DNA from: Sacculina carcini
Lineage: Eukaryota > Arthropoda > Thecostraca > Sacculinidae
Assembly (NCBI GenBank): GCA_916048095.2
Contig: OU696594.1
Coordinates: 530,001 to 594,000, forward strand
Direction of reading: 5' to 3'
Length of the DNA stretch: 64,000 nucleotides
The notes beneath the pieces are model-generated. The model had not been told where the DNA came from, did not search any database, and saw nothing but the letters and a program-made list of their open reading frames with translations. Every line of letters starts with the position of its first letter. The first letter of the stretch is position 1. Positions 1-64,000 of the stretch are shown here, one piece after another. The translations under genes and the position numbers were made by a program.

Positions 1-2559
1 GGTACAGGCCCAGATTGGAACACAATATATCAGATGAGGATAGAAAAGGCCGTAGTATATACTAATCATGGCTTCAACTGTTAAAAGGTGTCTTACCCTA
101 TACATAACCCCAATAATTTTAGACAATTTGGTACAGGTCGCATCTATATGATGCTTAAAATTTAAATTGTCGTCGATTATTACTCCCAAGAATTTTGTAC
201 ATTTCACTGGCAGAAGAACTCCATCATTAATAGGAATTGGTGGTAAGGAGTAGCTCAACGATCTATTTTGGAACAAAATATAGTTGGACTTGGAAATATT
301 CAACCTTAGCTTGTTAGCTTGAATCCATGCCACAACCTTCATCAATTCAGTATGAACATTTAGGTGCAGGAGATCAATATCTTTATTTTTAATTACTAAG
401 GCAGTGTCGTCGGCATAAAGTTGGAAGTAAAATTTGCTACTAGAATTTATAATATCGTTAATATATATGAGAAAAAGTGTCGGGCCCAGCACTGAGCCTT
501 GAGGAACGCCTTTACGTATTGACATACATGGTGAGTAATTCTGATTGCAGAAGACGCTTTGTTTCCTATTACTTAGATAGCTTTTAAAGATATTTAGAGT
601 TACTCCCCTTATCCCTATGTTGAACAATTTATTAAACAGAATTTCGTGATCCAAACTGTCGAACGCTTTAGATAAATCCAAAAAAATACCTGCAACAAAA
701 AGCTTTTCCTCAAGACCGGCATAAATATTGCTTACGAATTTTAAAACTGCAGATTCGGTTGAGCGGCCGCTTCTAAAGCCGTGTTGTTGGCCAACTAACA
801 AACTATTTATTTCAAGAAAATTAATGAGTCTATGGGAAATTACTTTCTCAAATACTTTATTAAAAGCGGGTAGAATGGAAATTGGACGATAATTATTGAC
901 ATCGGTTTTTTCACCAGATTTATGTAAAGGAATAACTTTGGCCAGCTTCAAATGATCCGGAAAAACTCCTGTTTTGAGAGATAAGTTAATAATATGTGTG
1001 AGAGGAAATGATATGAAACAGGATGACAGTTTCAGTAACATTGGTGGTATATCGTCATACCCAGGTGAATTAGAGGTAGAGTGAGTTAAAATTCGATTCA
1101 CTTCAGCCAGATTGGTGGGAAATAGGTACATTGAGAAGTTCGTAGAGGCATTCAAATATTTTTTGAAGTCAGCATTCGTATCTTTTGTTGTCTGATGCTT
1201 CAAGAAGTGCTCGTTAAGAGAAACTGAAACGTTTTCCGATTCAGGAGACAACTCAATTTTGGGATTATATGTTTTAGTCCTGCCCAGAAGTGAGTTAATA
1301 GTATTCCATTGACATTTTGGATTTCCTTGGTTTTGACATAAATATGTTTTGTAATAATCGTTTTTTGCCGCCCTTAAAGTCGCAGTTAACTTGTTTCTGA
1401 ATTTTGCATATGTTGCTCCGTACGTCAACGGCCATCTCTTGGCAAGCCTCTCAAGTCTATGTTTTTCCCTGATACTTTCTTTCAAAGTCGGCGTTATATA
1501 TGAGCTGAAATTATTCTTCTTTTTAGGCTTTACTTTTTTTTCAGGAAAATGAGTTTGAAAAAGTGTGTGAAATTGGTTGTAAAACAGAGTATAGGCCTCT
1601 GTCGCATCTTCAGTCATAAGTATCGGAGCCCAGTCAACTCCAGCAAGATCAGCAAGAAATTTCTCCGTAGAAATTTTGGAGAATATTCTTTTATGAATGT
1701 ATTGTGGCTTATTTCTGATGAAGGATAGTCTAAACAAGGATACAATCGGGAAGTGATCGGAAATGTCAGTTTCAATAATATAGTTGTTGGTATTATTTTC
1801 AAGTTGGGAAGACCAAATATGATCAATTAACGTTGCAGTCGTGTGGGTCACTCTAGTTGGTCGTGTGATATGAGGAAAGAGAGAAAAAGAGAACATTAAA
1901 TTGGTATAATCGATAATATTATTGTCGTTGGATGACAACAAATTTATATTGAAATCCCCAAATACAAAAATCCCTCCGTAGTTCTTTTCTTGTAGAGATG
2001 AGAGAATATCACTCATTGTATTAATAAAATTATCGAGTTTTCCACTTGGAGGTCTATAAACACATATAAAAACATAGACTCTAGAGTTGATACATGCTTG
2101 CACGGCTAGAGTTTCAATATGCAACTGGGAGACATTTAGATGTTTTTGTTCAATGACATCGTAATCATTTGAAAAGTATAGCGCCACACCTCCCCCATGA
2201 ACGTTTCTACAATTTGTGAAAAAATTATACCCCGGCATATCATACAAGGAAGTAAGGTGTGAATCAAGACGGATTTCAGTGAGACCAATTACATCGAAGG
2301 TGTTCGAAGAAGGGCATAAAATATAATCTTGAAGGTTTTGAAAATTTTTAGGAATTGACCTAATATTGAGGTGAAAAATCGAAAACGAGTTATTGGTGCC
2401 AACGGATTTGATGGTGTCATCAGGCATTACATAATTGCATTCCGGAATTGAAAATCTGTTTACATATAGTTCATCGGCGCATGGGCCATCATATTTGTCT
2501 TTACTGTGGAGAGCATTGTAACACAGATCAGTGTAACCCATATCCCTGTTGGACATCAT
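1..2559 (-). CDS. LINE ORF2, endonuclease-reverse transcriptase (3' end outside window)
   Basis: The polyprotein nicks target DNA and reverse-transcribes the element RNA. I translated essentially the whole frame from the ATG at 2559 to base 1 and found no stop over 853 codons. APE endonuclease motifs come first: FHLNIRS (~residue 55), VIGLTEIRLDS, GGGVALYF, YRPPSG, FGDFNINLL, IDHIW and SDHFPIV. The RT follows: NNYRPISILP, QHGFRSGRSTESAV, FLDLSKAFDSLDHEIL, KGVPQGSVLGP, the catalytic YADD (~residues 715-718, about 406-417) and LGVIIDDNLNF. The C-terminus lies left of base 1. ORF1 is 77 bp upstream on the same strand. The start is the first of two adjacent ATGs. Domain order fits the Jockey/CR1 group; the exact clade is not determined. 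An open frame of this length suggests a young copy. Confidence 0.93.
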   Translation of the reverse strand, partial: MMSNRDMGYTDLCYNALHSKDKYDGPCADELYVNRFSIPECNYVMPDDTIKSVGTNNSFSIFHLNIRSIPKNFQNLQDYILCPSSNTFDVIGLTEIRLDSHLTSLYDMPGYNFFTNCRNVHGGGVALYFSNDYDVIEQKHLNVSQLHIETLAVQACINSRVYVFICVYRPPSGKLDNFINTMSDILSSLQEKNYGGIFVFGDFNINLLSSNDNNIIDYTNLMFSFSLFPHITRPTRVTHTTATLIDHIWSSQLENNTNNYIIETDISDHFPIVSLFRLSFIRNKPQYIHKRIFSKISTEKFLADLAGVDWAPILMTEDATEAYTLFYNQFHTLFQTHFPEKKVKPKKKNNFSSYITPTLKESIREKHRLERLAKRWPLTYGATYAKFRNKLTATLRAAKNDYYKTYLCQNQGNPKCQWNTINSLLGRTKTYNPKIELSPESENVSVSLNEHFLKHQTTKDTNADFKKYLNASTNFSMYLFPTNLAEVNRILTHSTSNSPGYDDIPPMLLKLSSCFISFPLTHIINLSLKTGVFPDHLKLAKVIPLHKSGEKTDVNNYRPISILPAFNKVFEKVISHRLINFLEINSLLVGQQHGFRSGRSTESAVLKFVSNIYAGLEEKLFVAGIFLDLSKAFDSLDHEILFNKLFNIGIRGVTLNIFKSYLSNRKQSVFCNQNYSPCMSIRKGVPQGSVLGPTLFLIYINDIINSSSKFYFQLYADDTALVIKNKDIDLLHLNVHTELMKVVAWIQANKLRLNISKSNYILFQNRSLSYSLPPIPINDGVLLPVKCTKFLGVIIDDNLNFKHHIDATCTKLSKIIGVMYRVRHLLTVEAMISIYYGLFYPHLIYCVPIWACT

Positions 2560-2636
2560 TATAAAGAGAAAAATAAAAGAACTGGAGATACAGAGACATC
2601 GTTTAAGGCAACATACACCTGACTGATGTAGACGTC

Positions 2637-3560
2637 TCAGTTTTTCTTTGGTGCCCTTCGCACTCTGGTTGGCGCCCGGGTAGTGGCGGACACGGCCGCG
2701 CCAGTCGCCGGAGATGCCGCCCCAGCCTCGTCGGCTGCGTCAGAAGTAGCTGCAGTCATATTGTACGGCGTCACCAATCCAGACGAGACGTCATCAGCAC
2801 CAGTCAGAGGAGCAGCCACAGAGGCAGAGGTATCCGGCACCGTGCGCCACCGTGCACCACCGTCGCTTCCATGCGGCCTTTCTCTTATAATAAGCCTGGT
2901 CCGGCGAAAATAAGCAATTTTGCCTTCGGCTCTTGCCTGATACATTTGTGGCAGTTGGTTTTTTACCTTGGCTTGGGATCCATGGCAGAGGTCCTCGTTG
3001 ATATACATCCTGGTACCTTTTAACTTCCCGGCATTTCTGCGCACCAACTCTCTGTCGCCATACTTGGCAAAATGAGCAATGACTGTACGAGGCTCATTGT
3101 TTTTTTTCTGTCCCACACGATTGGCTTGCTCAATTTGAATTTCGGGTAATTCAAGCTTAGTCTCGAGAAATTCTTTTACTTTTTTGGTAGTTTGCTCCCA
3201 TGTTTCACCACTTGCCGGTTCTTGCAAGCCACTAATCCGGAGATTGTTTTTGCGGCTCAGGTCGTCCATGTAATCTTGTTTTTCTTCCAGTTTTCCAAAG
3301 TCTTCATTGAGCGTTTCAATTCGATCTTGATATTCTTGTCTTGATTTTTGTTCGTTTTTTCTTGCGCTTTGGAGAATCTGATTTTCTTTCTTCAGATCAT
3401 CGATCGTACATTGACTGAACTCCAAGCTCTTTTGGAGTTCGCTGACCTTGTCTTCAAGTCTTTCCATTTTTCTGTACATTTGATCCATCATCATTTCAGT
3501 CATATTTCTGTATGCGTCCTGATGAGTTTTTAGAAGAGCGTTGATCGTTTCCTGGTTCAT
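2637..3560 (-). CDS. LINE ORF1, L1-ORF1p-like RNA-binding protein
   Basis: A 307-residue protein with an ATG start. Residues ~20-95 are a predicted coiled coil (ERLEDKVSELQKSLEF and onward, heptad-rich). DDLSRKNNLRISGLQE near residue 100 is the opening of an L1-type RRM. A basic C-terminal domain follows (KGTRMYINEDL, GKIAYFRRTRLIIRER). The tail is Ala/Ser/Thr-rich and ends APKKN. By analogy with L1 ORF1p it should form trimers that coat element RNA. It lies directly 5' of the intact EN-RT frame on the same strand, so the pair makes one element. The C-terminal domain is clearly related to the fragment at 14,037-14,435. Confidence 0.9.
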   Translation of the reverse strand: MNQETINALLKTHQDAYRNMTEMMMDQMYRKMERLEDKVSELQKSLEFSQCTIDDLKKENQILQSARKNEQKSRQEYQDRIETLNEDFGKLEEKQDYMDDLSRKNNLRISGLQEPASGETWEQTTKKVKEFLETKLELPEIQIEQANRVGQKKNNEPRTVIAHFAKYGDRELVRRNAGKLKGTRMYINEDLCHGSQAKVKNQLPQMYQARAEGKIAYFRRTRLIIRERPHGSDGGARWRTVPDTSASVAAPLTGADDVSSGLVTPYNMTAATSDAADEAGAASPATGAAVSATTRAPTRVRRAPKKN

Positions 3561-3649
3561 GCCGAGTCAGCTGATAAAGGTCCAACTTGAGTTTAAGCAC
3601 AAGGTCAAAGAGCACCAACAACACACGTCCACACTGTCCAAACACCAAC

Positions 3650-3691
3650 ACACGTGTGTATGTGTGTATGTGTGTGTGTGTGTGTATGTGT
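3650..3691. repeat. (TG)n microsatellite with TATG interruptions
   Basis: Roughly 40 bp of TGTGTATG repeats. The same type of tract (62,320-62,419) precedes the near-copy of the following block at 62,420. Confidence 0.85.
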
Positions 3692-3737
3692 GCCTGCACA
3701 GTCTTACAGCACGTGACCATTGTACAAAATGTTGTTT

Positions 3738-4121
3738 TTGCAAAACCGTTCCTTTAATACTTTGGTGTATTCTGCATTTGCTGAAGTACGCCGGCAGCAT
3801 GAATCCCAATGGCGTCACCGTGTAGGCACCTACGGCGAGATATATATATATATATATGAAGTTTGTGTAGCCAGGTAGAATATTCTCTCTCAAACAAACG
3901 AGATTAAAATCGATTGCGCATTCGCAGTTGACTAGTTTTTTCCGCGTTGTTTCGATATTCCTTGCGAGTTGCTGGTCTCTTTTGTCAAGTCTGTTCAGCA
4001 ATTGACCGATGTTTTGTTGGCGTAATATTTCGGAGTTAACTATCTCCATTCTCACACACTGGTAGACATTGGTGGTATTTATTCCTCGAGACGTCTTTCG
4101 GCTAACATTAGCCATCTTCAG
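3738..4121 (-). pseudogene. Penelope-like element, 5' region and ORF N-terminus (inverted copy)
   Basis: Reading leftward from 4,115 the frame begins MANVSRKTSRG and continues through NIGQLLNRLDKRDQQLARNI, KKLVNCECAIDFNLVCLREN and ILPGYTNF. This resembles the N-terminal region of Penelope-like ORFs, where a short cysteine-containing helix precedes an I-x-P motif. A short (TA)n interrupts the frame near 3,842-3,857. It continues as LGFMLPAYFSKC until 3,738. A hammerhead-like core lies just upstream at 4,096-4,121. The fragment is head-to-head with a GIY-YIG fragment on the plus strand. No RT domain is present. Confidence 0.65.
4096..4121 (-). ncRNA. Hammerhead-ribozyme-like core (minus copy)
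   Basis: Same 26-nt core as at 4,853-4,878, on the opposite strand, in the inverted pLTR fragment. Stem II and the GAAA box are unchanged. Confidence 0.45.
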
Positions 4122-4295
4122 GAGTTACACTGACCAGAAATTCAAATTACAGTGCTAAGATACAATACAAAACATGAAATCGTTAAACACGTGCTTAAAT
4201 ATACAGGGTACCTATCATGCGACAACAGTTGAAACCATGTCGTATACCGATACACCTGTCCAAATGAGGAGTGTGGGCCTCATTCATACATCGGT

Positions 4296-4589
4296 ATGAC
4301 GACCACAACGCTGTCGCGACGGCTGACGTGCCACCTCAGCAATGGTGCAATCCAAAAGCACAACATCTCGGTGCACAAACAAAAGATCAATAGGGAGCAG
4401 ATAGTAGAAAGCACAGAAATCATTGACCAAGAACGTGACATACGGCGTCTGAAACCGCTTGAAGCAATTTACATCACCAACTTGAGACCAGCCATGAACG
4501 TGCAAGTTGAAGAAAACGGCATTTTACCGACTCAGAGAGCCCCACGGTCTGAGTCGACTGGGTGTGCCCTTGCTGCAGCACAAGCGTGA
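4296..4589 (+). pseudogene. Penelope-like element, 3' end of ORF with GIY-YIG endonuclease C-terminus
   Basis: The frame carries HLSNGAIQKHNISVHKQK, ILDxE-like text (EIIDQERDIRRL) and KPLEAIYITNLRPAMNVQ before a stop at 4,587. This matches the C-terminal half of the GIY-YIG nuclease that ends Penelope-like ORFs: conserved His, the acidic E-R-x-x-R segment, the E-A-x-x-I helix and the final R-P-x-x-N. The GIY and YIG strands and the whole RT are missing, so the copy is 5'-truncated. A TATG-rich 3' UTR and a direct copy of the element 5' region follow on the same strand. Near-identical copies are at 6,361-6,609 (minus) and 62,826-63,080 (plus). Confidence 0.7.
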
Positions 4590-4715
4590 CGACGCCGATA
4601 TATATGTATATGTATGTGTGTGTATGTATGTATATGTTTGTGTGTATATGCATGCATGTATATGTATGTGTGTGGATATATGTGTATATATGTATATATA
4701 TCTTTCATGTAATAA
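4590..4715. repeat. (TATG)n/(TA)n-rich 3' UTR of Penelope-like element
   Basis: A low-complexity tract between the GIY-YIG stop codon and the pLTR-like segment. It is conserved in position in the copies at 6,240-6,360 (inverted) and 63,081-63,195, so it belongs to the element rather than to the insertion site. Confidence 0.7.
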
Positions 4716-4734
4716 TTGTATTGTGTTTTAATTG

Positions 4735-5088
4735 TTAGATTTCAACTGTTGTCGCATGAGAGGTACCCTGTATATTTAAGCACGTGTTTAACGATTTCAT
4801 GTTTTGTATTGTATCTTAGCACTGTAATTTGAATTTCTGGTCAGTGTAACTCCTGAAGATGGCTAATGTTAGCCGAAAGACGTCTCGAGGAATAAATACC
4901 ACCAATGTCTACCAGTGTGTGAGAATGGAGATAGTTAACTCCGAAATATTACGCCAACAAAACATCGGTCAATTGCTGAACAGACTTGACATAAGAGACC
5001 AGCAACTCGCAAGGAATATCGAAACAACGCGGAAAAAACTAGTCAACTGCGAATGCGCAATCGATTTTAATCTCGTTTGTTTGAGAGA

Positions 5089-5095
<7 letters not shown>
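4735..5095 (+). mobile_element. Penelope-like pLTR: hammerhead-like motif plus ORF N-terminal coding
   Basis: From about 4,735 (AGATTTCAACTGTTGTC) to 5,095 the sequence repeats, in direct orientation, the segment that is inverted at 3,885-4,215. The ORF restarts at ATG 4,859 (MANVSRKTSRG) and reads ~79 codons to VCLRENI before an abrupt (TA)n. Penelope-like elements carry pseudo-LTRs that include the ORF start; the consistent end at the same residue in each copy suggests the pLTR edge or a (TA)n-mediated collapse. The coding text LGFMLPAYFNKC resumes right after the (TA)n, which favours collapse. Confidence 0.65.
4853..4878 (+). ncRNA. Hammerhead-ribozyme-like core in Penelope pLTR
   Basis: The order is CTGAAGA (fits CUGANGA), a hairpin GGCTA-ATGT-TAGCC as stem II, then GAAA. 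The following GACGTCTC can form a loopless palindromic stem III ending at a C. GAG then pairs with CTC just before the core as the start of stem I. One extra T between CTGAAGA and stem II departs from the consensus. Hammerheads are known from Penelope-like elements. Activity is not established. Confidence 0.5.
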
Positions 5096-5128
<33 letters not shown>

Positions 5129-5204
5129 TGGGATTCATGCTGCCGGCGTACTTCAACAAATGCAAAATACACCAAAGTATTATAGGAACGGTTATATATA
5201 TATA

Positions 5205-5805
5205 CTAGCATTAAAACCCGCCCGTTGTGCGAAGCAATTAATGAAGTAAATATATTTTGAATTCATGAAAAAACTAATACAAATTTAAAAAGAAAAAGTA
5301 AACCCATAAAAATATTAACCAATAGAAACGCCTAAAACCCGCCTAGCCTTAAAACCCGCACGTTGTGCGGAACAATTAATATAAAGAAATTCATATTTAA
5401 TCAGTAAGCATATTGCAAATTAAAAAAGATTATAGTGAATCCATATGAATCCTGATCAATTGAAAAGTCTAAATTTCATTATTTTAATAATATTCTGACA
5501 AAATCTTATGCCTCAACCCGCCTCGTATTTAAACCCGTCCATCGTACGCACAAATTCAGAACTCGAGCACGATACGTTCTGGACCATCAAGCCATATCCG
5601 TTAGTTTTGTATATGAACTCGTTTTACACGGTGAAATTGAACCTTTTATTGTATATAGTTGCTGCCCGCGGGACATTCTTATTTCATAAAAATGATCCAT
5701 CGCTTCGTTTACGTTGAAAGCCCCTGATTTATACCATTGAGCCCGCTCAATTATGCCACCTCATTTTCAAGCATACATACACACAGACCGACGGATAATT
5801 TATAT
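5205..5805 (-). mobile_element. Helitron-like non-autonomous element
   Basis: On the minus strand it ends in the GC-rich hairpin box followed by GGTTTTAATGCTAG (CTAG at 5,205-5,208), then T. The other end is ATTATCCGTCGGTCTG next to (TA)n at 5,800. Internal box copies occur near 5,350 and 5,520. No coding. The same layout recurs at 24,851-25,285, 33,418-33,838 and 63,692 onward. Confidence 0.55.
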
Positions 5806-5819
5806 ATATATATATATAT

Positions 5820-6190
5820 ATTCTCTCTCAAACAAACGAGATTAATATCGATTGCGCATTTGCAGTTGACTAGTTTTTTCCGCGTTGTCTCGATATTTCT
5901 TGCGATTTGCTGGTCTCTTTTGTCAAGTCTGTTCAGCAATTGACCGATGTTTTGTTGGCGTAATATTTCGGAGTTAACTATCTCCATTCTCACACTGGTA
6001 CACATGGTACACACTGGTACACACATGGTACACACTGGTAGACATTGGTGGTATTTATTCCTCGAGACGTCTTTCGGCTAACATTAGCCATCTTCAGGAG
6101 TTACACTGACCAGAAATTCAAATTACAGTGCTAAGATACAATACAAAACATGAAATCGTTAAACACGTGCTTAAATATACAGGGTACCTC
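5820..6190 (-). pseudogene. Penelope-like pLTR and ORF N-terminus
   Basis: Minus-strand copy of the pLTR. The hammerhead-like core is at 6,072-6,097, followed by the N-terminal coding text (MEIVNSEILRQQNIGQLLNRL, KKLVNCKCAIDINLVCLRENI) ending at (TA)n. A small local expansion of a ~17-bp TGGTACACACTGG-type repeat at 5,995-6,040 breaks the N-terminal frame relative to the other copies. The upstream (rightward) partner is the GIY-YIG fragment at 6,361-6,609, so the pair is the 3' half of a Penelope-like copy. Confidence 0.65.
6072..6097 (-). ncRNA. Hammerhead-ribozyme-like core
   Basis: Identical 26-nt CTGAAGA / stem II / GAAA arrangement as at 4,853-4,878, minus strand. Confidence 0.45.
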
Positions 6191-6360
6191 TCATGCGACA
6201 ACAGATGAAATCTAACAATTAAAACACAATACAATTATTACATGAAACGTATATATACATATATAAACATATATCCACACACATACATATACATGCATGC
6301 ATATACACACAAACATATACATACATACACACACATACATATACATATATATCGGCGTCG

Positions 6361-6609
6361 TCACGCTTGTGCTGCAGCAAGGGCACACCCAGTCGGCTCA
6401 GGCCGTGGGGCTCTCTGAGTCGGTAAAATGCCGTTTTCTTCAACTTGCACGTTCATGGCTGGTCTCAAGTTGGTGATGTAAATTTCTTCAAGCAGTTTCA
6501 GACGCCGTATGTCACGTTCTTGGTCAATGATTTCTGTGCTTTCTACTATCTGCTCCCTATTGATCTTTTGTTTGTGCACCGAGATGTTGTGATTTAGGAT
6601 TGCACCATT
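6361..6609 (-). pseudogene. Penelope-like GIY-YIG C-terminal fragment
   Basis: Minus-strand copy of the 4,296-4,589 fragment: HKQKINREQIVESTEIIDQ, RRLKLLEEIYITNLRPAMN, stop at 6,361. Two substitutions fall in the conserved helix (P to L and A to E). At 6,609-6,616 it joins directly (GAGGAGACGTCTCGAG) to the head of another copy on the plus strand, without the ~240 bp found at the corresponding point of the 3.7-5.2 kb unit. The 62.5-63.1 kb copy has the same joint in the other orientation. Confidence 0.65.
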
Positions 6610-6611
6610 GC

Positions 6612-6830
6612 TGAGGAGACGTCTCGAGAAATAAATACCACCAATGTCTACCAGTGTGTGAGAATGGAGATAGTTAACTCCGAAATATTACGCCAACAAA
6701 ACATCGGTCAATTGCTGAACAGACTTGACAAAAGAGACCAGCAACTCGCAAGGAATATCGAAACAACGCGGAAAAAACTAGTCAACTGCGAATGCGCAAT
6801 CGATTCTAATCTCGTTTGTTTGAGAGAATA
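6612..6830 (+). pseudogene. Penelope-like ORF N-terminal fragment
   Basis: Plus-strand N-terminal coding (NTTNVYQCVRMEIVNSEIL to VCLRE) cut on the left at the ACGTCTCGAG joint and on the right by a Helitron-like 5' end at 6,835. It lacks the hammerhead-like core. Confidence 0.65.
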
Positions 6831-6834
6831 TATA

Positions 6835-8942
6835 TCTATATATATAAAAGAGATTCTCTGTGTGTGTGTGTGTGTGTGTGTGTCTGTGTGTTCACCATCC
6901 TTGGTCCATTTTCTATCAGCTAATACTTGGCCACCACTTAGCGTACCCGCTATAAATGTATACCATTATGTTGGAAATTTTCTTGTCTACACTTAACATT
7001 AAATTTTAAATTTTAAAAATAAAACCAAAAAAAGTTATTGCGGTGAAAAGACAAAATGAACCTTAAAAAATGCGAAAATTTTGGTCGATTTTTTGAAGAC
7101 TACTTCTCCTGAACCAGCAATGGTAAAACTATAAAAATTATACCACTGTGTATAAAATTTTATCTTTTACACAACGCATTTTAATTTATACCCAAAAATT
7201 GAATATAAAACATGTAAAATGAAAAAAATTCAATCTACATTCAAAATTTTATTTAAACTCCACGCGTCAAATTTTCTATACTTTTTCTCTATTTCTCAAA
7301 AAATAATTATCACACATCTAAATAAATAATACCATCATGCTGGGAATTTTCTTTTTTACAACACAGTATAATTTTTAATTTTACAGAGTGTATTAAAAAA
7401 AAGTTACGGCGGTGTGAAGTGTAAATGACAAAGTCAAAAAGGCAAAATTAACACACAAAAACGTGAATATTTTGGTCAATATTCCGCTATCTATTCTTCA
7501 TAAACCAGCAATGGTACAGCTATAAAAATTATACTATTGTGTAGATAATTTTGTGTTCTACAATAAAAGTTATAATTTATACCCACAAATGATACAAACG
7601 ACGTGTAAAATTGGCAAAATTCTCAAATAGATCCAAAATTTCACTTGAACACCGGGTGATTAAAACTAATTAATTTTTCTACTATTTTTCAGTAACTATT
7701 TGTCACACATTAAAATAAATTATACCATCGTGCTAGAAATTTTGTTTTCTACAATACGGTATAATTGTTAATTTTCCAAAGTGAACCTAAAGGAAGTCAC
7801 GGCGGTGTAAATTCAAAATGTCATGTTGCCAATTTGACAGCTATTATGCGCACTTGCGATTACACAGGAATATACAACTGTGTAAATAATTTTTTGTTCT
7901 ACAAGATAAGCTATAATTCATACCCACAAATGATACAAAAAACGTGTAAAATTGGCAAAATTCTCAAATACATCCAAAATTACACTTGAACACCGGGCGA
8001 CTAAAATTAATTAATTTTTCTACTATTTCTCAGTCACTATTCGTTATACATAGAAATAAATTATACCATCGTGCTAGAAATTTTGTTTTCTACAATACGG
8101 TATAATTTTTAATTTTCCAAAGTGTATCTGAAGGAAATTACGGCGGTGTAAATTCAAAAGGACATGTTGCCAATTTGACAGCTATTATGCGCACTTGCGA
8201 TTACACAGGAATATACAACTGTGTAGATAATTTTTTGTTCTACAAGAAAAGGTATAATTTATACCCACAAATGATACAAAAAAACGTGTAAAATTGGCAA
8301 AATTCTCAAATGCATCCAAAATTACACTTGAACACCGGGTGACTAAAATTTATTCATTTTTCTACCCATTTCTCAGGAACTGTTTGTCACACCTTAAAAT
8401 TAATTATACCATCGTGCTAGAAATTATTTTTTTACAATACGGTATAATTTTTAATTTTCCAAAGTGTATCTGAAGGAAGTTACGGCGGTGTAAAGTCAAA
8501 ATGTCATGTTGCCAATTTGACAGCTATTATGCGTACTTGCGATTACACATGAATATACACTGATTTAATTTCACTCAAGTCCAATCACAATTTACGCACT
8601 TACGATTACACAGGAATATACTACTGTGTAGAGAATTTTGTGTTCTACAAGATAAGCTATAATTTATACCCACAAATGTTACAAAAAACGTAGAAAATTG
8701 GCAAAATTCTCAAATACATCTAAAATTACACTTGAGCACCGGGCGACTAAAATTAATTCTTTTTTGTACTATTTCGCAGTAACTATTTGTAACACATAAA
8801 AATAAATTATACCATCGTGCTATAAATTTTATTTTCTACAATATGATATAATTTGTAATTTTCCAAAGTGTATCTGAAGGAAGTTACGGCGGTGTAAAGT
8901 TAAAAGCACATATTACCAATTTGACAGCTATTATGCGCACTT

Positions 8943-8945
<3 letters not shown>
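6835..8945 (+). mobile_element. Helitron-like element, 5' end and tandem ~341-bp units
   Basis: The 5' end TCTATATATATAAAAGAG at 6,835 follows an A, as in the copies at 51,429 and 44,775 (minus). A TG tract and the shared head segment (CCTTGGTCCATTTTCTATCAGC) follow, then at least five degenerate tandem units. The landmark GCCAATTTGACAGCTATTATG recurs at 7,828, 8,169, 8,511 and ~8,915, giving periods of 341, 342 and ~404. No coding capacity. The right end is lost in (TA)n at 8,944. Confidence 0.6.

Positions 8946-9002
<57 letters not shown>
8944..9002. repeat. (TA)n microsatellite
   Basis: About 59 bp of pure TA. Confidence 0.95.
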
Positions 9003-9007
<5 letters not shown>

Positions 9008-9059
9008 GTCAGATATCCAATTAATGTATGATCACGTGTTTCAACATATTTTTGTGAAT

Positions 9060-9215
9060 TTGGTTTCTTACAATGGTTGACGATGTGTTATCAATGCTTG
9101 ATAAAGCCGTAAGGCGAAACGTTGTGGTAAAAAAATACATGCTTGTGTCTGAAGAAGTTCAACTTCAACTTATATCATTTATCCACCAGACACGTGAGTA
9201 CTCCATACATTTTGG
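9060..9215 (+). mobile_element. Second Penelope-like family, pLTR-like fragment
   Basis: Contains TGATAAAGCCGTAAGGCGAAACG, whose layout (GCC-GTAA-GGC hairpin followed by GAAACG) resembles a degenerate hammerhead core. GTGTCTGAAGAAGTTCAAC and a (TA)n end follow. The same sequence recurs at 23,680-23,850 and as an inverted pair at 25,848-26,022. Confidence 0.45.
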
Positions 9216-9218
9216 ATC

Positions 9219-9221
<3 letters not shown>

Positions 9222-9283
<62 letters not shown>
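9222..9283. repeat. (TA)n microsatellite
   Basis: About 60 bp of TA between the two pieces of the second Penelope-like family. Confidence 0.95.
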
Positions 9284-9284
<1 letters not shown>

Positions 9285-9285
<1 letters not shown>

Positions 9286-9425
9286 TCATTCAGACAAACG
9301 AGATTAAACTGGATTGCCGCTTTGCAGTTTTCAACTTCTTCTTTTTCGTTTCTTGATCGCTCATGCGAGTTTTTGATGATCGCTGTTGAGCTTGTGCAGT
9401 AATTTGCCGATGTGATTTTCTTTCA
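9285..9425 (-). pseudogene. Second Penelope-like family, ORF N-terminal remnant
   Basis: Reading leftward: MKENHIGKLLHKLNSDHQKLA, then a TGA and a frame change, then ENCKAAIQFNLVCLNEN. It aligns with the first family's NIGQLLNRL...KKLVNCECAIDFNLVCLREN, so it is a diverged relative that has lost its frame. It again ends at a (TA)n tract (9,222-9,283). Confidence 0.5.
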
Positions 9426-9478
9426 TGAATTTAATACAAATTTAATATTATGAATTGTTGCGCACGACCTGTGGGCTT

Positions 9479-9479
<1 letters not shown>

Positions 9480-9555
<76 letters not shown>
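9480..9555. repeat. (TA)n microsatellite
   Basis: About 75 bp of TA. Confidence 0.95.
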
Positions 9556-9557
<2 letters not shown>

Positions 9558-9559
<2 letters not shown>

Positions 9560-9759
9560 CGAAATTATCCGATTGTCTGTGTATATTTGCTTGAATATGA
9601 GGTGACATAATTGCACGGGCTCAATGGTATAGATCAGGGGTTTCAAACGTAAACGAAGCTATGAATCATGTTCATGAAATAAAAATGTCCCTGGGGCAGC
9701 AGCTATAGACAATAAAACGTTCAATTTCACCGTTTAGAATGAATTCATAGTTCATTCTA

Positions 9760-9760
<1 letters not shown>
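9558..9760 (+). mobile_element. Helitron-like 5' fragment (second 5' end type)
   Basis: AATTATCCGATTGTCTGTG, GAATATGAGGTGACATAATTG, GGTATAGATCAGGGG and the (T/C)GGGGCAGCAGCTATAGACAAT segment match the heads of the elements at 58,380 and 59,555 and, reversed, 5,650-5,805 and 33,680-33,838. It is truncated on the right by (TA)n at 9,763. Confidence 0.5.
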
Positions 9761-9762
<2 letters not shown>

Positions 9763-9812
<50 letters not shown>

Positions 9813-10400
9813 TAACAGATCCTCTGTCTGTCTATCTGTGTGTCTGTCCCACCCTCCTTGGTCCATTTTTCTGCCAACTACTTCTCGGCAACCACTTGGG
9901 GTACCCGCTAACAATTTACACCACCATGTTCAAAAAGTTCTTGTTTACACGATGTATATTGTCTAACTTAACCTAGTCTAACCTGTTTTAATTATTGACG
10001 GAGTTTTTTTCCTTCAACACTCCTCAAATTTAAGCCCGTCCTTCGTGCGGAGTTATTCAGAAGTGTAACACTATCAAAACAATGAAGCTTTCTGTCATCT
10101 CTATAATTCCAGGATAATGCTTCCTCTGAAGCAACATATGCATATAGTTGGCATTATATGATAATGCAGCCCATATGCATATGCAACTTGTAATTAAACC
10201 AATTACATTACACAGTTATATTCAGTAGTTTACTTTGTTGCCAGTAGCATTTTTCCCGCCCTTAGTGCGAAACAATTCATGTGTAGATATTGAGAACAAT
10301 ATAACCTTTCTATTCAGTATAGTGTAGGATTAATTAAAACGTACGCAATAAAACCACACCATCAATGATTGGAGCTAATAATATGCATTCTTAAAAGTAA
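9763..10400. repeat. Helitron-like head fragment plus diverged box-satellite unit
   Basis: (TA)n to ~9,804, then GATCCTCTGTCTGTCTATCTG and CCTCCTTGGTCCATTTTTCTG: the head of the 6,835 element, plus strand. From ~10,000 to 10,400 comes a minus-oriented unit (CTTCGTGCGGAGTTATTCAG, CTTAGTGCGAAACAATTCATG) that corresponds, reversed, to 53,440-53,840. No gene. Confidence 0.55.
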
Positions 10401-12540
10401 TTGCACTTCAGTGGAATTAAATCCGTGTACAGCGGACACTGTGTTCATGTGTACATGTGGACAGCGGTATAATCAGTGTACATGTGGACAGCGGTTCGCT
10501 TCTTGATGCGCTCCAACAATTTCTTCCTGTGACAAAACCTAGCCAGTGAATTGTCTGTGACAAAAATGTATGTGAAATATCCACTCATTTTGATGGTGTA
10601 CACATCTTTGCAGAGCGACGCTGCGGAACAATGCTGGAAGACATTCCTCATGAGCTGTTTCTGATGCCAAATCTATTTGAGGTGATATCGTGTGATGTCA
10701 ACCATAATGTACATTAGGATCGGGTGTGCTCAATTGAAATTGACTTTAGTCCGTGCATAACCTATACTCTTTTCATGACTAATTGCATAATTCATCAATA
10801 TTCAATATTCAGTCATCAATATTCGACTTGTGCATGTATCTCATCCAGTGTCCAGCGAGGCCATTCAACGCTGCTCAGTATCTGTTTTGCAGGCAGTTTT
10901 ATCAATGTACTGATGTCGCTGCTGAGAGATTGCTAGACTCGCTATTGTACGGCTGTAGCTGACATAGTTTTCCAGGTTGTTTGCGAACACAAACTTCGGC
11001 CTCATTCGGTGCTCTGTTCCACTTTCTGTCGTTTTCCAGAAGTTTCGAGTTGTTGCAAGCTTTTCCTAATTGTTCTGGTGACATGACAATGTCATTCGCT
11101 GAAGGCTATGAAACCTTGTCGCTTGATTCCATGTACAAGCCAGCTCTCGAAGCGCACCTACTGTGTACGCAATGCTCATCTGCCACTTCATATTGTTTCG
11201 AGTTGAATAATGTCTGGATGATTATCTCCTTCTGGGCCATTCTTGCACTAGCCATCGGCACATTGCTCAAGTGGGACAACACTTGGTGTTCAAGCAAAGT
11301 TCACCGTAATATCAAGTTGATGAAATGACGAGATTCTGTGAGATGTCTTACGATTTTAGCTTAAAGGATTGTATGAATGACCTGTTAAAGCGCTCATTGT
11401 TCCAATTGTTCACTGCAGCTGCTGATTCGTCGGTATCTTTGTGAAAGCGAGTCGTCGGTAAACGCTCAGATACTCATCAATACTTCTGCCTAATTATCCT
11501 GACTTTTACTTTGTTATGCTTCTGATCATGATGAAGAGCTTCATTGGCTGCATCTGTATCCAAACACATGACGGAATTGTATACTCAAAATATTGCATGG
11601 TTAATTTTTAATCAAGTATATCGGTACTTTGGTCCAAAAAGACCATTTTCAACCACAAACATTTCAATTGGCTATTGGAAACATACACTGATTAGACCCA
11701 AACTCCTACGATCTCTGAGATCAATGACAAACCACTTGAGGATATTTCAGCGTACACACCATTACATGCATTGAACGAGGATTGAATGTCAACTGGAAAA
11801 TGTAATCTGTGCTGTTTCACATTATGAGTGTTTATTGAGAAACGGCTGACTGTCACGACAGTATAATCCATTTGGACATGGTTGAGATGACGTTTTTGTC
11901 TCGAGCAGAGTATGTCAGTATGTCGAAAACGGCAAGCGTAAAATTCCTTTCTAAGTCATCAGCAATGCTTGGAAAAGTATACGGCCCATGCACGAATGCT
12001 AGCAAAACACTATTTGCAAATGAGAACAGAAGGGCAATGCTTAAAAGTCAAATCAATCAAGATGATTTAGGGAAGGCGTCTTTGAAGCTTCTCTGTTTGT
12101 CAGTGCCCCCTGTTTGCTTAATCCGCCAGCACGTGGACAGCACACTGCACAAACACACACGCACAAACATGGTGTGCATGAGCCGCCGCCCTGCAGCGTT
12201 TGTTGCAGAGTGCAAAAAACAACGACACAAAACAAAACGCCCAAAACAGGCGATGCAGTCGGCACCAGGGCGTGCGTCATACCACTTCTGTGCTGAACAG
12301 CCAAACAAACGTGACTCAACACGAAAACACAAACATGTTATTCATATACAATTTCAAATTGTTATTGAACTTTATTTAATCTAAGATACTTTCTTGCCAA
12401 ATTTCAACTAAATGTCGTGCTGGTAAATTCACTGATACAATGAAAAGTTTTAAAAATTTGCTTTTAGGAAGAGCGTTATTTATGAAAAAACCGTAACATT
12501 CCCGACCCCACCAATTACATTGATAGCCCAAATTAGTTGT
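10400..12540. other. Less repetitive island, no recognised gene
   Basis: I see no microsatellite or family member here. On the minus strand two same-frame open stretches (11,297-11,106 and 11,084-10,902) are separated by one stop at 11,106. Together they encode text such as SNVPMASARMAQKEIIIQT and SPEQLGKACNNSKLLEND, which I do not recognise. On the plus strand a 170-residue open stretch (11,872-12,384) also has no known domain. This could be decayed transposase or unannotated intron. Function unknown. Confidence 0.4.
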
Positions 12541-12552
12541 TCTGTGATTGTC

Positions 12553-12565
12553 TATGGTTTACTTT

Positions 12566-12596
<31 letters not shown>

Positions 12597-12866
12597 ATTT
12601 GCATTTGAGCTTTGTGTAGTTTACTGTGTCTATGAGCGTGTGTTTGTATGTGTTTGTATGTGTGTGCGCGTGTCATGCTGTTAGGTGTTCATGCCCCGCG
12701 GGGGCAAGCACTTGACTAGCTCGTCGATGATTGGTTGTTAAAGTTGTGTGTCACTGTCTGAACTGTGTTTGTGTTTGTATGCATGTGTGTGTGTGTGTGC
12801 TTGTGTGTGTGTGTTGTGTTTGTGTGTGTTTGTGTGTGTGTGTGTGCTTGATTGTGTAAATGCGTA
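12553..12866. repeat. (TG)n-rich microsatellite region
   Basis: Successive TGTG/TTTGTGTG tracts at 12,565-12,597, 12,630-12,670 and 12,783-12,848. Confidence 0.85.
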
Positions 12867-12914
12867 AATGTGTTGCGTCTGCTTATTTATTCATTCTACC
12901 TTCATTCTTTGTAA

Positions 12915-13143
12915 GCCCTCATATTTATTTGAACTTCTGTGTTTAAAAAAATTTACTCGTTCACTTAGATCATCTGATGATTCTCGTCTCTTAGTGGAAC
13001 CTGCTTTTTCCTCTGGACATTCTCACTATAATCGCTGTTTATCTATCTTAAGACCCCGTCTTTACAATAAGCATTCCCCAACACTGCGTTCTATCACTTC
13101 TATCCCTCTTTTCGAAAAACACTCGAATATATTTTTCTGTTGA
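12915..13143 (+). pseudogene. LINE ORF2 C-terminal remnant
   Basis: The frame reads RSSDDSRLLVEPAFSSGHSHYNRCLSILRPRLYNKHSP, then a stop at 13,141. This matches the extreme C-terminus of CR1/Jockey-type RT proteins (P-R-L-Y-N-x-L-P). It is clearly related to 18,063-18,430 (HEPAFPTRHTHYNRCFSYMAPRLYNKLP). Only ~70 residues survive. Confidence 0.55.
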
Positions 13144-13905
13144 AGTCCTATTATATCTTAGATAACATTGTTTATACTAGTGATGAATATATGGTGTGAT
13201 TTTCTCTCTGCTCTCTCCCTATCTCTCCATCCTCTACCTTGTGAATGTACGCGTTTGTGTGTGTGTGTTTGTTTGTTTGTTTGTTCAGTTTATTGCCACA
13301 TTTTTCACATCACAATCATTTCATGTGAATATAAAGGTATAAAATGGCAGAAATGTCTATCGACCAAGCTCATAGACGGACATGATTGAAGTAGAATATA
13401 GTACAATCAGACAATGGTTGGCAACGACTACGCGGCTACATCAGATAATACAACATATTTATATAACACGCACCAAATATAAATATTTCACTCCATATTT
13501 ACATGCACACTCACACACAACCCAAGTCACACACACACACATTTTCATTTTTCATTTATTGAAACATTTATATTGCGCAATCTCTACACAATGTCTCAGA
13601 TGCGCAGACAGTACAATATTTACAATGCGGCATTGTACAGACACATACATGTACAAATATTCACAAGGGCACAAACACATATACATTCAGCGGAAGTGCG
13701 GATATATCACTGTCACCGACAGGTCAGCTCGCATTCTTCGGCATTCCGGCAGGTGAACATGATGTATGGGCAAAAGGACCACACGCACATATATACAGGT
13801 ATAAGCGGACAGACAGGTGGAAGAACATCGCTGACAGCCACTAATCCTTCTTCGTTTCAAAACAGGTGTTATTCACACCATGCATGACCAAAACATCACA
13901 CCAAC
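13144..13905. other. No gene recognised
   Basis: Holds short TG/TTTG and AC tracts (13,255-13,285; 13,508-13,545) and AT-rich unique sequence. The open stretches seen are short and without recognisable domains. Confidence 0.5.
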
Positions 13906-13956
13906 ACACCCATACACACACACACACACACAAGCACACACAAGCATAAAACCAAC

Positions 13957-14030
<74 letters not shown>
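13906..14030. repeat. (AC)n microsatellite
   Basis: About 120 bp of AC repeats with a few ATAC interruptions. It marks the 5' truncation point of the LINE that follows. Confidence 0.95.
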
Positions 14031-14034
<4 letters not shown>

Positions 14035-14036
14035 AT

Positions 14037-14435
14037 GTCACGCGCAATGCAAAAAAGCTCAAGGGCAGCGGGATCTTCGTGAATGAAGACCTGTCACCGG
14101 CCTCCCTAGCGGAGAAGATGCGACAAATGCCGGAGTTGAAAACTGCGAGAGAAGCTGGCAAGATCGCCTACTTCCGGCAGGCCCGCCTCATCATCAGGGA
14201 AAGACATGATGGGGCAATGCGGGAGACCAATGTCACTGCCGCTAGTGGAGCTGTGCGAGCTGGATCTGGCACTACTACCGGTGATGAGTCGCGGGTGGTC
14301 GATGCAACTCAGACCACCAATGAGATAGTGGCGGGTGCGGTCGGTGGCGCAGAGCGGATATTTACACCGGGAGCAGCGGTTGGCGGGAGAACTACGACGC
14401 GCACACAGTCGCAGAGGGTCAACAAAAAGCGCTAA
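14037..14435 (+). pseudogene. LINE ORF1 C-terminal fragment
   Basis: Reading in frame from the edge of the AC tract: RNAKKLKGSGIFVNEDLSP, KTAREAGKIAYFRQARLI, then an Ala/Thr/Gly-rich tail ending VNKKR at the stop (14,433). This is the basic C-terminal domain of an L1-like ORF1p. It aligns with the intact ORF1 at 2,637-3,560 (GKLKGTRMYINEDL...GKIAYFRRTRLIIRER) but with a different low-complexity tail. The coiled coil and RRM are missing; the element is 5'-truncated at the microsatellite. Confidence 0.8.
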
Positions 14436-14491
14436 GAAACTGTGAGTGTGTTTCGGTTTTGTTACTGATTAATTTACTTCAAATCTGAATA

Positions 14492-17400
14492 ATGTCTGAC
14501 TCGTCTATAAGCAAGGAACATAATTCATATTTTTGATATGTGTTTGAAAAAATCAATAATGGTGCTCCATGTGAATTGGATAATCAAAATTTCGATCCGC
14601 TAGAATTTCATTATGACAAATATGATACAAATGGGGTGAACCACTTCTTGGCACAGCATATTGGTTATGAAGCTGCAGCTTCTAAATATGTGAGCATGGA
14701 AAGTGGGCTTGAGATTAGAGACAATGATGGGTTTTCCTTTCTCGCGCTGAATATTGCTAGTGTACCCGCAAATTTGCAAAGTTTTGTTGATCAGGTACTG
14801 AGTCTAAGCAACAAAGAGTTTGATGTGATAGGTTTCTCCGAAACCAGATTAAATGATGATATTGCCTCACTCTATAGAATTCCTACCTATTCCATGCATG
14901 CAATCCACCGTAATAGACAACGCGGGGGAGTGTGTATGTATGTGATAGATGTATTTCTCTCTACTGTGCCATATGAATAGTGTAGATGCGATCCTGCACT
15001 GGAGTGTGTATGTGTAGAGATTATGAACAACAACAAGAAAAGTATTTTAATCTCTGTATATCGACCGCCAAATGGGAATCACACAGAATTTATCAAAATT
15101 ATGAGTGATATTTTGCTTTTTATAGGCCGCAGATCATATCAACATGTTTATTTTTTTGGAGATTGGAACATCAATTTGCTGTCTAACAGCAGTCTCGTGG
15201 AAGAGTTTAAAAATAGTATGTACAACTATTCGTTCCTTCCTTCAACCACAAAACCAACCAGAATAACAAACAACTCTGTATCACTTATAGACCACATTTG
15301 GCATAACAGGGTATCTGCAAACACAAGCAATTTCATACTTTTCACCGACATTTATGATCTCTGTCCGATTGTCTCTTGTTTTCGAGAGAGTGGTGCTCCC
15401 TCAAAACCACACCGTCAGATATTGAGGCACGATTTCAGCCAGATAAATATGACATCATTTTCCAACGAGGTGGCAGAAATGAACTGGAATGATGTCAATT
15501 CAGCAATATGCCCAAACGACGCATATAATAAATTCACAAATATGATCTGCAGTGCCTTTTCAAGAAACTTTCCGTTGAAGATTCCTAGATCAGGAAGATT
15601 CGAAAATACATCTCCTTACCTGACCGCAGGTTTAATCCAAAGTATTAGAGAAAAGCACAGATTAGCAAGACTCGCTCACAAGTGGCCGCTCACATACAAG
15701 GATAGGTATAAGCAGTATAGAAATAAGTTGACTTCTATTCTAAAAGCCGCTAAGAACGAGTACTACAAGAGTCAGTTAAAAGATTGTGAAGGCAATCCTA
15801 AGAAAACATGGAAGGTGATTAACCAGGTCTTGGGACGTAAAAATGAAAGTAATATACCCATTAATTTAGATGGTATTTCGGACAATCAAGTTGCTGATGC
15901 ATTCAATAGACATTTTCTTAATCTGGTGGATAAAGGTCCCACCGCTAACATCACTTCAAAAAACTCCAATTTCAGTCAGTATTTAGATCCATCCTCTTTA
16001 TTTTCCATGTATTTAGTCCCATGCACTGTGAGTGAAATAAAAGGCTACATATTGTCCCTAAAATCTAATTCGGCGGGGTTTGATAAATTAAACGCAAATA
16101 TCTTAAAATCGGTGGTAAGCTATATAGTACCTCCTTTGGTTCATATAATTAATCTCTCCTTCAGTTGTGGAATATTCCCGGACTCTCTGAAAATTGCTAA
16201 ATCTCTACCACTGCATAAATCGGGGTCAAAAACCTTTATCAATAATTATAGACTAATATCAATTCTCCCAGTGGTAAGCAAAATATTTGAAAAGGCCATT
16301 GCTTACAGATTGATTCATTTCCTTGAAAAAAACAACTTACTCGCGAATTGTCAATTCGGATTTAGAAAAAACATGTCCATGCAGTCGGCTCTGCTGCACT
16401 TTGCGTCAAAAATTTATTTTGAATTAGACAAAAAATCCCACGTGGCATCAGTTTTTATAGATATCTCTAAAGCCTTCGACTCGCTAGATCACGATATATT
16501 ACTGTTTAAATTGCAAAAGTATGGATTGAGGGGCCCCCCTCTAGATTTAATAAAAAGTTATTTGGCCGATCGTAAACAAATGGTATTCTGTAATGATTTA
16601 TGCTCTCAGTACAGTGTGATCAAGAGCGGAGTGCCACAGGGGTCCATTTTGGGCCCAATTTTGTTCCTAGTGTATATAAATGATATAATAAATTCTAGCA
16701 ATGCCTATTTCACCATGTATGCAGACGATACCAGTTTCATTGTTTCCGATCACGACCTACAAAATCTTCACTTGAAATTGTCCCAAACGTTAGATGATAT
16801 AAATCTTTGGACAGAACATAATAAGCTGAAACTTAATGTTAAAAAACACATGTCATGTTATTTCAAAACAGGTCTCTGACACATACTCTGCACACATTAA
16901 AACTGGGAAATAATGTTGTTCAGCGGGTTAAGAGCACACACTTTTTAGGTGTCATAATAGATGAATATTTCAATTGGAACGAACACATTGCCAGTGTATG
17001 TAGGGCATTATCTAGGACAGCAGGTGTCATATACCGTACCAGACGAACTCTGACTACGGAAGCAATGGAAACCTTGTATTATGCCCTTTGCTATTCCAAA
17101 TTGATGTACTGCATATCAGTCTGGGGCTGCACATGGCCATCATTTTTAAAATGTCTCTTCACTGTTCAGAAACGCATCCTGAAACTAATATTTTTCAAGA
17201 AAAGCAGGTATTCCGCTGACGAGATATTCGCCAACCAGAATATGTTAAGACTTGAGAATGTGCATAAGTATTTCTTGTATCTTACCATATTCAGATCAAT
17301 GAAAAATAATGATGCCATATTCCAAATTCAAGGACACTCATTAACAACACGTAGAAATAATGTGAATTTGGTATGTCCATCCTTCCGAACCAGCCTCTTC

Positions 17401-17541
17401 AAAAATTCAATATTTTACCTTGGGCCTAAACTTTGGAACTGTCTACCGGTTTGTATTAAATCAGCATATACCATTATGTCTATAGATACGTTTAAAGCGA
17501 AAATTAAACACCACTTGTATAACCTCCAGGCAAACACATAA
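14492..17541 (+). pseudogene. LINE ORF2, endonuclease-reverse transcriptase, broken
   Basis: The likely start is the ATG at 14,492 (MSDSSISKEHN), in frame with the rest. Breaks: TGA at 14,534, TAG at 14,978 inside the endonuclease, and a frameshift near the A-run at 16,843-16,850, after which coding continues in another frame to 17,541. The APE part keeps LALNIASVPANLQSF, VIGFSETRLNDD, SVYRPPNG, FGDWNINLL and LIDHIWHNR. The RT keeps NNYRLISILPVVSK, FGFRKNMSMQSAL, FIDISKAFDSLDHDIL, SGVPQGSILGPILF and MYADDTSFIV; then FLGVIIDEYFNWNEHI in the second frame. The protein is closely related in layout to the intact copy at 1-2,559. Three independent lesions make it inactive. Confidence 0.9.
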
Positions 17542-17796
17542 TTTGTACGTTCACAGTATGACTGAATTGTTTGTTTTGTATATATTCTGTTTTTGCATTG
17601 TTCTGTTGCATGTTTTGTTTTAGCATATGTTTTGCAGTAATTTGTTGCACTGCACAAATCTAGATTAAAAATATTTATTGTCTGTCTAACAAGCCATGGC
17701 TTGACAGACTATATTGCCTCTGATGTTTTCGTTATTTTGTGTTACCTGTGTGATGTTGTTTTTTTGGCAATAAATGATACAATACAATACAATACA
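17542..17796 (+). mobile_element. LINE 3' UTR with (ATACA)n tail
   Basis: It runs from the ORF2 stop through GGCAATAAATGATACAATAC. The ATACA pentamer is repeated and grades into an AC microsatellite. Short tandem repeats in place of poly(A) are usual for CR1/Jockey-group elements. Confidence 0.75.
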
Positions 17797-17845
17797 CACA
17801 CACACACACACACACATACACATACATACATACACACACACTGGT
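17796..17845. repeat. (AC)n microsatellite
   Basis: AC repeats with ATAC interruptions, directly after the LINE tail. Confidence 0.9.
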
Positions 17846-18062
17846 AGCACATGCACAAAGGCCAGTGACAGCGGCGATACAACATGATAACATGTTGACG
17901 CGCGAAAGTAAACGACATTTAGAAATGAAAAGCGAAATAAATAAACATTGGTCAAAGTAAAAGCAAGACAATACACATGCATCGAATCCGACAATTCAAG
18001 TTATATGGAATGATAGTAATTATTTACAACAATTGTAACATACACATTCAAAATGATTTCAT

Positions 18063-18430
18063 TCACAGCGAATACTCCGGCTTTATGCAGGAATTTACAC
18101 GATCATAAGATTGTTGAAGCAAGTGTTTTTTCAACCTGTTCTTGAAGACATCCACAGATCGGGACGATCGTATGGAGAGTGGTAATTTGTTATATAATCT
18201 GGGAGCCATGTAACTAAAACATCGATTATAATGGGTGTGGCGGGTGGGAAACGCTGGCTCATGAAGTAGATGCTGATGGTTTCGACGAAAATCATAATCT
18301 ACAGAAACTTGTTTATAAGACAACATATTTCTTAGATAAAGTGGTGATTCATATACAAGGACAGAATGTACCATACACAGTAGGTTGTATTCAATGTCAG
18401 CCTTGACCGGTAGCCAGGCTAGTGTGACAA
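18063..18430 (-). pseudogene. LINE ORF2 C-terminal remnant
   Basis: Minus strand: LAWLPVKADIEYNLLCMVHS, SPLYLRNML, HEPAFPTRHTHYNRCFSYMA, PRLYNKLPLSIRSSRSVDVF and KKHLLQQ, stop at 18,063. The L-x-W-L-P-V-x-x-x-I-E motif and the closing P-R-L-Y-N-x-L-P are signature features of the CR1/L2-type C-terminus. The RT core is absent, and the left part of the frame runs into an AC tract (18,440-18,475). Confidence 0.65.
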
Positions 18431-18439
18431 GATATTCCA

Positions 18440-18800
18440 CTACACACACACACACACACACATACACACACACATCCTCATACACGCTCAGGCATACTCA
18501 ACCATCCATGTACCATCATCCATCCATGCACGTGAGTTTACATTTCTTCAATTAAAATCCATTAATGCAAACACTCACACATACACACACAAACATCCAC
18601 AGTCATATACATACCTACATATGAATTAAACATATTTGCATATAAATACCCGTTCATGCACACGCATACACCCACACACACATACACGCTTACACGCTCT
18701 TACACACGCGCACATACCAACATACATGCATACATATAAACTAACACAAGCACACACATTCATACACACAATTACAAGCGTACACACAAATACAATTCTA
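18440..18800. repeat. (AC)/(ATAC) microsatellite region
   Basis: AC-rich low-complexity tracts at 18,442-18,475, 18,570-18,600 and 18,655-18,790. Reading frames across them are artefacts. Confidence 0.8.
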
Positions 18801-18839
18801 ATTATTACTCGGATAGTCATTTGCCGAGCTATTTTGTAG

Positions 18840-19440
18840 ATATGCTCTTAATTTACCACGGAATACAGCCAATGTTACATTGTTCAGCAAGGATTTAAGC
18901 ACACGGGCAAGCTGTTCCATGTGGTTGGTCCCTGACATATGATGCAGTTTTTAAAGCGTGTAGTGTGAAACCTGGGTGATACCAAATCATGAACGAGTCT
19001 CGTATGAATATGCCCAGAGCGGTGCGGTTTCATGCTGAAAATGTTCGCCTTTATTTTGTTATTGGTAACTGATTTATGAATGAGCAAGCATATGAAAAAG
19101 CTTCTGATGTTATCGAAATTCCAAACATTTATCAAAAAATATAAGTGTCCCACGGACTCGAATTTTTAGTGAACGTTTTACATCTAATGATTTTGTTTTG
19201 TGCAGCTTTCAATTTGTTGAGAAACGATGGCCAGGTGCAGGACCATATCGACACACAATATATCAAGTGGGGATATGCGAGCGTATATTAGATGCTGATC
19301 AGAGCCTTTTTTGTTAAATCCTAACCTAAGAAGTATCGCATGGATGTTGATACTACATTTTTGTAAACTTGAGTGAAAACTGCATAATTTCCATGCTGAC
19401 TTCAATAACGATTCAACAATAATTGTAAAAATCCAGGCTG
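18840..19440 (-). pseudogene. LINE ORF2 C-terminal remnant, frameshifted
   Basis: Minus strand, two frames. The right part gives RLGFNKKGSDQHLIYARISP and LDILCVDMVLH. The left part gives FFICLLIHKSVTNNKIKANI, TRLVHDLVSPRFHTTRFKNC and GPTTWNSLPVCL. The second part aligns with the tail of the LINE at 14.5-17.5 kb (YLTIFRSMKN..., PSFRTSLFKNSIFYLGPKLWNCLPVCI). An old 5'-truncated copy. Confidence 0.55.
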
Positions 19441-19481
19441 CTAATTAAACGCTATACGATCGCTAGGTTACGGCAAAATGG

Positions 19482-20035
19482 ATGTTTCAACTTGACTTCC
19501 GGGAAGCTTTCTCATTTAATTTTCTCATTGAACGCCGAGATCTCGTCCTCGTAAAGTCGGCTCTGGAAAACGATAATGCCCCGCCGTCAATGAGGACACT
19601 CTTCAAGTTCCCTAACCAGGTTTCCAGCAGAAAAACACGTACAACGCAAGCTGGTTTTTTGGAAATTCCATCAACTAAGCTCAGTCTCGTACAGCGTCAG
19701 CTTGCCACGAGGGCCGCTGCTGCGTACAACAAGATTTTCACGGCCAAAGAACGCAACTGTATTTTATATTACTTTTTTCTGCATTTTAACTATCATCTTA
19801 ACTTTGACGTGTATGCCTCAGATTTATTTTACCAGACTTTAGCCTCAGATTTACTCGACCACCGTTTTAACCATGTTCCTACTGCTTGAAATAACTTTTA
19901 TTCCAACACCGTGGTATGTATGACAATGCTTTTATTGTGTATAACTATAATGACTATCTATGTTGTAAGATGCTTCTAGAAACCACGTAGTGGATGAGTG
20001 TCGCAATAAATGAAATGAAATGAATCCAATGAAAT
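19482..20035 (+). pseudogene. LINE 3' end remnant with (AATGA)n-type tail
   Basis: The frame to 19,889 holds TQAGFLEIPSTKLSLVQRQL and ATRAAAAYNKI, reminiscent of the ...P-x-x-x-x-x-x-Q-R-x-x-x-x-x-x-A-x-x-Y-N closing segment of RT proteins. It is followed by a 3' UTR ending TCGCAATAAATGAAATGAAA. The family is uncertain. Confidence 0.4.
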
Positions 20036-20069
20036 ATATATTTTCGGAATCAGCATGAATGAATGTATC

Positions 20070-20781
20070 TGTAGCGCGGCGTTGCGCGTATAGTGACCGC
20101 CTAGCCCGGACTTACTCACTGCAATCGCTGGAGCCCCTCAGAGGGCGGGCGTGCGAGCGTATTCGGGGTCTCCACCAGGACGTTCCTGCTGTTCCCGCGA
20201 CAAAAGGGCCACAAAAGGCGCGCGGGAAGCGGCGAGGCGACGCTAATAGTTGCGCTCCCGAGCAGCCGGTCTGCTAGGCGGAGAGGACAAGCCGCATTTG
20301 GTCCAGAAAGAGTGGACCAGGGGCTGGGAGCTCGAAATTGCGGAGAATGAGAGGAACGTGAGGGCCCGCGCTGTGCAATACTATTGGTGTGGGAAACACC
20401 AGCGTAAACCAGCACCTACTGACCGGATAGGTGGAGATGTACAAGCGACCACACACTCAGAATAGCACAACCGTGTATTTGAACGGTGAGACGTGATAAA
20501 CAGCGAAGTCGCTACCAAACACTGCGATATGAATCTATGGTTGTGCGCACTACTGAAATTGGCAATGCTCGCTATACAAACAATAACACGAAGATATTGG
20601 CGCTGATATGACAAAGGTTAGTACTGAATGTATGACAGATGAGCAACACGTAAGTAACAGGAATACACAATTAGGAAAACAAATGAATGAGAAAAAATAG
20701 TGAAACGACATATACACTCATTGCGCTATCCCAGCGCCATCCGGTGACAGGCCTGTCGTCACCGTGCAGGCCACCGCTACA
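20070..20781. mobile_element. Solo LTR
   Basis: Starts TGTAGCG and ends CGCTACA, so the termini are TG...CA with a 7-bp inverted repeat. It is flanked on both sides by TATC (20,066-20,069 and 20,782-20,785), a 4-bp target-site duplication. Length 712 bp. The left half is GC-rich and the right half AT-richer, unlike the neighbouring DNA. No internal coding of a retroelement adjoins it, as expected after LTR-LTR recombination. The duplication length fits Ty3/Gypsy or Bel-Pao; the orientation of transcription is not determined. Confidence 0.78.
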
Positions 20782-20785
20782 TATC

Positions 20786-22483
20786 TATTGCAACTTAGCA
20801 CTAGTTAAACTTGTGAAAAAGTAAAGAATCCAGCCATTCAAATGCACACAAACATGCATGACTAGAGCTGTGATCACGGCACATCGATCACAGCTGACGT
20901 GTCGCCTACAAGGAATGTGAAACCCATACAGGTGTAAACCAGGCGAGAAAGATGCTTCCTAAGTTTGTTTGTATCGAACGAAATGTGCGTTATAATACCG
21001 GATGTAAGTGAGCCATTGATGTGGATATTGATGTGTCTTGATGTGTGGACAGTGTGTACATTGATGAATCTTGTCATATTTGTGCGCAAACCGTGCTTTC
21101 ACTCAGAGTCTGCTATGACTGAAATCAGCATGCTGACATGGTTGTACGCCGCTAAGGAAAAATATTTTGTCAGTAAAACTGCCAGCGCCAGCATCTCAAT
21201 TAGTGTTCGAGCTCTTTAGTTGAATCTATTGAGGTCCAGCGTGTGTAATTCAGCTGAGTACTTCGCAGCCAACAGGCCCAGTAATGGAGATGGAAAGGTG
21301 CCTAGAGGAACCCCACGTCTCTCGAGAAGTGAATCGATTATCATGATGGAGGGATGGAACTATGTTGCTGCCTAGACTAAGTTAAGTGGCCACCAGATTT
21401 GTGTATACGCCGGCATCTTCCGTTCCATCTGAACGTATATTTTCATAAGCCGGTGAATTGATATAACCCGGCGGAGCAGAATTTCATTGGGCGAATTCTA
21501 CAATCCCACAGCCCCTGTCCACCCAGCAGAAAATGATAGTACCAGATATCAGTCATGAGTTGTACCATGCATTCTAGGGAGGTGGCCCTCTCTAATACGT
21601 CTTACGTCCTTGTGTCATAGCGTGGAGAGGGTCGGTTCTGCGGTGGCAGCGAGCTGCACGGGGCACGCCTGTGTGTTCATAAGCTTCGGCTTCTTCCCGT
21701 GTAGCAGCTGCCACTTAAGCATTTAACCTTTAACAGACAGAACAGTCTCACAGAAGAAAACACAAATATAATTAATTTTTGAATAAGATATGCAATGTAT
21801 ATACAAGTACATTGTATACTTGTACATTTATTATTTAGCACATGACTGATATAGACTTGATAATGCTGTGTATGTCTTCATTGAGTATTAAAGTGTATGC
21901 CTCCTAATTACAGGGCCATAGCAAGGAATTATATGCTTCACTCACCCAAAAACCAATTTAAAAGCCCCACAAAAATTAAATTAAAAAAACTTTGAATTTA
22001 CTATTGAATTTTAACTAAGTGAGAATCTCCACTAAAATTAAACTGATAAAATGTTGAATTTACCATATAATTTTCATTTTTTATAAATATTTGACAATAT
22101 TTTCCCAGCCACACGTTCATCTATGCCAGCTCTCTTTTGTGTTTTCTCCCCTTGAGTGCCTTCCAAACATTATTATTATTATTGAACAAAACAAACAAAA
22201 TGACGCAGGAAGAGCGCAAGCGCTATAAACTGCATCATGCAGCCCCTGCGCACTTTGAGGGGTCCCAACCTATGCGCACAGAAAATATCACTTCTTGTCC
22301 AAGCGAAACCGGTTCCGGAACCGGTTCCAACGGTTCCACTTGCCTACGGATCCGGAACCGTGAGTATCAATGTTTATGGTTCTTGTCCAGCCCTACTTAT
22401 TGGATGATACCATTGCAACCTAGTGACCAGATGGACTTGATGACTAGTATCTACGGTATATGTACCCCTCTGTATATTTCCAT
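20786..22483. other. No gene recognised
   Basis: Mixed-composition unique sequence. A GC-richer stretch at 21,230-21,730 (ending CGTGTAGCAGCTGCCACTTA) looks like a possible 3' end of an old element but has no readable protein. At 22,310-22,345 a GGTTCCGGAACC-type short palindromic repeat occurs. No supported feature. Confidence 0.4.
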
Positions 22484-23447
22484 ACAGGGTGCTCCAAAAA
22501 AAATGTAACTACTTTGATTGACTGTAATAAATCTGTTGGGGCCTGCATGGACTTTCATTTTCAGGTTACATAGTCAATTAGGTTGGATTTTTTATAAGTC
22601 TTTGCTTTTCAGATTGCATGCAAAATTTACACGCTAGAGCAGAAGTTGAAAATCGTCCAACTCTTGTATGAAACAAAGTCACCTACTGAAGTAGGCCGTC
22701 GGTTCAACACACACCAGGGATACAAATCCAAGTCTGATTGTGTAGCACTTACAAATTTGGAAATACAGAGGATTGTGATGTATTTTGAAAAGGAAAAGAC
22801 CCTGGATAACGTCAACAAGGGAAGAAGTGGCCGGCGATCGATCATCACTCCTGAGAAGCGGGAGCAAGTCCGTGAGTCGGTGGTTAACAGTCCAAAGAAA
22901 CCTTACCAAATCCGCGCTCAAGAATTGGCTCTCTCTCGAACTACGCTTTTGAGAGTTATGAAGAAGGACCTGCAGCTGTTCCAATTCAGAATTACAACTC
23001 ACCATGTACTGCAGGAACAGGACAAAGAGAAGATAATCCAGATGTGCGACTGGCTGAATGAAAAGCTCGAGCAAACTTCCACCTGGCTCAATAACAGAAA
23101 TCCACTTAATTTGTGGTTCTGGGGAGCAGCAAAGGGAAAGGTCTATGCCAACAGACCTTAAACACTGGCTGATGTAAAACAGAATGTGACAGCTTATGCA
23201 GCTGAAGTCACCGGTGAGACATGGAAAAAGTCGGCCATTTCTGCAAAGTCAGAATTTCTGCGTTCGCGTGAAAGCATGTTTTAATAAAAACGGTGCTCAT
23301 ATCGAACATGTGGCTACCAGAAGTTTGCTTAACTTTCAAACATAATCCAAACTTGTTTACTTTATGAATCTCGCGTATTTAGCTTGTCATTCAAAATCTG
23401 TTTGAATAAAGACCAATGAAAGTAGTTACATTTTTGGAGCACCCTGT
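22484..23447 (+). mobile_element. Mariner/Tc-like DNA transposon, internally deleted
   Basis: Terminal inverted repeats start ACAGGGTGCTCCAAAAA on the left (22,484-22,514) and match the right end (23,417-23,447) for ~28 bp, with a 3-base length difference in the A-run. Length 964 bp, shorter than a full mariner. A clear TA duplication is not visible (flanks AT / GT). Confidence 0.8.
22622..23284 (+). pseudogene. Mariner-like transposase remnant (helix-turn-helix part)
   Basis: Coding can be followed from KIYTLEQKLKIVQLLYETKS (22,622 onward). It continues VGRRFNTHQG, KGRSGRRSIITPEKREQVRE and SRTTLLRVMKKDLQL to QMCDWLNEKL. This is the N-terminal HTH (DUF4817-type) and second HTH region of an insect/marine mariner-like transposase family. 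The catalytic DD(E/D) core is missing: the text jumps from the end of the second HTH region to WGAAKGKVYANRP, a C-terminal motif. A TAA at 23,159 interrupts it, and in-frame coding continues (TLADVKQNVTAYAAEVTGE) to a second stop at 23,282. Non-functional. Confidence 0.75.
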
Positions 23448-23660
23448 GTAATTGGCCTTCTCAAAATTCTGACCAGCTAGTACATATACAAAGCGCTGCT
23501 TGAAAATGGTACTTAATGTATTGTCAATCTGTTTTTATTCAGTACGTCAAAGCAATTTAATTCAAATTTCCGCAAAATATATTTCCCCAAAACACACAAG
23601 TACATTATGACTGACCCAATGACATATACGAGATATACGAGATATAGATATATAGATATA
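23448..23660. other. No feature recognised
   Basis: AT-rich unique sequence between the mariner right end and a GATATA-rich tract. Confidence 0.4.
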
Positions 23661-23669
23661 TATGATATA

Positions 23670-23850
23670 AGATGAAGTTCAAGCACTGCTTGATAAAGCC
23701 GATAAGAGTATCAAGCACTGCTTGATAAAGCCGTAAGGCGAAACGTTGTGGTAAAAAAAATAAATATTGTGTCTGAAGAAGTTCAACTTCATCTTATATC
23801 ATTTATCCACCAGACACGTGAGTACTCCATACCTTTTGGATCTAAATAGA
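23670..23850 (+). mobile_element. Second Penelope-like family, pLTR-like fragment
   Basis: The segment CTTGATAAAGCCG...GGCGAAACGTTGTGG, then GTGTCTGAAGAAGTTCAAC and CACCAGACACGTGAGTACTC, is the same as at 9,090-9,215. A short duplication (ATCAAGCACTGCTTGATAAA) precedes it. The fragment is bounded by ATAGATA-type low-complexity sequence. Confidence 0.45.
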
Positions 23851-24045
23851 TATATATGTATATAGACGTATAGATATATAGATACGAGATATAGATACGA
23901 TATATTTATATATATAAATATATGTATGTAGACGATAAGAAATTATTTTTTTCTTCAGTTTTTTCAGTTGTATCATGTATTGTGTGTATGCGAGTGTGTG
24001 AGTGAGTGATACATAAATAATCACTCGAATTTCAGCTATATTCTG

Positions 24046-24051
24046 TGATTT
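24046..24051 (-). promoter_or_regulatory. Possible poly(A) signal AATAAA
   Basis: AATAAA on the minus strand, ~65 nt past the stop of the exon-like ORF A. In AT-rich DNA this hexamer is common, so the assignment rests on position only. Confidence 0.3.
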
Positions 24052-24117
24052 ATTGACATGAAGCCGGCCTGTCATCCTTCTGCAATGAACGTTGCTGGTG
24101 TTATGGACGTGTTGATT

Positions 24118-24723
24118 TTACTCGTTGTATGGTTTCTTATCCGGCTGACGCATGTCGGCTTTCACTGCAGTGGTCTCGCTGTCGGGGTAGAGCGTCGACA
24201 ATTCAGCGTTGACTTGTCGGATGTAATGTATCCACCATCTCCAATCTGTGACAGCATGAGCCAACGAGGCGGAAGCTTTGTCCAAAGTATCGCCGATAGC
24301 AAACAGTCGATTGACAATTATATTTTTCTCGCCATAATCCCCGAATCCATGGGTCGTTTTACCGTAAGATTGTTGCGGCCTCATTTGATAATGACGATCA
24401 ATTTGCTTCACCACTTCATATCTTAGGTTTTCCAAACATTGTCTAGTATAATTAAAACTGTCACCTATGTTCCAGAGTTCTTCCAATTGGTCTTGCATAT
24501 TTGTTTTCAAAGTAGATTCGTTTTCATTAGAATTACCTAGCCGGAATTTCTGCCAATAATTGTAGTTTCTGGAAGCATATATCTCCAAATCGGTTATATT
24601 TTCATTCATATTGTGTATTATGACGTTCACATTATGCTCGAGTTGCTCGAGTTGCTTGAGTACCTCGAGCTGTTGCATTAATTTGTCTGATTGTACATAT
24701 GAGTTTCTTCCATCTCCGGCAAT
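24118..24723 (-). CDS. Unrecognised exon-like ORF, copy A
   Basis: On the minus strand a pyrimidine-rich TTTTGATTTCAG (acceptor at 24,724-24,735) is followed by an open frame of ~201 codons: IAGDGRNSYVQSDKLMQQLE, then ITDLEIYASRNYNYWQKF, STLKTNMQDQLEELWNIGD, SFNYTRQCLENLRYEVV, HGFGDYGEKN and WWIHYIRQVNAELSTLYPDS, with a stop at 24,118. It looks helical and rich in Gln/Asn/Leu, with a Trp-centred motif near the end. An AATAAA lies ~65 nt downstream (24,046-24,051, minus), so it may be a terminal exon. I know no matching domain. A second related copy lies at 32,529-33,290. It could be a host gene family or an accessory ORF carried by the adjacent Helitron-like element. Confidence 0.5.
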   Translation of the reverse strand: MAGDGRNSYVQSDKLMQQLEVLKQLEQLEHNVNVIIHNMNENITDLEIYASRNYNYWQKFRLGNSNENESTLKTNMQDQLEELWNIGDSFNYTRQCLENLRYEVVKQIDRHYQMRPQQSYGKTTHGFGDYGEKNIIVNRLFAIGDTLDKASASLAHAVTDWRWWIHYIRQVNAELSTLYPDSETTAVKADMRQPDKKPYNE

Positions 24724-24850
24724 CTGAAATCAAAATTGGCAACATAATACAGGCGTTATAATGCTATACATCGTCCTAATAATGACATCAATGTAATTGC
24801 CGGAAGTTAGGCATCGATTTTCCGAACACAGAAAACGTAAATGTATACTA

Positions 24851-25285
24851 CTAGCATTAAAACCCGCCCGTTGTGGGGAACAATTAATACAAATCTTGCA
24901 AATTATAAAATAAATAAGGTAAGCTCATAAAAACCTTTATTCAATTAAAAAGTCTAAATTTCATTATTTTTAATTATATTTTGACTAAATATTTTCACTC
25001 AGCCCGCCTCATATTTAAACCCACCCGACGAGCGGAATAATTCAAAACTCGTTCACGATCTGTTCTGGATCTTGTAGTCAAATTCATTAGTTTTGTATAT
25101 GAATTCATTCTATACGGTGAAATTGAAAATTTTATTGTCTATAGTTGCTGCCCGCGGGACATTTTTATTTCATAAAAATGAGACATCGCTTCGTTTGCGT
25201 TTGAAGCCCCTGATCTATACCATTGAGCAAGCGCAATTATGTCACCTCATATCCAAGCATACATACACACAGAGCGACAGATTGT
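24851..25285 (-). mobile_element. Helitron-like non-autonomous element
   Basis: The minus-strand 3' end is box plus GGTTTTAATGCTAG (CTAG at 24,851-24,854), then T. It has an internal second box near 25,025. The head reads CTGTCGCTCTGTGTGTATG at 25,275. It adjoins exon copy A, 128 bp from the splice acceptor, as the copy at 33,418 adjoins exon copy B. Confidence 0.5.
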
Positions 25286-25735
25286 GGCGTCATACTTTGT
25301 ATGTTAGTGTGTCGCCGTTTGTATGTTTGCGAGCGTGTGTTAGTGTGTCCTGTTGTGTGTGTGTGTACGTATCGCCCGTTTGTGTGCGTGTCTGGTGTGT
25401 ATGTATGCCAAGTGAATAGTATGTCTGTGTGTAGTTAGTCTTCGGCCACTTGTGTGTGTTCTGGATGTATGTGTCTACTTAACTGGTATGTCTGTGTGTA
25501 TGCACTTGTACTGTTGACTGCGTGTGAGCGGGTGTGTGAGTATGACCGTGTGAATGATCATGTGATCGTGTGAAAGGTCATGTGACCGAGCATATATAAC
25601 CCGGCACAATTCCGGTCACCAGGCAATTGTTCGCTGGTATTTGCCGTGATAAGAATATACTGTTGTCGTGCATCTGACTCTAAAATTCAATGTGGTCTAC
25701 GCCACCACAGATAATTTCTTTTATATATACATAAA
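25286..25735. other. TG-rich low-complexity stretch, no gene
   Basis: TGTGTG/GTGTGT-rich degenerate sequence at 25,290-25,600, then unique sequence. The open stretches here follow the repeats. Confidence 0.5.
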
Positions 25736-25737
25736 AG

Positions 25738-25739
<2 letters not shown>

Positions 25740-25795
<56 letters not shown>
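25740..25795. repeat. (TA)n microsatellite
   Basis: About 55 bp of TA. Confidence 0.95.
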
Positions 25796-25798
<3 letters not shown>

Positions 25799-25847
25799 GA
25801 TCCAAAATGTATGGAGTACAAAAGTGTCTGGTGGATAAATGATATAT

Positions 25848-26022
25848 GATGAAGTTGAACTTATTCAGACACAAGTATGTATTTTTTTTATTACCACATC
25901 GTTTCGCCTTACGGCTTTATCAAGCAGTCTGATAAAGCTGCTTGATAAAGCCGTAAGGCGAAACGTTGTGGTAATAATAAACAAATACATACTTGTGTCT
26001 GAAGAAGTTCAACTTCATCTTA
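25848..26022. repeat. Inverted repeat of the second Penelope-like pLTR fragment
   Basis: Left arm (TGAAGTTGAACTTATTCAGA ... TCGCCTTACGGCTTTATCAAG) and right arm (CTTGATAAAGCCGTAAGGCGA ... TCTGAAGAAGTTCAACTTCA) are reverse complements over ~80 bp. A ~12-bp spacer sits near 25,929-25,940. Confidence 0.8.
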
Positions 26023-26026
26023 TATC

Positions 26027-26032
<6 letters not shown>

Positions 26033-26096
<64 letters not shown>

Positions 26097-26098
26097 TT
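26033..26098. repeat. (TA)n microsatellite with TATG
   Basis: TA repeats just left of the box that carries the I-clade LINE. Confidence 0.95.
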
Positions 26099-26868
26099 GA
26101 GCCCGCCCGTCCCCCTGCGGTAGGGGGGTTAGAATTCTGCCGCCGTAGCTGCCGCGTGTCGTAAAAGGCGACTAAAGGCAGACATGTCTGGTCAGGTTTC
26201 GGTCTGCTACTGGTAACATGTAACCCGGTACAACCAGCCACATGGTCGGAATGTCGGCGACTAATCCGGCCCCCCACTGGTCTATGCCAGTGAGGAGGGT
26301 GGCCAGACACCCAGCAGGAAGAAAAATAAGACCTGTCAAAGGGCGGATGAGGTGTTTAGAAGCCAACGGCCATCTGGAAACCCTCCCCCGTCGGATCGGC
26401 AAACAAGATCCTGGCCGCTGAGTGTCACGTCGCCCGGGGTATAGTGGTGGCGTGACGCAACACTCGTCTTTGGCCTGCGCGTCGAACCCCGACGGGGCCG
26501 CTGTTTGGCGCCTCGACAGTGGAGAGAATGGTCTGACGCCGGCACGGGTGGCCGGATACGGCTCAAGAGGGTCAAGGGTGAGGTGCCTGGTGCTCGAGGG
26601 GGGTCCCGCCCGGTAAAGTGTCCGCCGTTTGCAGTGGGGCTGCAGCTGCCGGGTCCAGATGGACCGGTGGGGGTCACTGGTCCGGGCCCGGCGCTGTAGC
26701 TCCCGCGGCCTCGTACCGGGCGGAGCTCGCAGCGAGCTCAGGGGTATTCGGTGCCCGTGCAGCGCGCACCACCACTGGCGTGGTATCCCATGCTGGCTCT
26801 GCCCGTCCCCCCAGTAGGGCCCCGTGCAGAGATGGGTGGTCGTGCGCGCAGAGACAAACAAAAAATTA

Positions 26869-28506
26869 ATGGCTTCAAAACCTACAACCACCCCAACTGC
26901 TGGTCGTCCATCGGGCGATCGGCCACGGCCGCCGAAAGGTGGCCGTACTCTGAGAAACGACCAGGACGACACTCGTGTTGTTCCCACTCCGATGGTGTTG
27001 GTGTTTGCCAGCACCGATGAGAAGAAGAAGCTGTCATCCTTGAACCCGTTCCGTCGTCTGGATGGATTCAGGAACATCGGAGACGTGCCTCTCGAAGCCA
27101 GCCGGCAGAGAGATGGTTCGTTGATGGTGAAATACGGCACTGAGAAGGCAGCAGCCCGCGCGATAAAGGCAACCGCTTTCCGATATTGCGTGGGTAAGGG
27201 CGAAAACAAGCGTTGGGTGAGCACCCACATCTCGGTGTGTGCGCACTCGACATTGAACCACGCCAGAGGTGTTCTGTTCTGTCGTGCGCTAGAGGGTGTT
27301 GATAACGATGAAATTTGCGACGGTTTGTCATCCCAGGGTGTCATCCGTGTGGAGCGCATCGTCCGACGGCGTGAGGGTAGCGAGGTGCCAACCCACTCTT
27401 TCTTCCTCACGCTTAACGGTGCTGTTCTGCCGGATGACATCAAGATCGGTGACATCCGTCAGCGTATCCGTGTCCGCCCCTACGTACCCAACCCAATGCG
27501 ATGCTACAGGTGCCAACGTTTCGGGCATACGAGCTCCCTCTGCAACCGTGCTGAGATCTGCGGACGCTGCTCATCCGAACGGCACACCGCTGCTGATTGC
27601 GACAATGAGTATTTCTGCGTCAATTGCAGGAGCAGCGGTCATGCGTCCTCGTCGCGTGACTACCCGGAATGGCCCAAAGAAAAGGAGATTCTTGCCATTC
27701 GCGCTGCCCAGCGCTGCAGTTTCGGTGAGGCGCGTGCTGTATATCGCAGCTCGCATCCATCAGGCCCGTCCTATGTCGGCGTAGTCACGAAGTCGGCTCA
27801 GCCTCCACAGTCTGTCGACTTTTTTCTGGAGAAGCTTACTGTTGGAGACTTCTTGAAGCTGGCGGGACGAATGGGCTTGAAGCTGGTTGTACCTGAGGCT
27901 GACAAACTTGAGAATGAACCAAAACCGGTTGATCGGCGGTCTGAGGGGACTGCCGTGCCGCGGACGCCAACGGCCGCACCCCAGCGGTCCCAGGCGTCCT
28001 TGACCTAGCGGCCCCAGACGGCCGCAACCCAGCGGCCCAAAGTGGCCACTCCCCAGCAGCCTGAAAAGGCTGCTGAGCGGCGACCTCAGCGGGTCGCCGA
28101 TCGGCCGGTCAACCGGCCGATGGACCGCGCTGGCAAATCGGCAGCGATGCCGGTTAGTCAGGGCGGCAAAAAACCGGCCGCTCAGCAGGCTTCCAAGCCA
28201 GCAGAGCGGTCGTCTCCGAACCGGAGGAAATCCGGAGACTGGACGGTGGTTCAGCACAAGAGCCGCCGTTCGGTAAAGTCAGCCTCGCCGAGGAGTGACC
28301 GGCGAGCATCTCCCGGTCACAAAGCGAGCGCGGTCCCTGCATCTCCGCGCTCGGCGGTTGCTAGCGCACCGCCTTCCGCACACGACGGAGCGACTCCCAC
28401 CACTGCCATGGAGGTGGAGAGTTCCTCTAAGCGGAAGCTCTCGGCCTCTCCAAGTGGGTCCCCACCTGACGCGGAGAGAGGACGATCGGCCAAGCGATGC
28501 GATTAG
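26869..28506 (+). pseudogene. I-clade LINE ORF1, Gag-like zinc-knuckle protein with one stop
   Basis: ATG at 26,869 (MASKPTTTPTAGRPSGD). The middle carries three zinc knuckles: CYRCQRFGHTSSLC, CGRCSSERHTAADC and CVNCRSSGHASSSRDYPEW. In the third the usual last Cys is Tyr, so that knuckle is probably broken. KEKEILAIRAAQRCSFGEAR follows, typical of I/Jockey Gag proteins. A TAG at 28,006 falls in the Pro/Ala-rich tail; the frame stays open beyond it to 28,504, through a basic region (RRKSGDWTVVQHKSRRSVKS). The protein would bind element RNA in the cytoplasm. ORF2 begins 86 bp later. Confidence 0.87.
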
Positions 28507-28591
28507 GTACCTGTGCAGCCTGGTTGTTAGTGTATATGTGCCTTTTTAACGGGAGTATTTATTTGTATTTTATTCTATCATATTTATTTGT

Positions 28592-31500
28592 ATGTCCATT
28601 TTACAAGGGAATATTAGAGGTATTAGACCAAATATTAATGATTTACTGCATATTTTACACTGCCGACAATCATCGATTTTATCAATACAGGAGACTAAGC
28701 TTTTAAATTCTTCGTAATATATTATTCAGGATTTTAATGTTTATAGATATGATAATCCCAGCTCGACTATAGCCCACGGCGGGGCTATGCTGGCTGTTCG
28801 CACCAGTGTACCCTGTCGCCGCCTGCATATTCAGTCGGATTTGCAGGTGTTTGCGGTTCGGTGCTGGCTGGGTGGTAGGGAGGTGAGTGTGTGCTCATTG
28901 TACCTGCCGCCTGGTCGCCCGTTCCCAAGGGCTGACGTCGAGTTTTTAATCAGTTCACTTCAACCCCCTTTTTATGTGTTAGGCGATTTTAATGCTCACA
29001 TCCCTTTTTGGGGTTGTGATGCATATTGTAGCCGTGGTTATATTATGGAGGATATTTTAACTGTTTTAGACATAGGTATTTTAAACACAGGCACATATAC
29101 GCATTGCACCATGCCATCGGGAAGCATGTCCGCTCTGGACCTCAGTCTGTGCAGTCCCAGTCTGCAGGCATCCACGAGCTGGACCGTTGAGAATAGTCTG
29201 TATGGGAGTGACCACTTCCCTGTATGGATCTGTCTCAATGAGGTACCTAGGTTGGGAACACGACCACCGAGATGGAATTTCAAACGAGCTGATTGGGTCC
29301 GCTATGATTGCTTGACACTGGAAGCCGTGGGCAGCCCCACACTTCAACCCAGCGTCGAAGATTTTACTGAGGCCATTGTCACCTGTGCCAAACAGAGCAT
29401 TCCGCGTACGGCATCGCGTCCCCGGCGGCGTCCTGTCCCTTGGTGGACAGACGCGTGTTCTGCGGCGTTGCGAGAGCGACGTCGTTGCTGGGGTCGCTTC
29501 CGGCGCAACAGCACGGTGGCAAACAAACTTTGTTTTCGCCACGCTCGCGCACAGGCTCGATGGACCTTTCGCGAGGCGAAGCGGGCCTCGTGGGTGTCCT
29601 ATGTGTCCAGCATTGATAGGCATTGTCCTATATCCACCATATGTGACCGTATAAAGCGCATCTCTGGGAAGTACCGTCCCACTCCACTGCCTTCTCTGAA
29701 GATCAGTGGCGTGGACGTGATAAATCCGGAGCATGCTGCTGACGAAATTGGCCGATATTTAGCGGAGCGCTGTCGTGCAAACGTAGACGACCCTGATTTT
29801 GCGGCGATCAAACAGCAGTGCGAGAGATCACCCGTTGATTTCTCCACTAACTGTCAGCTGCCAATCAACAGCGATTTTTCAGCATCTGAGTTGAGAACAA
29901 GCTTGCGATCGCTTCGCGATGTGGCTGAAGGCCCTGATGAGGTTCACAACCTCATGCTGAAACGTCTGTCGCCCGCAGTGCTGTCCACTTTGCTGCAGGT
30001 CTTCAATGATCTGTGGAATGGTGGACAGCTTCCAGCCTCCTGGCGACGGGCAATCGTGATACCCATCACAAAACAGGGCAAATCGGGCGATCACCCGTCT
30101 GACTATCGCCCGATATCGCTGACCTCCAGTCTCTGCAAACTGTTTGAGAAAATGGTTTGCAGACGGCTGGTATGGCTTCTGGAACGCGGTCGGCTGTTCA
30201 ATGATGCTCAGTGCGGATTTCGCCAAGGTCGCTCAACGTTAGACTACTTGGTGACCATTGACTCTCGCGTACGTGAAAGTTTCGCGCGAGGTCACCACGT
30301 CGGGGCGATATTGTTTGACATCGAGAAGGCATATGACACCACATGGCGACATGGTATTCTTCGCAAACTGCATCGCTGTGGTGTCAGAGGCAACATGGGG
30401 AGTTTCGTACACAATTTCCTTTTGCACCGCACATTCTGTGTGCGTGTGGGGAACTCCTTGTCTCGTCCGTTCGATCAGGCAGAAGGCGTTCCACAGGGTA
30501 GTATGCTCAGCGTGGCCCTTTTTGCCATAATGATCAACGACATTGACAATCATTTGCCTCCCTCGATTGGACGGTCTCTATTTGTGGACGATTTTGCCGT
30601 ATGGTGTTTTTCCCGCAGCACTGTTGCTGTCCAGCGTCAACTGTAGCTGGCGGTAAATAAAATAGAGACTTGGGGAACGCGTAACGGCTTCCGCTCCTCG
30701 ACGTCCAAAACGGTCGGTGTACACTTCTGCCGCCGTCGAGGTGCCTGCCCTGACATGGAAGTGGAATTGTACGGCAGTGCTGTCTCATTCCAACGCACGG
30801 TTCGGTTTTTAGGGGTCACGCTGGACTCGCGCTTGACCTACACCGACCATATTTCACAGCTGAGAACCACATGTCTAAAGGCACCGAATATGCTGAAGAC
30901 TGTTTCCCGCATGCGGTGTGGAGCAGATCGACAGTCCATTCTCCTTCTGTACCGCTCGTTAGTCAGGTCACGTCTCGATTACGCAAGCATTGTATATGAT
31001 CTGGCTTCGGAGTCAGCAAAAAGCCGTTTGAATGTCGTACACCACGCAGGGATACGCATTGCCACCGGCGCGTTTCGCACGTCGCCAATCGTCAGCCTCC
31101 TCGTTGAGGCTGATGAGGCTCCGCTGGCGCTCCGTCGTCAAGAGCTGGGCATGCGTTATTCTTGCAAGCTGGCAAGCACCCATGAGAACTCCGCGTATGA
31201 CGTGGTATTTTCCCAGCATGTGCCTGAGCAGCAGCACCTTCCAGGACCTCAGTGTTCTGTGCTGTTTTGCAGCAAAATGAAGGCACTGCTGGAGTCATGC
31301 GGGATGGGTGCTAACGACATCCTCAGACAAGAATACACGGCGGAGTCACCCTGGGAATTGGTCACACCCGAGGTTGACGTCTCGCTAGCAGCTCTGCCGA
31401 AACACCGTACAGTGCCCAGTGTGCTTCGCTCAAACACACTGGAGCGAATTCATTCTTACGGACGGTATACTGCCGTGTACACTGATGGATCTAAGTCGGC

Positions 31501-32257
31501 CAATGGTGTGGGCTGTGCGTTCGTAAGTGGAGGTACGTGCCGCTCGAGCACGCTGCCACCGAGCGCCTCCATTTACACGGCTGAACATCATGCTATCCTG
31601 CTGGCCCTGGTTTTTATTCGCTCATCTTCTATTTCATTGTTTTTAGTTTTATCTGACTCCCTTAGTGCTTTAACTTCATTATCGTCTTTCTCCTTACATC
31701 CATTTATACAGAGGATTTTTATCTCTCTTGACATCATCCACCACCAGGGCAAGCATGTAAAGTTCTGCTGGATTCCGGCCCATATTGGTATTTTGGGCAA
31801 CGAGCGAGCTGATAGAGCCGCAAAAAGAGCTGCTGAAAGAGACTTATATTCATTTTATTTTAACTTTCCCATTCCGTATTCGGACTTTTATCCTATTATA
31901 CATCGTTTTATCCGTTCTCGCTGGCAGCTCTCCTTGGACGAATGTAGTTCTAACAAATTAAAAGCTGTGAAGCCCGAAATCGGACATTGGATGTGCTCTT
32001 GTCGCCGGAAGAGGTCCGAGGAAGTGGCGCTCTGTCGTCTGCGTGTGGGTCACACGTACGATGCGCATCGCCATCTTCTACTCGGACAACCTCAACCCAC
32101 GTGCGGCGCATGTAATGCACGTATCTCCGTACAGCACATCCTGGTGGAATGCCCATCATTCTCAGAGGCGCGTCAACCTTTTCTTGGATCCGTTCGGACT
32201 ATTCACGATGTTCTCGGACAGGAGCAATCGGCGGTCATTGAGGGCCGCATTTTTTAG
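28592..32257 (+). pseudogene. I-clade LINE ORF2, endonuclease-RT-RNase H, two stops
   Basis: ATG at 28,592 (MSILQGNIRGIRPNINDLL). Stops occur at 28,715 (TAA) and 30,644 (TAG, probably from CAG); all pieces share one frame over 1,222 codons. APE motifs: ILSIQETKLL, YLPPGRPF, LGDFNAHIPFWG and SDHFPVWI. RT motifs: SDYRPISLTSSLCKLFE, CGFRQGRSTLDYL, FDIEKAYDTTW, EGVPQGSMLS and FVDDFAVW as the catalytic box. RNase H motifs: YTDGSKSANGVGCAF, AEHHAIL, LSDSLSAL and WIPAHIGILGNERADRAAK, with the D-E-D-H/D set present. A C-terminal zinc-like segment (CGAC...HILVEC) follows. RNase H places it in the I group. Only the two nonsense mutations separate it from a coding copy. Confidence 0.9.
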
Positions 32258-32451
32258 TTTTTACGGCTTTTGTCTTTTAGAATTATTTATTGAGTTCTAT
32301 TTCTTGACTTTCACATTCATTTTGTTCACTATCACACTTATTTATTTCATCATTCCATTCCTCATGTCCATCATTTTAGGGTGTTTGGGCTGTGAATAGA
32401 CTGGGGGTGCCGTATGGTCCCAGAGGCCGTTGCACCAAATAAACACAAATA

Positions 32452-32464
32452 ACGAACGAACGAA
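32452..32464 (+). repeat. (CGAA)n LINE tail
   Basis: AACGAACGAACGAA at the 3' end of the I-clade element. Confidence 0.8.
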
Positions 32465-32528
32465 CGTCGTGCTGAAAAATTCATAAAGTAAAATTCATAT
32501 TCAATCCATAAAATAAGCTGAATACAAA

Positions 32529-33290
32529 TTAAAAAGCAAAACATTTAACCTGAAATTCAGGTAGGTCTGTCGTAGGTCTTGCGTAGGTCTGTCCGAGGTT
32601 ATGTATCCGCTCTTCCCATATGTCGCTGTCGGGGTACAGCGTCGACAATTCATCGTTGACTTGTCCGATGTATTGTATCCACTCATTCCATATGTTGCTG
32701 TCGGGGTGCAGAGTCGACAATTTAGCGTTGACTAGTCGGATGTAATGTATCCACCATCTCCAAACTGTGACAGCATGGGCCAACGAGGTGGAGGCTTTGT
32801 CCAAAGCATTGCCCATAGCAGACGGTCGATGGTCTGTTTTAATGTTCACGTCATAATCCCCGAATCCATGGCTCGTTTTACCGTAAGATTGTTGCGACCT
32901 CATTTGATAATAGCGCCGAATTTGCACCACCACTTCATGTTTTAGTCTTTCCAAATTTTGACTAGCATTATTTAAACTGTCACCTATGTCCAAGAGGTCT
33001 TGCAATTGGACCTGCATATCTGATTCTGCACCTTGTCTAGTATAATTAAAACTGTCACCTATGTTCCAGAGTTCTTCCGATTGGTCTTGCATATTTGTTT
33101 TCAAAGTAGATTCGTCTTCATTAGAAAAACCTTGCTGGACTTTCTGCCAATGATTGTAGCTGCTGGAATAATATGCTTCCAAATCGATTAGAAATTTTGT
33201 CATTTTGTGTATTGTGACGTTCACATGATGCTCGAGTTGTTGAATCAAGTCGTTTGATTGTACATATGAGCTTCTTCCATCTCCGGCAAT
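32529..33290 (-). CDS. Unrecognised exon-like ORF, copy B (expanded)
   Basis: The same TTTTGATTTCAG acceptor precedes IAGDGRSSYVQSNDLIQQLE. The frame runs ~253 codons to a stop at 32,529. Relative to copy A it has two internal expansions. A second module (QVQLQDLLDIGDSLNNASQN) follows the first (NMQDQSEELWNIGDSFNYTR). The end has three W-x-x-x-I modules (WRWWIHYIRLVNAKLSTLHP, IWNEWIQYIGQVNDELSTLY, IWEERIHNLGQTYARP), where copy A has one. The frame stayed open through these changes, which argues for coding selection or recent origin. The right-hand (5' in gene) intron-like sequence is also shared. Function unknown. Confidence 0.5.
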   Translation of the reverse strand: MAGDGRSSYVQSNDLIQQLEHHVNVTIHKMTKFLIDLEAYYSSSYNHWQKVQQGFSNEDESTLKTNMQDQSEELWNIGDSFNYTRQGAESDMQVQLQDLLDIGDSLNNASQNLERLKHEVVVQIRRYYQMRSQQSYGKTSHGFGDYDVNIKTDHRPSAMGNALDKASTSLAHAVTVWRWWIHYIRLVNAKLSTLHPDSNIWNEWIQYIGQVNDELSTLYPDSDIWEERIHNLGQTYARPTTDLPEFQVKCFAF

Positions 33291-33417
33291 CTGAAATCAA
33301 AATTGGCAACATAATACAGGCGTTATAATGCTATACATCGTCCTAGTAAAGACATCAATGTAATTGCCGGAAGTTAGGCATTGATTTTCCGAACATAGAA
33401 AACGTAAATATATACTA

Positions 33418-33838
33418 CTAGCATTAAAACTCGCCCGTTGTGGGGAACAATTAATAAAAATCTTGCAAATTATAAAATAAATAAACCTTAATCAATTGAA
33501 AAGTCTAAATTTCATTATTTGTAATTTTATTTTGACTAAATATTTTCACTCAGCCCGCCTCATATTTAAACCCGCCCGACGAGCGGAATAATTCAAAACT
33601 CGAACACGATCTGTTCTGGATCTTGTAGTCAAATTCATTAGTTTTGTATATGAATTCATTCTATACGGTGAAATTGAAAATTTTATTTTCTATAGTTGCT
33701 GCCCGCGGGACATTTTTATTTCATAAAAATGAGACATCGCTTCGTTTGCGTTTGAAGCCCCTGATCTATACCATTGAGCAAGCGCATTTATGTCACCTCA
33801 TATCCAAGCATACATACACACAGACCGACAGATAACTT
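33418..33838 (-). mobile_element. Helitron-like non-autonomous element
   Basis: CTAG at 33,418-33,421 ends the minus-strand element after the box; second box near 33,575. Head CTGTCGGTCTGTGTGTATG at ~33,825. Very similar to 24,851-25,285 and placed the same way beside exon copy B. Confidence 0.5.
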
Positions 33839-33858
33839 CTTTTATATATACATAAAAG

Positions 33859-33860
<2 letters not shown>

Positions 33861-33951
<91 letters not shown>

Positions 33952-33960
33952 TGTATATAT
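33861..33960. repeat. (TA)n microsatellite
   Basis: About 90 bp of nearly pure TA. Confidence 0.95.
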
Positions 33961-33963
33961 ATT

Positions 33964-35000
33964 TGAGCCCGCCCGTCGTGCTGAAAAATTCATATTCAAT
34001 ATTATTCATATTATTCATAATATTATGAATATTATGAATATTATATATAATAATATATATAATAATATAATAATAATATATATAATAATATATATAATAA
34101 TATAATAATAATATATAATAATAATAATAATAAATAATAATAATAATATATATATAATAATAATATATATAATAAATATATATAATAAATATATATAATA
34201 ATATTATATACATAATATTATTCATATTATTCATATTCAATATTATTCATATTATTCATATTCAATATTATTCATATTATTTCAAAGTAAAATTCATATT
34301 CAATCCATAAAATAAGCCGAATACAAATAAAAAAGCTAAACATTTAACCTGTATATACGTTCACCAATAAACAACTCTAAATCTGAATATTTTTATTTTA
34401 AATTTGATAAAATAGTATCCCTCAATCGGCCTCATATTTGAGCCTGCCCGTCGCTCGGAATAATTCAGATCACAAACACCTAACAAACAATGAAAATTCT
34501 AGCATGGAAGCCCGCCCGTAGTGCGGAACAATTAATACTATTGAATTTGTATTCAATTCATAAGAGAAATGGAATATGAATTAAAAGAGAAAAGAGTAAA
34601 CCCATTAAAAGTATAAATTTCCATATTTTCATATTTATTTTGACAAAATAGTTTGCTTAAACTGCCTCATATTCAAACCTGCCCGTCGTGCTGAATAATT
34701 CAGAACTCAGACACAAAATGAAAAATGACTAATCGTTTTTATCATAATTTTTTCAAAATATATTTATAACTTAACGTCATCATCTAGCATTGAAACCCGC
34801 CCGTTGTGCAGAAAAATATATAAAGTAAAATAAATATTGTATTAAGAAAAAACGATTAGAAATTTAAAAAAGTAAAAGTAAGCCCATAAAAACTCTTAAC
34901 CAATAGAAAAGTATAATATGAATGTTTTTATTTTAGATGTAGCAAAATATTTATCCTGGAACACACTCGTATTTAAACCCGCGCGTCGTGTGGAACAATA
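33964..35000 (-). repeat. Box satellite units, minus orientation
   Basis: GC-rich boxes at ~33,967, 34,441, 34,511, 34,680, 34,797 and 34,978 in AT-rich DNA. Two of them (34,500 and 34,785) are followed on the minus strand by AATGCTAG-like ends. A (TAA)n/(TATAA)n tract fills 34,015-34,275. Confidence 0.65.
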
Positions 35001-35344
35001 TAAAAATATAATGAATTAAAAAGCAAAAAAATTATCCGATAGAAAAATATAAATTTGTAAACTATATTAAAAAATATAAATTTGTAAATTTGTAAATTTG
35101 TAAATTTGTAAACATGTATTGTTTTAATTATTGACAACAACAAAAACAACAACAACAACATGTACTTGTTATAGCGCACCGAAGGGCTCGGGCGCGACAC
35201 GATTTTAACAGTTGGGAACACGGAACAACAACAACAACAACAACGTGTATTTGCTATAGCGCCGGTAAAACACAAGCGCGACAAACGGAAAACATCAATT
35301 GAGATAAAACGACAATTGTAAAGTATATGGGAGAAAAGAGCAGG
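35000..35344. other. LINE/SINE-like tails with (CAA)n, no gene
   Basis: Two copies of (ACA)n followed by RTGTAYTTGYTATAGCGC are at 35,143-35,177 and 35,225-35,262. They look like inverted 3' ends of (GTT)n-tailed elements. Confidence 0.4.
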
Positions 35345-35745
35345 TGAAAGAGAGAGAAGTTGTCATAAGGAACACAGCGGCCCGCTCCAACGCTGTATTA
35401 GTAACGAGAATATCGGATAAGTTACAAGACCTGTAAATAGGAAACGTAAACACCCAGCGATTAATAATAACGAATTGAGTTTATGAATAGAAATAGAATG
35501 GGAACATACAATATCGAACTAATTGAACAGCATACAACCTGGACAACCAACACATACCATTGTACAATAACTACACATCACGTAACATGCTCGCAACGTT
35601 TGGATCCGTTTCATAAAGACAATCTTGCCAAATTACGCCAAGACTGAAACGCCAAACTCTTGTCTCACAATTACTCCCCCTTGGAAAAATCAGCGAAACG
35701 CCGGTTGCGCTGAATACGCCTGCCGTATCGGGAAATTGTCGGTAA
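35345..35745 (+). mobile_element. Ty3/Gypsy PR-RT linker segment, inverted relative to pol
   Basis: About 390 bp (CATAAGGAACACAGCGGCCC to ATACGCCTGCCGTATCGGGA). It is the reverse of 38,310-38,695 and the same as 44,935-45,370. It runs into the 3' end of the minus-strand pol frame, creating an artificial C-terminus for it. Confidence 0.75.
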
Positions 35746-38430
35746 GAACCGCAATGGGTCCGAACCTTGTAACTCTGCCTCATCTGGTGGTCCACAGGGT
35801 ACTCCAGTGTTCACTGCCGTAGCAGCTTCACTGGAAGCGTGTCTCGAGACGTCTTCAGTAGCAAGTCTCTTGCAACGGTCATGATGTACGCAATCCACGG
35901 GTTTTTCAGGTCGATTCGGTTCGATAAATATGTTTGCTCCATTGGTATCTACCACACTGTGAGGCCCGGAGTACATGGGATCTAACCCGGATCTAGTCTC
36001 GTTTCGCAGCATAACCTTGTCCCCTGTTCTTACCCTATGCTCTGCAGGTTCGACTTTCCCACGATCATGGTACTACTTGTATCTCTGACGAGCTAGATCA
36101 GTCCTCTTTTCTACACCCGTTTGAATGATGATGTGATTTGCCTTGGTTTCCGCGATGACATCGTCGGGATAAATCTCGGAACGCAGATTTTCCACATCAA
36201 CCGTCTTATTCGTCCGCAACTCCGTACCATACATATCGAGAGCGGGCGTGTTTCCCGTGCTGCGATTGACTGCGTTGTTGATATGAAAAACCGCTTCACG
36301 TACCACTTCAGGCCATGCTTCTGTACCTTTGTCTTGTTCGTCCAGCAAGCATCTGATGGTCTGTTTTGCAATTTGCACCGACCGTTCTGCTTGTCCGTCG
36401 GCCTGAGGATGGTAAGTACTCGAATGTCTTTTCTGTATTCCTAGTTCCGCACAATGCAATCGGACGACTCCGCCATCAACATTCCTGCCTTGATCAGACA
36501 CCAGCACTCTTGGTGCACCATGGCGGTAGATCCACTCGTTCCTGAACGCCGTGACCACTGAAGTAGCAGTTTGGTCTGCCATCGGTATCAGTTCCACAAA
36601 CTTGGCGAAAAGGTCAACTACTACAAGTAAATATCGGTACCCATTAGCACTCCACGGCATGGTAGCAATATCCATGGCGACGGCTTGACGCGAACCTCTG
36701 GCTCCATAATCGGGTATTTGCATCCTGATCCTATTTTGGTATGATCGTTTCTGCCGCGCACATACATCACATTGGCTACCAACTTCCTTCACTGTTTTCT
36801 CCATACCCATCCAGTACAGATCACGCTTGAGCGCCAATAAAGTCTTCTCGACTCCAAAGTGGCCCTGACTGTGGTATTCCCTAGTCAGTGATGTTTTCAG
36901 CTGTTCTGGAACAACGATTCGATTTCCTTTCATTAATACATCATTGCGAACGTGAATACCGTCACAGCGTCGAAAACAACCGTCGCGTATCGCACCGTTC
37001 GATGATAGCTGTGTTTTGGCGCTGATGATACTTTGGTCTTGCAGTTGACCCCGCTTAATGCGATCAAAGGGAGTCTCTTCCGTCAGATATATATGTAGGT
37101 CCATATGCTCCTCATTGTCATTGACATTGACATCTACCGATGATGGAATACGACTCAGAAAGTCTGCCACTTGATTATCAGATCCTTGTCGATACAATAT
37201 CTCATAATCCTGAACCATTTCGAGCTCTAATAACCCTCGTGCAAATTTGCCCCTTGGATCTTTCTTCTGCTTCATCCACACAAGTGGGTTGTGGTCCGAA
37301 ATGAAATAAACCTTCTTTGCAGCCTGAAAGTATTCCCACCATTTGCGCAAAGCCGCAATAAGTGCCCAGGCTTCCAGTTCTCCAGCTGCATAATTACGCT
37401 GGGCCGAAGTTAACCCAGAACAGAAAAAAGAGATTGGTTGTAGTTCACCCCTTCCATTCTTCTGAGCCAACATGCCCCCCACTCCGCTAGTACTGGCGTC
37501 AACGCAAACGACAAACGGCTCCTTCCAATCCGGATACCGAAGCACTGGACAAGTCACAATCGCCGTCTTGATTTGGTCAAAACTGGCCTGGCAGTCGTCA
37601 TCCCAACACCACGAACTCCGCTTCTTTGTGAGACCGTAAAGTGGTGCGCATATTCCGTAACCGTAAAGTGGTGCGCATGATTTCAACGGTCGGCAACCAC
37701 TGGGTGATAGCTCATGCCCCACGAATTCTCCTTTAGTATAACCAAAACGACATTTATCGTGGCGAAGCTGCAAATTTGCTTTTTGATATGCCTCCAAGGT
37801 GGAATCAACGTGTCGCAAATGATCCTCAAACGTCGCGGAAAAAACACAGGTATCATCGACATACGCCGCTGCATTCTGTTGATCTTTCAAAATCTCATCC
37901 ATCACACGCTGATACGTGCATTGGCTATTACATAAGCCAAAAACCAAAACATTCATCTCATACTGCCCTCCCGGAACTACGAATGACGTCTTCTGCTTGT
38001 CGCATTCCCTGATCGGAATGGACCAATATGCACTAGCTCCATCGAGGAAGGTGAAAAATTGGCTGCCCCCCAACTTGTCTATAATTCTTCGCCAATCAAC
38101 CGCCGTATATGCGTCTTTCTTAGTGGCGGTGTTGAGGTCTCTATAGTCAACGACGTAACGGTATGACCCATCTATTTTTCTTACGAGAAGGACGCGGCTG
38201 CCCCAGGGGGACGAGGAAGGGCGGCAAATCCCATTACTCAACATCTCTTTGATCTGCTTGTTTACCTCCGCCTCCACTTGGGGATTTATACGATACGGTT
38301 GGCGTTTTACCGGCAACTTCCCGATACGGTAGGCGTATTCAGCGCAACCGGCGCTTCGCTGATTTTTCCAAGGGGGAGTAATTGTGAGACAAGAGTTTGG
38401 CGTTTCAGTCTTGGCGTAATTTGGCAACAT
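35671..38430 (-). pseudogene. Ty3/Gypsy pol: reverse transcriptase-RNase H-integrase, broken
   Basis: ATG at 38,430. RT: QPYRINPQVEAEVNKQIKEM, SSSPWGSRVLLVRK, YRYVVDYRDLN and AAYVDDTCVF (catalytic). RNase H: FVVCVDASTSGVGGMLAQ and YFISDHNPLVW. Integrase: YHSQGHFGVEKT...CDVCARQK (HHCC zinc), then MDIATMPW, LVSDQGRN and QADGQAERS (D,D,E). Breaks: ~30-35 residues normally joining RT and RNase H (the FLGLxxYYRRFI region) are deleted at about 37,630-37,680, leaving a duplicated GTAAAGTGGTGCGCAT. A TAG at 36,073-36,075 splits the frame, which otherwise continues to 35,671, where the last ~25 residues come from an inverted segment. LTRs were not identified. Confidence 0.9.
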
Positions 38431-38706
38431 TGTCTTTATGAAACGGATCCAAACGTTGCGAGCATGTTACGTGATGTGTAGTTATTGTGCAACGGTATGT
38501 GTTTGTTGTCCAAGTTGTATGCTGTTCAATTAGTTCGATATTGTATGTTCACATTCTATTTCTATTCATGAACTCAATTCGTTATTGTTAATCGCTGGGT
38601 GTTTACGTTTCCTATTTACAGGTCTTGTAACTTATCCGATACTCTCGTTACTAATACAGCGTTGGAGCGGGCCGCTGTGTTCCTTATGACATAATATCGG
38701 ATACTT

Positions 38707-39027
38707 TCATAACACATTTATTAAACGGTTTTTCTGAACACATGACAAATGTGGATTTATCATGGCCTCGTAGTCTAGCATAGTCGTCTGCCCCATCACG
38801 GCCATTACTGCGGTGCGCCTGCTTCTGTCTCCTCCTCGTACCATAGCTTCAGTTTCTATCCATTTGTTACCCAAACGTACCTGACCAGTTGTCCAGTCAA
38901 ACTCAACAGATTTAAACTTCGAAAGGAAGTCACGTCCCATCAATATGATTGCATCTCTGGCTGCAATCACCGTCGTATCGTGGTGCATCTGTTGGCCCAC
39001 GCCCGCATCAACGTCTACTGACACCAC
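38707..39027 (-). pseudogene. Ty3/Gypsy aspartic protease, C-terminal part
   Basis: Same strand and frame as pol, 277 bp upstream. VSVDVDAGVGQQMHHDTTVI, IILMGRDFLSKFKSVEFD and RLGNKWIETEAMV form the second half of a retropepsin, including the I-x-L-x-G-R-D flap-to-core motif. The catalytic DSG part is missing here but is present in the inverted copy at 39,040-39,618. Stops separate it from the RT. Confidence 0.75.
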
Positions 39028-39039
39028 TCCACACGTCGA

Positions 39040-39618
39040 GTGGAATTTGTCACTCTCTCATGTCATGAATTAGAGCAGCCTCGATCCCCCTGGTGGTGCG
39101 GTACACGCAGGTCAATAGATATCGATGGTGGTACACGAGGCCTAGCAGTCCACGTCGGGGTCACCACCACAATTGGTGACCCCGACGTGAAGAGCGGAAA
39201 AAAGTCTGACTTAGCCTCAATTCGAATTTGCTTCAGTGGGCAGTCACGGATAGCCATGCTGGATTCCGGAGCTTCGGCGTCGGTACTGGACCAGACCTCA
39301 GCTTCTCAATTGGGTTTGACTGAGTCTCTAGTGAGAGTGGACACACAGCCGTCAACGCTCAGAGGAGTCGGCAGAGATGTACAGGTATGTGGAGTGGTGT
39401 CAGTAGACGTTGATGCGGGCGTGGGCGAACAGATGCACCACGATATGACGGTGATTGCAGCCAGAGATGCAATCATATTGATGGGACGTGACTTCCTTTC
39501 GAAGTTTAAATCTGTTGAGTTTGACTGGACAACTGGTCAGGTACGTTTGGGTAACACATGGGTGGAAACTGAAGCTATGGTGCGAGGAGGAGACAGAAGC
39601 AGGCGCACCGTCTACTGA
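39040..39618 (+). pseudogene. Ty3/Gypsy aspartic protease, inverted copy with active site
   Basis: Plus strand: IRICFSGQSRIAMLDSGASA with the D-S-G-A catalytic motif, SVLDQTSASQLGLTESLV, then VSVDVDAGVGEQMHHDMTVI, IILMGRDFLSKFK and RSRRTVY to a stop at 39,616. Its second half is an inverted duplicate of 38,795-39,012. The N-terminal part includes a Cys/Trp segment of uncertain origin. A ~78-bp direct repeat (39,011-39,090 and 39,611-39,690) brackets it. Confidence 0.72.
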
Positions 39619-39690
39619 CACCACTCCACACGTCGAGTGAAATTTGTCACTCTCTCATGTCATGAATTGGAGCAGCCTCGATCCACCTGG

Positions 39691-42251
39691 CCACAGTGTA
39701 CGTACGCAAAGGCTTTTCAGCAACGAGAATTACAGCGCACGACTGCACTTGTCATGAAGTTATGCTGCTGCGTGTCAACACCGCCTTGATGAATTTTTAC
39801 ATCTTTGGAGCCTACCGAAATCCAGACAGTAACGACTCTATCTACGAATGTCTCTTGTCAGCCATGTCAACAATTCAGGAGAAGGACACCAAGTCAGCAT
39901 TTTTATTTGTGGGAGACATGAACGCCCATCACCGTGAGTGGCTCTTGTCGACATCTCCTACAGACGCTCATGGTAGAGCAGCATATGATTTCTGCAACAT
40001 TTCTGGCTGCTCCCAAATGGTGTCCGGTTCCACACATCAAGCGGGAAACTGTTTGGACTTGGTTATGACAGACGTCTCAGATATCGTGAGTGTAAACGTG
40101 GAAGCTCCAATAGGAAGTTCAGATCACTCGTCGCTGTCCGTGAAGTTGACATTGAGACAGAAGGTTTCTCCTTACACGATTTCAAGGCTAGTGAACATGA
40201 AGAACAATGTTGACTGGGTGAAGGTGAATGATGAATTGAAAGCAATTAAAGTTTCAAATCTGCAGCAGAAGGAATGCCCCATCGATGCATTGAACAAATA
40301 CATTACCGATGTCATCTCAAGGAGAGTGCCTACTAAAAAACTACGTTTTCGCTCTGATGACAAAGCCTGGTTCACCAACGAATGTCGCAGCGCACGTGAA
40401 TCCAAGCAGGAGGCTTACCACAAGTGGCTTCAATCACGCTCAGCCGATTCATGGAATGTTTACACTGAGGCCAGACGGCATGCTGAGCATGTGTATTCAG
40501 AAGCGGAAACACGTCACTCAAAGAAACTTGCTGAAAAGCTAACATCTGCCAATGACGCCCACAAATGGTGGTAAACGTTGAAATCGTCAGTGTTTGGACA
40601 TGGCCTGTCTGTCCCTCCTTTATTTTCAGCGAACGGTGAGCTCAAAAGCAACCCAACAGAGGAGGCAGAGTTGCTTATGGATTACTTCAATACCAAGCAA
40701 TGTCAAGGGTCCATTCCGTGTGACGATTCATCTGTCCTCGCCCCGAAAATCAAAGGCATTGTCTTCCGATCAAAAGAAGTGGCGAATCTCATGAAAGACC
40801 TTGATGCCCACGGAGGAACAGACCCTCTGAATAAGTTTCCGCTATTTTTCAAGAACACGGCAGATACTCTAGCTCCGAAGCTCAGTGCTCTTTTCAGGCG
40901 CTTGATGAAGACTGGTTCGTTTCCATCATGTTGGCGGGTTGCGAATATCACGCCCATACCAAAAGGAACTAATTCAGCTGATGTTGCAAACTACCGGCCG
41001 ATATCAATTACACCGATTCTGTCCAAAATATTCGAGCACTTGATATCTTCAGGACTGTCCAAGTACCTGGAGAGCAACAATCTGCTGTCGGAAAACCAAT
41101 TTGCATACCGCAAAAAACTCAGCACGACTGACGCTCTTCTTACCATCACGCATGAGCTCCAGCAAGTGCTAGACAAAGGCAGTAAAGCCTGGATTGTGCA
41201 GTTGGATTTCTCGGCAGCATTTGACCGTGTGAGCCAGCAGGGCTTGTTGCAAAAACTGAGAAACATTGGAGTCGGCGGCCGCTTGCTAAGTGTTTTGCAT
41301 CAATTTCGCTCCAATCGCGTACAACGTGTTGCCATCGATGGAGCATACAGTGGCTGGCAGAGCATTGTGTCCGGTGTCCCACAGGGAAGTGTGTTGGGTC
41401 CTATTTTGTTCGACATTTACACCGCTGACCTGCACACACCCACACGCAGCCCTGTATATGGATATGCTGATGATATCAACTTGATGGCTGTAATTTCATC
41501 TCCTTCGGACAGACCACAGGTGCGTCAAACGGTCAACGACGATCTCAGCAGCGTCCTGAAGTGGTTTGGGAGGTGGAATATGATGCTGAACACTTCGAAA
41601 TCTAAATGCTTGTTGGTTTCTAAGTCACGTACCGTTCAGCCTTCACATGGAGCTATCCTCATAAATGACGCCCAACTCAGCGTGTGTGATGAGCTCAAAC
41701 TATTGGGAGTACATGTAGACTCAAAGCTGACGTTTGAGAGTCACATTCGGAAGCTAGTTTGTTCGGCATCGCGGAAACTGGGAATTATAAGAAAGGCATA
41801 TCGGATGTTCGGTAGCAGCACAATCTCAAAAAGTTGTTTTCGCTGTTTCATTTTGCCAATTCTGGAGTCCTGCGCCCCCGTGTGGTCTTCTGCTGCGGAT
41901 TGTCACCTCAATCTCATCAACAGAGTTGTTAGAACTTGAAAGAACCTCTGTGGTGACTTGGTTCTTGGTGATCTTTGCCATCGCCGTAAGGTCAGCAGCG
42001 TGTGCATGCTGTACAAGATCAAGCACAACGACCATCATCCGATGAGCAAGTCAATTCCTGATGATTTCGTGGCAGTAAGAAGCACACGGTTTACATCCAA
42101 ACAGGCATTCCCAGTGCATGGCTCCAATTCGTTGTCGTACAAAACAATTCCAACGTTGCTTTCTTCCGGCCACTGTGTCTACTTGGAACACGTTGAAGGA
42201 GGAGGCATTCTCGCAGAACAATTTGAAGAAATTCAAGGCCAAAGTAAATGA
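39691..42251 (+). pseudogene. LINE ORF2, 5'-truncated endonuclease-RT with two stops
   Basis: Coding begins at the truncation point with VYVRKGFSATRITAHDCTCH, so the first ~80 residues of the APE domain are absent. It retains FGAYRNPDSNDS, FVGDMNAHHREWL and SSDHSSLSV. The RT has VANYRPISITPILSKIFEHL, NQFAYRKKLSTTDALL, QLDFSAAFDRVSQQGL, SGVPQGSVLGPILFD and YGYADDINLM. LGVHVDSKLTFESHI and a C-terminal FPVHGSNSLSYKTIPTLLSS follow. In-frame stops: TAA 40,572 and TGA 41,937; the frame is otherwise continuous to 42,249. It differs from the other LINEs here and lacks RNase H. Its 5' end abuts the Gypsy-derived direct repeat. Confidence 0.9.
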
Positions 42252-42445
42252 AATGCTACTGAAAGAGCGGAGTTGACTGTTGAGTCTTATTAATTATATA
42301 TTTCTTCATATTTATTGTTATTTATTCATGCTTATTGTTATTTATTTTCTATTTATTTATATTTATTCTTATTTTACTCTCTATTTATTACTATTTATTG
42401 TTGGTTGTCGATATTTATTAAATTACACTTTTACTCAGTGTTGGC

Positions 42446-42590
42446 TGTTGTTGTTTATTGGATCATATTTATTGTCGTTGCTGTTTATTGAATCATATTT
42501 ATTGTTGTTGCTGTTTATTGAATCATATTTATTGTTGTTGCTGTTTATTGAATCATATTTATTGTTGTTGTTTATTGAATCATATTTTGG
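42446..42590. repeat. 30-bp minisatellite
   Basis: About 4.5 copies of a unit like CTGTTTATTGAATCATATTT plus ATTGTTGTTG, in the AT-rich tail beyond the LINE. Confidence 0.85.
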
Positions 42591-42692
42591 GCGCTTCCGG
42601 TACATGGGGCCACCTTAGGGTGGTAATAGTGCTTGCACTCTTCCCATGCTACTGGATTTGCCTGTAATTAATAATAATAATAATAATAATAT
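42588..42692 (+). mobile_element. LINE 3' tail module with (AAT)n, copy 1
   Basis: GGGCGCTTCCGGTACATGGG through GATTTGCCTGTAATTAATAA, ending in (TAA)n. Repeated almost exactly at 44,831-44,932. Confidence 0.75.
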
Positions 42693-43008
42693 TGGTTTTG
42701 TTGTTTATTGAATCATATTTATTTGTGTTGTTGTTAATTATTTAATCATATTTATATTTATTGTTGGATGTTTCTTATTGAATCATATTTATATTTATTG
42801 TTGGATGTTTCTTATTGGATCATATTTATTGTTCTTGATTGTTATTTATTACTTATTTATTAATATATATTCTTATTTATTGATGGCTGTTATTTACAGA
42901 ATCACATATTTATTGTTGATTGTTATTATTTATTGAGGAACGTGGGCGGAGTGACATTATGGATTGTTATCGGATGATGGTTTATTATTTATTGTTATTT
43001 ATTTATTA
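42692..43008. other. AT-rich minisatellite-like sequence, no gene
   Basis: Degenerate TTATTGAATCATATTTAT repeats; it contains the A/T insertion site of the following Helitron-like element. Confidence 0.5.
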
Positions 43009-44722
43009 CTAGCATCAAAACCCGTCCGTTGTGCGGAGCAGTTCATAACATGAAATTCATAAATATGGAAAAATAAAAATGAAATAGGGTACACTCATAA
43101 ATATATTCATCTATTGAAAATTATAAGTTTATTTATTTTTATTTCGACAAAATATTTCCCCTCAGTCCGCCTGAGTCATTTTTAACCCCGCCCGTCGATT
43201 AATTCTACAGGGTAAATTGAACGTTCTATTGTCTATAGTTGCTGCCCACGGAACATTTTTATTAAAAATTTCTAGCATTTCTAGCATTGTAGAACACAAA
43301 ATTCTCTACACAGTAGTATATTCCTGTGTAATCGCAAGTGCGTAAATTGTGATTGGACTTCAGTGAAATTAACTCAGTGTATATTCATGTGTAATCGCAA
43401 GTGCGCATAATAGCTGTCAAATTGGCAACATGACATTTTTACTTTACATCGCCGTAACTTCCTTTAGATACACTTTGGAAAATTCAAAATTATACCGTAT
43501 TGTAGAAAACAAAATTTCTAGCACGATGGTATAACTTATTTTCATGTATAACAAATAGTTACTGAGAAATAGTAGAAAAATTAATTAATTTTAGTCGCCC
43601 GGTGTTCAAGTGTAATTTTGGATGTATTTGAGAATTTTGCCAATTTTACACGTTTTTTGTATCATTTGTGGGTATGAATTATAGCTTATCTTGTAGAACA
43701 AAAAATTATCTACACAGTTGTATATTCCTGTGTAATCGCAAGTGCGCATAATAGCTGTCAAATTGGCAATATGTCCTTTTGACTTTACACCGCCGTGACC
43801 TCCTTTAGATACACTTTGGAAAATTACAAATTATACCGTATTGTAGAAAACAAAATTTCTAGCACGATGGTATAATTTATTTTTATGTATAACAAATAGT
43901 TACTGAGAAATATTAGAAAAATGAATTAATTTTAGTCGCCCGGTGTTCTAGTGTAATTTTGGATGTATTTGAGAATTTTGCCAATTTTACACGTTTTTTG
44001 TATCATTTGTGGGTATAAATTATAACTTATATTGTAGAAAACAAAATTCTCTACACAATAGTATAATTTTTATAGCTGTACCATTGCTGGTTTATGAGGA
44101 ATAGATAGCGGAATATTGACCAAAATATTCACGTTTTTTGTGCTAATTTTGCCTTTTTGCTTTTTTGTCATTTACACTTCACACCGCCGTAACTTTTGTT
44201 TAATACACTTTCGAAAATTAAAAATTATGCCGTGTTGTAGCAAACAAAATTTTCAGCATGATGGTATTATTTATTTAGATGTGTGATTATTAGTTTTTGA
44301 GAAAAAAGTATAGAAAATCGGACGCGTGGAGTTTAAATATAATTTTGAATGTAGATTGATTGTTTTCAATTTTACATGTTTTATATTTAATTTTTGGGTA
44401 TAAATTATAATTCGTTGAGTAAAAGAGAAAATTTTCTACACAGTGGTATAATTTTTATAGTTGTACCATTGCTGATTTAGGAGAAGTATTCTTCAGAAAA
44501 TTGACCAAAATTTTCGCATTTTTCAGGGTTCCTTTTGTCTTTTCACCGCTATAACTTTTTTTGGTTTCATTTTTGAAATTTAAAATTTAATCTAAAGTGT
44601 AGACAAGAAAATTTCCAACGTGATGGTATACATTTTTAGCAGGTAGGTTGAGTGGTGGCCGAATAATAGCTGATAGAAAATGGACCAAGGAGGGTCGAAC
44701 AGACACACAGACACACACACAG

Positions 44723-44754
<32 letters not shown>

Positions 44755-44775
44755 GATCTCTTTTATATATATAGA
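43009..44775 (-). mobile_element. Complete Helitron-like non-autonomous element
   Basis: On the minus strand it starts TCTATATATATAAAAGAG at 44,775, preceded by A. It ends with the hairpin CCGC-ACAACGG-ACGG type box, GGTTTTGATGCTAG at 43,009, followed by T. The 5'-TC, 3'-CTAG, near-terminal GC hairpin and insertion between A and T are all Helitron hallmarks. Length 1,767 bp. Inside are a TG tract, the shared head (GGTCCATTTTCTATCAGC) and degenerate ~340-bp tandem units (43,290-44,640). No Rep/helicase coding. Confidence 0.7.
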
Positions 44776-44830
44776 TTTTCTTTCCAACTTTCTTTCTAGA
44801 CTTTTTTTTCTCTCTTTCTCTCTGAGTCGT

Positions 44831-44932
44831 TTGGGCGCTTCCGGTACATGGGGCCACCTTAGGGTGGTAATAGTGCTTGCACTCTTCCCATGCTACTGGA
44901 TTTGCCTGTAATTAATAATAATAATAATAATA
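44831..44932 (+). mobile_element. LINE 3' tail module with (AAT)n, copy 2
   Basis: Direct copy of 42,588-42,692, lying on the other side of the Helitron-like element. Confidence 0.75.
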
Positions 44933-44934
44933 AA

Positions 44935-45370
44935 AACCGCAGTAATGGCCGTGATGGGTAGACGACTATGCCAGACTACGAGGCCATGATCAATCCACAT
45001 TTGTCATGTGTTTAGAAAAACCGTTTAATAAATGTGTTACGAAAGTATCCGATATTATGTCATAAGGAACACAGCGGCCCGCTCCAACGCTGTATTAGTA
45101 ACGAGAATATCGGATAAGTTACAAGACCTGTAAATAGGAAACGTAAACATCCAGCGATTAACAATAACGAATTGAGTTCATGAATAGAAATAGAATGGGA
45201 ACATACAATATCGAACTAATTGAACAGCATACCACTTGGACAACAAACACATACCATTGCAGAATAACTACACATCACGTAACATGCTCGCAACGTTTGG
45301 ATCCGTTTCATAAAGACAATGTTGCCAAATTACGCCAAGCATGAAACGCCAAACTCTTGTCTCACAAAGT
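44935..45370 (+). mobile_element. Ty3/Gypsy PR-RT linker fragment
   Basis: Contains the last ~30 protease codons (GCAGTAATGGCCGTGATGGG onward) and the linker up to the RT start (GTTGCCAAATTACGCCAAGC). Third copy of the segment at 38,310-38,800. It ends at TCTTGTCTCACAA, 5' of the RT core. Confidence 0.75.
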
Positions 45371-45560
45371 CACAAAACAACCAAAATGGGTAAATAGCAA
45401 GCACAAGCACAAAGGGCACAGTTCCAAAAAATCAAGTGGCATGTTCGAACAATAAAATCGACAGAGAATCATTACAGAGAACATTCACAATAGAATAAAT
45501 AAAACAGCAAGGAAGGAAAGGAAGCAGTAACTGTGCTCAAGACAGGGAAAAATAAGTCAA
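45371..45560. other. L2-like LINE 3' UTR or flank
   Basis: A-rich sequence (minus-strand 3' side of the L2-like copy); no gene seen. Confidence 0.35.
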
Positions 45561-45608
45561 CAAGGAGAATTGAAGCAATCATGAAGCGGAGAAATAGTTG
45601 AAACAATA

Positions 45609-46620
45609 TCACAGAGAGGCGAAAGGAGAGAGAGAGTGAGAGACGGGATCAAATGAAATGTCAAAAAGGTACAGGCGAAGCCGACGGCGGAATGACCAAA
45701 ATGTAGAGGCGCGAGTGATATGAGAGGGAAGATAATTATACAAGCGAGGGGCGTAAAAGAAGAACGATTTAGAGGACCAGGAAGATTCGATAGATGCACG
45801 AGGACAAGCGAGAGGAAGAGGGCGACGAGAAGAGTGTGAGTCAGTGGGAGACAAGAGATTAGCAAGATAAGAAGGTTGGTGATGGTCATGCAGAAGCTTG
45901 TAAATGAGACAGCAAAGGCGAATATGAATTCGTGGGATGATAGGAAGCCAGTGGAGTTGAAAAAGTAGGTGAGACGCGTGGCGAGAAGAGGTAGGATGAA
46001 AGACTAATCGACAAGATTGGTTAATCACACGCTGAAGGATTAAGAGATGAGAACGAGGAGCACTAAAGTAAAGCGAGTTGCAGTAGTCTAACATGGGGGA
46101 AATGAGAGTATGAACAAGAGTGATGGCGGAATTTTTATCAAGATAGGGACGTATAGGGTAGAGAGAGCGCAGAATAAGACGACATGTGCGAGCGACAGAA
46201 ACGATATTGTCACACCAGGAGAGCGAAGAGACAAAGATACAGCCCAGATTGCGAACAGCAGTTGAGATAGAAAATGGGAGAAGAGGAGGTGAAATTCGAG
46301 GTGGATGGAGGACGATGAACTCAGACTTAGAAGTATTCAAGTACAGCTGCCGAGAGGCGGCCCATGAGGAATTTTCAGAAAGTATATCAGAGAGAAAGGA
46401 GGGAGTATCAGGAGTGACAGGAATGAGGAATTGGATGTCTTCGGCATAGATTTTGAAAGTAATGGAATGTTTTCGAAGAACAGGGCAAATAGAAGACATA
46501 TAAAGATTGAATAATAGTGGGCCGAGGACGGAACCTTGGGGAACACTAGATCGAAGAGGGAAGTAAGCAGAGGTAGAGGAATTGAAGTCAACTGAGTAAG
46601 TACGATCAGTGAGGTAAGAT
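45609..46620 (-). pseudogene. L2/CR1-like LINE RT, C-terminal half, catalytic box mutated
   Basis: Minus strand from ~46,620: TYSVDFNSSTSAYFPLRSS, VPQGSVLGPLLFNLYMSSIC, then IYAEDIQF where YADD is expected. NLGCIFVSSLSWCDNI, LVHTLISPMLDYCNSLYFSA, LQLHWLPIIPRIHIRLCC and APRLYNYLPSHI follow, with the stop at 45,609. The L-H-W-L-P-I-x-x-R-I signature identifies the L2/CR1 type. The Asp to Glu change at 46,434-46,445 should inactivate polymerase activity. 5'-truncated: no endonuclease. Confidence 0.85.
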
Positions 46621-46649
46621 TTCAGAAGAGAAAGGGCGGAAGAAGATAC

Positions 46650-47260
46650 AAATAACAGGACAGAAGCAAAACAATTAGACTACAAATATGCAATAAATGA
46701 CAATAAATATGTAGACAAAATATGGGCAAAACATACAAAACAGACGGACATGACGGACAAGACAACACGACTGAAACATAATGACAACACAACACAACAA
46801 ACACAACTCGGGAGAATATAATCATAGCGTATATAAAGTAAGCATGCAAATGAGCGAAGGAATACGAGTAAGAATGTTTGAATTTTGACATGTGACGATG
46901 AGACAATTGACAATTTGAGCATAAAGAACAACGAAACCGTATTTACAAAAACAACAACACACTACACACGACACACCTGGCAGTTTATAAAAGATTTGTC
47001 TTTCACATGGGGTGTTGTTGTGTGTGTGTGGCGATACCTCCAACGGCAGTTTGACGGTTGAGAAATCTTGAAATTGACGAATGAACAATGCACAACAATG
47101 TTGACAGTTGAATCTTGAAATTGACTAACAAAGAATGCACAACAATGTTGACAGTTGAACCTTGAACCTCACCGCGAAGACATTGGTTCAACAATGGCGG
47201 TTTGCCGTAAATGATTGATTATTGAAATCGTAAGCAAATTAAACAGACATTCAAACTTCA
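46650..47260. other. No gene recognised; small tandem repeat
   Basis: ACAAAATA-rich sequence. At 47,050-47,160 a ~56-bp unit (CTTGAAATTGAC..., GAATGCACAACAATGTTGAC) is present two to three times. It is possibly continuous with the minisatellite that follows. Confidence 0.45.
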
Positions 47261-47289
47261 ATATTGACCAAAATTATTGACAACACCTA

Positions 47290-47640
47290 CTTGACAACAA
47301 CCTTGACAACAGTCTTCATCTCAATCTTGACAACAACCTTCATAACAACCTTGACAACAGTCTTCATCTCAATCTTGACAAAAACCTTCATAACAACCCT
47401 GACAACAGTCTTCATCTCAATCTTGACAACAACCTTCATAACAACCTTGACAACAGTCTTCATCTCAATCTTGACAACAACCTTCATAACAACCTTGACA
47501 ACAGTCTTCATCTCAATCTTGACAACAACCTTCATAACAACCTTGACAACAGTCTTGATCTCAATCTTGACAACAGTCTTCATCTCAATCTTGACAACAG
47601 TCTTGATCTCAATCTTGACAACAACCTTCATGACACCCTT
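47290..47640. repeat. 48-bp minisatellite open in both directions
   Basis: The unit CTTGACAACAGTCTTCATCT / CAATCTTGACAACAACCTTC / ATAACAAC recurs at 48-bp steps (47,311, 47,359, 47,407, 47,455, 47,503), then in 24-bp half-steps to 47,630. Because 48 is a multiple of 3, open frames cross it on both strands (16-residue repeats TTVFISILTTTFITTL on plus, VVVKIEMKT on minus). Confidence 0.9.
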
Positions 47641-47839
47641 GACTGCTCCTGAGCATGTTCTTCCTCTCTTAGCGATGCCAAATCTCGTTGTAGTTGTTTT
47701 TCTCAGTGAGCACGAGACAATAAGCGCAAAACACCACACTTTCACATGTTACAATTATTGATAACATAATAATAAGAAAATACATTCGAAATCACGAATA
47801 CTTTTTTAATTGCTTTGACCCAAATTTCAACAAGAACAG

Positions 47840-49930
47840 GCTAAAGTAACATGTTATAGTGATGCAAAAGGTGTGAGAGTGTGGGAGACTGGGTAAAAAG
47901 AGAGATCATAAAAGTGTTTGGAGAGCTTAGAGTGGAAATAATTGTAGGAAAGAGTAGAAGTAATGTGAGCTGGGATGGAGTTGTAAAGGCGAGGAGCGGA
48001 AAAAAAGAATGATTTGGAGGACCAAGGAGATTCATTTACAGCACGAGGGCAGGCAAGGGGAAGAGGAATTCGGTAAGGAGTGAGGCAAGGAGTGAGGAGA
48101 TGGCGGAGATAGGATGGCTGATGAGGATCGTGGAAAAGTATATATATCATACAGCACAGGCGAAAGTGAATACGTGGAATAATAGGGAGCCAGCGAGATT
48201 GAAAAAGAAATTGAGAAGTGTGACGACAAGGAACAGGATGAAGCACAAAACGACCAGATTGATTAATAACGCGTTGTAGGATCTTAAGAGAACGACGAGG
48301 AGCATGGATGTACAAATAATTACAATAGTCGAGTCTAGAGAATACATGAGAGTGAATAAGTTTGATTGCGGAAGGTCTGTCAAGATATGAGCGTATAGGA
48401 TAGAGGGACCTCAAGATAAGACGACATGTGCGCGCGACAGAGAGGATGTTGTCGGAGGAAGAGAGAGATGAGTCGAAAATCACTCCGATATTGCGAACTG
48501 TCGAGGATAGGATAAGAGGTAAGCGAGGAGGAAGAATACGAGGAGGATGAAGAGCCAGAAACTCAGACTTGGACTAGTTGAGGAGAAGGTAACGGGACGA
48601 CGCTCATGAAGAGATGGTGGATAGGATGTCAGAGAGAAAAGACGGAGAAAGAAAAGGAAGAGGGATATATAACTGAATGTCATCAGCGTAGATATGAAAT
48701 GAGATAGAATACTTACGAAGGATAGGACAGAGGGAGGACATGTAAAGGTTAAAGAGTATCGGACCAAGAATAGATCCCTGAGGGACACCTGATGAAAGAT
48801 GGATAGGATCAGATACAGAGGAATTGAAGTTGACAGTCCTTCCCGAAAGGTACGATTTAAGGAGAGGGAGGGCAGAAGACGAGATACCAAGATGAGAGAA
48901 GTCGTGAATTAGAATAGAGTGATTAACAAGGTCGAAGGCGGAGGACATATCGAGAAGAATAGAGCGACGGTACGAGAAGTGTGAAAGGATGCCGTTGGAG
49001 ATAGAAAGAAGAACTGATTCGGTAGAATTAGAAGGGCGTAACCCGGATTGGAAGGGATCAAGAAACTGGCAGATGAAAGGGGAAAGTTGTGCGGAGATAG
49101 CGGACTTGAGAAGTTTAGAAGCAAAGCTCAGAAGAGATATAGGACCATAGTTACTAAGTATAGAAGAGTCAAGTTTCTGTTATTAAGAATCAGACGGACA
49201 ATTGCATGTTTGTCAGCGAGAAACCGGCCGTGAAGAAAATAGGAGTTGATAAGATGCAGGAGATAAGGAGCCAGGGAAAGAAGGGATTCGGAGATAGCAA
49301 GGAAGTTGATTGGATCAGCTGGTGAGAAGGATAGCTTGGAAGAGGAAACGAGGGAAAGGATATCATGAAGATCAATGTGAGAGAAGGACTTAAACCGGTG
49401 ATGAGTGGAATTGTGAGTGAGAGCAGCACAATTGGTGGGAATACTTGATTGTGTGAGTTTTACTTTTTCAGAGAAAAATGTTGAGAACTCGGGAGCCGTT
49501 AGAGGAGAGGAGAAAGCAGGAGAGTGAAGACCGCAGAGAGAGTTCAGAGTGGACCACAATGACTTGGAGGAACGAGAAAGGGACGAGAGTTTGGAGCTAT
49601 AGTATCTACTTTTAGCAGCAGAAAGAGCAGAAGTGAAAAAGGAGCGAGCGGAGCAAAACAAAAGCCAGTCGGAAGAAGATCGTGAACGCCTCGAAGTACG
49701 CTCAAGACGTCTTTGAAGAGACTTGAGTACATGAAGCTGAGGAGATGACCAAGGAGGAGAGCGAGAGGAAGATGAGCGAGTGATGATGGGGAACATACAA
49801 TTATTTATATTGCAGAGTGTGGAAGAGAAATATGGATAGATATCATGGGGAGGAAGAGAATACAGAGCACAGATAGGGAGACAGGAGGATAATAGTGAAT
49901 GAAATTGAATGGAATTAAAACATTTGTAGT
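47840..49930 (-). pseudogene. L2/CR1-like LINE RT, second copy, frameshifted
   Basis: Minus strand. The N-terminal part (49,930-49,128) has PPWSSPQLHVLKSLQRRLER, SAAKSRYYSSKLSSLSRSSK and ADPINFLAISESLL. A frameshift near 49,130 follows, then QSGLRPSNSTESVLLSISN and LLDMSSAFDLVNHSILI. The RT core is SGVPQGSILGPILFNLYMSS and IYADDIQLYIP with a canonical YADD. Stops: TGA 48,604 and TAG 48,574. The rest (47,854-48,483) has RVINQSGRFVLHP, QSRWLPIIPRIHFRLCC and APRLYNSIP. The endonuclease is missing. It is the same family as the copy at 45,609-46,620 but longer. Confidence 0.87.
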
Positions 49931-52900
49931 TACGAAAGTTGGCGAAGTTTTTTCCCTCAACACTGCTCAAGTTCACACCCATCCTTCGTGTGTAGTAATT
50001 CAGAAGTGTAATGCTATCAAAACAATGAAACTTTCTGTCATCTCTATAATCCCAGATTAATGCTTCCGCTAAAACAGCATATACATATAGTTGGCATTGC
50101 ATAGCATTACAACCTATATCCTTATGCAGCTTAAGCGTATGTAACTTGAAATTAAACCAATTAAATTACACAACAAAATTTAGTAGTTTACTTTCTTCCC
50201 AGTAGCTTTTTACCCGCCCGTCGTGCGAAACAGTTCATGTGTAAATATTGAGGACATAAAAGCCTTTCTATTCAGTATAGTGCAGCACTAATTAAACTGT
50301 GCGCAATAAAGCTACACCATCCATGCTTGGAGCTAATATGATGCATTCTTAATTGTGATTGGGCTTCAGTGAAAATTTATCAGTGTATACTCCTGTGTAA
50401 TCGCAAGTGCGCATAATAGCTGTCAAATTGGCAACATGTCCTTTTGACTTTACACCGCCTTAACTTCCTTTAGGTACACTTTGGGAAATTACAAATTATA
50501 CCGTATTGTAGAATACATATTTTTAGCACGTTGGTATAATTTATTTGGATGTGTAACGTACAGTTACTGAGAAATAGGCAGAAAAATGAGTTAATTTTAG
50601 TCGCACCGTGTTCAAGTGAAATTTTGGATGTAGATTTAATTTTGCCAATTTGACACGTTTTATAAATCATTTTTGGGTATACATTATGGCCTATCTTGTA
50701 GAACAAAAAAATTTCTACACAGTGATATGATATTTAAAGCTGTACTATTACTGGTTTATGACAAGTAGATAGCAGAATATTGACCAAAATATTCACGTTT
50801 TTCAGTGCAAATTTTGCCTTTTTGACTTTGTTATTTTGACTTCACACAGCCGTAACATTTTTAATTACACTTTGGAAAATTTAAAATTATACCGTGTTGT
50901 AGAAAAAAAAATTCACAGCATGATGGTATTACTTATTTAGATGTGTGATACTTATTTTTGGAGAAATAGAGATAAAAGTATAGAAAATCGGTCGCCGGAA
51001 GTTGAAATGAAATTATGAATGTAGATTGAAATTTTGTCATTTTTGCAGGTTTTATATTTCATTTTTGGTACAAATTGAAACCTATCTTTAGGATACCAGA
51101 CTATCTGCACGATGGTATAATTTGGATAGCTGTACTAATTATGGTTTATGAGAAGTAAATGGCAGAATATTAAACAAAATTTTCGCATTTTTCATGGTTC
51201 ATTTTGTCCTTTCACCACTATAACTGTTTTCGATTTTATTTTTAAAATTTAAAATATAAATTATCGTGTAGACAAAAAGATTTCAACATGATGATGTAAG
51301 TTTTTGGCGAGGACATCAAGTGGTTACCGAGTAGCGGCTGGCAGAAAATGGACCAAGGAGGATGGGACAGACAAACACACAGACCGACAGACAGACAGAG
51401 GATCTCTTCTATATATATATATATATATCTATATATATAAAAGAGATCCTCTGTGTGTGTGTGTGTGTCTGTGTGTGTGTTCGACCCTCCTTGGTCCATT
51501 TTCTATCAGCTATTATTCGGCCACCACTCAGCCTACCCGCTAACAATTTATACCATCACGTTGGAAATTTTCTTGTCTACACGTTAGATTAAATTTTAAA
51601 TTTCAAAAATGAAATCAAAAAAAGTTATAGCGGTGAAAAGACAAAATGAACCCTGAAAAATGCGAAAATTTTGGTCAATTTTCTGAAGACTACTCCTCCT
51701 AAACCAGCAATAGTACAACTATAAAAATTATACCACTGTGTAGAAAAAATTTTTTCTACTCAAAAAATTATAATTTATACCCAAAAATTAAATATAAAAC
51801 ATGTAAAATAGAAAACAATCAAACTACATTCAAAAATATATTTAAACTCCACGCGTCCGATTTTCTATACTTTTTTCTCTATTTGTCAAAAACTAATAAT
51901 CACACATCTAAATAAATAATACCATCATGCTGGGAATTTTGTTTGCTACATCACGGCATAATTTTTAATTTTCGAAAGTGTATTAAACAAAAGTTACGGC
52001 GGTGTGAAGTGTAAATGACAAAAAAGCAAAAAGGCAAAATTAGCACAAAAAACGTGAATATTTTGGTCAATATTCCGCTATCTATTCCTCATAAACCAGC
52101 AATGGTACAGCTATAAAAATTATACTATTGTGTAGATAATTTTGTGTTCTACAAGAAAAGTTATAATCTATACCCACAAATGATACAAAAAACGTGTACA
52201 ATTGGCAAAATTCTCAAATACATCCAAAATTACACTTGAACACCGGGTGATTAAAATTAATTCATTTTTCTACCCATTTCTCAGGAACTATTTGTCACAA
52301 ATTACAATAAATTATACCATCGTGCTAGAAATTTTGTTTTCTACAATACGGTATAATTTTTAATTTTCCAAAGTGTATCTGAAGGAAGTTACGGCGGTGT
52401 AAATTCAAAAGGACATATTGCCAATTTGACAGCTATTATGCGCACTTGCGATTTCACAGGAATATACTACTGTGTAGATAATTTTGTGTTCTACAAGAAA
52501 AGTTATAATTTATACCCACAAATGATACAAAAACCGTGTCTGAACTGTTTGTCACACATTAAAATAAATTATACCATCGTACTAGAAATTTTGTTTTCTA
52601 CAATGCGGTATGCTTTTTAATTTTCCAAAGTGTATCTAAAGGAAGTTACGGCGGTGTAAAGTCAAAAGGACATATTGCCAATTTGACAGCTATTATGCGC
52701 ACTTGCGATTACACAGGAATATACTACTGTGTAGATAATTTTGTGTTCTACAAGATAAGTTATAATTTATACCCACAAATGATACAAAAAACGAGTAAAA
52801 TTGGCAAAATTCGCAAATACATCCAAAATTACACTTGAACAACGGGCGACTAAAATTAATACATTTTTCTACTATTTATCAGTAACTATTTGTTATACAC

Positions 52901-53840
52901 AAAAATAAATTATACCATCGTGCTAGAAATTTTGTTTTCTACAATACGGTATAATTTTTAATTTTCCAAAGTGTATCTAAAGGAAGTTACGGCGATGTAA
53001 AGTCAAAATGTCATGTTGCCAATTTGACAGCTATTATGCGCACTTGCGATTACACAGGAATATACTACTGTGTAGATAATTTTGGGTTCTACAAGATAAG
53101 CTATAATTTATACCCACAAATGATACAAAAAACGTGTAAAATTGGCAAAATTCTCAAATACATCCAAAATTACACTTGAACACCGGGCGACTAAAATTAA
53201 TTTATTTTTCTAATATTTCCCAGTAACTATTTGTTATACATGAAAATAAATTATACCATCGTGCTAGAAATCTTGTTTTCTACAATACGGTATACTTTGT
53301 AATTTTCCAAAGGGTATCTGAAGGAAGTTACGGCGGTGTAAAGTCAAAAGGATATATTGCCAATTTGACAGCTATTATGCGCACTTGCGATTACACAGGA
53401 ATATACACCGATTAAATTTCACTGAAGCCCAATCACAATTAAGAATGCATCATATGATCTCCAAGCATGGATGGTGTGGTTTTTTTGCGTACAGTTTAAT
53501 TAATGCTACACTATACTGAATAGAAAGTCTTTATTGTCCTCAATATTTACACATCAAATGTTCCGCACGACGGGCGGGTAAAATGCTACTTGGAACAAAG
53601 TAAGCTACTGAATTTTACTGTGTAATTTAATTGGTTTAATTTCAAGTTGCATACGCTTAAGTTGCATAAGGATACGGGTTGTAATATCATACAATGCCAA
53701 GTATATGCATATGCTGTTTTAGAGGAAGCATTAATCTGGAATTATAGAGATGTTTCATTGTTTTGATAGTGTTACACCTCTGAATTACTACACACGAAGG
53801 ACGGGTGTGAATTTGAGTAGTGTTGAGGGAAAAACATCGT
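49930..53840. repeat. Large palindrome of Helitron-like arms
   Basis: Left arm (minus) 49,930-51,415; right arm (plus) 51,429-53,840; centre (TA)n at 51,410-51,435. Both arms run from the centre through GATCTCTT/AAGAGATCC, a TG tract, GGTCCATTTTCTATCAGC-type head and ~340-bp units. An arm end with a box and CATCCATGCTTGGAG follows. The right arm has more ~340-bp units. Confidence 0.8.
51429..53840 (+). mobile_element. Helitron-like element, plus arm
   Basis: 5' end TCTATATATATAAAAGAG at 51,429. The ~340-bp units show landmark GCCAATTTGACAGCTATTATG at about 52,420, 52,678, 53,019 and 53,360. No CTAG end was found; GGCGGGTAAAATGCTAC at 53,574 is the closest. Confidence 0.6.
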
Positions 53841-55200
53841 CAATAATTAAAACAAGAATTTACAAATTTGACTTTTCTATTGGTCGTTTTTCATCAATTT
53901 TCTTTGTGTTTGTTTCGTGTTTAAGTTCTGAATTATTCCGCACGACGGGCAGCTTTAAATATGAGGCGGGTTGTGGAAAAACATGTTTTCTAAATTGAAA
54001 CATAAATTTTACATTTAGACTTTTATAGTAGCTAAAATTTTCCTGTGGGTTTGTTTTTCTATTTCAATTTGCACAAATTTTTATATGAATTGAATATTAA
54101 TTATATTTTATGAACTGTTCCGCACGACGGGCGAATTAAATGTATCTATAAAGAGTGGGTTTAAATGATAGCGAGGTATATGATATTTTGCTAGCAGTAA
54201 ATATTCTAGCGATAAAAGTAGAATAGCTCTTAAGCAAATGATTTTGGAGAATGATGTGAACCTTTAAATATATTTTGCGATCTGATGATATATGTATTAG
54301 GAATAATACGTAGCAGAATATAGGTTGCATAATATAATATCGGCTGTAATATCAAGGGCTGTAATATCGGTGTAATCCAAAAAATAACAACTGTATGAAT
54401 ATGATGCATTAGTGGAAGCATTAACCGGGAATTATGAGATAATATGATAATGGTGTATAATTATATCGCATTATGCAACAAATGTGAATTAAGCTGCATT
54501 ACAGTTTGGTCCCGATACTATATTGGCGGGTTGAGAGAAAAGTATTGGTGGGCCGCGTGTTTGGGACCCCTGGGGTAGATAATCTCAGTCTTCTGATTAC
54601 AAATTATTATCGCATCAGTATATTTTGTGATCACAAACTAATAAGTTAAATCACCTCAGACTAGGCTGAGAGCGGTCAAGATTGAATGGTTGGGTTGGGT
54701 TGGGTAGGTTTGACTCAGGTTATATTGGGTTTTAATGATAGCGGAAAATATATAAATTTTAACAATAAATATTATAGCGGTAAAAGCGAAATAGTACTTA
54801 AGCAAATGATATTGGGGAATGATGTTAAGTAATAAATATAGTTTGGAAACATTCTGATGAAAAGATTTCATCATCTTTCATTGTTTGTTTCGTGTTTGTG
54901 TTCTGAATTATACCACACGACGGGCAGATTTATATATCAGGCGGGTTGAGGGATAATATTTGTCAAAATAAGAACAAAAATATTCACATTTAGACTTTTC
55001 TATTGGTTAAGATATTTATAGGTTACATTTTTTGGTTTTCAATTTGTATTCATTATATTTTATGGATTTGATATGAATTTTATTGTATGAATTGTTCCGC
55101 ACGACGGGCGGGTTTAAAAAAAGTGTTTTTAGTTCATTTTTTCAAATGGTTCATTTAAAAAAATGTATTTTTTTAAAATAAATATGGTCCGCGGGCAGCA
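53840..55200 (+). repeat. Box satellite, plus orientation
   Basis: Boxes near 53,940, 54,120, 54,912 and 55,093 in AT-rich DNA. The segment 53,960-55,170 is repeated at +2,862 bp. No gene; the open stretches here are short and A/T-driven. Confidence 0.6.
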
Positions 55201-56500
55201 GCATTTTTTCATCTACAACACGGTATAATTTTTAATTTTCCAAAGTGTATTAAAAAAAAGTTACGGCGGTGTGAAGTCAAAATGACAAAGTCAAAAATGC
55301 AAAATTAGCACTGGAAACCGTGAATGTTTTGGTAAATATTCCCCTATCTATTCCTCATAAACCAGCAATGGTACAGCTATAAAAATTATACTATTGTGTA
55401 GATAATTTTGTGTTCTACAAGAAAAGTTATAATTTATACCCACAAATGATACAAAAAATGTGTAAAATTGGCAAAATTGTCAAATACATCCAAAATTACA
55501 CTTGATCACCGGGCGCCTAAATTAATTCATTTTTCTACCTATTTCTCAGGAACTATTTGTCACACATTGAAATAAATTATATCATCGTGCTGGAAATTGT
55601 ATTTTTTAAAATGCGGTATAATTCTTAATTTTCCAAAGTGTATCTGAAGGAAGTGACGGCGGTGTAAAGTCAAAAGGACATATTGCCAATTTGACAGCTA
55701 TTATGCGCACTTGCGATTACACAGGAATATACTACTGTGTAGAAAATTTTGTGTTCTACAAGAAAAGGTGTAATTTATACCCACAAATGATACAAAAAAC
55801 GTGTAAAATTGGCAAAATTCTCAAATACATCCAAAATTACACTTGAACACCGGGTGACTACAATTTATTCATTTTTATACCCATTTCTCAGGAACTATTT
55901 GTCATACATTAAAATTAATTATACCATCGTGCTAGAAATTTTGTTTCCTACAGTACGGTATAATTATTAATTTTCCAAAGTGTATCTGAAGGAAAATACG
56001 CCGGTGTAAAGTCAAAATGTCATGTTGCCAATTTGACAGCTATTATGCGTACTTGCGATTACACATGAATATACACTGATTAAATTTCACTGAAGTCCAA
56101 TCACAATTTACGCACTTGCGATTACACAGGAATATACTACTGTGTAGAGAATTTTGTGTTCTACAAGATAAGCTATAATTTATACCCACAAATGATACAA
56201 AAAACGTGTAAAATTGGCAAAATTCTCAAATACATCCAAAATTACACTTGAACACCGGGCGACTAAAATTAATTCATTTTTCTACTATTCCTCAGTAACT
56301 ATTTGTTACACATAAAAATAAATTATACCATCGTTCTAGAAATCTTTTCTTCTACAATACGGTATAATTTGTAATTTTCCAAAGGGTATCTGAAGGAAGT
56401 TACGGCGGTGTAAAGTCAAAAGGACATATTGCCAATTTGACAGCTATTATGCGCACTTGCGATTACACAGGAATATACACCGATTAAATTTCACTGAAGC
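55200..56500 (+). repeat. Helitron-like ~340-bp tandem units, partial array
   Basis: Landmarks GCCAATTTGACAGCTATTATG at ~55,686, 56,028 and 56,431; the head (TCTATATATATAAAAG) is missing. It ends in the same arm-end sequence (CACCGATTAAATTTCACTGA) as 53,410. Confidence 0.65.
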
Positions 56501-58380
56501 CCAATCACAATTAAGAATGCATCATATTATCTCCAAGCATGGATGGTGTGGTTTTATTGCGTACAGTTTAATTAATGCTACACTCTACTGAATATAAAGG
56601 CTTTATTGTCCTCAATAACGTTCCGCACGACGGGCGGGTAAAATGCTATTGGGAACAAAGTAAACTACTGAATTTAACTGTGTAATTTAATTGGTTTAAT
56701 TTCAAGTTGCATAAGCATAAGTTGCATAAGGATATGGGCTGCAATATCATGTAATGCCAACTTATGCTGTTTTAGCGGAAGCATTAACCTGGAATTATAG
56801 AGATGACAGAAGGTTGCATTGTTTTGATAGTGTTGTGGAAAAACATGTTTTCTAAATTGAAACATAAATTTCACATTTAGACTTTTAGATTAGCTATAAC
56901 TTTCCTGTGGGTTTGTTTTTCTTTTTCAATTTGCACTAATTTTTTTATGAATTGAATATTAATTATATTTTATGAACTGTTCCGCACGACGGGCGAATTA
57001 AATGTATCTATAAAGAGTGGGTTTAAATGATAGCGAGGTATATGATATTTTGCTAGCAGTAAATATTCTAGCGATAAAAGTAGAATAGCTCTTAAGCAAA
57101 TGATTTTGGAGAATGATGTGAACCTTTGAATATATTTTGCGATCTGATGATATATGTATTAGGAATAATACGTAGCAGAATATAGATTGCATAATATAAT
57201 ATCGGCTGTAATATCAAGGGCTGCATTATCGATGTAATCCAAAAAATAACAACTGTATGGATATGATGCATTAGTGGAAGCATTAACCGGGAATTATGAG
57301 ATAATATGATAATGGTGTAAAATTATATCGCATTATGCAACAAATGTGAATTTAGCTACCTTACAGTTTGGTCCCGATACTATATTGGCGGGTTGAGAGA
57401 AAAGTATTGGTGGGCCGCGTGTTTGGGACCCCTGGGGTAGATAATCTCAGTCTTCTGATTACAAATTATGATCGCATCAGTATATTTTGTGATCACAAAC
57501 TAATAAGTTAAATCACCTCAGACTAGGCTGAGAGCGGTCAAGATTGAATGGTTGGGTTGGGTTGGGTAGGTTTGACTCAGGTTATATTGGGTTTTAATGA
57601 TAGCGGAAAATATATAAATTTTAACAATAAATATTATAGCGGTAAAAGTGAAATAGTACTTAAGCAAATGATATTGGGGAATGATGTTAAGTAATAAATA
57701 TAGTTTGGAAACAGTCTGATGAAAAGATTTCATCATCTTTCATTGTTTGTTTCGTGTTTGTGTTCTGAATTATACCACACGACGGGCGGATTTATATATC
57801 AGGCGGGTTGAGGGATAATATTTGTCAAAATAAGAACAAAAATATTCACATTTAGACTTTTCTATTGGTTAAGATATTTATAGGTTACATTTTTTGCTTT
57901 TCAATTTGTATTCATTATATTTTATGGATTTGATATGAATTTTATTGTATGAATTGTTCCGCACGACGGGTGGGTTTAAAAAAGTGTTTTTAGATCATTT
58001 TTTCTAATGGTTCATTTAAAAAAAGGTTTTTTTTTTTAAATAAAAATGATCCGCGGGCAGCAACTATAGACAATAGAACGCTCAATTTCCCCTGTAGAAT
58101 TAATCCATACACAAACCAATGGATTTTACTTCAAGATCCAGAACGGATCGTGTTCGAGCTCTGAATTATTCAACACGACGGGCGGGTTTAAAAATGACTC
58201 AGGCGGACTGAAGGAAAATATGTTGTCGAAATAAAAATAATTAAACTTATAATTTTCAATTGATAAATATTTTTATGAGTGTACCCTATTTCATTTTTAT
58301 TTTTCCATATTTTTTATGAATTGAATATGAATTTCATGTTATGAATTGCTCCGCACAACGGGCGGGTATTAATGCCATAT
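56500..58380 (+). repeat. Box satellite, plus orientation, second copy
   Basis: Arm end plus boxes at ~56,624, 56,983, 57,774, 57,957, 58,172 and 58,351. 56,822-58,032 duplicates 53,960-55,170. Confidence 0.6.
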
Positions 58381-60727
58381 ATATACATAAAGAAGAAATT
58401 ATCTGTCTGTCTGTGTATGTATGCTTGAATATGAGGTGACATAATTGCGCGGGTTCAATGGTATAGATCAGGGGCTTAATTGTTCCGCACGACGGGCGGG
58501 TAAAATTCTACTGGGAACAAAGTAAACTACTGAATTATTGTACCATATAGAACCATTAAATAAAAAACCATTATTATATAATGAAGAACCATTTGAATAT
58601 TAGTTAGTTAGTTGTCATTAGTTGGTTTATATATAAAGAACCATTGGTGTTGGGGCTTAATTGTTCCGCACGATGGGCGGGTTTAAATATGAGGCTGTTC
58701 GAGGGAAAATGTTAAATGTTTTGCTTTTTAATTTGTATTCAGTTTATTTTATGGATTGAATATGCATTTTATTTTATGGATTGAATATGAATTTTATTTT
58801 ATAAATTGTTCAGCACGACGGGCGGGTTTAAATATGAGACGGGCTGAAGGAAAATATGTTGTCAAAAATATAATTGAATTTAGACTTTTCAATTGAGTAA
58901 GATTTTAATGAGTATATCTGTTTTCTTTATTAATTTGCAATATGTTTATGAATTAAATATGAATTTCATCTTATGAATTGCTCCGCACAACTGGCGGGTT
59001 TCAATGCTAGATGGTGATATTAAGCTATTAAAATATTTTGGAAACATTATGATGAAGATGTGTAGCCATTTTTCATTGTTTCGTGTCTGAGTTCTGAATT
59101 ATTCAGCACGACGGGCATGTATAAATATGAGGCGGTTTAGGCAAACTATTTTGTGAAAATAAATATGAAAATATAGAAATTTAGACTTTTGTATGGGTTT
59201 ACTCCATTCTTTTTTAATTCATAATCCTTTTCTCTCATGAATTGAATACAAATTTAATAGTATGAACTGTTTCGCACGACGGGCGGGCTTACATGCTAGG
59301 ATTTTCATTGTTTGTTACGTGTTTGTGTTCTGAATTATTCCGCACAATGGGCTGGTTTATATATGAGGCGGGTTGAGGGAAAATATTATGTCAAAATAAA
59401 AAAAATTATTCACACTTGGACTTTTCTATTGAGTAAGACACTGATGAGTTTTCATTTTCTTTTTTAATTTGGAATATTTTATGAATATGAATTATTATGA
59501 ATATTAATTCCATTTTATGAATTCCTCCCCACAACGGGCGGGTTTTAATGCTAGTATATACATAAAGAAGAAATTATCTGTCTGTCTGTGTATGTATGCT
59601 TGAATATGAGGTGACATAATTGCGCGGGTTCAATGGTATAGATCAGGGGCTTAATTGTTCCGCACGACGGGCGGGTAAAATTCTACTGGGAACAAAGTAA
59701 ACTACTGAATTATTGTACCATATAGAACCATTAAATAAAAAACCATTATTATATAATAAAGAACCATTTGAATATTAGTTAGTTAGTTGTCATTAGTTGT
59801 TTTATATATAAAGAACCATTGGTGTTGGGGCTTAATTGTTCCGCACGATGGGCGGGTTTAAATATGAGGCTGTTCGAGGGAAAATGTTAAATGTTTTGCT
59901 TTTTAATTTGTATTCAGTTTATTTTATGGATTGAATATGCATTTTATTTTATGGATTGAATATGCATTTTATTTTATAAATTGTTCAGCACGACGGGCGG
60001 GTTTAAATATGAGACGGGCTGAAGGAAAATGTGTTGTCAAAAATATAATTGAATTTAGACTTTTCAATTGAGTAAGATTTTAATGAGTATATCTGTTTTC
60101 TTTTTTAATTTGCAATATGTTTATGAATTAAATATGAATTTCATCTTATGAATTGCTCCGCACAACTGGCGGGTTTCAATGCTAGATGGTGATATTAAGC
60201 TATTAAAATATTTTGGAAACATTATGATGAAGAAGTGTAGCCATTTTTCATTGTTTCGTGTCTGAGTTCTGAATTATTCAGCACGACGGGCATGTATAAA
60301 TATGAGGCGGTTTAGGCAAACTATTTTGTGAAAATAAATATGAAAATATAGAAATTTAGACTTTTGTATGGGTTTACTCCATTCTTTTTTAATTCATATT
60401 CCTTTTCTCTCATGAATTGAATACAAATTTAATAGTATGAACTGTTTCGCACGACGGGCGGGCTTACATGCTAGGATTTTCATTGTTTGTTACGTGTTTG
60501 TGTTCTGAATTATTCCGCACAATGGGTTGGTTTATATATGAGGCGGGTTGAGGGAAAATATTATGTAAAAAAAAAAAAAATATTCACACTTGGACTTTTC
60601 TATTGAGTAAGACACTGATGAGTTTTCATTTTCTTTTTTAATTTGGAATATTTTATGAATATGAATTATTATGAATATTAATTCCATTTTATGAATTCCT
60701 CCCCACAACGGGCGGGTTTTAATGCTA
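58380..60727 (+). mobile_element. Head-to-tail dimer of a Helitron-like element
   Basis: Unit 1, 58,380-59,554 (1,175 bp), and unit 2, 59,555-60,727 (1,173 bp), are nearly identical. Each starts TATATACATAAAGAAGAAAT and ends GGGCGGGTTTTAATGCTAG; the first CTAG (59,551-59,554) joins the second start directly. Each unit has about nine boxes. No coding. Confidence 0.75.
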
Positions 60728-60756
60728 GTATATATATATATACATATAATATATAC

Positions 60757-60852
<96 letters not shown>
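60728..60852. repeat. (TA)n microsatellite
   Basis: About 120 bp of TA with early TATACATA variants. Confidence 0.95.
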
Positions 60853-60855
<3 letters not shown>

Positions 60856-61440
60856 TATGTGAGTGACGGCAAAGCAGGAGAAAGTTTATATTTTCCAGTG
60901 GATATCGCGTCAACATCTGAAATTGCACATGTTGATGTTTATTGGCCTCTTCGGTTCGGCCTGCATTGTCTTTATGCGCGTATGTTACATGCATGTTATT
61001 CCGTGTGAAACCGTTTGCGATACTCTAGAGTTGGGTGGCACTTATTTTACGAAAGTTTGGTTTTCAATGACTGCGGCTGAAATTATGGTTCCATTTGCGT
61101 CAAAAATACTGTGTGTCATATATTTTTGGAAAATATTAAGTTTTAGAGCCAGCTCAAAGTAGTGAAATTTTCAATATTGTCGACCAAACAGCAATATTTT
61201 CCACTTAAACAAATTAAATCCCTAAATTTTTAAGATAAATCCCTTATTTTAATAATCAGAAAATAGGTATAAAATATTTGAAACATAAAATATGCATCAG
61301 AAAGGCATCCCAGTTGATATGTCTATAAACAACAGTATCATATAATCCTCGTTTGACAGCCAGACAGTTTGCTCACTGCATTTGCTGCTGCAGGGAAGTC
61401 AAAGATTGGCCTCGTGTGACCACGGCTATACATGTGGCAC
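60853..61440. other. Unique sequence with a short unrecognised ORF
   Basis: A 99-codon plus frame (60,863-61,162) has a hydrophobic middle (MLMFIGLFGSACIVFMRVCY), which could be one membrane segment. No homology recognised. Probably not a gene. Confidence 0.25.
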
Positions 61441-61441
61441 A

Positions 61442-61444
<3 letters not shown>

Positions 61445-61501
<57 letters not shown>
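61445..61501. repeat. (GT)n microsatellite
   Basis: About 56 bp of pure GT. Confidence 0.95.
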
Positions 61502-61506
<5 letters not shown>

Positions 61507-62319
61507 AGAGAGATTGTGAGACATGGCTGTTTGTATCATACCTGTATGTAGTAAATTGGATATTTTCTCAGGGCTCACATATAAATGATTCCGAGCTTCT
61601 GTGAGTACCCTGCCTGATTTTGGTTACTGTAAATCGTGTGTCATGTGTCCTTTTCGATTTTGAAATCTATTGGCAGAAATAAATTAAATGAATGAATATT
61701 GTTTGTGATAAAATGTAAAGAGGGCATTTTAATACATATTAAAACCATTTAAACATTATTTATTGTCAAAACATCGATGTATGTGTATGTATATGTGTCA
61801 AACACGTGCACACGACCACTGGCAGACAGACATACAAACCCAGTGAATATGTGACTTGAGAATTACTGCCACATCATAAGAGGTAGTTTTAACTAAGCGC
61901 GTTCAATTTTGCATTGTGATGTGTGTTTATTACGTACCATCATTATAACCAGCGTCAAATAGAACTTGGACATTTTCAATTTGTCTTGTTTGTCCGGAAA
62001 CCGTACGGCGTCGGTGTTTTCCTGTGATATTTGAAAAAATGTAATAACTTCTTAATTTGAATGTGATTAATGATATAAGAATGTATTTCAATTGAGCAAA
62101 ATATGTTTAGTTTCATCTTTATTATTAAAATTAACATACTAAGATGTTTAATAGTGACGCTTATATTAGCATATATAATAGAACTCAATTGGATTAGATC
62201 AAAATGCGACTGGAATTGTCAGTTTTCAATTTTTAACTTACCTTTGTGAATAAGGGACGTGTACAGTGATGGTTGTACTTCGTTGGTCGTTTGCTTGACG
62301 AGTGAAGACAATGTGTGCT
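61502..62319. other. No gene recognised
   Basis: AT-rich unique sequence with an AATAAATTAAATGAATGAAT tail-like run at 61,678. Confidence 0.4.
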
Positions 62320-62323
62320 CGTT

Positions 62324-62364
<41 letters not shown>

Positions 62365-62419
62365 TGTGTGTGTATATGTGTGTGTGTATGTGTGTATGTG
62401 TGTGTGTGTGTGTATGTGT
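62320..62419. repeat. (TG)n microsatellite
   Basis: About 100 bp of TG with TATG interruptions; precedes the repeated Penelope-like block as at 3,650. Confidence 0.95.
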
Positions 62420-62465
62420 GCCTGCACAGTCTTACAGCACGTGACCATTGTACAAAATGTTGTTT

Positions 62466-62815
62466 TTGCAAAACCGTTCCTTTAATACTTTGGTGTATTC
62501 TGCATTTGCTGAAGTACGCCGGCAGCATGAATCCCAATGGCGTCACCGTGTAGGCACCTACGGCGAGATATATATATATATATAAGAAGTTGGTGTAGCC
62601 AGGTAGAATATTCACTCTCAAACAAACGAGATTAAAATCGATTGCGCATTCGCAGTTGACTAGTTTTTTCCGCGTTGTTTCGATATTCCTTGCTAGTTGC
62701 TGGTCTCTTTTGTCAAGTCTGTTCAGCAATTGACCGATGTTTTGTTGGCGTAATATTTCGGAGTTAACTATCTCCATTCTCACACACTGGTAGACATTGG
62801 TGGTATTTATTTCTC
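62466..62815 (-). pseudogene. Penelope-like ORF N-terminal fragment (inverted)
   Basis: Minus strand: NTTNVYQCVRMEIVNSEILR, NIGQLLNRLDKRDQQLARNI, KKLVNCECAIDFNLVCLRVN and ILPGYTNF, then LGFMLPAYFSKC after a short (TA)n. Copy of 3,738-4,100. It is joined at ACGTCT (62,818-62,823) straight to the plus-strand GIY-YIG fragment, so the hammerhead-like core present at 4,096-4,121 is missing here. Confidence 0.65.
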
Positions 62816-62825
62816 GAGACGTCTC

Positions 62826-63080
62826 CTCAGCAATGGTGCAATCCAAAAGCACAACATCTCGGTGCACAAACAAAAGATCAATAGGGAGCAGATAGTAGAA
62901 AGCACAGAAATCATTGACCAAGAACGTGACATACGGCGTCTGAAACCGCTTGAAGCAATTTACATCACCAACTTGAGACCAGCCATGAACGTGCAAGTTG
63001 AAGAAAACGGCATTTTACCGACTCAGAGAGCCCCACGGCCTGAGCCGACTGGGTGTGCCCTTGCTGCAGCACAAGCGTGA
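62826..63080 (+). pseudogene. Penelope-like GIY-YIG C-terminal fragment
   Basis: NGAIQKHNISVHKQK, EIIDQERDIRRL and KPLEAIYITNLRPAMN, stop at 63,078. It keeps the conserved KPLEA, unlike the minus copy at 6,361-6,609. Followed by the TATG 3' UTR and a plus-strand pLTR, as in the 4.3-5.1 kb unit. Confidence 0.68.
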
Positions 63081-63224
63081 CGACGCCGATATATATGTAT
63101 ATGTATGTGTGTGTATGTATGTATATGTTTGTGTGTATATGCATGCATGTATATGTATGTGTGTGGATATATGTGTATATATGTATATATATCTTTCATG
63201 TAATAATTGTATTGTGTTTTAATT

Positions 63225-63579
63225 GTTAGATTTCAACTGTTGTCGCATGAGAGGTACCCTGTATATTTAAGCACGTGTTTAACGATTTCATGTTTTGTAT
63301 TGTATCTTAGCACTGTAATTTGAATTTCTGGTCAGTGTAACTCCTGAAGATGGCTAATGTTAGCCGAAAGACGTCTCGAGGAATAAATACCACCAATGTC
63401 TACCAGTGTGTGAGAATGGAGATAGTTAACTCCGAAATATTACGCCAACAAAACATCGGTCAATTGCTGAACAGACTTGACAAAAGAGACCAGCAACTCG
63501 CAAGGAATATCGAAACAACGCGGAAAAAACTAGTCAACTGCGAATGCGCAATCGATTTTAATCTCGTTTGTTTGAGAGA

Positions 63580-63582
<3 letters not shown>
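63225..63582 (+). mobile_element. Penelope-like pLTR and ORF N-terminus
   Basis: Direct copy of 4,735-5,095. Hammerhead-like core at 63,344-63,369. ORF start at 63,350 (MANVSRKTSRG) to VCLRENI, then (TA)n at 63,583-63,612 and LGFMLPAYFNKC resuming. Confidence 0.65.
63344..63369 (+). ncRNA. Hammerhead-ribozyme-like core
   Basis: Same 26-nt arrangement as at 4,853-4,878, with the same extra T before stem II. Confidence 0.45.
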
Positions 63583-63615
<33 letters not shown>

Positions 63616-63691
63616 TGGGATTCATGCTGCCGGCGTACTTCAACAAATGCAAAATACACCAAAGTATTATAGGAACGGTTATATATATATA

Positions 63692-64000
63692 CTAGCATTA
63701 AAACCCGCCCGTTGTGCGAAGCAATTAATGAAGTAAATATATTTTGAATTCATGAAAAAACTAATAGAAATTTAAAAAGAAAAAGTAAACCCATAAAAAT
63801 ATTAACCAATAGAAACGCCTAAAACACGCCTAGCCTTAAAACCCGCACGTTGTGCGGAACAATTAATATAAAGAAATTCATATTTAATCAGTAAGCATAT
63901 TGCAAATTAAAAAAGATTATAGTGAATCCATATGAATCCTGATCAATTGAAAAGTCTAAACTTCATTATTTTAATAATATTCTGACAAAATCTTATGCCT
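63692..64000 (-). mobile_element. Helitron-like element, continues beyond window
   Basis: CTAG at 63,692-63,695; boxes near 63,703 and 63,842. Copy of 5,205-5,510; the head lies outside the window. Confidence 0.5.

Follow-up and report, generated by a model that had tools for sequence, protein, structure and literature searches.

A non-autonomous CTAG-type Helitron with internal 341-bp tandem units in the genome of Sacculina carcini

As outlined in an excerpt of PMC4067079, HINE/DINE-1 elements are derivatives of Helentrons that have subterminal inverted repeats (subTIRs), insert into T-rich targets and have ends in common with coding elements. Helraiser of bats displays a 5' TC, a 3' CTAG and a preference for AT targets, and its circles contain a precise TC-CTAG join; a role in signalling termination is ascribed to its hairpin (PMC4778049, in extract). 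Helitrons of the TC...CTAG type in the Pacific oyster likewise have a 5' TC, a 3' CTAG and an upstream palindrome, and are inserted mostly between A and T (excerpt of PMC7992393). Tandem Helitron insertions are mentioned for bat, fly, rice and maize in the available part of PMC5148889. The element described here was found at positions 43009-44775 (1,767 bp) of a window, i.e., the whole 64-kb stretch of DNA analysed, corresponding to C35:530001-594000 of a 264-Mb genome. It resembles both Helraiser and the oyster TC...CTAG Helitrons in its 5' TC, its 3' CTAG and its target, and the oyster elements also in an upstream palindrome. We put at roughly 0.93 the probability that it is a canonical (TC...CTAG, A^T) non-autonomous Helitron, served by RepHel protein from coding Helitrons of the same genome, that it is a short derivative of longer members of its family, and that it carries and scatters 341-bp units.

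The window sequence places the Helitron ends at 44775 (5') and 43009 (3'), so that the element lies on the minus strand, where it reads A, TCTATATATATAAAAGAGATCC ... GGGTTTTGATGCTAG, T. The 5' end, TCTATATATATAAAAGAGATCC, starts at 44775 and is preceded by the host base A (44776, the right half of the empty site), and the 3' end, GATGCTAG, stops at 43009 and is followed by the host base T (43008, the left half of the empty site). The original prediction had drawn the element to exactly these coordinates and had read both ends as TC...CTAG with A/T flanks, which is borne out, but on the minus strand. From the 5' side, the minus-strand element comprises a 30-bp terminus, TCTATATATATAAAAGAGATCCTCTGTGTG (44746-44775), identical to the first 30 bp of a second element at locus L026 and with genome copies of its first 22 bases; a TG/CA microsatellite just inside the 5' end (44699-44751, detected by TRF); a diverged repeat unit (44166-44450); two full 341-bp units (43725-44065, found by TRF and used as the BLAST query, and 43384-43724); and a 282-bp 3' module (43009-43290). 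This module is also found elsewhere in the genome, with at least 70 matches when 40 of 716 first-look candidates were scored. It includes a subterminal imperfect GC palindrome, CTCCGCACAACGGACGGG (43021-43038), recognized by position and conservation, and the terminal CTAG (43009-43012), supported by the sequence and by genome pattern matches. TRF reported a period of 341 at 43378-44065 (2.0 copies, 93% matches) and a looser period of 385 at 43782-44523 (75% matches), and BLAST with the unit at 43725-44065 returned one further full unit (93.3% identity) and one diverged unit (74%) within the element, i.e., two full units and one diverged, and no long array. No open reading frame (ORF) of 200 aa or more, from start to stop, overlaps 43009-44775, and an Rfam search of the 64-kb window at gathering thresholds gave no match. 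The interior holds tandem units of ~340 bp, as had been proposed, and no large ORF. Elsewhere in the window, further satellite-bearing copies lie at 6835-8942, 50351-51421, 51428-53440 and 55203-56512, the copies near 51421 (minus) and 51428 (plus) being arranged head to head, with a few bases separating the two 5' ends, and TRF found a 48-bp tandem repeat at 47296-47643 (7.2 copies, 94% matches).

The element is inserted in an interspersed repeat, and the sites without it could therefore be compared with the occupied one. The junction pattern of the joined flanks was found at nine paralogous uninterrupted sites elsewhere in the genome, of which seven equal the joined flanks in length, including two (on C3 and C21) that are identical to them in sequence, while one of the remaining two is 4 bases shorter and the other 1 base longer. 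None of the nine shows a target duplication. In addition, when the two 250-base flanks were joined into a 500-base query and 40 of 1,676 first-look candidates were scored, at least 42 rows aligned across the junction, the alignments covering roughly the first 400 bases; most of these rows exceed the query in length by 4-7 bases within the aligned stretch, and they do not overlap with the nine pattern-matched sites. The second insertion, a 5,313-bp span in L026, is located in another repeat. Here, the joined junction is spanned by at least 38 rows, of which 34 extend over the full 400 bases and most are one base shorter than the query (40 of 63 candidates scored), and GACGTA runs uninterrupted into TACAGG in six of six exact-pattern places. 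Two insertions thus show clean A^T insertion without target duplication at base resolution, as expected of the original prediction's A/T insertion. Beside the element, a 24-base sequence is present in exact form on both sides (42588-42611 and 44832-44855), and (AAT)n stretches next to it could mark the 3' part of a non-LTR retrotransposon.

Copies of both termini are abundant. The first 22 bases of the 5' terminus, with at most one mismatch, gave 2,821 genome matches and a 27-base pattern of the 3' terminus gave 5,191, against none for either reversed-pattern control, so the terminal patterns are more frequent than by chance. Among the exact 5' ends listed on C1 up to 7.04 Mb, a 3' end no more than 8 kb away lies on the same strand for 40 of 51 and on the opposite strand for 6 of 51, and these pairing counts, like the unit offsets below, come from exact matches listed for C1 only. 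The base preceding the 5' TC was read in 26 cases from the fetched loci and the window, near-duplicate and hence not all independent loci among them, and was A in 16 and the G of an abutting CTAG in 10. Paired exact ends and flanking bases agree with the expectation that copies start and stop at the same two bases as the element itself.

Most of the complete spans fetched for the family are longer. A 5' end was present in 19 of 20 loci fetched by place. The usual layout begins with the 5' module and a diverged unit, continues with two to five full units and then ~0.5-2.8 kb of other sequence, and closes with at least one stretch resembling the 3' module. Measured from a 5' end as far as the following CTAG hairpin, 13 spans were delimited: the 1,767 bp of the present element, one of 2.9 kb, ten of 3.5-5.7 kb and one of 7.6 kb, five of the 13 stopping at a CTAG followed by A, possibly an internal end. 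The element had been called full, which holds for its two ends, both complete, but not for its length, as 10 of the 13 pattern-found spans reach 3.5-5.7 kb. On C1, 5'-to-3' distances of ~3.6 and ~4.6 kb recur. In the present element and in C31:642944-644723, the units directly adjoin the 3' module, and both therefore look like internal-deletion forms. Stop-to-stop ORFs of at least 80 aa were listed for two loci: L010, with a 5.6-kb span, has two (90 and 96 aa), and L015 has 13, the longest of 152 aa.

Many copies are joined head to tail. Exact CTAG-TC joins account for 8 of the 51 exact 5' ends listed on C1 and for the 10 abutting cases among the 26 in the fetched set, of which eight have the family's TTRATGCTAG and two, at the near-duplicate loci L020 and L024, a different CTAG. 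Two exact head-to-tail joins are also present in a Rep-coding family described below. Such pairs could be products of a single rolling-circle concatemer instead of successive insertions, and the exactness of the joins, the same TC-CTAG join in Helraiser circles (PMC4778049, in extract) and the duplication at 99.1% identity of a 1,175-bp unit in another family would all fit this origin. However, identity over up to 700 bases was 87.3, 95.4, 95.8 and 90.6% in four abutting pairs, compared with a median of 93.3% for 379 copy pairs (near-duplicate loci included). Because abutting copies are as divergent as copies in general, insertion one after another at the A^TC edge is favoured, and a concatemer is considered unlikely for this side question. 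The 1,175-bp unit, which belongs to another hairpin-CTAG family and is duplicated head to tail at ~58379-60728 with its boundary at CTAG, may be different in origin from the other joins. It could be speculated, though we are doubtful, that the family makes its own tandem repeats: new copies would go on inserting at the A^TC left edge of older ones, 3' ends that are weak or altered (CTAT for CTAG) would be bypassed, and the joined products would move as longer composites with several internal 3' ends. If so, the members of 3.5-5.7 kb, with their serial 3' modules, would represent stages of this build-up, and the 341-bp units would have arisen from it earlier.

The 3' end was predicted to contain a GC hairpin near the terminus. 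The palindromic stretch is indeed conserved in both position and sequence among 3' ends, but its folding energy is unremarkable: the 3' end of the element, folded at two lengths, did not stand out from shuffled sequences (z = -0.29 and -0.87), and neither did the corresponding 3' end in L017 (z = -0.63). In the fetched sequences, the base following the hairpin and CTAG was T in 32, A in 8 and G in 2 of 42 matches, and with a looser pattern T in 33, A in 16 and G in 5 of 54, i.e., A or G in 21 of 54, where many of the cases followed by A or G represent a few recurrent sequences. Hairpin-CTAG ends followed by A or G are probably internal, bypassed ends of longer elements. Across L009-L058 and the window, 42 and 6 of 103 hairpins carry CTAT or CCAT, respectively, in place of CTAG. 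In 14 and 5 of these, ATATATACATAA follows, as would be expected if a decayed 5' end lay directly behind a bypassed 3' end; 14 other CTAT/CCAT hairpins are followed by CTATAAAGAGTG, which does not fit such an arrangement.

Candidate sources of transposition proteins are encoded in the same genome. PF14214 gave 150 genome matches, the longest open frame among them having 1,834 codons. Of three ORFs scanned, those at L042 and L031 contain Helitron_like_N and the start of PIF1, the PIF1 match being above the curated cut-off of 25.9 bits in L042 (30.6) and just below it in L031 (24.1), with the helicase signal confined to the ends of these two fetched ORFs. For the L031 ORF, Helraiser was the sole PDB match at E ≤ 0.001 (E = 2.1e-181 over ~1,040 residues). 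A Rep-coding family was delimited by a 3' end, CATTCTTCCGC[A/G]CAACGGGCGGGTTTTAATGCTAG, found exactly in 32 places in the genome, and a 5' start, TCTATAATAATAAAAACGTTATTCTG, found in 142 places with at most two mismatches. A Rep domain lies within 8 kb upstream of 14 of the 32 3' ends on the same strand and of none on the opposite strand, and within 8 kb downstream in two cases, one on each strand. Downstream of the 5' ends, a Rep domain follows in 29 of 90 on the same strand and in 2 on the opposite strand, and both Rep and a 3' end follow in 10. These counts use 89 of the 150 PF14214 rows, the 61 others consisting of a weak cluster of 28 on C35 (3.3-4.5 Mb) and mostly of short pieces near kept rows, and 90 of the 100 Rep-type 5' ends listed out of 142, ten two-mismatch rows being set aside.

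The last 30 bp of the Rep-coding family, as read in L058, match the L026 element at 30 of 30 positions and the present element at 27 of 30, while its first 30 bp match the latter at 22 of 30 and differ at 8. Judged by these alignments, coding relatives with nearly the same 3' end are present in the genome. The expected Rep/helicase element sharing both ends was thus recovered in part, with 27 of 30 bp at the 3' end, but with 22 of 30 at the 5' end and with no intact partner having the element's own ends. Four RepHel loci on C1 (L034, L041, L053 and L054) were not found beside exact copies of these ends: upstream, 11.8-21 kb separate them from the nearest exact same-strand 5' end, and downstream, the three loci below 7.04 Mb are 27-68 kb from the nearest 3' end, the locus at 8.6 Mb having been tested for a 5' end only. 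L058 was considered as an element of the satellite-bearing family whose own ends enclose a Rep gene and was rejected, as the Rep-bearing Helitron is nested there and has its own 5' end. It spans 2,332 bp (L058:508-2839; C7:4915110-4917441) within a satellite-bearing copy. When the flanks of this nested Helitron are joined, they agree with the copy in L009, which is uninterrupted, at 105 of 119 aligned positions, with one gap away from the junction, and provide a further empty site.

The layout of the element had been likened to HINE/DINE-1, and a HINE/DINE-1-like element moved by a Helentron would account for the central tandem repeats and for the microsatellite inside the 5' end, both of which belong to the HINE layout in the excerpt of PMC7492417. 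The likeness does not extend to membership. No subTIRs of ~11-15 bp were found between the first 30 and the last 100 bases, where the longest exact inverted match is 6 bases, a length reached by 356 of 500 shuffles. The 3' end is CTAG, and the flanks and the two empty sites show an A^T target, not the T-rich or TT target of HINE/DINE-1. This origin is therefore regarded as very improbable, and the canonical reading is preferred, as the element combines a 5' TC, a 3' CTAG and A^T insertion without target duplication.

The 341-bp unit was followed across the genome with a 32-base piece, which gave 7,478 matches and none for the reversed control. Among the 100 exact matches listed on C1, 59 follow an exact same-strand 5' end at a distance of no more than 4 kb, compared with one that has an exact opposite-strand 5' end within this distance, and the offsets from the 5' end fall in clusters around 1085-1130, 1465-1530 and 1783-1809 bases. 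These 100 matches form 63 groups, the largest of five, and include no long free-standing arrays of the unit. The unit is better described as a tandem repeat internal to the element than as a free satellite. The name satellite, given to it in the original prediction, is generous for groups of at most five among the 100 matches listed on C1; the idea that the repeat is dispersed together with the element gains support from the fixed offsets and from empty sites that lack both units and ends. That ordinary satellite DNA came by chance to be flanked by Helitron-like ends, with the repeat outside the mobile unit, would suit its abundance and the 41 of 100 listed matches with no exact 5' end within 4 kb, but is hardly credible given those fixed offsets in the orientation of the 5' end and those empty sites.

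A mechanism can be proposed around the features observed, i.e., the termini, the target, the lack of duplication in two insertions, the copy number, the fixed place of the repeat, the RepHel genes and the 3' bases in common with the Rep-coding family. RepHel protein from coding Helitrons of the same genome would act on the element, nicking it at the 5' TC, peeling off one strand and stopping near the 3' CTAG, and the strand copy would then be joined into an A^T site. With the 341-bp units inside the element, each transposition would scatter short repeat arrays. The element itself would be a short derivative of longer members, having lost the ~0.5-2.8 kb that separates their units from the first 3' module. 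Insertion of new copies at the A^TC left edge of older ones would give the exact CTAG-TC joins, an order of events suggested by the identities of abutting copies. The accepted picture of Helitrons is unchanged by this, while the occurrence of empty sites, head-to-tail joins and Rep-coding relatives in one assembly offers a natural setting well suited to testing how rolling-circle transposons generate and spread satellite-like DNA.

Finally, the element can be placed among known systems. Unlike it, Helraiser is a coding element, and the extract of its description (PMC4778049) makes no mention of a tandem-repeat interior. The oyster TC...CTAG Helitrons average 1,092 bp, some have subTIRs and no coding elements are reported for them in the excerpt of PMC7992393. 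The tandem repeats are part of the element in C. elegans Helitrons with satellites as well, but the units there are ~15-40 nt and six complete coding elements are described (PMC9918286, in part). Like the DINE-1/HINE elements of flies, mites and mosquitoes, some copies of which carry tandem repeats, the element is non-coding; those elements differ in having subTIRs, a T-rich target and a Helentron partner (excerpt of PMC4067079). A close resemblance is seen to Cg_HINE of the Pacific oyster, which is also non-autonomous, with a microsatellite near the left end, central satellite-like units, a 3' palindrome and dispersed short arrays. However, the Cg_HINE elements are Helentron derivatives with subTIRs, oligo-T sites and commonest monomers of 140-180 bp (both points from the excerpt of PMC7492417), whereas the present element has CTAG, an A^T target, no subTIRs and a 341-bp unit. 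Non-autonomous rolling-circle elements that carry satellite-like units are thus a kind already known from other animals, to which this genome adds a canonical CTAG-type Helitron, and not Helentron-type HINEs alone, as a carrier spreading a tandem unit of several hundred bases in thousands of copies.
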